Positions 1 through 49,991 of a DNA stretch of 49,991 bases are shown here, in pieces (position 1 is the stretch's first letter; every line of letters starts with the position of its first letter). Below the pieces are notes generated by a model, which saw only the letters and a list, made by a program, of their open reading frames with translations, had not been told where the DNA came from and did not search any database. The DNA is taken from assembly GCA_946540105.1 (NCBI GenBank), contig CAMNIA010000002.1, positions 1 through 49,991 of the forward strand, in the 5' to 3' direction. The translations under genes and the position numbers were made by a program. This DNA is from an uncultured Prevotella sp. GTDB lineage: Bacteria; Bacteroidota; Bacteroidia; Bacteroidales; Bacteroidaceae.

Positions 1-2
1 TT

Positions 3-710
3 TTACCTTTTAAACACAACGGGAATGCAGACCTTGGTGCGGCATGGCGCATCGTTCTCAATGCCTGGTTTCCATGTCGGCATCATGCCTAACACGCGAA
101 GCACCTCACGGTCACACTCTGCCGACAGCGATTTGACTATCTTCTGCCCCGTAATGCTGCCATCCTTCTCTACATAGAAGACGGCAACAACTTTGCCTTC
201 TAGCTTCTTCTGGCGCGCCTCTGGCGGGTAGCGCAGATTCTTGGTAAGCCATTTCATCAGTTCTACGGCACCACCAGGAAACTGCGGCAAGTCCTCAACG
301 ATGCGGAAGTTCAGCGGATTCTGCGCATCGGCATCTTTTGCCTTTCCCGCATCGTCATCAGCCAGAAGTTCTTTCTGAGTCGTCATGTCTTCTGAACCTG
401 CGTCGCCGACATTCGCATTCTCTACAGTATCTGGCAGTTCTACGTCATCATCAACAATGTTCAGTTGTCCTTCGGGCTCTTCCTGCCGCGCCTGCTTGTC
501 ACGCTCGGTTACCACAGCGTCAGCCATTGACACCAGCTCACTCTCATGAATCATATCGCTAAGGTCCAAAGGGGCTATTCCGTCATCCTGTTCTACCGAA
601 TTCCACTCAAGCACAACGTAGCAGGTCGCCAGCACAGCAACCAATCCCAGAAGGAAACCCGTCATGCGACTTCGTTCCATGTCTGCTCTACCTGTCTTTC
701 TCTGCTCCAA
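3..710 (-). CDS. TonB-family energy transducer (C-terminal TonB domain)
   Basis: N-terminal TM segment (MTGFLLGLVAVLATCYVV) and TonB C-terminal pattern PQFPGGAVELMKWLTKNLRYPPEARQKKLEGKVVAVFYVEKDGSI. The start may be the internal ATG at 680. Confidence 0.85.
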   Translation of the reverse strand: MEQRKTGRADMERSRMTGFLLGLVAVLATCYVVLEWNSVEQDDGIAPLDLSDMIHESELVSMADAVVTERDKQARQEEPEGQLNIVDDDVELPDTVENANVGDAGSEDMTTQKELLADDDAGKAKDADAQNPLNFRIVEDLPQFPGGAVELMKWLTKNLRYPPEARQKKLEGKVVAVFYVEKDGSITGQKIVKSLSAECDREVLRVLGMMPTWKPGIENDAPCRTKVCIPVVFKR

Positions 711-712
711 AA

Positions 713-735
713 CTCTCAGTTCTCAGTTCTCAAAA
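713..735. repeat. Short heptamer array (CTCAGTT) in the tonB-porQ intergenic region
   Basis: ctctcagttctcagttctcaaaa; 7-nt period. Confidence 0.75.
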
Positions 736-796
736 GCGCTGACAAAGTTACAAACTTTTTGCCAAATAACGTCAAAACCTATCAGAATATTAGCAT

Positions 797-836
797 CTTT
801 TACTTTTTTACCTTTTTACCCTTTTACCTTTACAAT
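797..836. repeat. TTTTTACC-type array upstream of porQ
   Basis: tcttttacttttttacctttttacccttttacctttac. Confidence 0.9.
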
Positions 837-863
837 AAACCGCGACCTCTGACGTTTAATACT

Positions 864-1814
864 ATGATGAAGAAAACATTACTAGCAGCCATACTGTCTC
901 TTACCGTAAGCAGCATGCTGGCACAGGAGAGCAAGGAGGTCTATAGCTTCCTCCGACTACCCGTCAGTGCCCATGTCGCTGCTGTCGGAGGTGACAACAT
1001 AACCATTGTCGAAGACGACCCTACCGTCATCTTCCATAATCCTGCACTCATCAACAACGTCTCGCCCATGAGCATCAATCTTAATTTCATGACGTATATG
1101 CAAGGCACCAATACGGCGTCGGCTTCGTTCATCAAGACCGCAGGTCAGCGTGCGTCATGGGGTGCCAGTGCCCAGTACATGGCTTACGGCGCTATTAAGG
1201 AGATGACCGTGTCGGGCCAGCAGACAGGAACCTTTTCACCAAAGGATATCGCACTTGCAGGTACCTTCGCCTATATGCTGGGCAATCAGATCAGCGGTGG
1301 CATCACAGCCCGCTTCATCTCCAGCACCATTGCCAGCTATAGTTCTGCCGCCGTAGCTTTCGACCTAGGAATCAACTATTATCACGAAGAGAAAGGCTGG
1401 TCGATATCTGCTGTCGTAAAGAATCTGGGTGGACAAATTAAAGCTTACGATGAAGACTTTGAACGCATACCGCTTGACCTCCAACTGGGTGTCACCCGTA
1501 GCCTCCCCTCATCACCACTCACGCTTCACGCCACCATGTCGCGACTCCACAATTGGGACATATCCTTCCTCAAGCATCTCGCCGTGGGAGCCGACGTCTA
1601 CCTGGGCGAAACGGTTTATCTTGCTGCAGGCTATAACTTCAGACGTGCCAGTGAGATGAAAATATCTGAAGCTGATGATAAAGGCGGTAGTCACGGCGCA
1701 GGATTGTCACTCGGAGCTGGCGTGCAACTTCAGCGTTTTAAGCTACAACTAGCATACGCCAAATATCACGTGTCGGCATACTCGCTGCTAGTCAATGCTA
1801 CCTATTCCCTCTAA
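864..1814 (+). CDS. porQ: Type IX secretion system attachment-complex protein PorQ-like (outer-membrane beta-barrel)
   Basis: [48 protein letters not shown]...[12 protein letters not shown] pattern; directly upstream of cmk. ATG at 864 is preferred over the longer ORF start at 546. Confidence 0.75.
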
Positions 1815-1828
1815 CAATAATCGCGAAA

Positions 1829-2521
1829 ATGAAAAAAATAACAATTGCTATTGACGGACATTCCTCTTGTGGCAAGAGCACCATGGCTAAAAACCTTGCC
1901 AAAGCCGTCGGATACATCTATGTCGATACCGGTGCCATGTATCGCAGTGTGACACTTTATGCCTTGCGGCACGGTCTGTTTGCGCCAGATGGTACCATCG
2001 ACCAAGAACAACTCCGACGCCTGTTGCCTGACATACACATTACGTTTCAGTATAATGCACAAGAAGGGCGACCTGATACTTACCTCAACGGACAACTCAT
2101 TGAGCGCGACATCCGCACGATGGAGGTCTCTAACCACGTCAGCCCCATTGCCACACTCCCCTTCGTGCGTGAGGCAATGGTTGCCCAACAACAACGCATG
2201 GGACAGGGCGGCGGTGTGGTGATGGACGGTCGCGACATTGGTACTGTTGTATTCCCCGATGCCGAACTGAAAGTCTTTGTCACTGCCTCACCCGAGGTAC
2301 GTGCTCAACGTCGCTATGACGAACTGAAAGCCAAGGGCATGGATGCCGATTATGCCGAAATATTGAAAAACGTTCAAGAGCGCGACTATATCGACTCCCA
2401 TCGCGAGACGTCGCCCCTCCGACAGGCTACAGATGCCTTGCTGCTCGACAATAGCCAGATGACCATAGCCGAGCAGCAGGAGTGGCTCATGCAACGCTTT
2501 AAGGAACGGACACAAGCATAA
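1829..2521 (+). CDS. cmk: (d)CMP kinase (cytidylate kinase)
   Basis: [43 protein letters not shown] and [25 protein letters not shown] motifs. Confidence 0.95.
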
Positions 2522-2524
2522 GTT

Positions 2525-2594
2525 AGGTTTCAGGATTCAGGTTTCAGGTTCAAATCATAAACTTCAAATTTCAAACTTCAAACCTTAAACCTCA
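2525..2594. repeat. Degenerate heptamer arrays between cmk and the PL9 gene (convergent gap)
   Basis: ggtttca ggattca ggtttca ggtt... then aaacttc aaatttc aaacttc aaacctt aaacctc. Confidence 0.93.
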
Positions 2595-4880
2595 TCTTCT
2601 TAAAATCTTTGTGCAGACACTGTCGCCGTTCTTCATCCTTGCACGCACCACATAGAGCCCGCTATCCAGTGATGACAGATTGCAGAACTGCGACATGCAA
2701 GACTGTGCAACCTGCTGTCCGCCGCTATTATACACCTGTATGGCTGCAACGTCACCATACATGATGATACCATTCGACGTAACCTGCATGTCGGCTGCAG
2801 CACTGCTCACCATGCTTATGGATGATGCGTCACCCTCATACAGCTTAAAACCGCTGAGGGTGAAATCGGTAAGATACACATCGTTCGAGCCAATGCTGTT
2901 GATACGGACAATGATGGGCTTCTCTGACTGCGGAATGCCGTATGCCGTAAAATCGACGGTAAAGACGCGCTGGTCAAAGGTGACACTCTCGCCGTCGTGC
3001 CACGTCGATTCGTCAGGATACCGCCACTGAGCCTTGAGGGTTGACGACTTGCCGCCACCATAACAGTCGGAGCGCATCACGCTAAGACTGGGAACACTGA
3101 ATTCTATATATCCACCATTTTTTGTCAGCATATAGGCGCCGAGTGTCGCACCACCATACAGCGCTCCGGGCTTGGTGGGGTAGGTACCGTTCTTTCCGTA
3201 ATAGGTTGGCAATAGCTTGTTGCTTGTCGTAGCCTCTGTAATATACTGTGAGACATTGCTGGCGAGGGTGCCGTCTTGAAACAGGTAGTCATCGATGATA
3301 GGAATCACGTTATACTGCTTATCTTTGAAAGTGACAACCTCGTCAAGACTACCGTCAAACAAAGTGCCGTCGTTAACGGGTAGCGTAGCAAGATTATAGG
3401 CAGGACGCTCCCAGCCAGCCTCGTAGGCTCCATAGTCGGGGGCTTCACCAGCGTAAGGCAGCGTGACGATGCGGCTGTAGTCCTCCATCCACTTGCCGGC
3501 AGCCTTGTAATAATACTCCTTAAAGACGTCTGCGCATTTTAGATTCTCAATAGGTGTTCCCTTGTCAACAAAGATGGAGCCTGGCTTAGGACGGGCAAAC
3601 TTCAACGGCAGTTCGCCATTGGCCTGGCGGGCACCGAGGGCTGTCTCCATGGAAATATCTTCAAACTGGTCATCGTAGTCGGGCCAGTCCTTCGCTGAAA
3701 TGCGCTTATAGTCTAAGCCCGTCTTTGGGTCAATACCTTTGCCCATATTATACTGTGGAGACACTCCCAGCAAGTCTTGCCATGAGGTGTATTCCGAGTC
3801 GGGCCACATATCGCCGAAACGATGGTTGGCTTCGCCAGGACGGAACCCCAGACAGTTGCGCAGATGAAACACCGTGTTACCTATCATTTCGACATCGCAG
3901 TTGAAGCGAAAGTTCACTTGCTTGTTGCCAAAGGCCGTACAGTTGAGTATCCATGTCCCTTCGTCGTGGTTGTTCTGGTCAAAACCATGATAAAGGTTAT
4001 AGGCTGCCACGCAGTTGGTGAGAATATGCGCACCATACGAGCCGCCCTTGCCGTCGGCAGAACCACCACTCTGCTTGTTGCCCCCCTGCTTGAAACCATT
4101 ACCATTGACACCGATGCTACCGTCCTCAAGATATCCGTTCCAGATAGCCCAACAGTTGTCAATCAGACAGGGATAGATAGCATAATAGAGGTCCCATCCG
4201 TCATCGGAGTTACCCCAACAGCGATTGCCGTGCCACTCATTGCCAGGTCCTGGATAGAGTTTGTTTGCAAAGCCGTCGGCATTGCCGCCATGATCCTGTA
4301 CGTCGTAGTTGAAGTACGAGTCGCAGTTGATAATCTGGTTATAGCGACCGTAGAGGAATTTTGGATTACGATTGTTTCCTCCGTTGCCGTCCTTGTCGAA
4401 ACCTAGCTGTAAACCAGTGTCTCCACATCTGTAAAAGTTGCAACGCTCTATGACACAGTAGGATGCCTCCAGCTTCATGCCGCTGTCGGCTGCCTTTGTA
4501 ATGTCAATGTCACGCCAGTACCAATAGTCTGCATTGGGGTTCTGCAGCACTCCACGGAACTGCTTGGCAGTGTCATCATTGGTATGTGGCTGCTTAGAGA
4601 AGTCGAAGACAGGGTTAACCTGAGGTCTGCTGCCTGGTAGATTTTCATAACCAAAGACGCAAATGCGGTGACGACGAGTCCCGCTGCGACGAACGTTGAT
4701 GAAGTCGCTAACTTCGTAAGTTCCGCTCTTTACCCAAAGCGTGTCACCTGCTACCAGGTTTTCGATTGCTGTTTTGATGGCGTTGACCTCGCCGTTTGGC
4801 GTTATATACAACTGTCGGGCAAGGCTGCTGTTGACATGAAATGCGAGCAGACAGAACAGTACAAAAGATACTTTTTTCAT
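2592..4880 (-). CDS. PL9-like pectate lyase (right-handed beta-helix) with C-terminal T9SS type A-like sorting domain
   Basis: NADGFANKLYPGPGNEWHGNRCWGNSDDGWDLYY and NGNGFKQGGN match the PL9 motif set; C-terminus IQVYNSGGQQVAQS...LDSGLYVVRARMKNGDSVCTKILRR resembles a T9SS CTD. Confidence 0.85.
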   Translation of the reverse strand: MKKVSFVLFCLLAFHVNSSLARQLYITPNGEVNAIKTAIENLVAGDTLWVKSGTYEVSDFINVRRSGTRRHRICVFGYENLPGSRPQVNPVFDFSKQPHTNDDTAKQFRGVLQNPNADYWYWRDIDITKAADSGMKLEASYCVIERCNFYRCGDTGLQLGFDKDGNGGNNRNPKFLYGRYNQIINCDSYFNYDVQDHGGNADGFANKLYPGPGNEWHGNRCWGNSDDGWDLYYAIYPCLIDNCWAIWNGYLEDGSIGVNGNGFKQGGNKQSGGSADGKGGSYGAHILTNCVAAYNLYHGFDQNNHDEGTWILNCTAFGNKQVNFRFNCDVEMIGNTVFHLRNCLGFRPGEANHRFGDMWPDSEYTSWQDLLGVSPQYNMGKGIDPKTGLDYKRISAKDWPDYDDQFEDISMETALGARQANGELPLKFARPKPGSIFVDKGTPIENLKCADVFKEYYYKAAGKWMEDYSRIVTLPYAGEAPDYGAYEAGWERPAYNLATLPVNDGTLFDGSLDEVVTFKDKQYNVIPIIDDYLFQDGTLASNVSQYITEATTSNKLLPTYYGKNGTYPTKPGALYGGATLGAYMLTKNGGYIEFSVPSLSVMRSDCYGGGKSSTLKAQWRYPDESTWHDGESVTFDQRVFTVDFTAYGIPQSEKPIIVRINSIGSNDVYLTDFTLSGFKLYEGDASSISMVSSAAADMQVTSNGIIMYGDVAAIQVYNSGGQQVAQSCMSQFCNLSSLDSGLYVVRARMKNGDSVCTKILRR

Positions 4881-4920
4881 ATTTACTTTTTTACTTTTTT
4901 CCCTTTTTACTTTTATTACC
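4881..4920. repeat. TTTTTAC-type array between PL9 and CE8 genes
   Basis: atttacttttttacttttttccctttttacttttattacc. Confidence 0.9.
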
Positions 4921-7204
4921 TGTCAATATGTTGTCCAATGGCGTTATAGAGCATACCATCCTTGGCGATGACGAGCTTACCGTTGAGTAAGAACTTTCGG
5001 ATTGAGGTCGTAGTGGCAGCATGTGAACCGCTGACAGTCTGAACACTGTTTGTTGTTCCTACAGGGACAGCCACACCGAATCCTCCCATACGATTGGCGG
5101 CACGGACGGTGAATCCGTCAGCAGATGAACTGCTTACCGTACAGCTGTTTTGTGTGCCGTCAACGATGGCAACGAAATCACCATTGTTCTCAATGAGGAA
5201 AGCTTTGGCCTTTTCATTAGTGCTCCAAGAAAGCTCGGTCCCGTTCAGCAGACACGAGGTGACAACAATTTGTCGGCAATCCTCGTCAGGGCGCCAGTCC
5301 GGATAGACATTGTGCAACTTAAAGCGCTCAATCTCGGTGTCTTTCAGTATCGTCTCTGCCGTACGGCTGGGAGAACCCTGGAATGTGAGCACATTGCTCT
5401 CGGGGCTAACCACGTTTCCTTGCTCGTCCATGGTGTTATATTCGTAGAACTCAAAGCCTGGTTCTCCGCTCTGTACCCCTTTAGTACCAACACGTAAGGA
5501 ATAGTCTGTTGCGCGTACTACGGCGTAGTTGTCAGTAGCTTTTCCGCTAGTTTGATCGTTGCCGATGCGCTTGGCTGCATCATTCGACAGTATAGTATTA
5601 AGGAATGCAGCACGAGGAAAGCCTCGCCAGCCGCGCCCAAAATCCCATGTCTTTGATTTACAGTCGACATGGCAATTCCAGAAGATATAGCCGTGTCCGC
5701 CTGCATCGTTGAAGTTTGCACCGATGGTATAGGGTGCTGCTATATGGGTGTCACCCTTATAATCACCCTGTGAAGGCTGGCGATTGACGCACACCAAATC
5801 GCAATGATTGAAGAATACGTCACCGCGCCCGCAGATATAGTCTACGGTACCTTCAATGTGGCTGTCTTCGAAGTACAATTGACCATTGTCGGTTACAGAG
5901 TAGTAGGTGTCTTGCCGTGATATAAGGCTCAGATTCTTTGCGATGGTGTGATGACCACGATCCATCAGTGCCGCTGCCTGTCCGTCGTCGCCGCCATAGG
6001 CATAGTTGTTCTTGAAGGTAAGATCCTGCAGATAAGTGCCTGTACCACTGATGACAAGGGGTGCCGTACGGCTGACGCTAGCCATGGTGGGTGTAATCTC
6101 AATGCTTACGCCATCGGTGCTTTGTCCAATGATTGAGATATTGTCAACCTTGATGGTGTCGCGGCCATAAGGGGTGTATCCTGATTCCGGATTCTTATAT
6201 GTACCATAGTCGTACGTACCGTTCTTTAGGAAGATGAATCGACGAACTCCCGAATTCTCTTCGTTTACAGCCTTGATGGCAGCACGAAACTCTGTCTGGT
6301 TGCCAACTACTATATAGTCGTTTACCAGCAGGCTCTGCTCAGTGACATAGGTGGCAGTAAGATTTATATTCCCTTTTATGTTAAAGGTATAACTATCGGC
6401 TGTTGAGAGGGCTTTGCCCGTTTCTGTCTTCCAACCTGTAAAGATGTAACCTTCGTTTGGTTGTTGTGTCAAGGTAACAGCTGTACCACTGACATATTCT
6501 GGACCTGTCGGGTTAGCCTGTACCTGTCCAGCACCCACGGGCGAGACAGAGAGGTTTAGCGTGTATTTCAGCTGTTGCCCTATGGTGCCAAAGAGTGTTC
6601 CCTCAATAACGAGGTCACCTACTGAGAGTCCCTTGTCTGCAGCAACGTCAAAGTTATAGATGTTGAAGGTAATACCAAATTGCTGTTCGCTGGCAGCGCT
6701 ACCACTCAGGTCGTAACTATATGAGGAAACTTCTCCTGCACCACTCCCCGCACCACGATTGGGATGCTGTCCTGATGCCAAGTTCTTTTTGCTTCCGTCA
6801 CACAGCCATGCTACATCGAAGTTGCCCTTGTCGGTCTTCCAACGGAATGCTTTGAAGCTAACCTTCTTCGGCGTAAAAGCAATGCCGTTTTTCAGCGTTA
6901 TCAGAAACTGAACGGTATTGTTGTCTGTTGCACTGGAAGACTTTGCAGAAACAGGAAACATGGTTTGTGTGATGCTTCCTATCTCTGATGTCTGGGCAAT
7001 AGGCGTCCCGATGCCAGAGCCTTTGCTGATTTCTGTTTTGTCGATGAATTGACTGGCTGTGGTGGGTGCGTACGAAGGCTGCTCGGTTGTTGTTCCGGCA
7101 GTCATGGACCAAGTGATGTTTGTCACGTCATTGTTAGCGGTCTGTCCATGTAAAGCAATAATGACCAAGAAGGTCATTATTGCAGTAAAGAAAGTCCTTC
7201 TCAT
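4916..7204 (-). CDS. CE8 pectin methylesterase with N-terminal accessory domain and InlB-B-repeat-like module
   Basis: Pectinesterase motifs QAAALMDRGHHTIAKNLSLISRQDTYY, GTVDYICGRGDVFFNHCDL and FGRGWRGFPRAAFLNT; upstream module VSPVGAGQVQANPTG...GYIFTGWKTETGK. Confidence 0.9.
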   Translation of the reverse strand: MRRTFFTAIMTFLVIIALHGQTANNDVTNITWSMTAGTTTEQPSYAPTTASQFIDKTEISKGSGIGTPIAQTSEIGSITQTMFPVSAKSSSATDNNTVQFLITLKNGIAFTPKKVSFKAFRWKTDKGNFDVAWLCDGSKKNLASGQHPNRGAGSGAGEVSSYSYDLSGSAASEQQFGITFNIYNFDVAADKGLSVGDLVIEGTLFGTIGQQLKYTLNLSVSPVGAGQVQANPTGPEYVSGTAVTLTQQPNEGYIFTGWKTETGKALSTADSYTFNIKGNINLTATYVTEQSLLVNDYIVVGNQTEFRAAIKAVNEENSGVRRFIFLKNGTYDYGTYKNPESGYTPYGRDTIKVDNISIIGQSTDGVSIEITPTMASVSRTAPLVISGTGTYLQDLTFKNNYAYGGDDGQAAALMDRGHHTIAKNLSLISRQDTYYSVTDNGQLYFEDSHIEGTVDYICGRGDVFFNHCDLVCVNRQPSQGDYKGDTHIAAPYTIGANFNDAGGHGYIFWNCHVDCKSKTWDFGRGWRGFPRAAFLNTILSNDAAKRIGNDQTSGKATDNYAVVRATDYSLRVGTKGVQSGEPGFEFYEYNTMDEQGNVVSPESNVLTFQGSPSRTAETILKDTEIERFKLHNVYPDWRPDEDCRQIVVTSCLLNGTELSWSTNEKAKAFLIENNGDFVAIVDGTQNSCTVSSSSADGFTVRAANRMGGFGVAVPVGTTNSVQTVSGSHAATTTSIRKFLLNGKLVIAKDGMLYNAIGQHIDR

Positions 7205-7257
7205 TTACCTTTTTTACTTTTGATTTTTTTACCCTTTTACCTTTTTACTTTTTACAT
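7205..7257. repeat. TTTTTACC-type array between CE8 and PL9 genes
   Basis: tttaccttttttacttttgatttttttacccttttacctttttactttttac. Confidence 0.9.
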
Positions 7258-9300
7258 TTTTTGCCCAACAGCATTATAGTGTGTCCCATTTTTTATGATG
7301 ACAAGGCGTCCGTTGACAATGACTTTCTTGATAGAACGATCGGTAGACTTGCTGCTGATGGCATTGATGGCGGATGCTTCGCCAGGACGCTCGTAGGGAC
7401 CGAGATCGCGTGCGGAACCTGTAACACTTCGCTTCAGGAACGGGAAGTCGGCAACGAGCTTCGCCCATACGCCATTGACATCGTCAAGCGAGGCATTACC
7501 CTTGTCTATCAGCTTACTGTCAGAAGCCAAACGCCCGAATTTACGAGGCAACCCTCCATAGATGTCGCGTGGCCGCAAGGCATCGTCTTCCTCCAGTGTG
7601 AGGTAATCGTCTGGACCAATCTCTGTGACGAGATGGTTGCTCCATCCGTTCTTCTGCATCGCAGCAGCAATGGCATTATAGTCATCTGTTCCGACGCAAA
7701 TCTCCTGTTTGCCAATGCAGACGTTATTGTAATAGAAGGTCTTCTCGTGAGAACCGCCACTCTCGAACATGAAGTCATAACCGTTGTCGAAACCTAAGCA
7801 TCCTACGAGTACATGCCCGCCTTTATGACTATTGCAGTCGAAACCTTTGGTGGAACCGCTCTTGTCGCAACCGAAAGCAATGCAGTTGAAGGCATAGTGA
7901 ACGCCCTCGGACGAACCTCCCGTTCCGTTACCGCCCAACTTGATGCCGTTGCCGTTGCCTGAGAATGATGCCGAGGTGTTCAGGTACTGCTTCACCCACT
8001 GGTGGTCTTCGGCATTGCCTGATTCCCACGCCCAGCACTCTGCCAGTACGACATCGTAGTCGGTCTCGTAGAGATCCCAGGCATCGTCGCTGTTACGCCA
8101 TGCACGGCACCGTATGAAACGGTTGCCCTTTCCGTTGTGCATCTTACAGGCGAAGCCGTCGGCATCTGACCCGTAGTTGGCGTCACAGTCGCAGTTATGG
8201 TGAGAGTCGCAGTCTACGATGTCATTGTACGCGCAGTAGCTGCCGTCGTTCTTGGAGATGCCTGGGAAGGTGTCGCTGAACTTATGTCCAAAGCCTAATT
8301 GCAGACCTGTGTCCAGGTTATAGGAGAACTCACATCGCTCAATGCGGTTGTGGTTACCTTCCAACTTGATGGCGTTGTCGGCAGCATGCATAATGTGGAT
8401 GCCGAAGATGATGTGGTAGTTGCCTGTAAGCAGAATACCACGGTCGCCAACGTTGCTAGTCTGTTTATTGCAGTCCAGGAGTTGCTGTTCGAAGTCGAAG
8501 ACGGGCTTTTCACCATCGGCACAGCGAATGACGATGGGTTGTGTCTCTGTACCTATCTTGTTCATGCGAACCGTCAACTTGCCGTCGCTTCCGTACTTGC
8601 TTATTTTATAGGTGCCGCCTTTACAGACGATGTGGTCGCCAGCCCCAGCGGCAGCATAGGCAACTGCAATGTTATACCAGGGCTTTGCCTCAGTGCCGTC
8701 GCCCGTGTCGTCATTACCACTTGGAGAGATGTAGTAGGTCTTTCCTGTCGCAGCGGGAATGGGCTTATACGGTACCCATGTGCCTTCTGTGATGTAGGTG
8801 GGGTCATCGGTGTCTGGCTCAACAGCGCTGCTCTTGATGGTCACTTTCGACACATAGGTATTGCTGGAACTTCCGGCAAAGCGGAAACGTACGTTACTCT
8901 TGCCGTCAAGACCGGTCTTCCCGCTGTACGTTCTGGCACCACTACCGCCTGAAGACTGCTCGGTAAGCGTCTGCCATGCTCCTCCGTCAATCGAGTAGCT
9001 GATGGTTAGCTTGTTGCTACCGCCAGAACCCCAGTTTACTGCTATCTTGCCAGGGTCGTCGAGTGTTGGGGTGATGAGATATGACGAACTTCCGCCATTG
9101 AATACTGCTTGTTTCACGTTGCTGCTCGTCTGGACTTTTACTTTAAACATTGTCCACGTTCCTGTAGGCAGTGTTACCGCCTGCTCACTGCTGCCACCGT
9201 AAGTGCTGTTTGCCAGCGTGCTGAAATCTTCGGTCAGGTCTGCAGCCTGCATGGTCATCGCGCAAAGCAGGCAACCTAATAGTGTAGTTAGCTTTTTCAT
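7252..9300 (-). CDS. PL9-like pectate lyase with N-terminal accessory domain
   Basis: TYYISPSGNDDTGDGTEAKPW, SDADGFACKMHNGKGNRFIRCRAWRNSDDAWDLYETDYDVVLAECWAWESGN and NGNGIKLGGNG; signal peptide MKKLTTLLGCLLCAMTMQA. Confidence 0.88.
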   Translation of the reverse strand: MKKLTTLLGCLLCAMTMQAADLTEDFSTLANSTYGGSSEQAVTLPTGTWTMFKVKVQTSSNVKQAVFNGGSSSYLITPTLDDPGKIAVNWGSGGSNKLTISYSIDGGAWQTLTEQSSGGSGARTYSGKTGLDGKSNVRFRFAGSSSNTYVSKVTIKSSAVEPDTDDPTYITEGTWVPYKPIPAATGKTYYISPSGNDDTGDGTEAKPWYNIAVAYAAAGAGDHIVCKGGTYKISKYGSDGKLTVRMNKIGTETQPIVIRCADGEKPVFDFEQQLLDCNKQTSNVGDRGILLTGNYHIIFGIHIMHAADNAIKLEGNHNRIERCEFSYNLDTGLQLGFGHKFSDTFPGISKNDGSYCAYNDIVDCDSHHNCDCDANYGSDADGFACKMHNGKGNRFIRCRAWRNSDDAWDLYETDYDVVLAECWAWESGNAEDHQWVKQYLNTSASFSGNGNGIKLGGNGTGGSSEGVHYAFNCIAFGCDKSGSTKGFDCNSHKGGHVLVGCLGFDNGYDFMFESGGSHEKTFYYNNVCIGKQEICVGTDDYNAIAAAMQKNGWSNHLVTEIGPDDYLTLEEDDALRPRDIYGGLPRKFGRLASDSKLIDKGNASLDDVNGVWAKLVADFPFLKRSVTGSARDLGPYERPGEASAINAISSKSTDRSIKKVIVNGRLVIIKNGTHYNAVGQKM

Positions 9301-9315
9301 ATATGTGTAGTTTTT

Positions 9316-10617
9316 TTATTTTATAATCTTTGTGATTTTTATGCCACCGTCGCTCATCTGTTGGCGGACAATGTTGATGCCGCGCTGTAAGCCCTGCTGC
9401 TGCATGCCCGACAGCGAGAAGTATTTAGCCGATTGGCGCGCGCTAGTGTCGAAATGCTGTTCTACGGCGGTACTCCCTTTTGCATACCCCGTCACACCCT
9501 TGCCTATCTCTACCATGAGGTTAGCACCAGCACCAGTGTTTGCGTTGCCAACAACAGAAGGTACCAAGTTAACGTCGAAACCTTCGTATGCATAATAGTC
9601 GGCAGGATTGAAATACGCACCGTCTCCAACCTTCTGCTTCATGTCCGCTTGTCCGTAACATCCCGTTACCTGCAGGTTGTAGTCGGCATAACCATGCTTG
9701 GCGTCGGTATAGTCTTTGGTGGGTATCGTACCACTCTCAAACCAGTTCTTCTCGGCGTAGATGTTCGACTTGTAGCCATATCCGATGCTGTAACCCGTTG
9801 TCGTCTCATTGGTATAATAGCAGTTCACGATATGCACCTTGCCGAAGCGTACGCGCGGGCAGCGCTCCTGGCATCCGCTGTCCCACCAACAGTTGGCGAA
9901 TGTCGTATTCAGATGTCCCTCGCTTTCCGTTTGCTTGTCGCTAGCCCCCCAAGTGTTACAGAAACGGTGGTCGTCAGCTCCGCCGCTGCCTCCGCTCATA
10001 GGGGCAATCTGATAGAGGAAATGACACCACGTGACGCAGATGTAGTCAGACTCGTGGTTGCAGTCGAAACTGCTGTCCACGCCGTCGCCTATCGTGCAGT
10101 GGTCAACCCAGATACGCTTCACACCCTGAAACAGCAAAGCATCGTCACCGTCAATGTCGTAGGCACCTGCTCCCTGAATCGTCAGGTTACGCAGAATGAT
10201 GTTCTCACAGTCCGCACCACTGCCGCTGGAGAATTTCATGATGCCGCTATTCTTCTTCGTGCGGTCCTTGCTGAAGATGCGCGAGCCAGGCAGTCCCAGG
10301 ATGGTCTTGTTCTTTACGTGCCAGGTATGCATAGACTTAAACTCAATCTCGCCTTTCACATAGATAATCATCGGCAAGTCGCGCTCGTTGTTGTTTGCGG
10401 GATTCTTCCTGGTGATAGCTGCCTCAAACTCATCTTCTGTGCTGACAACCACTTCTTCACCACCAGCACCGCCGGTCACTTCAAAACCTGGCAGCGCGCC
10501 CCATCCCAAAGGCCTATTCAAGTCGTATGTGCTCAGTGGCTGCTGTCCACGTACCACCCCTGCCGTCAGCAGGCAGGCGAAGAATGTTGCGACGAAAGGA
10601 GAACTCACTTTTTTCAT
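9316..10617 (-). CDS. PL1 pectate lyase with T9SS CTD-like tail
   Basis: VKRIWVDHCTIGDGVDSSFDCNHESDYICVTWCHF and CQERCPRVRFGKVHIVNCYY. The ORF track starts at GTG 10623; ATG at 10617 (MKKVSSPF...) is preferred. Confidence 0.9.
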   Translation of the reverse strand: MKKVSSPFVATFFACLLTAGVVRGQQPLSTYDLNRPLGWGALPGFEVTGGAGGEEVVVSTEDEFEAAITRKNPANNNERDLPMIIYVKGEIEFKSMHTWHVKNKTILGLPGSRIFSKDRTKKNSGIMKFSSGSGADCENIILRNLTIQGAGAYDIDGDDALLFQGVKRIWVDHCTIGDGVDSSFDCNHESDYICVTWCHFLYQIAPMSGGSGGADDHRFCNTWGASDKQTESEGHLNTTFANCWWDSGCQERCPRVRFGKVHIVNCYYTNETTTGYSIGYGYKSNIYAEKNWFESGTIPTKDYTDAKHGYADYNLQVTGCYGQADMKQKVGDGAYFNPADYYAYEGFDVNLVPSVVGNANTGAGANLMVEIGKGVTGYAKGSTAVEQHFDTSARQSAKYFSLSGMQQQGLQRGINIVRQQMSDGGIKITKIIK

Positions 10618-10619
10618 CT

Positions 10620-11930
10620 TCACTGATATATCTTATTGATTTGTGTTGTTCCATCGCTCATCTGGAATTCCAGAATGTTGACACCTTTTTGGGGTGATGT
10701 CAGTTGCATACCATTCATGTTATAGTAGCGAATTCCTACCACACGGGCTGGGTCGGCAGTCTTCACGGCCTTGACGGCTGTAACGTTGTAGTTGTTGTTT
10801 CCGCGCGTGGTCAACTGGTCTTCATCGAGCGTAGCGCCAGCGCCATTCTCTGTATTACGCAGCACGTCAGCAACAAGGTTAGCAGGATAGACACCACACT
10901 TGTAGTTGGCATCTGCATAAGGATTATAGACGGTACCTGTATAGCCCTTGCCTACCTCAACGGCATCGGCTTCGCCCAGGTTTCCTTTCAGCGTGAAGTG
11001 ATACTTCTTATCGTCTTGCAAGAAATACTTGTTGTGTCCGCGCATATTGCTCTGGCCTGACTTCAAAACGGTATGCGTGAAGTCGCTGTTCTCAATGTAC
11101 ATCTTTGAGCTGTGACCAATGCCAATGCAATATTGGGCTGGGTCGCTCTCGGTACCGTTCTCCCACAGGCAGTTGGCGATGTGTACCTTACCGAATCGGA
11201 TGCGCGGACAACGCTGTCCGCAGCCGTGATACCACCAGCAGTTCACGAAGGTGGCATTCAGATAACCCTCGTCGTCACCGCGGTTGTCGCTCGAACCCCA
11301 CATGGAGGAGCAGCGGTGGTCGTCGCTCTCCCCTGCACGTGACCACGGCGCAATGAGGTAGGAGAACTTACACCATGAGATAGTGAGGTAGTCTGACTTC
11401 GTCTTGGCATCAAGGTTGCCGTCGACCCCATCCTGAATGTCACAATGGTCTATCCAGATGTTCTTTGACTCCACTAGTTGGATGTTATCACAGGCAGAGA
11501 TGTCGTAAGCACCAGCACCTAATAGTGTAAGGTTTCGCAGAATGCAGTTCTCCCAGTTTTGGCAATAGAAGAAACCTGCATAGTCGGCATTGTCATTATG
11601 GTTGCGGTTATAAAGTGACGACCCTGGCAGACCATAGATGGTACAGTTCGTTACCTTGTCATAGCGCAGCTTCTCTTTCACCTCAATATTCCCGCTGATG
11701 TAGATGGTCTTCGAGGCTTTACCGCCTTTACACGCCTGGAGTGCTGCACGAAGCTCTTCCTCCGTTTTTACGACGACGGGGTTCTCGTCGTTGCTTCCCG
11801 TACAACCTTCTTCCAGTCCGATGCTTGCCCAACCTACAGGAGCATTTTGGTCGTAGGACGATAGCTGTGCAAAACTGACCTCGATGCCCAGCGACACTAA
11901 CATCATCGATATTATGATAGTCTTCTTCAT
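10620..11930 (-). CDS. PL1 pectate lyase with T9SS CTD-like tail
   Basis: SKNIWIDHCDIQDGVDGNLDAKTKSDYLTISWCKFSYL and CGQRCPRIRFGKVHIANCLW; paralogous to the adjacent gene. Its start overlaps the upstream stop by 4 nt (ATGA). Confidence 0.9.
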   Translation of the reverse strand: MKKTIIISMMLVSLGIEVSFAQLSSYDQNAPVGWASIGLEEGCTGSNDENPVVVKTEEELRAALQACKGGKASKTIYISGNIEVKEKLRYDKVTNCTIYGLPGSSLYNRNHNDNADYAGFFYCQNWENCILRNLTLLGAGAYDISACDNIQLVESKNIWIDHCDIQDGVDGNLDAKTKSDYLTISWCKFSYLIAPWSRAGESDDHRCSSMWGSSDNRGDDEGYLNATFVNCWWYHGCGQRCPRIRFGKVHIANCLWENGTESDPAQYCIGIGHSSKMYIENSDFTHTVLKSGQSNMRGHNKYFLQDDKKYHFTLKGNLGEADAVEVGKGYTGTVYNPYADANYKCGVYPANLVADVLRNTENGAGATLDEDQLTTRGNNNYNVTAVKAVKTADPARVVGIRYYNMNGMQLTSPQKGVNILEFQMSDGTTQINKIYQ

Positions 11931-14900
11931 CTTAAAATGGCTTTTGCTGTCCCATGGAATCCCTTGCTACCCTTAACGCTGATAATAACCATGCCGTTAG
12001 CTCCTTGCGGCAGTCGAATGGCGGTAGTGCTGCCGTTAAAGCTATGCTGTCCCAACGTGTGACCTGCGGCATCGAACATAGACAGCTGGTAGTCGCGGTC
12101 GGACTGTGTATCGTTGACACTGACAAACAGCACACCGTTTTGTGCCTGGAAGAGACGGATGCGCTCATCCTGTGACGTTTGGCTAACCATCTTGATACTC
12201 GATAGCTCGCCGTCATACTCATAGGCTCCTAAGTCGGGCGCCTCGCCCGCATACTCAATACCACCTACCTCGATGCCGCGATAGGTAGTGGCGTCAACCT
12301 TTGTACCCTTGTCTATGAGCAACTGCTCGGCGGTGACGGTGCTACCGTCGTACATCTTATGAGAAGCACCTCCCTTGATGTGTGCAAACGTCGTCTCGGG
12401 CAGGTTGCCGTCCTCGTCACGTGCACCAATCAGTTCCTCATGGTTGGTAATATCGACGAAGAAGTCGGGGTGAGCTTTCTGGAACTCACAGGATGTTACG
12501 GTCAGTCCCGTCAGCGTCTCGTCAACTTCAAAGCGTCCGTACTGACTATTCTTTCCGTGCTCAGACGGCTTGACCGTGCCGTCCTTATCGCGCTTGTCAG
12601 TGGCATCGTTGTCGTTGATGGCGATACAGTTGATGAGACGTACCTCATGACCACTGGCTATAGCCTCATAGATGCGGTACGAATAGGTCTTGTCGCTCGA
12701 ACTGGCTAGAACACTTGTGTGGGTAATGCCTGTACAGTTGTTCAAAATAATATCGCCGGCATTATGGTTCTGGTCGAAGCCTTTTGCTTTGTTATAGACA
12801 GCCAGGCAGCGGTTCATGTAAACATTCATGGCTCCCTGGTCGGAACCGCACTTAAAGCCATTGCCGTTACCTTTTGGTGCAACCTTGTCCAGCGCAAGGA
12901 ACCCATTCTTATAGGAGATGCAATTCTCGATAATGATGGTCATGTTGTCGCCAAAATTACCGTCCTTCTTATAGAAGACATCCCATCCGTCATCGCTATT
13001 GGCCCAAGCACGACAGCCGTAGAAATAGTTGTTGTCGCCCACTGAAATCTTCGGAGCAAAGCCGTCTGCGTCGCCCTCATCCTCGTCGCAGTTAAGGTAT
13101 GAGTCGCAGTTGATGACTTTGTTGTTCGATGCCAAGTTCTTCATCTGTAGTCCAGTGTCTCCGTTTTTATAGAAGTTACACAACTCGATGATGTTGTCGT
13201 GGCCGTCCTGTGTGCGGTTCACCACATCAGCACTGGAGCCGCCCGTCGGTTTGTTGCGCTCAATGAGCAAACCGTTGTCTGAAGCATTGGTGATGTCGAT
13301 GTTCTTGAAGTGCCAGTACGAACTTGTCAGGCGCACACCCTGATACGGGTTGTTAGAGTGTGCGTGGTACGGCTGTCCAGAGAAATCGAGCACGGCCTGT
13401 CCATCTTTACCGAAGAGCTCGATGTACTTATTGGGTTCACCGTTCGTCTCGTCAATATTGATGCGCTTGTCGTAGACGTAGGTTCCCGCCTTCATCCAGA
13501 TACGGTCGCCAGGCTGCGCAATAGCCACCGCCCTCTGCAGGTCGAAGAAGGGGTTCTGTTCTGAGCCATCGGCAGTTGCATCGTTACCATCGGGTGCGCA
13601 CCATATCTCGTCGCCCAGGATGTTGTCAGGCATATCAGGAACGTCTTCTGTCAGGAACTGCTTCTCCTCTCCATAGACGGTACCTTTAGCGGTGATGGCG
13701 TAGGCACGAACATAGTAAGTGGTAGCTTCGTCGAGGGTAACACTGGTCGAGAACTTATACGATGGCTTCGACATTGTTACGCGTGTACCTTTATTATAAT
13801 CAATGCCATTCGTCGTGTCGTAGATGATGCCGACTTCGGTCAGCTCCAGTCCGCCATCGTCGGTAACGACACCGCCCAAACGGTATTTCTTGCCGCTCTT
13901 AGTGACATCACTGGTAGCCACAACTGCAGATGTTGCCTCAGCGGTACTGAAGCTCTTGATTTCACCATAGGCATAACCAGCATTCGATAGAGCATAAGCG
14001 CGGTAGTATACAGTCTGCTCTGCTTTAAGACCAGTGATGAGCACAGAGATATTGTTCTTCGTGGCGTCCTCCGTCTCCACGACGTTGTCAGCCAATGAGG
14101 GCTGTGCTGTCAAACTCCAGATAATTCCTGCCTCCGTAATGGGTTGATCACCTCGGTCGGTAATCTCGCCATTCACCTCGGCCGTATTCTTAGTGATGTT
14201 ATACGCTTCGCCTGTTACTATGGTAGCAGGAGTACCGTATGCCTGAGCATACACAGTGATGTTGTCGATGTCGGAGTCACCGCTATTCTCGTTAACAAGC
14301 TTTATACGATTGACATTCAGATTCTCAATCGTTGCTGTGCGCAGGGCACCATCGGTACCGCTTGTTGCCGTAGCTTCCGTCCATGTTGAGCCTGCGTCAG
14401 TCGACGTATATATCTTCACCTCTTTGCGCCATTGGTTCCATGAGACGCTTTTTACACCGCTGTTCAGAATGGGGGTGATGACGTAACCGCCATTCTTATA
14501 GACGCGTAGGTTCATCGTCGACCCGTTGATATTGTAGCTCGAACTCGTTGATACAAAGGCGTTATTGTATATCCACGTGCCCTGGTTGGCAACATAGAAC
14601 TCCTGGTCGGAAGTTGACTGTGTCTGAGGGAAGGTTGCGGCATCCTCGAAGTCCTGCAAAAAATAGCGACCCTCGCTGTCAACGGTCTGTCCTTTATCGT
14701 CAATCAGCGTCTTAAACGACTTGATGACACCATAGGCTTGAGTGTCACCATATTTGGCATAGGCACGATAGTAAACGGTAGAACCCTCGCGTAGATCCGT
14801 TACCGATACTTTAAAGTTGTCAGCTACAATGGCAGACTTGACTACATTGTCGTTGATGGAAGGTTCCTTGTTGCTGGTGCTCCACACGAAACCAACCTCC

Positions 14901-15526
14901 GTCACGTCCTGTTCCTTCTTTGTTATAGTGCCGTTCAGCGTTGCCGCTGTCAGCGTAATGTCTGTCGCCTCGCCAGTAGCAACGGTAACGGGGGTGTCGA
15001 AAGTCTGAGCATAGACAGCCAGATTGTCAATGTCGGCATCCTTTGAGGCAGTGTTAGTCACTTTGATGCGGTTCACTGTCTCGCTGTTTACCGTTGCCGT
15101 CACCTTCTTGCCGTTGGTTGTAGCTGTCACCTCAGTCCATGTGGTTCCGCCATCAGCCGAAGTGTACACCTTTACACTGGCACGTCCAATGTCGAAGGTC
15201 ACCTTGCTGACGCCATTGGTGAGAACGGGCGTGATGACATACGTTCCGTTCTTTGGCAAGCGCAGGTTCATCGTCGAACCGTCAGGAATATAGCTGCCGT
15301 TGGTTGCCGAGAAGGAATTGTAGTATATCCATTCGCCCTGTCCGGCAATATTGAATTTTACTTCAACTCCAGTCCCCTTTCCCTGTGTCTCGTCGGGGAA
15401 AGTCGTCTGGTCCTCGAAGTCCTGAAGAAAATACAGACCGTCACCACCGATGGCGCTGGCAGACAGTACGGCATAGAACGACATGACAAACATCGTTATA
15501 TGCCTTGTAAGAAGAGTCCTTTTCAT
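11927..15526 (-). CDS. Large modular PL9-like pectate lyase: repeated N-terminal modules, PL9 domain, T9SS CTD-like tail
   Basis: GDEIWCAPDGNDATADGSEQNPFFDLQRAVAIAQPGDRIWMKAGTY, DADGFAPKISVGDNNYFYGCRAWANSDDGWDVFYK and GNGNGFKCGSD; two FLQDFED...NGSTMNLR modules and Fn3-like VYYRAYA repeats at the N-terminus. Confidence 0.85.
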   Translation of the reverse strand: MKRTLLTRHITMFVMSFYAVLSASAIGGDGLYFLQDFEDQTTFPDETQGKGTGVEVKFNIAGQGEWIYYNSFSATNGSYIPDGSTMNLRLPKNGTYVITPVLTNGVSKVTFDIGRASVKVYTSADGGTTWTEVTATTNGKKVTATVNSETVNRIKVTNTASKDADIDNLAVYAQTFDTPVTVATGEATDITLTAATLNGTITKKEQDVTEVGFVWSTSNKEPSINDNVVKSAIVADNFKVSVTDLREGSTVYYRAYAKYGDTQAYGVIKSFKTLIDDKGQTVDSEGRYFLQDFEDAATFPQTQSTSDQEFYVANQGTWIYNNAFVSTSSSYNINGSTMNLRVYKNGGYVITPILNSGVKSVSWNQWRKEVKIYTSTDAGSTWTEATATSGTDGALRTATIENLNVNRIKLVNENSGDSDIDNITVYAQAYGTPATIVTGEAYNITKNTAEVNGEITDRGDQPITEAGIIWSLTAQPSLADNVVETEDATKNNISVLITGLKAEQTVYYRAYALSNAGYAYGEIKSFSTAEATSAVVATSDVTKSGKKYRLGGVVTDDGGLELTEVGIIYDTTNGIDYNKGTRVTMSKPSYKFSTSVTLDEATTYYVRAYAITAKGTVYGEEKQFLTEDVPDMPDNILGDEIWCAPDGNDATADGSEQNPFFDLQRAVAIAQPGDRIWMKAGTYVYDKRINIDETNGEPNKYIELFGKDGQAVLDFSGQPYHAHSNNPYQGVRLTSSYWHFKNIDITNASDNGLLIERNKPTGGSSADVVNRTQDGHDNIIELCNFYKNGDTGLQMKNLASNNKVINCDSYLNCDEDEGDADGFAPKISVGDNNYFYGCRAWANSDDGWDVFYKKDGNFGDNMTIIIENCISYKNGFLALDKVAPKGNGNGFKCGSDQGAMNVYMNRCLAVYNKAKGFDQNHNAGDIILNNCTGITHTSVLASSSDKTYSYRIYEAIASGHEVRLINCIAINDNDATDKRDKDGTVKPSEHGKNSQYGRFEVDETLTGLTVTSCEFQKAHPDFFVDITNHEELIGARDEDGNLPETTFAHIKGGASHKMYDGSTVTAEQLLIDKGTKVDATTYRGIEVGGIEYAGEAPDLGAYEYDGELSSIKMVSQTSQDERIRLFQAQNGVLFVSVNDTQSDRDYQLSMFDAAGHTLGQHSFNGSTTAIRLPQGANGMVIISVKGSKGFHGTAKAILR

Positions 15527-15578
15527 AAGTATATTTGTTAGTAAGTTCTTTCTGAAATAGTAGTTGGAATATCAGATG

Positions 15579-15586
15579 CAAAGATA
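15579..15586 (-). promoter_or_regulatory. Bacteroidetes-type -7 box (TATCTTTG) upstream of the pectinase block
   Basis: CAAAGATA on + is TATCTTTG on -, about 55 nt upstream of the 15526 start; matches the TAnnTTTG consensus. No clear -33 element. Confidence 0.55.
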
Positions 15587-15629
15587 AGTATTTTTAATTT
15601 ATCTTTTTCATTAGCACACAATAATTTAT

Positions 15630-15645
15630 GCGTAAACGTTTACGC
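15630..15645. promoter_or_regulatory. Perfect 16-bp palindrome GCGTAAACGTTTACGC, LacI/GalR-type operator candidate
   Basis: Sequence equals its own reverse complement; TAAACGTTTA core with central CG is typical of LacI-family operators; lies upstream of the -7 box. Confidence 0.55.
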
Positions 15646-15687
15646 TAAAATCGTAAGCTTTTTACAACAAACTATTGTCAGAAGAAC

Positions 15688-17688
15688 TTACTTTTCCCTG
15701 TCGAACAGGCCGTAGGTCGTGCGCAGCACGATGAACTCGGTGCGGCGGTTCAGTTGGTTGCAGGTCTCTTGCTGATCCGCATCGAGCGTCTTAATGAACT
15801 CCTGTGTCAAGACGTCACCCTCCTTCAGGAACGCATACTTCTCCGTCAGCTTCCGACGAATTGTTTTGGGCTTCTCCTTGCCGTAGCCCACAGGGGTTAG
15901 GCGGTCTTTCGATATGCCGTGCTCAATGAGATAGTTCACGACGCTCTCTGCTCTGCGTTGCGAGAGCCGCTTGTTGTATTCTGCAGAGCCGCGGTAGTCT
16001 GCATGAGCCGACAGCTCAATGGTAACGTTGGGGTTGTCGTTCAGCAGGATAACAAGCGAGTCGAGTGCCGATGCACTCTCAGGCCGTAGCGTAGCCTTGT
16101 CGAAGTCATAGAAGATGTTGTCAATCAGCACAGGCGCCGTGATGCTTGCAAGGGGGAATTGCAAGACATACTCCGTCGACTCCTCTACTGGCTCCACGCG
16201 TAGCTGTTCTTTGTGGTTCAGAAATCCCTTACACGTTCCTAGGAAAACATAGTCTATGCCAGGCTTTATCTCGTGGGTGAATGAACCGTCGCCCTTCACG
16301 CTGAGTTTTAAGTTCGTGCCGTCGTTGCCCACCATATATACTTGTGCTGCTGGCAGCTCATAGCCGTCTTTCTCATACACCCACCCCTTCACCGTCTGGA
16401 TGATTTCCGGATTGTAGAACGAGTAGATGTGGTCCCAGCCCTTGCCGTCACCGCGATTGCTTGAGAAAAAACCTTTGTTAAGCAGTCCCTCGAAAGTCAT
16501 TCCGAAGTCGTCGCCATGCGAATTCAAGGGGTATCCTGGGTGTTCGATAGTCCAGTGGGTAGAGTCGGGCTTAGCAATGTAGATGTCCAGTCCCCCCATT
16601 CCCTCGTGACCGTTGCTTGAGAAGTATAAGTCGCCGTTAGGTCGGAATGTAGGAAACATCTCGTCGCCAGGCGTATTGATGGGTGCCCCCAGATTTTCAA
16701 CGCCACCTACGCCGCTGGTCGTCAGACGGACGCGCCATATATCGTATCCCCCCCTTCCGCCTGGCATGTCGCTGGTGAAGTAGAGCCAATTCCCGTCAGG
16801 CGAGATAGCAGGGTGCGCATATGCCGACAATGTGTCGCGTGTCAGTTTTAACTCTGTAGCCTTGCTCCATGCGGCATCTGAGCGCTGGCTGGTGGCAATG
16901 GTGGCATAGCGGGGGTATGAGGGGTCGGTCTTACATTGTGTCAAGTACATTGTCTTACCGTCAGGCGTGAAGCTGCACGCACCTTCATCACCGTCGCTGT
17001 TCAACTCGGTGTCTATCACTTCGGGCTTCTGCCATTTGCCCTTGTCGTCCTTCTGCGAATAGAAGATGTCAGCATTCTTCGTTCCTGTTATGCCACTCAA
17101 CTCGTCGCCTTTGGCCTGATTGCGTGTCGAGGTAAAATACAGAAAGTCGTTCTCATCACCGCTCAGCATTGGCGAGTAGTCGGCACGTCTTGAGTTAAAG
17201 AAGTTCTCGCGTTTGACGGTATATGCCGAACCTTCCTTGCGCCATTGGGGGGCTTTTTGTGCTGAACGCAGTCCTGTTCGTGCCAATTCAATATATGCGG
17301 CAGAGGCGAGAGGCACGCTGTCCAAAAACGTCTGAAATTCTTTGGCTGCTGTCTTGTAGTCGCCGTTCTTCATCAACTGCTGGGCCAACCGCAGGTGCGT
17401 CAGCGAGTCCGTCTGTTTGTAGCGAACGGCGTTGTTATAAGCGGCAATGGCTTTCTGCGTATAGTTGATGCGTCGGTAGCACTCCGCCATCTTCAGCGCA
17501 CGCTGTCCTCGCAGCGCCCGTTCTTTGGAAGGCGTTTGCGAGTAGGCTTTGCGGTATTGTACCGATGCGTCGTAGTATTCGCCCAACGCGTAGAACTTGT
17601 CGCCTTTCTTCATAGCCTGCTCCGCACCGCACCCCACGAAGAGCACGGCTACCGCTACGAAACATATCAGGAGTAGACATTTGCGCAT
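15688..17688 (-). CDS. porE: PorE-like T9SS/peptidoglycan-associated lipoprotein: TPR, PD40 beta-propeller, CRD, OmpA-C
   Basis: Lipobox-like LFVGCGAE; TPR-like N-terminus; propeller repeats (YSPMLSGDENDFLYFTSTRN, HPAISPDGNWLYFTSDMPGGRGGYDIW); TVKGWVYEKDGYELPAAQVYM; OmpA IFYDFDKATLRPESASALDSLV...SAHADYRGSAEYNKRLSQRRAESV. Confidence 0.75.
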   Translation of the reverse strand: MRKCLLLICFVAVAVLFVGCGAEQAMKKGDKFYALGEYYDASVQYRKAYSQTPSKERALRGQRALKMAECYRRINYTQKAIAAYNNAVRYKQTDSLTHLRLAQQLMKNGDYKTAAKEFQTFLDSVPLASAAYIELARTGLRSAQKAPQWRKEGSAYTVKRENFFNSRRADYSPMLSGDENDFLYFTSTRNQAKGDELSGITGTKNADIFYSQKDDKGKWQKPEVIDTELNSDGDEGACSFTPDGKTMYLTQCKTDPSYPRYATIATSQRSDAAWSKATELKLTRDTLSAYAHPAISPDGNWLYFTSDMPGGRGGYDIWRVRLTTSGVGGVENLGAPINTPGDEMFPTFRPNGDLYFSSNGHEGMGGLDIYIAKPDSTHWTIEHPGYPLNSHGDDFGMTFEGLLNKGFFSSNRGDGKGWDHIYSFYNPEIIQTVKGWVYEKDGYELPAAQVYMVGNDGTNLKLSVKGDGSFTHEIKPGIDYVFLGTCKGFLNHKEQLRVEPVEESTEYVLQFPLASITAPVLIDNIFYDFDKATLRPESASALDSLVILLNDNPNVTIELSAHADYRGSAEYNKRLSQRRAESVVNYLIEHGISKDRLTPVGYGKEKPKTIRRKLTEKYAFLKEGDVLTQEFIKTLDADQQETCNQLNRRTEFIVLRTTYGLFDREK

Positions 17689-17699
17689 ACAATACTAAT

Positions 17700-17763
17700 A
17701 ACGCAAGCCTCGCTGTTTTATTGCGTTGAGTTCGTTTTTACTTGGGGTGCTCGTTAGGCTTGC
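17700..17763. other. Overlapping alternative inverted repeats in the porE 5' region
   Basis: AACGCAA (17700-17706)/TTGCGTT (17721-17727), and GCAAGCCT (17703-17710)/AGGCTTGC (17756-17763). Confidence 0.5.
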
Positions 17764-17854
17764 AGAAACCGTCCTTAAGTGTAAAAGGGAGAAAAGTACA
17801 AGAAATATAATTGAAAAATTATGAGCAAAGCGTGCTTATTTCAAAAATAATGTG

Positions 17855-17862
17855 TATCTTTG
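17855..17862 (+). promoter_or_regulatory. -7 box TATCTTTG for hflX
   Basis: TATCTTTG 18 nt upstream of the hflX ATG (17881); matches TAnnTTTG. Confidence 0.5.
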
Positions 17863-17880
17863 TCGCCATATTATTCGAAT

Positions 17881-19128
17881 ATGAAAGAATTTGTTATCTC
17901 TGAAGTCAAAGCCGAGACTGCTGTGTTGGTAGGTCTGATAACGCAGCAGCAGGACGAGACGAAGACGAAAGAATATCTCGACGAGTTGGAATTTTTAGCT
18001 GATACTGCTGGTGCTGTTACCGTCAGGCGCTTCACGCAGAAGGTGCAGGGTCCCAGTCAGGTGACTTATGTCGGTAAGGGCAAGCTTGACGAGATAAAGC
18101 AATATATCATGCAGCAGGAAGACGCTGACGAACCTGTGGGTATGGTAATCTTCGACGACGAGCTTTCCGCCAAGCAGATACGCAACATTGAGGCGGAACT
18201 GAAGGTAAAGATACTAGACCGTACATCGCTAATCCTCGACATCTTTGCCATGCGGGCACAGACCTCCGAGGCTAAGACTCAGGTTGAGTTGGCACAGTAT
18301 CGCTACATGCTGCCCCGTCTGCAACGACTGTGGACACACTTGGAACGGCAAGGCGGCGGCTCGGGCAGCGGCGGCGGTAAAGGCTCTGTGGGTCTGCGCG
18401 GACCAGGTGAGACGCAGTTGGAGATGGACCAGCGTATTATTCGGCAGCGTATCTCTTTGCTCAAAGAACGGCTAGTGGATATCGACAAGCAGAAGACGAC
18501 GCAGCGAAAGAATCGCGGCCGACTCATCCGCGTAGCGTTGGTGGGCTATACCAACGTAGGCAAGTCAACGCTGATGAACCTGTTGGCGAAAAGCGATGTC
18601 TTTGCCGAAAACAAACTCTTTGCCACACTTGATACGACTGTGCGCAAGATGGTCATTGATAACCTTCCATTTCTCTTGGCTGACACTGTGGGGTTTATCC
18701 GTAAGTTGCCAACCGACCTGGTTGACTCCTTTAAGTCGACACTCGACGAGGTGAGGGAAGCCGACCTGCTGGTGCACGTAGTTGACATCTCGCATCCTGA
18801 CTTTGAAGAACAGATAATGGTGGTAGAGAAGACGCTTGCCGAACTGGGCTGCGCTGACAAACCCTCTCTGCTGGTGTTCAATAAGATAGACGCCTATACG
18901 TGGAAACCTCAGGATGACGACGACCTGACACCACCCACCAAGGAGAACGTGTCGTTGGATGACCTAAAGCGGACGTGGATGGCCAAACTTTCCGCCGCCC
19001 CGCTGTTTATCTCAGCCAAGCAGAAGGAGAATATCGACGAGTTGCGCAGCGTACTATATAAGAAAGTGCGCGAGTTGCACGTTCAGAAATATCCTTATAA
19101 CGACTTCCTATATCCTTCGGAAGAGTAA
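17881..19128 (+). CDS. hflX: GTPase HflX
   Basis: GGGKGSVGLRGPGETQLEMDQRIIRQRI and VALVGYTNVGKSTLMNLLAKSDVFAENKLFATLDTTVRK...LLADTVGFIRKLPTDLVDSFKSTLDEV. Confidence 0.95.
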   Translation: MKEFVISEVKAETAVLVGLITQQQDETKTKEYLDELEFLADTAGAVTVRRFTQKVQGPSQVTYVGKGKLDEIKQYIMQQEDADEPVGMVIFDDELSAKQIRNIEAELKVKILDRTSLILDIFAMRAQTSEAKTQVELAQYRYMLPRLQRLWTHLERQGGGSGSGGGKGSVGLRGPGETQLEMDQRIIRQRISLLKERLVDIDKQKTTQRKNRGRLIRVALVGYTNVGKSTLMNLLAKSDVFAENKLFATLDTTVRKMVIDNLPFLLADTVGFIRKLPTDLVDSFKSTLDEVREADLLVHVVDISHPDFEEQIMVVEKTLAELGCADKPSLLVFNKIDAYTWKPQDDDDLTPPTKENVSLDDLKRTWMAKLSAAPLFISAKQKENIDELRSVLYKKVRELHVQKYPYNDFLYPSEE

Positions 19129-19166
19129 AAGAGAAACATTAGAACCAGACACAAATAGTATTACTT

Positions 19167-21020
19167 ATGAGAGACTACAGACATTTGACAGACGAGGAAA
19201 TCATTGTATTAGAGAACAACAGTTGTTGGGCTGAAGACTGGAACCGCATCATGGTGGCAGAGGCCTTCTCACCCTATGGTTTCCACCGTGTAGTGTTTTA
19301 CGGAGATATCCGACTGGGGGTCTTCGAACAACAAGTGGAGGTGACCAGTGGCTTTACTAAGCATGCGGGCATCAACGACGCTACACTGCGCAACGTGACC
19401 GTGGGTGACAACTGCTTGATTGAACGTGTGGGCAATTACATTAACAACTACACCATAGGTGACAACTGCTTCATCTCCAACATTTCGACGATGGAGACGA
19501 CACAGGGCGCTACCTACGGTGAGGGACACCTGGTTAGCGTGCTCAATGAGATGGGCGACGGAAACGTCATCCTGTTCCATGACCTGAACTCGCAGTTGGC
19601 AGCATTTATGGTGAAATATTTCAAGGATAAGCAGCTGAAAGACAGTCTGACCCGCCTCATCAACGAGGAGATACGTTTCACGCAGCCCGAGCAGGGCACC
19701 ATTGGCAATAGGGTGAAGATTGTCAACTCGAAGGAGATTACCAATACAGTTGTGAAGGACGACTGTGAAATAAACGGTGCCGCACGTCTGAGCGACTGCA
19801 CCATTATGTCTTCGGCCGATGCCTCTGTCTATATTGGTACAGGTGTCATCTGCGAGAACTCCATTATCTGTAATGGCTGTAGCATCACCAACTCGGTGAA
19901 GATGCAAGACTGCTTTGTGGGCGAAGCCTGCCAGATAACCAACGGCTTTACTGCCGAGGCCAGTGTCTTCTTTGCCAATAGCTATATGGCTAACGGCGAG
20001 GCGTGTGCCGCCTTCTGTGGACCTTTCTCTGCGTCACACCATAAGTCGAGCCTGCTCATCGGCGGCGAGTTCTCGTTCTACAATGCCGGCTCGAATACCA
20101 ACTTCTCGAACCACGCCTATAAAATGGGACCTCTGCACTACGGAACCCTGGAACGCGGTACGAAGACAGCAAGTGGTGCCTACGTGCTGATGCCCGCCAA
20201 GATAGGCGCCTTCAGTGTCTGTTTTGGCAAACTGATGAACCACCCCGACATGCGCTGTCTGCCTTTTGCATACCTGCTGGCATACGGCGAGACAATGTAT
20301 ATCGTTCCTGGACGTAACATCACGACGGTGGGACTGTATCGTGACATCAAGAAGTGGCCCAAGCGCGACAAACGGCCTGCCTCCTGCCGTAAATCGATTA
20401 TCAACTTCGATTGGTTGTCACCATTTACCGTCGGCGAAATCGTGCAGGGCAAGCGTATCCTCGAAAACCTGCGTCAGGCAGGCGGTAAGAATGTGTCGTC
20501 GTATAACTTCCAAGAGTACATCATCAACGCCACGTCGCTGAAGAAAGGCATCAAATACTACGATATCGCTCTGCGCATCTACATAGGTGCCGTCGTGAAA
20601 CGTGCCATCAAGGGCGGATGGCTGGGAAAACCTGAGAATACCATAGGCGAGGGCGACTGGAACGACCTGTCGGGTCTCTTGCTGCCGGCATCGGAGGAAG
20701 CGCGTCTGCTCAATGACATCAAGAGCGGAATGATTGAGAGCATACAGGAGGTGCTTGACCGTTTCAACGACATCAACAGCCACTACCGTGAATATCAGTG
20801 GGCGTGGACCTATCAGCTCATCCTCGACTATTACGGGCTGGACGAACTGACTGACGCTGCCATCCAGCGCATTCGTGAAGACTATGTCAAGGCTCGACGT
20901 GCCTGGATAGCCGAAATCCGCAAGGATGCACAGAAAGAGTTTGACATGGGTGATGTCGAACAGGAGGTATTCGACGACTTTATTTCGAAGCTCGATCACG
21001 AAGTGGATTATGAAGACTAA
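19167..21020 (+). CDS. DUF4954-like protein with hexapeptide (left-handed beta-helix) repeats
   Basis: MRDYRHLTDEEIIVLENNSCWAEDWNRI...; repeated [IV]GDNC-type hexapeptides (VTVGDNCLIERV, YTIGDNCFISNI). Confidence 0.75.
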   Translation: MRDYRHLTDEEIIVLENNSCWAEDWNRIMVAEAFSPYGFHRVVFYGDIRLGVFEQQVEVTSGFTKHAGINDATLRNVTVGDNCLIERVGNYINNYTIGDNCFISNISTMETTQGATYGEGHLVSVLNEMGDGNVILFHDLNSQLAAFMVKYFKDKQLKDSLTRLINEEIRFTQPEQGTIGNRVKIVNSKEITNTVVKDDCEINGAARLSDCTIMSSADASVYIGTGVICENSIICNGCSITNSVKMQDCFVGEACQITNGFTAEASVFFANSYMANGEACAAFCGPFSASHHKSSLLIGGEFSFYNAGSNTNFSNHAYKMGPLHYGTLERGTKTASGAYVLMPAKIGAFSVCFGKLMNHPDMRCLPFAYLLAYGETMYIVPGRNITTVGLYRDIKKWPKRDKRPASCRKSIINFDWLSPFTVGEIVQGKRILENLRQAGGKNVSSYNFQEYIINATSLKKGIKYYDIALRIYIGAVVKRAIKGGWLGKPENTIGEGDWNDLSGLLLPASEEARLLNDIKSGMIESIQEVLDRFNDINSHYREYQWAWTYQLILDYYGLDELTDAAIQRIREDYVKARRAWIAEIRKDAQKEFDMGDVEQEVFDDFISKLDHEVDYED

Positions 21021-21051
21021 ATAGAAATAGGTAATAAGGAGAGACAGAACG

Positions 21052-23952
21052 ATGAAAAAAATGCTTTGCATTTTGCTTGCTGTGCTGCTACTCAGCTCTT
21101 TTAGCAAGTACAAGTTTGAAGAGGTCAAGGATGATCCACTGAAGACGCGTATCTATACATTGAAGAATGGTTTGAAAGTTTACTTGAGTGTCAACGACGA
21201 GAAGCCACGCATACAGACATACATTGTGGTGCGTACGGGTTCGAAGAACGACCCCGCAGAGACGACGGGACTGGCACACTATTTGGAACACCTGATGTTC
21301 AAAGGTACTGATAAGTATGGTGTGACAGACCCGAAAGCCGAAGCCCCCCTGCTTGCCGACATTGAGCAGCGCTACGAGAAATATCGCCAGCTGAAGGACT
21401 CCGATGCACGCCGGAGGGCTTATCATGAGATTGACTCCGTGTCGCAACTGGCGGCACGCTACTTTATTCCCAACGAGTACGACAAGATGATGTCACACAT
21501 CGGTGCCGAGGGTACGAATGCTAACACGTGGCACGACCGTACGTGCTACGTCGAGGACATCCCGTCGAACCAAGTCGAGGCGTGGCTGAAGATAGAAGCC
21601 GACCGCTTCAAGAACATGACCATTCGCGGATTCCATACCGAGCTGGAGGCTGTCTATGAGGAGTATAACATCTATCTGACCGATGACAACGAGAAGATGT
21701 ACAACGCCATGATGACAAAGCTCTTCCCCTCGCACGCCTACGGCACGCAGACCACCATCGGTACACAAGAGCACTTGAAGAATCCCAGCATCACGAACAT
21801 CAAGAACTACTTCAAGAAGTGGTATGTGCCTAACAATACCGCCATCTGTATGGCCGGTGACTTCAACCCCGATGCAGTCATCGCGTTGATTGATAAGTAC
21901 TTTGGCGACTGGCAGCCAGCGTCTGAGGCTGACATCCAACAACCCTCATTCCCTGTGCAGCCTGTGCTGACTGCTGCTGTCGACACTACCGTCGTCGGTC
22001 AGGAGGCAGAGCAGCTGCTATTAGGTTGGCGTTTCGACAAGGCATCATCGCTCCAGTCAGATACCCTGTTGGTAGTAGAATATATGCTGAATAACGGTGT
22101 GGCAGGACTGATTGACCTGGACATCAATCAGCAGATGAAGATGCAACGCGCTGAGGCTTCAACCGAGATGCTGTTGGACTACAGCACCTTCCAACTGGGC
22201 GGAACACCCCGTCAGGGACAGTCGCTCGATGAGGTGCGCAGCCTGCTGTTGGCAGAAGTGGCGAAGTTGAAGAGCGGCGACTTCAGTGATGATCTGTTAC
22301 CATCGGTCATCAACAACCTGAAGCTACGTGAGTTCGAGGCGATGGAACACAATAATTCTCGTACGTCAGCCTTTCTTTCAGCCTTCGTCAATGGCACTCC
22401 ATGGGAGCAGCGCGTCAAGAAGTTCGACCGCGTCAGCGGCATCACGAAACAGCAAATCATTGATTTCGTCAACCGCCATTTCCGTGACAACTACGTCGCA
22501 GTCTATAAACGGCAAGGCACAGATCCCAACCAGAAGAAGATTGACAAGCCCGAGATAACCGCCATACCTACGAACCGCGACGCCGTCAGCCAGTTTGTGC
22601 AGGAGATACAGCAGATGGAGGTAAAGCCCATCGAGCCACGCTTCGTCGACTTCCAGCGCGACTTGACCTTTACAACCGCCGACAATGGTTCCCCCATAGT
22701 CTACGTCCAGAATACGGAAAACGGACGCTTCCAGCTGTACTTCCGCTACGACTTCGGCGAGGACGCTGACATTCGTTACTACTACGCGGCTGACTATTTG
22801 GACTATCTGGGTACCGACTCGCTCAGTGCCGAGCAGGTACGCCAGCAGTTCTACAAGCTGGCATGCCATTATGGTGTGAATGTAGAAGAGCGTACGGTGA
22901 CAGTCTTCTTGTCAGGTCTCGCCAAGAATATGCCTCAGGCACTAACGCTGCTTGACCATCTGATGCACCACGCCAAGGTTGACAAGGCGGCTTATCAGCA
23001 GTATATTGCCGTGCATGACAAAAAACTGACCGACCGGAAGTTCAACCAGCAGACCAACTTCGGGGCTTTAGCGCAGTATGGTCTTTATGGTCCTTATAAC
23101 TCCATGCGTAACCTGATGACCGCGCGTCAGCTAGAAGCAACAGACCCGCAGGTGCTATTAGACCTGCTGAAAGGGTTGGACCAGTACCAGCACTCCATAT
23201 TGTATTATGGTCCGCTGACGACTACCGAATTGGCAACAACTGTCGCCAAAGGTCAACCTTTGGCAAAGACACTGAAACCTGTACCGCAGGGCAGGCACTA
23301 CACCATGCAGCTCACGCCGCAGAACGAGGTCATGATAGCCCCCTACGATGCGAAGAACATCTACATGATGCTAATGCACATCGAAGACCAGCCTTGGCGT
23401 GTCGACGATGCTGCCGTCAAGGCTATCTTCAATGAGTATTACGGTGGCTCGATGGGGAGCGTTGTGTTCCAAGAGATTCGTGAATCACGCGGCTTGGCTT
23501 ATCATGCTAATGCCGTCTTCAGTGACCGAAAATACCCTGACCTACAAGACCAGGCGCTGGTGCTTATCGTCACCCAGAACGACAAGCTGATGGACTGTGT
23601 ACGTCAGTTCCACCACATTCTGGATACTATTCCGCAGAACGAGGGGTCGTTCCAAATAGCCAAAGAGGCTGTCAAGAAGAAAATAGCCAGCAACCGCACT
23701 ACGAAGTCGGCACTTATCAGCGCCTGGCTGTTAGCGCGTAATATGAACATCGACTACGACCTGAACCAGCGCATCTACGAACAACTGCCTGATGTTACGC
23801 TGAAGGACGTGGTGCGCTTCGAACAGGAACATATGGCTCGTAAGCCTTACCGCTACGTCATCTTGGGCGACGAGCGTGAGCTGGACATGAAGTCACTGGA
23901 GCAGATAGCTCCCGTCAAGCGTCTGTCGACTACTGAGATATTCGGATACTAA
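21052..23952 (+). CDS. M16 family zinc metallopeptidase (two-domain)
   Basis: TGLAHYLEHLMFKGTDKYG contains inverted zinc motif HXXEH; downstream ELEAVYEEYN; second inactive-type domain. Confidence 0.93.
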   Translation: MKKMLCILLAVLLLSSFSKYKFEEVKDDPLKTRIYTLKNGLKVYLSVNDEKPRIQTYIVVRTGSKNDPAETTGLAHYLEHLMFKGTDKYGVTDPKAEAPLLADIEQRYEKYRQLKDSDARRRAYHEIDSVSQLAARYFIPNEYDKMMSHIGAEGTNANTWHDRTCYVEDIPSNQVEAWLKIEADRFKNMTIRGFHTELEAVYEEYNIYLTDDNEKMYNAMMTKLFPSHAYGTQTTIGTQEHLKNPSITNIKNYFKKWYVPNNTAICMAGDFNPDAVIALIDKYFGDWQPASEADIQQPSFPVQPVLTAAVDTTVVGQEAEQLLLGWRFDKASSLQSDTLLVVEYMLNNGVAGLIDLDINQQMKMQRAEASTEMLLDYSTFQLGGTPRQGQSLDEVRSLLLAEVAKLKSGDFSDDLLPSVINNLKLREFEAMEHNNSRTSAFLSAFVNGTPWEQRVKKFDRVSGITKQQIIDFVNRHFRDNYVAVYKRQGTDPNQKKIDKPEITAIPTNRDAVSQFVQEIQQMEVKPIEPRFVDFQRDLTFTTADNGSPIVYVQNTENGRFQLYFRYDFGEDADIRYYYAADYLDYLGTDSLSAEQVRQQFYKLACHYGVNVEERTVTVFLSGLAKNMPQALTLLDHLMHHAKVDKAAYQQYIAVHDKKLTDRKFNQQTNFGALAQYGLYGPYNSMRNLMTARQLEATDPQVLLDLLKGLDQYQHSILYYGPLTTTELATTVAKGQPLAKTLKPVPQGRHYTMQLTPQNEVMIAPYDAKNIYMMLMHIEDQPWRVDDAAVKAIFNEYYGGSMGSVVFQEIRESRGLAYHANAVFSDRKYPDLQDQALVLIVTQNDKLMDCVRQFHHILDTIPQNEGSFQIAKEAVKKKIASNRTTKSALISAWLLARNMNIDYDLNQRIYEQLPDVTLKDVVRFEQEHMARKPYRYVILGDERELDMKSLEQIAPVKRLSTTEIFGY

Positions 23953-26830
23953 GCTGGTGCTTCTTACCGCTGTCTATGGTGTATTTTTTCAAAACACCAG
24001 GTCCGCAAGAGCTATTGCCTAGTCCCATCACGGCGCAGTCAATGGAGAGGAAGGTCTTGCCTTCCTCTTCTTTTAGCTCATAGTCGTGGCTCTTGCTCGC
24101 CAGATACTGTGCGGAGTAGGGCAGTGCTGAGAACGAGAAGGCTTGGCTGACGGCTTCGATGCGTAGCTTCTTGCCCTTCTTGGTCTTCAGTTCCACGTAT
24201 GTGCAGTCTTCGTGGTTGCCTGAGTCCTGCGGACGTGGGTAGTGAACGTACTGCTCGCTGACCTTCGATTGCCACAAGCCAATGGGGCACGACACCTTAC
24301 GGTCAGGGTAGTTGTCCCACGGTCCGCGACCATACCACGTCAGCAGTTCGTACTCACGCGGCAGTTCGATGACGATGCCCAAACGTGGCAGTGGGGGCAA
24401 CGTGTCGGGAATCACGAAGGTAAAGGTCAGTTCGTTGCCGTTCTGCTCCATCGTCATTGGGAGTCGCAGGGTGTCCAGTCGGCAGCGTTTCCAGTCTTTT
24501 GCCAACCAGTTGCCGAAGCTTTTGTCGTTGTCAGTTGGTGCACGGAAACACTGCGGTCTGATGGCATCGACGAGGGCTGAAAGGTGGGCGCTGAGTACCT
24601 GTTGCTTCTTCAGCGCCTTGGGCTTGGCAGCCTTGGTCTCGGGGTACTTGTCAGCAATCTGTTGCTCGCTGCTGCCGCCATAGACGGCTTGTACCTCGTA
24701 GTATTTTGGCGTCAGACTGCGGTCGCTCATGATGATGCCATTCATGCAGAAGGCATGCAGATTGGGCTTGTCGCCAAAATCGCCACCATAGAGCACTGGG
24801 GGATTCTTGGCCAATGGTTTATTGTTCATGGTTGAACCTTGAACCTTGGAAGCAGAATCTTGAATCTTGAACCCTGAATCTTGAACTGGAATAATTCCCT
24901 GGTCTACCCAGTCCCATATGAAGCCGCCCAGCAAACGTGGGTTGGCGTTTATCTCGTCCCAATACTCTTTGAAGTTGCCTAAAGCATTACCCATTGAGTG
25001 GGCATACTCGCTGGTCAGCACAGGACGGGGTCCGCCATCGCTGCCCTCCCACGCGCAGTGGTCTCCAGTTCGGTTCGCTATTTCCACCAGTCGTTCCCAG
25101 CGTGCATTCTCGGCACGCTCTTTGTCAGAGCCTTCGGCAATGCCCGGGTTGAGGTATTCCTTCATCACGCGTGGGTAGAAACGCGAGATGACATCCACCG
25201 TATGGGGGTCTGAGGCGGTACGTCCTGAAGCGATATTCACCGACAGCATGCCCTGCGCCCCTTCGTAGTGTACGGGACGGGTGGGGTCAAACTCGTGCAG
25301 CCATGCCGACATTGCCGCATGGTTAGCGCCATATCCGCTCTCGTTGCCCAAACTCCAGAAAATGATGCAGGGGTAGTTCTTATCACGTTCGGCCATACGC
25401 ACCACGCGGTCCATGAAGGCATCGTGCCAGTCGGGTGTCGATGCCAGCGTACCACGCAGACCGTGTGTCTCGCAGTCGGCTTCGTCCATGACGTACATAC
25501 CGATAGAGTCGCACAACTCGTACCAGCGTGGACAGTTGGGATAGTGTGACAGGCGCACCGCATTGATGTTGGCCTGTTTCATCAGTTCCAGGTCACGCTT
25601 CATCACAGCCTCCGTCATTACGCGCGCCCTATAGGGGTCGTGCTCGTGGCGGTTTACACCGCGTATCTTAATGGCCTTGCCATTCACCTTCAGTTGACCG
25701 TCCTCTATGCGGATACTTCGGAAGCCCACTTGCTGTGTCACGCGCTCAACGGTCTTCCCGCTGGTGTCTTTCAGTTCAAGACATAGGCTGTAGAGGTAGG
25801 GGGTTTCTGCGCTCCACAGTCGTGGTTTGTTTACCTTCATCGCCATACGCTCAAATTTCCGGTACCCCCGTTGTGAATACCATTCGTTCATGCGTTTGGC
25901 CTTATGCGCCAGGTCCAGCACCTCGTCGGCAGCAACAGAGTCGCTGGCTAGCTCGTGCGAACCATCCTTAAGTGTTGCCACTAGGCGGTAGCCCTCGCCT
26001 GTCGCTCCGTTATAGACGGCAAACAGCGGGTTGATGGCTAATGTCCATAGGTCGTTGCCTTGTGAGGCACCGTCGGCGGATAGTGTGCGCACAGCAACAT
26101 CCCTGAGCCTTACATCGGGTGTGTGATACATCAGCACGTCACGATGGATGCCGCCAAAACGCCAGAAGTCTTGATCCTCCAGATAGGAGCCGTCGCTATA
26201 CTTATACACTTCGATGGCTATCTTGTTTTCACCCTTCTTAATATATGGGGTCACGTTAAACTCGGACGGTTCCATAGACCCCTGGCTGTAACCAACTTTC
26301 TTGCCGTTTATCCAAACATAGAACGCCGACATCACTCCCTCGAAGCGCAGAAAGGTTTGCCCCGTCAGCCACTCGTTGCCAATGGTGAAAGTCCTTCTGT
26401 ACTGACCTGTCGGGTTGCGTTCCTCGTACGTCGTCCAGTCACTCTTGGGCTCACTCGTCACACGTGGTGGGTCTATCTTAAACGGATAGCCTGCAGAGAC
26501 GTAGATAGGCGTCCCATAGCAATGGCCGCTGGTGTTCACTTCCCAGTTGGCGGGAACCGGAAACACCGTCCATCCGCTGTCATCGAAGTCGGTGCGGTAG
26601 AAGTCCTTCACCCGCAACTCGGGTGTCTTCGTCCAGCGGAATCTCCAGTCGCCATTGAGCAACATCATACGGTCGCCCTTCTGGTTGCCAAAGGGGATGA
26701 AGTATGCGCGTGCCGGCTCACGGTTTACTTCTAACACGTGGTTGTTCTCCCAGTCGTGCTGTTTGCTCTGTGCCGCCATCAGCGTTGCCGTCATGAGCAG
26801 CAGTAAAGAGATTATGTTTCTTCTCATCAT
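23930..26830 (-). CDS. GH2 beta-galactosidase-like enzyme
   Basis: CIIFWSLGNESGYGANH (acid/base), PVLTSEYAHSMGNALGNFKEYWDEI (nucleophile region), FIWDWVDQG, FRAPTDNDKSFGNWL, LLTWYGRGPWDNYPDRK. Confidence 0.92.
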   Translation of the reverse strand: MMRRNIISLLLLMTATLMAAQSKQHDWENNHVLEVNREPARAYFIPFGNQKGDRMMLLNGDWRFRWTKTPELRVKDFYRTDFDDSGWTVFPVPANWEVNTSGHCYGTPIYVSAGYPFKIDPPRVTSEPKSDWTTYEERNPTGQYRRTFTIGNEWLTGQTFLRFEGVMSAFYVWINGKKVGYSQGSMEPSEFNVTPYIKKGENKIAIEVYKYSDGSYLEDQDFWRFGGIHRDVLMYHTPDVRLRDVAVRTLSADGASQGNDLWTLAINPLFAVYNGATGEGYRLVATLKDGSHELASDSVAADEVLDLAHKAKRMNEWYSQRGYRKFERMAMKVNKPRLWSAETPYLYSLCLELKDTSGKTVERVTQQVGFRSIRIEDGQLKVNGKAIKIRGVNRHEHDPYRARVMTEAVMKRDLELMKQANINAVRLSHYPNCPRWYELCDSIGMYVMDEADCETHGLRGTLASTPDWHDAFMDRVVRMAERDKNYPCIIFWSLGNESGYGANHAAMSAWLHEFDPTRPVHYEGAQGMLSVNIASGRTASDPHTVDVISRFYPRVMKEYLNPGIAEGSDKERAENARWERLVEIANRTGDHCAWEGSDGGPRPVLTSEYAHSMGNALGNFKEYWDEINANPRLLGGFIWDWVDQGIIPVQDSGFKIQDSASKVQGSTMNNKPLAKNPPVLYGGDFGDKPNLHAFCMNGIIMSDRSLTPKYYEVQAVYGGSSEQQIADKYPETKAAKPKALKKQQVLSAHLSALVDAIRPQCFRAPTDNDKSFGNWLAKDWKRCRLDTLRLPMTMEQNGNELTFTFVIPDTLPPLPRLGIVIELPREYELLTWYGRGPWDNYPDRKVSCPIGLWQSKVSEQYVHYPRPQDSGNHEDCTYVELKTKKGKKLRIEAVSQAFSFSALPYSAQYLASKSHDYELKEEEGKTFLSIDCAVMGLGNSSCGPGVLKKYTIDSGKKHQLSIRISQ
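24831..24888. repeat. Degenerate 7-nt tandem array (TTGAACC/TTGAATC type) inside the GH2 CDS
   Basis: gttgaaccttgaaccttggaagcagaatcttgaatcttgaaccctgaatcttgaactgg; encodes VQDSGFKIQDSASKVQGST. Confidence 0.8.
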
Positions 26831-26849
26831 AAGTCATGTTTTTATCTAT

Positions 26850-26886
26850 AAAAAAAGACTGACGTTACCCCATTTTGTCGTCAGTC
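26850..26886 (-). terminator. Rho-independent terminator/attenuator immediately upstream of the GH2 start
   Basis: On -: GACTGACG ACAAAATGGGGTAA CGTCAGTC TTTTTTT; perfect 8-bp stem followed by a T7 run; ends about 20 nt before the ATG at 26830. Confidence 0.7.
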
Positions 26887-26946
26887 CTCTTACTAAATGC
26901 TCACCATTCCGGACCTTTCAAGTAGGGGTGAACGTGCCATCTAACA

Positions 26947-27012
26947 GGTAGAAAAACGCCGAGTTGCTGGTAGAAAAACGCCGAGTTGCTGGTAGAAAAA
27001 CGCCGAGTTGCT
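26947..27012. repeat. Three perfect tandem copies of a 22-bp unit GGTAGAAAAACGCCGAGTTGCT
   Basis: Identical units at 26947-26968, 26969-26990 and 26991-27012. Confidence 0.97.
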
Positions 27013-27038
27013 GGTCGATAGCGTCCGCCGCACAAATT

Positions 27039-27074
27039 AGGGCGGGCGCCCATAAATATTGGAGCGCCCGCCCT
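27039..27074. repeat. Perfect 11-bp GC-rich inverted repeat with 14-nt AT-rich spacer
   Basis: AGGGCGGGCGC (27039-27049) and GCGCCCGCCCT (27064-27074), separated by CCATAAATATTGGA. Confidence 0.95.
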
Positions 27075-27137
27075 GATATGTTGGAGCGGTCGGTCGAAAC
27101 TGGATTTTATTCTGTCTGATTGTCTTGCTTTATAGAC

Positions 27138-27680
27138 TTAATAGTTCTCGGCCTTTACTTGGAAATACGACTGTGGATGGTCGCAGACGGGGCATACATC
27201 GGGAGCTTTCTTCCCAATGACGATATGTCCGCAGTTGCTGCATTGCCAGATGACGTCTCCGTCCTTGGTGAAGACACGCTCGCGCTTGACGTTGTCCAAG
27301 AGTTTGCGATAGCGCTCTTCGTGAGCTTTCTCGATGGCTGCTACACCTTCGAACTTTTCGGCAATCTCAGGGAAACCCTCTTCACGTGCTTCACGTGCCA
27401 TGCGTGCATACATGTCTGTCCACTCAAAATTCTCACCTCCTGCGGCAGCCTCTAGATTGCTGGCAGTGTCCTTGATGGCACCACCCTCCAGCAACTTGAA
27501 CCACATCTTGGCATGTTCTTTCTCGTTGGCTGCCGTCTCCTCGAAGATAGCGGCAATCTGAACGAAACCGTCTTTCTTGGCCTTAGAAGCCCAATACGAA
27601 TACTTGTTGCGAGCCATTGACTCACCGGCAAAAGCCTCTTGCAGATTCTTCTCTGTCTTTGTTCCTTTTAATTCTTTCAT
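27138..27680 (-). CDS. rbr: Rubrerythrin
   Basis: [40 protein letters not shown]-terminal rubredoxin-like [34 protein letters not shown] at 27680 preferred over the ORF-track start at 27818. Confidence 0.95.
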
Positions 27681-27750
27681 AGCGTTGTATTTGTTTGGTT
27701 TAGTATATGTATGTAAGTTGTTTGATGTCTGATGTAATACCTTGTAGAAA

Positions 27751-30700
27751 CTATTGTATCTCCATTTCTTTGAATTCAACATCGTTGGTATAGATGCGCA
27801 GCGTGTATGTTCCGGCATTGATTTGTGTGCCGGTAGTGGTGGAGAGCATCTTGAACTTGTTCGGAGTGGGTGGAAATGTGACGTTACGATCTACGAGAAC
27901 AGCGCGCTTGGAGTCGGTAATAGTCATGCGCGCCGTGACGGGGCTGCCCGTCGTGTTCTTATAACGGAAGCGCAGGGCATATTCCTGTCCCAGACCTGGT
28001 GTAATGTTGAACGTGCCGTTCTGTTTGGCTGACGGCTGGTAGACGGTGGCAGGACGCGCCTCGGTATCGTTAGGTAGTTCGGCTTTCGGCAATTTGGCTA
28101 TGGTGTCGGTGTCGAGGGCATGCCAGTTGATGTTTGATGTTTGATGTTTGATGTTTGATGTTTGATGTTTCGAGGCAACGGCAATGCCGCAGATGACTGC
28201 CTGTCCTGACTTGACTTCTGGGAACGAGATTCGTAGTTTGCCATCTTTAGCCTGAGCATAGACGACGCGTTTCAGTGAACCGCAAAAGCCAGCCTCTGCC
28301 CATGGGTCGAGGTCATCAACGACAGTTTTGCCATTGACGGCGACATCGAAGATACGCAGTCCTTCGTAGTCGGCTTCCTCGGAAGCCTGTTTCCCATGCC
28401 AGGGCTCAACGAAATAGAGCTCAATGCGGTAAGTCGCCGTGTCAGTGGGTAAACCGCTGACAACGGAGGGGACGGGCAGGTCGTACCACAGGCGATGCCG
28501 ACCGAAACGGAAGAACTGGAATAGTTCGTCGCTCTTGGTTCCACGAATGTCATGACGGATGTGACGCTGAGAGGCTTGAAGGGCATTGACACCTGCAAAG
28601 TCCTGACCCCAGGAATGGCTGTGAATGGTGTCGTCAGCCAGCCACTCCTGTCCGTACTCATCGGTAAAGGCATCACCACCGCAGTTGATGCGATAGAGGT
28701 AGTAGTATCCCTTTGCCCCTTTGACCAAATCGACGTTGCGGTCGGCAGCAGTAAGTTTGAAGTCTGAAGTTTGAGGTTTGAAGTTTGAAGTTTTTTCTTC
28801 CGCTTTTGTTTTTACATATCTCTGACGGTACATATAGTAGGCTGGGGTAGGTTCTTCCCAGGCGGTAACAAGTCCTTTGTAGTTGATGGGACCTATCTTG
28901 TCAATGCGCCGAAGTGCCCCGTCGGGCTGAACGCGTCCAGGATTGTCGTGTGAGTTGAATATCCACTGGAAGTGGCCGCAGACACCAGAGAATTCCGATG
29001 TCTGATGTCTGACGCCTGATGTCTGAGTTTGAAAGGCCTTTTCAGCCAGGCGGGCCTTGGTCTCGAGGAGGCGTGTAAAACTTTCCTCGCTGTATTTGTC
29101 AGCACCGTGCAAGTCAATGGTACGCCAGGCACCATACTCGCCGTTGAGTAGTTGTGAAGGCTCCTTGAGTTCGTTGTCGTAGTTTTCGGCGCTACCCCCA
29201 TAGGTGCCGCTCCAGTTTTGGATGACATTCCAGTCGGTACCTTCTCCCCCATTGCAAGTGGTGATGGCTCGCTGGTCTTTGCATGTGGGGTCGAGTGCGC
29301 GGATGATGTCAGCACACTCTTCGGCAAAAGCCTTGGGCAATACGCTCTCGTTCTGCAAGCCCCAAAGGATGATAGAGGGTGAGTTGCGACGCTCCTTAAT
29401 CCAGCGTACTAAGAGACGCTTGAAATTGTCACGAAATTGAGGTGTGTCATACCAAATATGGGCGGAGAACTGGCTCCAGAAAAGGATGCCCTGCTGATCG
29501 AACAGTTGCTGGTAGAGCAGGTTGTGGGGCTGGTGGGCTTCGCGGAAGGCATTGAAACCGGCATTGGTAATCTGCTTCACACGCGAGCGGATTTGTTCAG
29601 GTGTGAAGGCATGGCTACTACCCAATAGGTGTTCATACTCACATGTGCCATTGATGAAGGTTGGCGTGCCATTTAAGAAGAAACGATTGTCAGTGACTTT
29701 TATGGAGTCATTGCGAGTAGCGGACAGGCGCTTTCGAAGCACAGGCCAAGAGATGCTGCGTATGCCGAACGGCGTGCGCAACTCGTCGGTTGTCTTGCCG
29801 TCACGCTTAATCATCGTAGCAAGCGTATACAGGTAGGGGTCATTGATGCTCCAGCGATGGACGTCAGAAATGGCCTCGGCTTGGAGAAGCGTCTTTGTCT
29901 CGCCAGGTTGTAATACGACAGGCTGAGCATGACGAAACACCTGCTTTCCACTGGCGAGAGAGAACTTGTTGACTAGTTCAATGTGCTGCGGGTTAGACGT
30001 GTAATTCTTGATTTCGGTCTCAATGAACACGCTGTCACAGTTGACGTTGTTCCAGATATGCACACCGAAGGGCTCAATGCGGACGGCATCAGTCTCGATG
30101 AGTGACACGGGACGAAAAATTCCGAAGGGCTGGCTGCCTTCAGAGAAACCCCATTCAGACGAACATCCGCCACAAACCCAGGGTGAGGCGGTCTGCATTG
30201 CAGGATGGTCGACATTGACTGTGAGGGTGTTGAGACCTTGTTGCAAAGCATCGGTAACGTCAAGCGTGAATACAGTACGACCCACGAGTTCCTTGGGATA
30301 GGTAGTGGCGTTAAGCGTAACAGTGGCATAAGTGCCCACACCTTCGAATTGGAGGAAGTAACGTTTGCCCTCTTTCTTGTCGGTCGTAAAGTGCTTGTTA
30401 TATATGGCTGAGCCGTGCAGGTTGCCATGTCGCAACTGGCGGTAGCCATAGTAATCGTCGAAGTTGTGAGGAATGGTGAGAGTTCTCTCTTCGAGAGTGT
30501 GGCGTTGTATTGAGAGTTGAGAGTTGAGAATACGTGCCGTCCAGCCCTCGTTGAGGTTAGTGACAAGGCGGTGCCCTTTGCGCTCAGGCGCAGGGAAGGA
30601 AACGGAAGAGCGCCCCATAGGCACGCTGGTAGCTACGGCAATGCCCCGCTGTTGGTCGTTGTTGACGGCACAGTAGAAATGGTAGACAACCCCGTCGTGC

Positions 30701-31758
30701 TTTACAACATAGCTTTTATGTGCAAACAATTCATCATAGGGCTTGGAGGGGATGATTAGGTCTTCGCCCTCCCAGTCTTGCCAATGGATGAGGTCTCGGC
30801 TGACGGCGAATGTGTTATAAGCATTGTACTTGCGTGTGGGGTTGAAAGCTGAGAAGTAGAACATCACCCAGTAGTCGTTCATTCTTACAATCTGTGCATC
30901 GCCGGTAATGGTGCCATCGCTGTCGTGGGCAAAGACAGGATTGCCGCTATAGCGTTTCCATTTTTTCAAATTGTTGCTCACAGCGATGCCGATGCGTTCG
31001 CCTTTGGGGTGGGTGGCGTCTTTGCCTCCAGCGTTATAAAACATAAGGAATCGATAGTTGCGCAGTTCAGCAGGTAGCAGGTGTTTCGCCTGTTCGCTCC
31101 TCATGTCGTAGATGGTACTTTTATACTGTGTCAGTTGTTCCCACCACTGTGCATCCTTGTCATCGTAGCTCATAAGTGGTGTGGATTGCGGATTCCACTG
31201 GTGTGCTTGGGAGATGTCGCCATCGGTAGAGGCGATGCCGATACTTAGCGGCGCATTGACAGCCTCATAACCAGTACCAGGTCCGCCAATGTATGTCAGA
31301 TAGTGACGCCCCTTATATGCCCCCATCTGATAGCTGCCTCCCCATTCGTAGTCGATGAGGGCAGGGAAACCTCCGCGTTGGTTCTGGTCCCACAACTTGA
31401 GGTCGTCGGCAGGAAAAGCCAGAATGCGTCCAAGCGTCTGCCAATGCAGCAAGTCGTCGCTCTTGGCAAGCCACGTCTCATAGCCTCTGCCGTCGCGTCC
31501 GTCTTTACCATTGTAGCAGACATAGGTCATATACCAGACATTGCCCTCACGGAAGACGCTAGGGCAGTCTATCTTGTGATAGTTGTCCGTAGGCGCAATA
31601 ACCATACCATATTTGTATGGCGTGCGCACTTCGTGGTAAATGCGCTGCATGACGTCATCGCTGATGTTATGAGCGGATAAAGGTAAAAAGGCGAACAGGT
31701 AAAAAAGTAAAATACTCATCACCTTGCATCCGTTTCTATCGTTATTCATCTGTTTCAT
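27751..31758 (-). CDS. Multidomain secreted glycoside hydrolase: N-terminal GH43-like propeller, GH2, malectin-like domain
   Basis: N-terminus [22 protein letters not shown]...[16 protein letters not shown]2 [14 protein letters not shown] and LLNGEYGAW; malectin-like [22 protein letters not shown]...[11 protein letters not shown]...[17 protein letters not shown]. Confidence 0.8.
28127..28168. repeat. Six perfect copies of heptamer TTGATGT inside the GH43/GH2/malectin CDS
   Basis: ttgatgt x6 (42 nt); encodes [14 protein letters not shown] on the minus strand. Confidence 0.97.
28754..28794. repeat. Degenerate heptamer array (GAAGTTT type) inside the same CDS
   Basis: agtttgaagtctgaagtttgaggtttgaagtttgaagtttt; encodes [14 protein letters not shown]. 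Confidence 0.9.
28997..29033. repeat. Degenerate heptamer array (GATGTCT type) inside the same CDS
   Basis: gatgtctgatgtctgacgcctgatgtctgagtttgaa; encodes [13 protein letters not shown]. Confidence 0.9.
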
Positions 31759-31775
31759 AAACTTTAACCCTATTC

Positions 31776-31846
31776 ACTGTTTTACTTTCTTGCCCCTTTT
31801 TACTTTTTTACCTTTTTACCTTTTTACTTTTTTACCTTTTTACCTT
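31776..31846. repeat. TTTTTACC-type 7-8-nt periodic array between two glycoside hydrolase genes
   Basis: cccctttttacttttttacctttttacctttttacttttttacctttttaccttt. Confidence 0.95.
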
Positions 31847-34509
31847 TGAAAGAGCCAGTCAACCTCCGATGATGGACCGTTGAGTCCACACTCACGTGGT
31901 GTGATGGTGCTATTGGTGAAGCCTGCCACCATAAGGATGCCTTTAGGAAGGCGTAACGTGTGATGTCCGGCCGGCAGGCTGTATTGGTGAATGTTCACTT
32001 TGGGCATCTGTTCAATGCTGATGGCATTGGTAAGGATAGGTTCTGCCTGTCCGTATTCATTGCCTGTAGCGTCAATCTCCAGCTTGGGTGCTTTTGCCCA
32101 CTTGTGGTCGTCGTCCTTGAAGAGACCCACCAACACCTTGACGGGTTCATCGCTCTCGAACTCGATAGTAGTACCCACAATGCGGGTGGTGTCGCGGTTT
32201 AATACCAACGCCTGCAAATTAGTCAGCTCAGGGGCTAATGAGTCAATCTTGGTATCCTCGCGCTTCTCAAACACAACAGCCCCTTTCTTGAGCGGAACGG
32301 TAGCTATCGGCGAGAGGAGTTTGACTTTAGCAGCGTTAGCAGGCAGAATACTTATGCTCGACTGTGTCTTGGGGTGCTTCAGTTTTTCGATATTCTCTTT
32401 AAAGGCATCGAGCTCAGCCTGATAAACGGTGGCAAGTTCAGACCACGTCTTCATCTTGCCATTGTCGCCACCAACTGGAATGCGGCGCTGAGCCGTCTGC
32501 ATGGAGTTGGCATAGAGGTACCAGTCGTCAGTCATCCGGCTCAGGTCATACCAGATGCTTTGACACTGCTCCAGCCAGACGACAGCTGTTTCGAGATGGC
32601 TGATATCCTTCGTCCATTTGTAGCGCAGAACTTCGGCGGCAGCACGAACCTTCAGTTGGAAGGCCTTGGCAAAGGTTGCATAACAGAGAACGTCGTTCCA
32701 CACCCGCTGATATTCATCGGCATGACGTGTCGGTTTAGCAGTGATAGCTCCCATCTCCACCAAAGCACGGTCGCCGTGATTGACGCATTGATCCACGATG
32801 TCAAAAGGCAGTTCGCCCTTATGCGGTTGTCCCTTATACTCTTTCTCAATATATTCGATGAGCTTCTCACCCTCAGGTCCACAGCTTTCATAGAATCCAG
32901 GGTATATGGTGTACTTATAGGGGTTGACCAGTTCGCCCATCGTCATGCCGAGGAGCAGCGTCTGTCGGTTGCCCTCGGTTATGCCGAATCGGCGCAACAG
33001 TTTCGGAGCTATCTCGCCAGTTTCGTCGTAAGCGTTGAGCAGGTGGCCGGCACTGACGGTGTCAATGCCATAGTAGTCAGCAAGGATGCGTTTCCAATAC
33101 GAAGACTCGACGGACGCTGCACACCCGCTTTCTGTCATAGCACGGTCGCTGTTCCAAGCGTAGCGTCCCCATGCCTGATACCACATCCAGTCACGGTCAA
33201 GTTGCTTCAGACGCTGACCGTTGGGAAGCTTGTCGGCGGTATATGGCCAGTCCCAATACGAAGCCTGCGGATACAAGTGCAGACCTTTAGAATGGTGGGC
33301 TCGGTGCATGGCCTGAACGGCCTTCTGGGTAAAGGCAGGAGAAGACCAGCGCCAGGGTTCCAGATTAGCCAAAATATGAACATTGTCTATATGAACAGGA
33401 GCGGCAGCGGCCAGCTGACGGTGTGTCTCACCCCAGGGACCTCCAGGTTCGTAAGTCGTCAGACTCTCGCCAGTATATTTAGACATGGTGTATATGTTGG
33501 GATAGAGGGGCAATGATTCCTTGAGGACGAGCGGTCCGTCGGTGTCATGAGAACGGAGTACAACAGGGGGGATATCCTTTCTTCCACTCGCCTTTAAACC
33601 GTCTTTAATGCCAGGAATAATCGTTTCCTTCATCCATGTCACATCGTCCTCGATGGTCGCCATAGCTTCGCCTAAGCAAACAAGCAGCCCCACATTGGGG
33701 TAGTTCTCTATGAAAGCGGCTATACTCTTACGTGTGTAATCGCTTATCAGTGGCGTGATAGGGCGATGACGGTCCTGGGTCTTCAGTCCGTAGTGGTCGG
33801 CGAAAGGCTTGCTAAGGATGATGTTGTAAAACATCTGGATAACCCATATGCCGCGTTTGTCGGCCTCGCGGGTTAAGAAAGAGAACATATCGACATTTTT
33901 CTTAAAAGTCGCATCATCAACTTCCAATGCAAAGGGATAGTCCTTTAGTTTTACTAGCGATGCAAAGGGATGCCCATTCCACAAATAAAGCGAGTTCATT
34001 TTGTTATCGACCATCATGTCGAGATACTTCACCCACTCGGCCTTGTCATAGAACCAAGGAAAGTTCTCGGGGGTGTATGGGTATTCATAAACAGCATGCC
34101 CAGGAAGATATACCGTCTTCTGCAGTCCGATGCACGTGCCGCGCATCACCATCTGAGGAGCTTCCGTGCAAGACTGGATGTCTAAAGACCCTGCAAATTT
34201 TATGCGTTCAGCTAATTCCACACAGCCATAGATGACGCCTTTGCTGTCGTTACCTTTTACGGTCAGTCCATTTTTATCTTTCATAATGGAATATCCTTCT
34301 GCAGGACCTTTTCCTGACGCGGATAACGTGATTTTAGTTCCCTTTTTTGTAGAGACCTCGTAGCCTAAAGCCGTCAGTTTCTTTTGAAGGTATTCTGCGG
34401 CATACTTCTCACGGTTTGAAGCTTTTTTATTCGTCACAATATTCACCTGCTGTGCCATCAATATGGTGCAGAGACAGGAAAGTACAAGTGTGATAAGTAA
34501 CTTCTTCAT
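31840..34509 (-). CDS. Secreted glycoside hydrolase-like protein with GH67N/GH20b-like N-terminal domain; catalytic family uncertain
   Basis: NKKASNREKYAAEYLQKKLTALGYEV...GYSIMKDKNGLTVKGNDSKGVIYGCVELAERI resembles GH67N/GH20b domains; TIM-barrel-like body; signal peptide MKKLLITLVLSCLCTILMAQ. Confidence 0.6.
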   Translation of the reverse strand: MKKLLITLVLSCLCTILMAQQVNIVTNKKASNREKYAAEYLQKKLTALGYEVSTKKGTKITLSASGKGPAEGYSIMKDKNGLTVKGNDSKGVIYGCVELAERIKFAGSLDIQSCTEAPQMVMRGTCIGLQKTVYLPGHAVYEYPYTPENFPWFYDKAEWVKYLDMMVDNKMNSLYLWNGHPFASLVKLKDYPFALEVDDATFKKNVDMFSFLTREADKRGIWVIQMFYNIILSKPFADHYGLKTQDRHRPITPLISDYTRKSIAAFIENYPNVGLLVCLGEAMATIEDDVTWMKETIIPGIKDGLKASGRKDIPPVVLRSHDTDGPLVLKESLPLYPNIYTMSKYTGESLTTYEPGGPWGETHRQLAAAAPVHIDNVHILANLEPWRWSSPAFTQKAVQAMHRAHHSKGLHLYPQASYWDWPYTADKLPNGQRLKQLDRDWMWYQAWGRYAWNSDRAMTESGCAASVESSYWKRILADYYGIDTVSAGHLLNAYDETGEIAPKLLRRFGITEGNRQTLLLGMTMGELVNPYKYTIYPGFYESCGPEGEKLIEYIEKEYKGQPHKGELPFDIVDQCVNHGDRALVEMGAITAKPTRHADEYQRVWNDVLCYATFAKAFQLKVRAAAEVLRYKWTKDISHLETAVVWLEQCQSIWYDLSRMTDDWYLYANSMQTAQRRIPVGGDNGKMKTWSELATVYQAELDAFKENIEKLKHPKTQSSISILPANAAKVKLLSPIATVPLKKGAVVFEKREDTKIDSLAPELTNLQALVLNRDTTRIVGTTIEFESDEPVKVLVGLFKDDDHKWAKAPKLEIDATGNEYGQAEPILTNAISIEQMPKVNIHQYSLPAGHHTLRLPKGILMVAGFTNSTITPRECGLNGPSSEVDWLFQR

Positions 34510-34513
34510 GGTT

Positions 34514-37500
34514 TTATTTCAGTTTATTGATATCAATTTCTTTATAGGCAATGCGTAAACGGCGCCAGGTGTAGGCGGCGTGAAGCATGCCGTTCTTGCC
34601 TTGTATAATGCAAGGGTAACTGTATTGGCTGATAGGGGAGTCTTCCAGTGTCAAAACATGTCTCCAGTGAATGCCGTCGTTACTGATGGCAATAGAGAGC
34701 GGTGTTCGTACACCTTTCTTAGTGCTAGGTAGTGTTTGGAAGTTGTTGTAAATCAGTACATGACGGCCATCCTTCAATGTGACGGCATCAGTGCCGCTCT
34801 GATTGTTGGGCACATCAAGTAAGGTTACCTTCGACCAGCTGTCGCCATTATCGCTGGAGAAGGACGTGGCTATTTTCCCATTGCGCGTACGCATCAATAC
34901 CTGCAGTCTGCCATCTTTGAGTTTGAGGATGGATGGTTGGATGCAGTCGATGGGGTGCCTTCCGCTCTTGTCGGCAACGCCTCCAGCATCGGGAGCCTCA
35001 ATATCTTCTTTTGAAGGGGCAGTAGCGGTAGCTGCGGGGGTGGTAACGGGTGAACCGCTACCAACGGGAGCTATGGTGGGCATGTCCTCACAGCGAATTG
35101 CCAGTTCAGCTTCGACAGGACCAACGTATTTCCATTCTTTGTTTTTCAGGTCGTAGATTTCCATATGGAACTTCCATCCGTCATTCTCTGTACTGGAGGG
35201 ACAAAGCAGACGTCCATCAATAAGTTCTGGTTTGTTTTTAATAGGGCCAAGAAATCCCTTCGGTAGCGGCTCCTTGTCGCTCCAGGTCTTACCGCCATCT
35301 TTAGATTTACAAAGCCAGCCTGTCCAGTCGGCAACTTTCAAACCTACCTTAAAGAACAGCCATAGTTCACCGTTGGGCATTTCAGTGATGACAGGATTCC
35401 AGCATGCCTTACGCCGTTGGTCGGCAGATGTATTGACATGTCGAATAGGACCAGCAGAAGCGGGGGTACTCTCTGCGGTGATACCAGCAATGGCAGCATT
35501 GGAAGAGCCCAACTCGAAAACGCCATCAGCAGCAAGGATGGGCTTGCTCCATTCCTGCGCCCCCTTCTTCTTGATGCTTACCCAAATGCAGACGTCAGGA
35601 TTGCGCTCATGCTTGCCACCGAAATAGGTCGCAACGATATCGCCCTTCTTGGTCTCTACTAAGCTGACAGAATGGCATTGGGGAAACGGTGCTTGTTCAT
35701 ATAGGAATTCGTTCTTTGTGATAGCTGCATGCGTGGTGGGAATGTTACATGAGAAATGGTATTTGCCAGAACCCAGAGTTTTCGTGGTACCGTCTGGGAA
35801 ACAGATATCTGCGGTAGTGTTACAGGGAATACGGATGTCCCATTCTACATGCTGGAGCGTCTTTCTCCAGTGGCTTTCAATGGTACCATAAGGGCTTATG
35901 TAGTTGACGTTAGCCCACTCACAGTCTTGAATGCTGAAGTCGGGCTGCAGGCGAAAATGCTTATAAGCCATGAGGGTGTCGTTAACCGCAGGTCGGATGC
36001 CGCCGAGATACTGATAGCACCAGGTGACGAGGTCGCCAAGCAGCATGACATGGTTGCCGCTATTCATCTTGGGTGAGGCCTTGTCGCCATTCCATAATTC
36101 CCAAATTGTCGTTGCACCGTTTTCTGCCATATATCCCCATGAGGGATAACTCTTCTGGGTTGCTATCATGTAAGCCACGTCGCTAAAACCATTGTCTGAC
36201 AGCCCACGTAAGAGCCACGAGATGCCGATGACGCCACAAGGAACGTGGGCGTTGTTCTTGACGACGATATTCTCAACGACATTCTTTGTCACCTCTTGGC
36301 GATATTCTTCGGGTACGATGCCGAAAGATAAAGCTAGAAGATTGGCTGTAGCAGTATTGTTTCCATAGAAGACAGAGTCGGGATAAAGCACGTGACCAGG
36401 GCGTGGAGAGGTTCCTTGCTTACAGGTTAGGAAACGGCGGTTAAAGTCCTTTATCATCTGCTCACGAATAGGTCGCCAACGGTTAGCCTCACAGCCCCAT
36501 TGCTCCAGGAGTTGAAGAATGCGTATAAAGTAAGCTGTCGAAATCAGGCTGCCATCCGTCTTTCGTGCTGGATCCTGCGAGTGAATGAGTTCCATCTTCT
36601 CTGGTGGTACACACCAGTCGCCATAAGTATCTTTAGTGATGATGCCATCCTTGAGGTATTCATCCATGAGATGTTCCAGCCATCGCTTGATGTATGGGTA
36701 TGACTTGTCGATGGCTTCGCGGTTAGCATACTGTCTCCATAGCATATCGCAGCAGAATGGTAGAGCTGCAGGCCATGTGACGTCGTCATTGTAATAGTTC
36801 CAAAAGGCTGGAGCTACATCACTGAATACACCGTCTTCGCGTTGTGACTCACAAATGTCGCGCATCCACTTGGTGTAGAGACGCTCGTTGTTGAACATAT
36901 AACTCTCACCCAGGCTTCCCATGGTGCGGTCGCCTAACCACGGTTGTCGTTCGTTGCGTTGCGGACAGTCAACAGGCATTCCCTTGTAGTTGGCATATAT
37001 GCCCCACCAAGCATTATGCATGACTTTATTCAGTGTGCTATCAGAACACTCGAACTGTCCCAACTGCTGCATGTCGTCGCTGACGGTATAGGCATGAACA
37101 TCCTTCACGGGTCCTGTTATCTGGGCATAGCGGAAACCATGATAGCTAAAGATAGGGTGCCACTCGGCGATGCTATTGGTAGCCCCCGCAGGCGTCCGAC
37201 CGCAGATGTAGATATCCTCAGAACGGGCATCGCGGAAGTTATCAAGATAGAGTGAGCCATCAGCCTTTAGCTTCTCGGCATATTTTACACGGATGGTATC
37301 ACCCTCTTTACCCATAGGAACAAAGGCAATCCAACCAGCCATGTTCTGATGGAAATCGTAGATGTTACCACGCAGTCTCGTGGGTTCGGGAGTGAGTGGT
37401 GTAGACACCATTCCTGGTGCCATCTGTGCGCGTAGCGTTCCTGTTGGTATCGCAGTACGTTCCGCTTTCAGCCATGCGCTATCGTCGAAGCCAGGCATGT

Positions 37501-38428
37501 CCCAACCTGTCAATTCTTTGCGAGCATCATATTCTTCGCCGTCGTACTCATTGTTGGCACGGATGGGACCACTAGGAGTAATTTTCCATTTCTCATCGGT
37601 AGCGATACATTTGGTGGTGCCATCGGTAAACTCAATCAAGATGTTGACTCTGCACTTGGGGAAGCCGAAGACAGGAGCTTTGTAAGGTTTGTTTTGCCGC
37701 ATGGGGAACAACCTGCCGTTACCCAATATGACACCAATGCAGTTCTTTTCCTTTAGTCCTGACGTGATATCGTACGTGTTATATAAAACTGTTTTGCGAT
37801 AGTCAGTGGGCATGGGCAATAGGACCTCACGGTTGTATGCTACACCATTGATGTGCAACTCATGGAGTCCGATGCCTGCTACGTAAGCGATTGCTCGACG
37901 GACGGGTTTCTCCAATTCAAACTCCTTGCGGATATAACGGGCTGCCAAACGTGTGTGCAGTCCACGCTCTTCTCCAGGCATCAGCCGTTCCAGACCAATC
38001 CATCGTCCGTTCCAATGGTTCTCCTTTAACAACCCAATTCCAAAACTTTCCGTTTCACTCCAGGAAGTCTCACCTGCGGTTGTCCACACTTTTACCTTCC
38101 AGGTGCATTGTGTGGCACTTGCCAGCTGTTGTCCTTTGTAGCATACCCATAGCTGCTGGTCGCTCATAACTTTGCCCGAGTTCCACACTTCCCCCTTGTC
38201 AGTAGAAACTATAATCTGGTAAGCTGTTTGCTTGACATTTTGCTTGTCGGAGAGGATGCACCATGAAAAACGAGGCTTATCAGTATCGATAGCCAAAGGT
38301 TTATCCATGTTCTCTACGCGTAGCCAGCTTACGCAGACAGACTTCTCACCAGTCCCTCTCCGGGCAGAGAGAGGAGTAGTAAACAGCACAAGAAATAAAG
38401 TAATGCTTAGTGCGATTCTATTCTTCAT
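34514..38428 (-). CDS. Fusion of GH78 alpha-L-rhamnosidase (N-terminal) and BNR/sialidase-like propeller (C-terminal)
   Basis: GH78: VCVSWLRVENMDKPLAIDTDKPRFSWCI, GMPVDCPQRNERQPWLGDRTMGSLGESYMFN, GATTIWELWNGD. C-terminal QAPFPQCHSVSLVETKKGDIVATYFGG...SKDGGKTWSDKEPL...SSDNGDSWSKVTLL (Asp-box-like). Confidence 0.88.
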   Translation of the reverse strand: MKNRIALSITLFLVLFTTPLSARRGTGEKSVCVSWLRVENMDKPLAIDTDKPRFSWCILSDKQNVKQTAYQIIVSTDKGEVWNSGKVMSDQQLWVCYKGQQLASATQCTWKVKVWTTAGETSWSETESFGIGLLKENHWNGRWIGLERLMPGEERGLHTRLAARYIRKEFELEKPVRRAIAYVAGIGLHELHINGVAYNREVLLPMPTDYRKTVLYNTYDITSGLKEKNCIGVILGNGRLFPMRQNKPYKAPVFGFPKCRVNILIEFTDGTTKCIATDEKWKITPSGPIRANNEYDGEEYDARKELTGWDMPGFDDSAWLKAERTAIPTGTLRAQMAPGMVSTPLTPEPTRLRGNIYDFHQNMAGWIAFVPMGKEGDTIRVKYAEKLKADGSLYLDNFRDARSEDIYICGRTPAGATNSIAEWHPIFSYHGFRYAQITGPVKDVHAYTVSDDMQQLGQFECSDSTLNKVMHNAWWGIYANYKGMPVDCPQRNERQPWLGDRTMGSLGESYMFNNERLYTKWMRDICESQREDGVFSDVAPAFWNYYNDDVTWPAALPFCCDMLWRQYANREAIDKSYPYIKRWLEHLMDEYLKDGIITKDTYGDWCVPPEKMELIHSQDPARKTDGSLISTAYFIRILQLLEQWGCEANRWRPIREQMIKDFNRRFLTCKQGTSPRPGHVLYPDSVFYGNNTATANLLALSFGIVPEEYRQEVTKNVVENIVVKNNAHVPCGVIGISWLLRGLSDNGFSDVAYMIATQKSYPSWGYMAENGATTIWELWNGDKASPKMNSGNHVMLLGDLVTWCYQYLGGIRPAVNDTLMAYKHFRLQPDFSIQDCEWANVNYISPYGTIESHWRKTLQHVEWDIRIPCNTTADICFPDGTTKTLGSGKYHFSCNIPTTHAAITKNEFLYEQAPFPQCHSVSLVETKKGDIVATYFGGKHERNPDVCIWVSIKKKGAQEWSKPILAADGVFELGSSNAAIAGITAESTPASAGPIRHVNTSADQRRKACWNPVITEMPNGELWLFFKVGLKVADWTGWLCKSKDGGKTWSDKEPLPKGFLGPIKNKPELIDGRLLCPSSTENDGWKFHMEIYDLKNKEWKYVGPVEAELAIRCEDMPTIAPVGSGSPVTTPAATATAPSKEDIEAPDAGGVADKSGRHPIDCIQPSILKLKDGRLQVLMRTRNGKIATSFSSDNGDSWSKVTLLDVPNNQSGTDAVTLKDGRHVLIYNNFQTLPSTKKGVRTPLSIAISNDGIHWRHVLTLEDSPISQYSYPCIIQGKNGMLHAAYTWRRLRIAYKEIDINKLK

Positions 38429-38474
38429 ATTTCTTCTTCTTTACTCCCCTCTATCAAAGGGAAAGGGTGTGGGC

Positions 38475-39932
38475 TTATTCGTTCAGATCTCTTTCTTTAT
38501 CTTTGTATCCGTCAGGCGACAGGTCTGTTTGGTCTTTCTTCAGATAGTCTTTAGAAGAATCAATGGCGATGAGTACCCCATCCTCCACACGGGCAGACGA
38601 TGGATGATAACGGAAGGAAAGTACCTTGGAATCAAACTCGCCCAGATACTTTAACTTACCTGTTGCTGCCGTCATCCACCACACGTTTTTCTTTGAACCG
38701 CTGATTTTTGTTAAGTCCAGTTTCATAAGCCGCCCTGTGTAGTTGTAAACCAGCAAATAGTCGTTGCCTCGGGTGGCTATCAGACGGTCGTACTTTTCAC
38801 CATTGTCTTGAATGATACTCTGGTCGGGCACACGTTCGAAATAGGGGAATGAGAGAATTAGTCGCTTCAGATACTGCATCTGAGAGAATCCAGGGTCTTT
38901 TAGGCCCTGATACCATGTCTTTACGTCGCCGGCATCGCCATAGCTAGTTGGATATCCTGGCTTAAGCATCTGCATGATGGCGTTATGGCCATAGGTATGT
39001 CCACAACTGCCGGCAAAGACGCTCCAATATGCGTAGCGACGAACGTCATAGTCCTGCCAGCGGCCTTCGTTAGGATCGTGAAGTCCAATGGGAATGTCTT
39101 CGTAGGAAGGCTCTGCGTCTAATACGGGTTTGATGGGATTGTATTTCCACGTAGAGTCTACATACATCCAATTGTCCTCTTCAGTATTGTCAGGGATGGG
39201 GTAATCGGCATTACCCATGCGCTGACCGTAGCGGCGATGTCCGCTTTGGAAAGTATGGAAATCCATCCAATCGGCCTTTGACCACCACCGGGCTGATGTA
39301 TAACGTCCGCGTGGATGGTATGTCATCAGGTGGTTCTTGTCTATTGATTTAATAGTGGTAGCCAGTGTTTCCCATACCTCTGGCTTGATGTCGCCCTGAA
39401 TGTCGCCACCCATGAACCAGATGATGTTAGGTTTGTTCTTATAACGATTGGCCAAAAAGGTTCCGTATTTCTTAGCGTCTTCTACGCTCAACTTCCCATC
39501 CTTGACCAGTCCGCCCCAGATACACACCATGCCGATGTAAATGCCGTGTTGAGCAGCTAAATCGATGATATAGTCCATGTGGTCCCAATACCCATAGACA
39601 CCCTTGCGGTTAATGTCCTTAAAATTCCATCCGTCAAGATTTGACATCTGTCCGTAAATGTTGTAAGAAGGCACCCCGTCAATGGTTTGCACCTGCACCA
39701 CATTATATCCTGCTTTGGCACACGATTCGAGATACCATGCTGCCTCGGCCCTGTCAAGACGTTCTGGTAGCAACCATCCAGTTTCGCCTTGCCAGAAAAA
39801 GGGCTTCCCGTTCTCAAACTGCAGATAACGCTGGTTATCCGAAACACATAGTTTACCGTTGTCCCACGGTTTCCCTGCCTGTGCCGACACTGTCAACAAT
39901 GCAAGGCTTAGTATAGTTAGAAATTTTTTCAT
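38475..39932 (-). CDS. DUF4038-type glycoside hydrolase (GH140/apiosidase-like)
   Basis: QRYLQFENGKPFFWQGETGWLLPERLDRAEAAWYLESCAKAGYNVVQVQTIDG; KPNIIWFMGGDIQGD; PVLDAEPSYEDIPIG; VRRYAYWSVFAGSCGHTYGHNAIMQM. Confidence 0.8.
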   Translation of the reverse strand: MKKFLTILSLALLTVSAQAGKPWDNGKLCVSDNQRYLQFENGKPFFWQGETGWLLPERLDRAEAAWYLESCAKAGYNVVQVQTIDGVPSYNIYGQMSNLDGWNFKDINRKGVYGYWDHMDYIIDLAAQHGIYIGMVCIWGGLVKDGKLSVEDAKKYGTFLANRYKNKPNIIWFMGGDIQGDIKPEVWETLATTIKSIDKNHLMTYHPRGRYTSARWWSKADWMDFHTFQSGHRRYGQRMGNADYPIPDNTEEDNWMYVDSTWKYNPIKPVLDAEPSYEDIPIGLHDPNEGRWQDYDVRRYAYWSVFAGSCGHTYGHNAIMQMLKPGYPTSYGDAGDVKTWYQGLKDPGFSQMQYLKRLILSFPYFERVPDQSIIQDNGEKYDRLIATRGNDYLLVYNYTGRLMKLDLTKISGSKKNVWWMTAATGKLKYLGEFDSKVLSFRYHPSSARVEDGVLIAIDSSKDYLKKDQTDLSPDGYKDKERDLNE

Positions 39933-39970
39933 AGTTCAACTTAATATAATAATAAGACTCATTAAACGCT

Positions 39971-39993
39971 CAAATGTCATCAAATGTCATTTG
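39971..39993. repeat. Tandem duplicated CAAATGTCAT with CAAATG-T-CATTTG palindrome between GH140 and yraN
   Basis: caaatgtcatcaaatgtcatttg. Confidence 0.6.
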
Positions 39994-40061
39994 TTAGCAG
40001 CTTGGTAGGTGAAATAAGTTTAAAAAAGTGCAAATCATTTAAGTTTATTGGATAAATTGCC

Positions 40062-40069
40062 TATATTTG
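40062..40069 (+). promoter_or_regulatory. -7 box TATATTTG for yraN
   Basis: TATATTTG 24 nt upstream of the ATG at 40094. Confidence 0.45.
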
Positions 40070-40093
40070 CAAATTCCTAATGAGAATTTCATC

Positions 40094-40456
40094 ATGGCAT
40101 TACATAACGAGATAGGGAAATGGGGTGAGGAATTGGCTGCTGACTACCTGCGGCGTAAGGGTTATACCATTATAGAGCGTGACTGGCGGTCGGGTCATCG
40201 CGATATTGACATCATTGCCTTGGACGGTTCTGTTGTCGTTTTTGTAGAAGTGAAAACGCGCCGTAATCGCGTTTTCGGGGATCCAGAGGATTCTATCGAT
40301 TACATGAAACTGCGCAATCTCCGGTCTGCAATCCATCATTACGTTAACTACAAGCACATCAATGGCAATATCCGGTTTGACGCTATCACCATTGTAGGAA
40401 CTCCTAATAGCGGAACTCCTGATATTGATCATATTAAAGACTTTCCTTTATTTTAA
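40094..40456 (+). CDS. yraN: YraN/UPF0102 family endonuclease-like protein
   Basis: GKWGEELAADYLRRKGYTIIERDWRSGHRDIDIIALDGSVVVFVEVKTRRN. ATG at 40094 preferred. Confidence 0.93.
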   Translation: MALHNEIGKWGEELAADYLRRKGYTIIERDWRSGHRDIDIIALDGSVVVFVEVKTRRNRVFGDPEDSIDYMKLRNLRSAIHHYVNYKHINGNIRFDAITIVGTPNSGTPDIDHIKDFPLF

Positions 40457-40465
40457 AACGAAAGA

Positions 40466-42874
40466 CTATTTCAGTACGTAGTCCTTTCCAGCCTTTGTTT
40501 TTAGTTCGTAAAGAAATGTGTGTCTTAGTGATGCAAAGGTTTTGCTCTCTTTGATTGTCTTCAGTCCTTTAGCCTTCAGGGGCGTGTAGCTACGGATACG
40601 GCAAACACCTCCATGACGGGAGTGAATGGTTGCCTTTGACAGTTGTCCCTCTTTCCAGTCGATAGCTATCTCGAAACCACCTCTTGCGACTAGTCCTTTG
40701 ACACTGCCATCTTTCCATATACTAGGCAGGGCAGGTAGTAGGTAGATAAACCCATCGTAGCTCTGCATTAGCATCTCGGCAACGCCTGCCGTACACCCGA
40801 AATTGCCGTCTATCTGGAAAGGTGGGTGAGCATCAAACATATTAGGATACGTACCCCCTCGCTGTTTGACAGTTCCAAAAATCAAGAATGTGTCTGCTGT
40901 CAGCGTCAACTGGTCTTTGATTAGTTTATAGGCATGGTCTCCATCCAGCAGGCGAGCCCATGAGCATACCTTCCATCCCATGCTCCATCCAGTCGACACG
41001 TCACCACGCGCTTCTAAAGACTTACGGGCAGCATTCCATAATGTTGCATTTTTGTATGGTGATATCTGGTAGGATGGAAACAAACCATATAGGTGTGAGA
41101 AGTGACGATGGTCATCTTTGGGGTCATCCAAGTCATCGAGCCATTCCTGCAACTGTCCCCAGTGACCAATCTGCATGGGTGGAAGCTGTGGCAACTGAGC
41201 ATTGATGATTGACAAAAGAGAGTCCTGTTGCGTGTCGTAACCTAACCTTTTGGCAGCTTCTAAGACGTTGGTATATAACTCCGTAACCAGTTGGTTGTCC
41301 ATTGTAACACCAGCATCCAGCGGTGACGGACGTCCTTTGCCGCCATGTTCTGGCGATTCGCCAGGACATACCACCAACCATCCTTTTTGGGGGTGCTTCT
41401 GAAGCGTTTTTGTATAGAAACGAGCTGCGTTGAGCATGATGGGGTAGTATTGGCGAAGGAAAGCCTCGTCCTGTGTGTACAGATAGTGTTCCCATAAGTG
41501 CCGGCACAACCAAGCGGACCCCATAGGCCAAAGTCCTGTCTGTGCATGATCTACAGGACCAGTAATACGCCATTGGTCAGTGTTATGGTGTAACACCCAT
41601 CCCTCTGCGCCATACATGTCACGTGCTGTATTCTGACCTTGTATGCTAACTTCTCGAATCAGTCGGAAAAGTGGCTCATTCAGTTCGGTTAGGTTCGTTA
41701 CTTCGGCAGGCCAGTAATTCATCTCTAAGTTGATGTTGGTCGTGTATTTCGAGTCCCACGAGGGGAACATTTTGTCATTCCAGATACCTTGCAGATTGGC
41801 AGGGTTCATGTCGTCGGGTTGTGAACTGCAGATCAGTAGGTAACGACCAAACTGGAAATAAGTTGCAACCAGGTGGTTGTCGTTGCGTTGATTAAACAGC
41901 TCAATACGCTTGTTTGTCGGAACATTTGCATACTCGTCATTGCCCAGGTCGAGGCTTACTCGGTTGTAGTATTTCTGGTAGGTTTGGGTGTGTTGACTTT
42001 TTAAGGCTTCATAACCCATCTGCATAGCATTATGCAGTCTTTTCTTCACCAGAGCTACCTCATCACCACTGATATCCTCGTAGCTTTTTACATTGGTGCC
42101 AATAGCTACGTACACTACAGCCTCGTCAGCGTCAGCGACACTGATGATGCCATTACTTTGGTTCACCTTGCCGCCCTTTGCCTGTACCGCCAAACGACCC
42201 TGAAAGCGCACCTTACCTTTTAGTCCTTCGTGCTTTGAGGATACTCCTAGTAGTGTCGATTCCAATCCCTCGCCACCAATGAGTACATTCTCGTGGGGTG
42301 ACGTCATGTAGGAAGTAAAGTTGATTTTCCCTTTCTCGCTGGCTGTTAAGCGGATGGCAATGACGTGCTGGCCCCCTAATGGGGCAATCACCTCACGTTC
42401 ATAGCGTACGTTGTCCACAACATAGCGCACCATGATTTTTCCATTCTCCAAGTCGAGCCATCGCTCGTAATCTTGGTAGTTCGTATGTCCTTGCATGGCA
42501 ATATACAAGTCGCCAAACGGCTGGTAAGGCATACCCATGTTCTTGCCTGCGCCGATTGGCATCACCTTGTCGTTGGCAAGGTTTTGTGCCTCTTTGTACT
42601 TACCGTCAAAAATAAGCTGGCGCACCTTAGGCAGGCTTTTCTTGGCATTGGGGTTAATCACCTGGTTAGGCTGTCCTGCCCAAATCGTTTCCTCGTTCAG
42701 TTGGATATGCTCAACGGCAGGCATTCCATAGACCATGCCTCCCATAACACCATTTCCAACAGGTAGTGCTTGTGTCCATGTCATGGCAGGCTTGTCATAC
42801 CACAGGCGATAGTCTGTACAGAGGGAGTACTGTGCCACGCATGCTGCGATGGCTGCGACGAATAGGCGTTTCAT
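40466..42874 (-). CDS. GH95 family alpha-L-fucosidase/galactosidase-like
   Basis: [125 protein letters not shown]. Confidence 0.95.
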
Positions 42875-44190
42875 TATTTGTATATTGATTTTAGTTGTTC
42901 ATCGGGTTCAATAGTAATCTTGCTTTCATCGAGCATGGAACGATCCAGTCCGAAAACGTCGATAAAGAAGTCGTAAACGGCCTGACGCTTGTTTGGACCG
43001 AAGTCGTGTCGCTCCTTTTGCAGGTGGACATTCCGAACGTTTTCTTTCGCTCCATAGAAACCGTAGATGCGCTGCAGGTAGGGAAATTCAAGCGTTGGGA
43101 CGGATGATGTCCAGTCACCGCCGTCACTTACGATTAGCATAGGTTTTGGAGCCATGACGGCAGCCAATTCTGGCTCGCATGTTCCACCTGCGGAGAGTTG
43201 TATGGGCTTGCCGCTTTCACAAGGGCAACCGCCGTCAAAGTGACTTGCCAAGTGTACTATAGGTGCCGAGGCTTTTACGCGCTCATCAAGCAACGACAAT
43301 AGTACGGTATGCGTTCCGCCACCGCTTCCTCCACAGACGCCAACACGCTCGGGATCAATGTCGTTGCGGTTTTTTAGCATATAGTCCAGCAAGATGTATC
43401 CACAGGCAGCTTGATAGACATGAGCGCGACTGGTGTGATGGGCTTCGGCTCCCACCTCCCGCTCGCTTTCTCCCCAGCCGTAGAGGTCGAAGTCTACGCA
43501 GACAGCCCCCATTCGAGCCAAGGTTCCTAAACGTTGCTGTTCGTCCTTGCGATAGCGGTAGGGCCAGTGCCCGTCAGGACAGACGATGAGTGCGTGCTTG
43601 CCTTTCTTCAATGAAGCGTAGATAGTGCCGAAGAGGTGCTGGCCAGGTGTCAGCTCTATGCAGATGTTCTGGGTGGTGTAACCATCGTGCTTGCGTACTT
43701 TAGAGAGGGTGACAGGGCGTAGCACGTTGCCTTTTTTGTCCTTTGTGACAACACATGAGTCGAGAAAGGTGTCTAACTCCAAGCGTTGGCGCACCTCGCG
43801 GCGTAGGGAGTCTCGGCGAGCTTCCCACGATGTTTTGTCGCTATACAATGTCGACAGGTAATCGAGCATCATCTTTCCCTCTGCCTCATGGCGACGTGGG
43901 TATTCGTAAGGCTTAATTTTGTATAGGTTATCCGACTGCTTCCACCAGTTCCAGTCGAAGTATTTGCAGATGTTGTCGAGCGTCGTCTCGATGGAGTAGG
44001 GGCGTATACGAAAGTCGGCATAGGGCAGGCTTTTCCCTACCGTGTCTACGTTGTATTTAAAGCGCACGTTGAATTTCTTCTGCACATCGGCCATGAGGTC
44101 GCTGACAGAACGCTGATACTTGTTTTCATAAGTCTGTGCCGTACTGACTAACGCTATTGAAGCCAAAAAGGCTAGTATAATCTTTTTCAT
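42874..44190 (-). CDS. Alpha/beta-hydrolase (acetyl-esterase-like) with N-terminal STN-like domain
   Basis: N-terminus [67 protein letters not shown] (STN-like); nucleophile elbow [27 protein letters not shown]. Overlaps the GH95 ATG by 1 nt (TAATG). Confidence 0.75.
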
Positions 44191-44280
44191 TATGGTGTGG
44201 TATTATATATCATAAAGACTAACGAAAGTTGGTTTTGTCATCATGGCATTATATTAGGAGTAAAAGAGGAGTGAAAATGC

Positions 44281-44288
44281 CAAAAATA
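44281..44288 (-). promoter_or_regulatory. -7 box TATTTTTG candidate for the esterase/GH95 pair
   Basis: CAAAAATA on + is TATTTTTG on -, matching TAnnTTTG, about 90 nt upstream of 44190. Confidence 0.35.
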
Positions 44289-44332
44289 TTTAATTGTGTT
44301 TGTAAGTTGGAGTGTAATCAAATATTCTTTAT

Positions 44333-44340
44333 TATCTTTG
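44333..44340 (+). promoter_or_regulatory. -7 box TATCTTTG for lptB
   Basis: TATCTTTG 8 nt upstream of the ATG at 44349; TTG at 44307-44309 as weak -33 candidate. Confidence 0.5.
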
Positions 44341-44348
44341 CAGTCAAT

Positions 44349-45161
44349 ATGGAAAATCAACAACAGGAGCAGCTGGTGCTGCGAACGGAGGGACTCATCA
44401 AGCGGTATGGCAACCGTACCGTAGTAAACGATGTGAGTTTCAATGTGAGGCAGGGTGAGATAGTTGGTCTGCTTGGTCCTAATGGTGCCGGCAAGACCAC
44501 GTCTTTCTATATGACAACAGGACTTATCGTCCCGAATGGCGGGCATATCTACTTGGGTGACGAAGAGGTGACAGAATACCCTGTCTACAAGCGTGCCCGT
44601 GCAGGCATCGGTTATCTGGCTCAGGAGGCTAGCGTCTTTCGCAAGATGAGTGTTGAGGACAATATCCTCAGCGTGTTGGAGATGACGGGTAAACCGCGTG
44701 ATTATCAATTGGCGAAACTGGAAAGCCTTATAAAAGAGTTTCGTCTGAACAAAGTTCGTTATAATAAGGGCGACCAACTCTCGGGTGGTGAGCGTCGTCG
44801 TACGGAGATCGCACGCTGTCTGGCCATCGAGCCGAAGTTTATCATGCTTGACGAGCCTTTTGCCGGTGTCGACCCCATCGCAGTAGAAGACATCCAGCAG
44901 ATAGTGTGGCAGTTGAAGTATCGCAACATCGGCATCCTCATTACCGATCATAATGTTCATGAGACGCTGAATATTACCGACCGAGCCTACCTGTTGTTCG
45001 AGGGGCGCATTCTTTTCAAGGGCTCCCCTGAGGAGTTGGCTGTCAATCCCATCGTGAAGGAAAAGTATTTAGGTTCCAACTTCGTGCTTCAGAAAAAGAA
45101 CTTCGAGGAGCTGGCTGAGGCTAAGCGCCGGAAGGAGCAAGAGGAGGAAATGCAACAATAG
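44349..45161 (+). CDS. lptB: LPS export ABC transporter ATP-binding protein LptB
   Basis: [32 protein letters not shown]...[20 protein letters not shown]...[43 protein letters not shown] at 44349 preferred over 44229. Confidence 0.93.
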
Positions 45162-45180
45162 TTTTTTATCGTACAGAACA

Positions 45181-45930
45181 ATGAAAATCATCTATAATGC
45201 GCTGACTACGTTTGGCAAGTTTATGATACTCATGGGGCGAACCTTCTCGGTACCCGAGCGTTTCCGAATGTTCTGGAAACAGTATGTCAAGGAGATGGCT
45301 CAGTTGGGTGTCAATTCCATTGGCATCGTACTGCTCATCTCGTTTTTCATCGGTGCTGTCATCTGTATTCAGATGAAGCTGAACATTCAGTCACCCTGGA
45401 TGCCGCGTTGGGTGAGTGGCTATACCACACGTGAAATCATGTTGTTGGAGTTCTCCAGCTCTATCATGTGTCTTATTCTGGCGGGCAAGGTGGGCTCGAA
45501 TATTGCGTCGGAAATTGGTACAATGCGTGTTACGCAGCAGATTGATGCACTGGACATCATGGGTATCAACTCTGCCTGCTACCTTATCCTGCCAAAGATT
45601 TTAGGTATGCTGACCATCATGCCCATCTTGGTCATTTTTTCGTCGGCTATGGGTATAGTGGGAGCTTACGGTACAGCATATATCGCACATATCATCGTGC
45701 CCGATGACCTCACTTTAGGTTTGCAACATGACTTCCAGCCGTGGTTTGTGTGGATGTCTATCATCAAGAGCCTCTTCTTTGCTTTTATCATCTCTGCCGT
45801 ACCCTCCTACTATGGCTATACTGTTGAGGGCGGTTCGGTAAATGTGGGCAAGGCTTCGACTGATGCTGTTGTCATGTCGAGTGTGCTCATTCTCTGTAGT
45901 GACGTGTTTCTCACCCAGCTGCTTAGCTAA
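45181..45930 (+). CDS. mlaE: MlaE-like ABC transporter permease
   Basis: LLISFFIGAVICIQMKLN...YTTREIMLLEFSSSIMCLILAGKVGSNIASEIGTMRVTQQIDALDIMGINSACYLILPKI. Confidence 0.88.
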   Translation: MKIIYNALTTFGKFMILMGRTFSVPERFRMFWKQYVKEMAQLGVNSIGIVLLISFFIGAVICIQMKLNIQSPWMPRWVSGYTTREIMLLEFSSSIMCLILAGKVGSNIASEIGTMRVTQQIDALDIMGINSACYLILPKILGMLTIMPILVIFSSAMGIVGAYGTAYIAHIIVPDDLTLGLQHDFQPWFVWMSIIKSLFFAFIISAVPSYYGYTVEGGSVNVGKASTDAVVMSSVLILCSDVFLTQLLS

Positions 45931-45950
45931 TATCTTAACTTTCTCTAAAA

Positions 45951-46715
45951 ATGATTGAAGTAAGAAATCTCTGTAAAAACTTTGACGGCATCAAAGTACT
46001 GAAAGATATCAGCACCACCTTTCAAGATGGTAAGACCAACTTGATTATTGGTCAGTCAGGCTCGGGCAAGACGGTGCTTATGAAGAACCTGGTAGGACTC
46101 TTCGAACCCACCAGTGGACAGATACTCTACGATGGGCGCGACTTCGTGGGAATGTCGAAACAAGAGAAGGTACACATGCGCCGCGAGATGGGCATGATAT
46201 TCCAGTCGGCTGCCCTCTTCGACTCGCTGACCGTCTTGGAGAATGTAATGTTTCCACTCGACATGTTCTCGTCAATGACACTGCGTGAGCGCACTCGCCG
46301 TGCCAAGGAGTGTCTTGAACGCGTCAACTTAATAGGTGCCGATGAGAAGTATCCTGGCGAGATAAGTGGCGGTATGCAGAAGCGTGTCGCCATAGCCAGA
46401 GCCATATCGCTGAATCCGAAGTACCTGTTCTGCGACGAACCTAACAGCGGACTAGACCCCAAGACGTCGTTGGTTATTGACGACCTGTTGCACAGCATTA
46501 CACGGGAGTTCCAGATGACCACCATCATCAATACCCACGACATGAACTCCGTGATGGGCATTGGTGAGAACATCATTTTTATCTATGAGGGTCACAAAGA
46601 GTGGCAGGGCGAGAGCAGTCAGATTATGAATTCAACGAATAAGCGGCTCACAGATTTCATCTTTGCCAGTGACCTGCTGAAGGAGATGCGTCAAGCCGTT
46701 ACCCACCAGCACTAA
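45951..46715 (+). CDS. mlaF: MlaF-like ABC transporter ATP-binding protein
   Basis: LIIGQSGSGKTVLMKNLVGLFEPTSGQILYDG...EISGGMQKRVAIARAISLNPKYLFCDEPNSGLDPKTSLVID. Confidence 0.9.
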   Translation: MIEVRNLCKNFDGIKVLKDISTTFQDGKTNLIIGQSGSGKTVLMKNLVGLFEPTSGQILYDGRDFVGMSKQEKVHMRREMGMIFQSAALFDSLTVLENVMFPLDMFSSMTLRERTRRAKECLERVNLIGADEKYPGEISGGMQKRVAIARAISLNPKYLFCDEPNSGLDPKTSLVIDDLLHSITREFQMTTIINTHDMNSVMGIGENIIFIYEGHKEWQGESSQIMNSTNKRLTDFIFASDLLKEMRQAVTHQH

Positions 46716-46763
46716 CCTCTCACCTCAAACTTCTCACCTCAAACTTCTTACCTCTTACCTCTA
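46714..46763. repeat. Degenerate heptamer array (CCTCTCA/CCTCAAA type) between mlaF and dnaG
   Basis: cctctcacctcaaacttctcacctcaaacttcttacctcttacctctaa; 7-nt period. Confidence 0.93.
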
Positions 46764-46767
46764 AATA

Positions 46768-48720
46768 ATGATAGACCGCGCGACAATAGACAAGATTATG
46801 GAAGCCACCAACATCGTTGACGTGGTGGGCGACTTCGTCAATCTGCGTAAGGCAGGTGTCAACTACAAGGGACTGTGTCCTTTCCACGACGATACCACGC
46901 CGTCGTTCATGGTCTCGCCGGCACGCCAGATATGCAAGTGCTTTGCTTGCGGTGAGGGTGGGAATGCTGTCAACTTTCTCATGAAACATGAGCAGATTAC
47001 CTATCCCGAAGCACTGCGTTGGCTGGCGAAAAAGTATAACATCGAGATTCAGGAGCGCGAACTCACCGACGAGGAGAAGCGCGAACAGTCTGAACGCGAG
47101 TCAATGTTTGTGGTTAACGAGTGGGCGTGCCAGTACTTTCATGAGCTGTTGAAGCATGATGTTGACGGCTCGTCCATTGGCAAGCAGTACTTCCGCAGTC
47201 GTGGTATACGCGATGACATCATTGAGAAGTTCCAGCTCGGCTTCGCCCTCTCCAAGCGTGATGCCCTGGCTAACGAGGCACGTCGTAAAGGGTATAAGGA
47301 CGAGTTCTTGCTGAAGACGGGGTTGTGTTATGAGGGGCAAGGAGGTATCCTTGTCAACCGCTTTGCGGGTCGTGCCATTTTTCCGTGGCTCAATGTCAGT
47401 GGCAAGGTGGTGGCCTTCGGCGGGCGCAAGCTCGATGCTGCCACTAAGGGCGTACAGCAGAAGTACGTCAACTCGCCCGACTCCGAAATCTATCACAAGG
47501 AACGTGAACTCTATGGCATCTATCAAGCCAAGAAGTCCATCGTCAAGGAAGACTGCGTCTACATGGTCGAGGGCTATACTGACGTCATCGCCATGCACCA
47601 GTGTGGATTGGAGAACGTGGTGGCTAACTCAGGTACGGCACTCTCTGTATACCAGATTAAACTGCTGCACCGTTTCACACCCAACATCGTACTCCTCTAC
47701 GATGGTGACGAGGCAGGCATTCATGCTGCCATGCGTGGTACCGATATGCTGCTTGAGGAAGGCATGAACGTCAAGGTTCTGCTACTGCCCGACGGCGATG
47801 ACCCAGACTCCTTTGCCCGCAAGCATACAGCAGCAGAATTCAAACAGTATATCGAGGAGCACCAGACCGATTTCATCCAGTTTAAAACCTCTCTTCTGCT
47901 CAAGGACGTTACCGACCCGCAGAAACGGTCGGAGGCTATTGGCAGTATCCTGAAGAGCGTCTCCGTCATTCCTGATGCGTTGAAGCGCAATACCTACCTC
48001 TCAGAATGTGCCCATCGGTTTAACGTTCGCGAGGATGCGCTTGTTACTACTGTCAACAACTATATATCCCAGAAGAAGGAAGCTCGCCAGAAGGACCACG
48101 ACCGCATGTCCGATGGTTTACCCGGCGGAGAAGAGTCTCAGCAACGGCAACCGGCTCCGCTGGGACTGCACTCGACCTTGGAGCAGTCTTCCGCCGTCGA
48201 ACGCATGATCATCCAGAACGTAATTCGCCACGGCGAAGAAGTTATCTTCGACAATCTCGAGGCTGAAGATGGCAGTACCATTAGCCTCAATGTTGCCCAA
48301 TACGTTGACTACGATCTCAAAACCGACGGTCTGTCGTTTCATGACGAGCGTTACAACCGCATCTTGCATGAGGCGGTAGAGCACTCTGCCGACCCTGGGT
48401 TTAAAGCTGACCAGTACTTCATGCAGCACCCCGACGTCGAGATTAGTCAGTTGGCGGCACAACTCGCCATCGACCGCCACCAGTTAAGTCGCAGCTTCGA
48501 ACTCAGAAATAACGACACTAGCCTGCGCCAGCGCATGCAGCACCTCATCCTCGACTTCCGCATGGACATCGTCAACCAACACATGAAGGACATTCAGCAG
48601 CAACTGAAGACTCTTGGTAATGACGTTCAGAAGATGAAGGAACTAATGGAAGACTTCAAGCAGACACAAGAGCTGCGCAACGCGCTTGCGCGGCAACGAG
48701 GTTCTGATGTTATCGTTTAA
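46768..48720 (+). CDS. dnaG: DNA primase
   Basis: CHC2 zinc finger GLCPFHDDTTPSFMVSPARQICKCFACGEGGNAVNFLMKHE; TOPRIM VYMVEGYTDVIAMHQCGLENVVANSGTAL and LLYDGDEAGIHAAMRG. Confidence 0.97.
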   Translation: MIDRATIDKIMEATNIVDVVGDFVNLRKAGVNYKGLCPFHDDTTPSFMVSPARQICKCFACGEGGNAVNFLMKHEQITYPEALRWLAKKYNIEIQERELTDEEKREQSERESMFVVNEWACQYFHELLKHDVDGSSIGKQYFRSRGIRDDIIEKFQLGFALSKRDALANEARRKGYKDEFLLKTGLCYEGQGGILVNRFAGRAIFPWLNVSGKVVAFGGRKLDAATKGVQQKYVNSPDSEIYHKERELYGIYQAKKSIVKEDCVYMVEGYTDVIAMHQCGLENVVANSGTALSVYQIKLLHRFTPNIVLLYDGDEAGIHAAMRGTDMLLEEGMNVKVLLLPDGDDPDSFARKHTAAEFKQYIEEHQTDFIQFKTSLLLKDVTDPQKRSEAIGSILKSVSVIPDALKRNTYLSECAHRFNVREDALVTTVNNYISQKKEARQKDHDRMSDGLPGGEESQQRQPAPLGLHSTLEQSSAVERMIIQNVIRHGEEVIFDNLEAEDGSTISLNVAQYVDYDLKTDGLSFHDERYNRILHEAVEHSADPGFKADQYFMQHPDVEISQLAAQLAIDRHQLSRSFELRNNDTSLRQRMQHLILDFRMDIVNQHMKDIQQQLKTLGNDVQKMKELMEDFKQTQELRNALARQRGSDVIV

Positions 48721-48735
48721 TCTCTCACCTCTCAC

Positions 48736-49991
48736 ATGCACGCCCTGCTTTACATACTCAGCATCATACTCACAGCGGTAGCCATCGTCCACGTCGTGAT
48801 GGACAACCGTCAGCCCGCCAAGACCATGGCGTGGGTGTTGGTGCTCATCTTTGTACCTGTAGTGGGTGTCGTCTTCTACATCTTCTTCGGCGTTAACCAC
48901 CGGCGTGAGCGTCTCGTCAACCAGCGCTCCGTCGACCAATTGTCAAAGCGCTCCATGCTTGGCTTCGTCGAACAGTCTGACCTTCACGTCCCTGAGCGTT
49001 ACCGTCAGATGGTCGACCTCTTCGTTAACCAGAACCTCTCACTGCCCTTCAAAGTTCACCAGCTTGACATCATGACCGATGGCTACGCCTTCATTTCCCA
49101 GTTGCTGGTTGACATTGCCAGGGCACGCCATCACATCCACATCGACATGTACATCTTCGAAGACGACGCCTTGGGACGTCTTTTGGCTGATGCGCTTATC
49201 GACAAAGCGCAGCGTGGTGTCGAGGTCCGTATCGTCTACGATGACGTAGGTTGCTGGGATGTCAGCCGTCGCTTCATAGAACACTTGCGAAGTGGAGGCA
49301 TCGAGATAGCCCCCTTCCTGCCCGTACGCTTCCCATCCTTTACCAGCAAGGCAAACTACCGCAACCATCGTAAACTCATCATCATTGATGGTGCTGTGGG
49401 CTATGTCGGCGGCATGAATATCGCTTTGCGCTATGTCAAAGGACGAAGCCGTCAGCCTTGGCGCGACACCATGCTGCGCCTCACTGGTGGCATAGTGTAT
49501 GGTCTGCAACGCGCATTTCTTGTCGACTGGTACTTTGTCGACCGAACCCTCATCACCGACCGCAAATACTATCCCTCACCTCTCACCTCTCACCTCTCAA
49601 ACTCCCTCGCTCAGCTTGTCACCAGTGGACCAATGGCCAGCTATCCCGAAATCATGCAAGGCTATGTTCGCGCCATCAACGATGCTCGCAAATACGTCTA
49701 TATAGAGACACCCTATTTCCTGCCCAACGAACCCGTACTCTTTGCCCTGAAGACGGCAGCCATGTCGGGTGTCGATGTTTGCATCATCTGTCCTTTGCGC
49801 TCTGATGCCCGCTTCACCGCATGGGCCGGTCGCAGCTATCTTCGTGAGCTCAGCGAGGCCGGCGCTCGCATCTACCTTTACAAGACCGGCTTTCTACACT
49901 CTAAAATGATGATTGTCGACGATGCTCTCGCCACCTGTGGCTCCAGCAATGTCGACTTCCGCTCCTTCGAGAATAATTTCGAATCCAATGT
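48736..49991 (+). CDS. cls: Cardiolipin synthase (PLD family), truncated by the window end
   Basis: Absent from the ORF track because no stop lies in the window. Own translation: MHALLYILSIILTAVAIVHVVMDNRQPAKTMAWVLVLIFVPVVGVVFYIFFG...; HxK motifs NYRNHRKLIIIDGAVGYVGGMNIA and FLHSKMMIVDDALATCGSSNVDFRSFENNFE. Confidence 0.93.
   Translation, partial: MHALLYILSIILTAVAIVHVVMDNRQPAKTMAWVLVLIFVPVVGVVFYIFFGVNHRRERLVNQRSVDQLSKRSMLGFVEQSDLHVPERYRQMVDLFVNQNLSLPFKVHQLDIMTDGYAFISQLLVDIARARHHIHIDMYIFEDDALGRLLADALIDKAQRGVEVRIVYDDVGCWDVSRRFIEHLRSGGIEIAPFLPVRFPSFTSKANYRNHRKLIIIDGAVGYVGGMNIALRYVKGRSRQPWRDTMLRLTGGIVYGLQRAFLVDWYFVDRTLITDRKYYPSPLTSHLSNSLAQLVTSGPMASYPEIMQGYVRAINDARKYVYIETPYFLPNEPVLFALKTAAMSGVDVCIICPLRSDARFTAWAGRSYLRELSEAGARIYLYKTGFLHSKMMIVDDALATCGSSNVDFRSFENNFESN
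49574..49606. repeat. Heptamer array (CTCACCT) inside cls
   Basis: cctcacctctcacctctcacctctcaaactcc; in-frame peptide SPLTSHLSNS. Confidence 0.93.

Follow-up and report, generated by a model that had tools for sequence, protein, structure and literature searches.

Tandem repeats with units of 7–8 nt are thought to be largely kept out of genes, since they break the reading frame. The locus considered here raises the question of how four arrays of 7-nt units came to reside in the frame of a single enzyme gene. The window analyzed, i.e., the whole stretch of 49,991 nt, is an entire contig (C2) of a draft genome of an uncultured Prevotella sp. (1.38 Mb, 56% complete, 111 contigs), whose closest named relatives are Prevotella assemblies from the rumen and other parts of the ruminant foregut. 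The evidence presented below suggests that, in this lineage, new protein segments have arisen again and again from 7–8-nt units.

The Enzyme and Its Domains

The gene is read without interruption on the minus strand and encodes a protein of 1335 amino acids (aa), in which Pfam detects GH2 and malectin domains (Table 1). The residues 21–394 (374 residues) match the PDB entries 5mt2/5mui (E 4e-169), which we take to represent the GH137 domain of BT0996, and aa 1238–1324 match the entry 7zvo (E 5.8e-20), presumably the C-terminal CBM of the same protein. The N-terminal domain, initially described as GH43-like, is hence reassigned to GH137. BT0996 of Bacteroides thetaiotaomicron combines GH137 and GH2 with three CBMs and operates at an early step of rhamnogalacturonan-II breakdown (PMC9843283). 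Judging from these matches, the 1335-aa protein is a BT0996-like, predicted pectin-degrading enzyme arranged as GH137–GH2–malectin–CBM. It has in common with BT0996 the domain order, the GH137 N-terminal domain, GH2, the malectin-like CBM, and the C-terminal CBM; unlike BT0996, it bears repeat-derived segments at its joints. A close orthologue was found in 133 of the 399 sampled genomes of the genus (about one-third).

Table 1. Coordinates of the features in the window (positions in nt; percentages are repeat matches).
Feature	Position	Strand	Location or basis
GH137–GH2–malectin–CBM enzyme, 1335 aa, secreted, BT0996-like (predicted)	27751..31758	−	ORF, Pfam, PDB matches
(AAACATC)6.3, 100%	28127..28170	−	aa 1197–1210, malectin to C-terminal CBM linker
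(AAACTTC)5.9, 88%	28753..28793	−	aa 989–1002, GH2 barrel to malectin linker
(TCAGACA)4.3, 82%	28997..29026	−	within aa 909–921, loop within GH2 barrel region
(AACTCTC)2.9, 100%	30510..30529	−	aa 409–418, GH137/GH2 junction
Degenerate TTTTACCT octamer array, 73%	31678..31713	−	signal-peptide core, aa 16–27
(AAAAAGGT)n upstream octamer array	31795..31847	−	37 nt before start codon; complementary to signal-peptide array
Heptamer array, 74%, peptide QDSGFKIQDSASKVQGS	24832..24886	−	neighbouring GH2 beta-galactosidase-like gene (23930–26830)
(CTCACCT)3.6, peptide PSPLTSHLS	49575..49599	+	inside phospholipase-D-family gene
Heptamer array, CTAACCT-type	46712..46764	.	intergenic
Heptamer arrays, AGGTTTC and AAACTTC types	2525..2594	.	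intergenic

Heptamer Arrays within One Reading Frame

The initial annotation had noticed four in-frame heptamer arrays in this gene, and Tandem Repeats Finder (TRF) together with translation bears this out: all four have a period of 7, and their peptides (14, 14, 13, and 10 aa) are translated within one open frame. The coordinates given at that time agree within a few bases, save that the first array, believed to be exactly 42 nt long, spans 44 nt. Their placement at domain joints and in a loop of the GH2 region also holds, with the correction that the array at aa 1197–1210 lies between the malectin domain and the C-terminal CBM and not at the C-terminus. A chance origin is ruled out: 500 codon shuffles of the gene yielded no period-7 arrays at the same threshold. 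Of the 21 period-7 arrays located within ORFs in 778 kb of the source genome, four belong to this gene, and three of its four unit classes are also seen in arrays between genes of that genome (AAACATC at C5:8108, AAACTTC at C11:4829, and ACATCAG at C1:43773).

In the AlphaFold2 model of residues 385–1335 (mean pLDDT 76), the array segments are mostly coil or low-confidence. The arrays at aa 909–921 and 989–1002 fall largely in stretches with pLDDT below 50, that at aa 1197–1210 forms a coil with block means of 57–73, and that at aa 409–418 ends a strand leading into a low-confidence stretch.

The peptides encoded by the arrays look alike, as had been pointed out, because three of the units differ by only 1–2 bases and a period of 7 passes through all codon phases. 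Since neither 7 nor 8 is divisible by three, an array of such units reads all codon phases and yields one cyclic peptide whatever the frame: AAACATC is translated to KHQTSNI, and TTTTACCT to FYLFTFLP, in every frame. A stop-free unit is, therefore, open in every frame, so repeats of this length can supply protein segments. The complements of both units have a stop in every frame; hence, in-gene arrays sit in the stop-poor orientation. Among 63 consensus units, a stop occurs in nine on the sense strand vs. 47 on the antisense strand.

Recurrence of Arrays among Orthologues

In 116 orthologues, a set filtered for long ORFs, TRF detected 56 arrays of period 7 and seven of period 8, where codon shuffles lead one to expect 0.2 of each. 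The arrays form nine clusters, i.e., in the signal peptide and near residues 218, 294, 410, 681, 911, 990, 1200, and 1243. When length-variable alignment columns were defined solely from the 75 orthologues free of 7/8-nt arrays, 46 of the 50 arrays located beyond the first 40 residues were centred on or beside such a column (expected 9.5). The array segments are missing from otherwise colinear orthologues; the alignment did not show the residues concerned as conserved core in distant homologues, and their being part of a conserved domain core was rejected. Most orthologues have six residues (AESxxD) at the site of aa 909–921, where the present enzyme has twenty (a difference of about 14 aa). 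Even the nearest relatives, L123 (83% identity) and L005 (80%), are devoid of all four arrays, whose presence is lineage-restricted. At aa 1197–1210, the array substitutes for a linker of roughly equal length without lengthening the protein, so the word “insertion” is not literal everywhere.

The same joints have been refilled repeatedly with different units. The last linker, near aa 1200, contains nine different units across species, implying at least 11 Fitch changes; the joint at aa 1243 has eight units and nine changes, and that at aa 990 has six units and five changes (gene transfer between species is not taken into account in these numbers). Arrays in the flanking DNA are commoner in those orthologues that bear arrays inside the gene (odds ratio 4.7, Fisher p = 6e-4). 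The proposal that intergenic repeat sequence is accepted as linker peptide fits all of these comparisons: the 46 of 50 arrays at length-variable joints, the units shared with intergenic sites, and the association with the flanks.

One could suppose that the peptide itself is the object of selection, the QTS-rich segments being functional flexible linkers or modification sites whose repetition is favoured. Their location at domain joints is in line with this supposition, as is the finding that arrays of 9, 24, 27, or 30 nt encoding hydrophilic or Pro-rich linkers occupy the same joints in orthologues from other species; those of 9, 24, and 27 nt could reflect selection for repetitive linkers. 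At the same time, 7-nt units outnumber the codon multiples in the orthologues, and the array peptides at one and the same site are wholly different between species. They also lack the D(S/T)x motif, which is the motif of O-glycosylation in Bacteroides, and a loop of an unrelated enzyme, MiaA, behaves alike (see below). We consider selection for the peptide rather unlikely. The dominance of period 7, which is no codon multiple, indicates that the period reflects a process operating at the DNA level.

Another conceivable function is phase variation. A gain or loss of a single unit in a 7-nt array necessarily shifts the downstream frame, so the arrays might be contingency switches turning the enzyme off in a part of the population; the array at 28127–28170, a perfect 6.3-copy repeat, is of the kind expected to be mutable. 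The orthologues examined stay in frame across their arrays, which is a weak counterargument in a set filtered for long ORFs. Furthermore, all but the array at 28127–28170 are either decayed (82–88% matches) or short (fewer than three copies). In the one broken copy examined, the orthologue from genome G250, the break turned out to fall in conserved barrel sequence, outside the arrays. On balance, switching of this kind is judged unlikely, slightly more so than selection for the peptide.

An artefact of the fragmentary metagenome assembly, suggested by the completeness and contig number of the source genome, is highly improbable. The four arrays hold one frame, and similar arrays are present in orthologues from many assemblies, including that of the isolate Prevotella sp. 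tc2-28 (L117); moreover, the octamer-derived signal peptides described below occur in the few-contig genomes G132 and G146.

Arrays across the Genome and in Other Genes

In the 778 kb of the source genome, strict 7-nt arrays number 480 per Mb between ORFs vs. 15 inside them (a 32-fold difference), and 7 and 8 are the dominant repeat periods between genes. A search of 400 kb of the related genome G024 for intergenic 7-nt arrays revealed none. Period-22 arrays are also found repeatedly between genes of the source genome; e.g., a perfect 22-bp tandem repeat (3.1 copies) lies at 26947–27015, between the LacZ-like and rubrerythrin-like genes.

Retention of arrays in frame is not peculiar to the BT0996-like enzyme: it was also observed in genes coding for LacZ-like GH2, GH3, metallophosphoesterase, phospholipase-D-family, and MiaA proteins. 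In the housekeeping enzyme MiaA (which we take to be such from recognition of its sequence), one loop contains heptamer arrays in 6 of the 30 orthologues, each from its own species (L270, L272, L276, L277, L278, and L288), the others mostly having a shorter loop. The units in this loop are all different (CCTCCCA, CCATCAC, ACCATGA, ATTAAAC, ATTAAAG, and GAGGTGC).

Among the 38 arrays between co-directional genes of the source genome, stops are present in all three frames of the sense strand in 21 and of the antisense strand in nine. The difference is suggestive; with no more than 21 of the 38 arrays showing such stops, the idea that intergenic arrays serve as all-frame stop insulators was rejected.

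Octamers, Signal Peptides, and Start Codons

The enzyme contains a fifth array, with a period of 8 and weaker than the four heptamer arrays, in its signal peptide; the signal peptides of the orthologues are either heptamer-derived (SLCITHYALCI) or ordinary. A 20-nt pattern of the octamer was encountered in 63 of 200 genomes of the genus (the reversed control gave one match) and in just one of the 29 other sampled genera of the family. When about 31 octamer arrays were read in their context, some 17–20 lay in the sense orientation where an ORF would have its signal peptide; most of these encode LPFYLFTFLP, with a cleavage-like or lipobox-like motif after it. Most of the remaining arrays had the opposite orientation and preceded a gene start by a short distance.

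The families involved comprise S41 peptidase, SPOR, solute-binding, DUF4369, GH97, esterase, SusD, M16 peptidase, FKBP, and FGE-sulfatase proteins. As far as position and composition tell, (TTTTACCT)n codes for the putative core of the signal peptide in secreted proteins of ten or more unrelated families, found in many Prevotella species (sequences L234, L236, L238, L239, L241–L244, L247, L251, L252, L254–L256, and L258). Several of these signal peptides also agree in the residues next to the core (VKW-F/I-LPFYLF), a hint that a cassette may have been dispersed. A separate observation concerns the orthologues L006 and L172: their core is 97% identical, and their signal peptides, of which one is heptamer-derived, differ completely, suggesting that species have exchanged the 5′ end.

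In many genes with octamer signal peptides, a complementary array directly precedes the start codon. For the enzyme, the predicted pairing of the upstream and signal-peptide arrays has z = −3.1 relative to shuffled upstream sequence. Strong pairing was predicted for about half of the 14 genes tested, the enzyme included, and was absent in the rest, so a start-codon hairpin is not a universal companion of octamer signal peptides. It is conceivable, albeit doubtful, that TTTTACCT/AGGTAAAA is a two-faced unit, serving in one orientation as an A-rich leader ahead of the start codon and in the other as the hydrophobic core of a signal peptide (LPFYLFTFLPL). If so, both orientations would flank the start codon in many genes, enabling the mRNA to fold into a hairpin; signal peptides and loops would be recycled from microsatellites, and the array length might tune the translation of secreted proteins.

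A Putative Route from Repeat to Protein Segment

We consider it likely that the arrays stem from a lineage-specific tendency to make 7/8-nt repeats, a minority of which is kept in genes at permissive sites. According to this scheme, the lineage of rumen Prevotella would have a genome-wide tendency to form and expand 7- and 8-nt tandem arrays, the majority of which would settle between genes. An array landing in a domain linker, a surface loop, or a signal-peptide core with the frame kept would be tolerated by selection and join the protein, since such permissive places may accept any stop-free peptide of low complexity. In the BT0996-like enzyme, retention would have occurred at four joints in this lineage. 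Slippage or template switching might be the source of the arrays, and the loops that they encode would be nearly neutral.

Any implication that sequence was physically copied from intergenic sites goes further than the evidence, as local slippage is equally compatible with it. Copying from other arrays, and not slippage on the spot, could account for a unit repertoire that is limited and related across loci and species, and the sharing of units speaks in its favour; their diversity, in turn, speaks for an origin in place.

Comparison with Known Systems

In the open-licence papers searched, neither heptamer nor octamer repeats were found to be reported as loops or signal peptides of Prevotella proteins, nor was the combination described here, nor the use of octamer microsatellites as signal peptides. 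The orthologues form a natural series with repeated refilling of one and the same loop, so that one can test directly what added sequence costs an enzyme and how microsatellites give rise to signal peptides.

Heptanucleotides are the most abundant class of long simple sequence repeats in bacteria, according to the summary given in PMC4679880, and they are known as a mainly intergenic class (PMC4679880 and PMC4692102), e.g., for GGGAATC in Xanthomonas and Nostoc (PMC4692102) and TAACTGA in Beggiatoaceae (PMC4679880). In the literature, repeats inside genes are reported mainly as codon multiples. Like the known heptanucleotide repeats, the 7-nt units of Prevotella are distributed genome-wide, far above chance, mostly between genes, and patchily in the phylogeny; unlike them, they occur as many units per genome, together with a companion class of 8 nt and with recurrent in-gene retention at homologous loops.

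In-frame repetitive DNA within genes is also represented by the Rickettsia palindromic elements, dispersed palindromic sequences of about 150 bp (reviewed in PMC10969869). The arrays resemble these elements in that they lie in frame within unrelated genes (those of the enzyme, MiaA, GH3, PLD, metallophosphoesterase, and LacZ-like proteins) and add extra peptide. An identity with them is nevertheless rejected: in contrast to dispersed palindromes of ca. 100–150 bp, the Prevotella arrays are tandem repeats of 20–60 nt in which no palindrome or mobile-element feature was seen.
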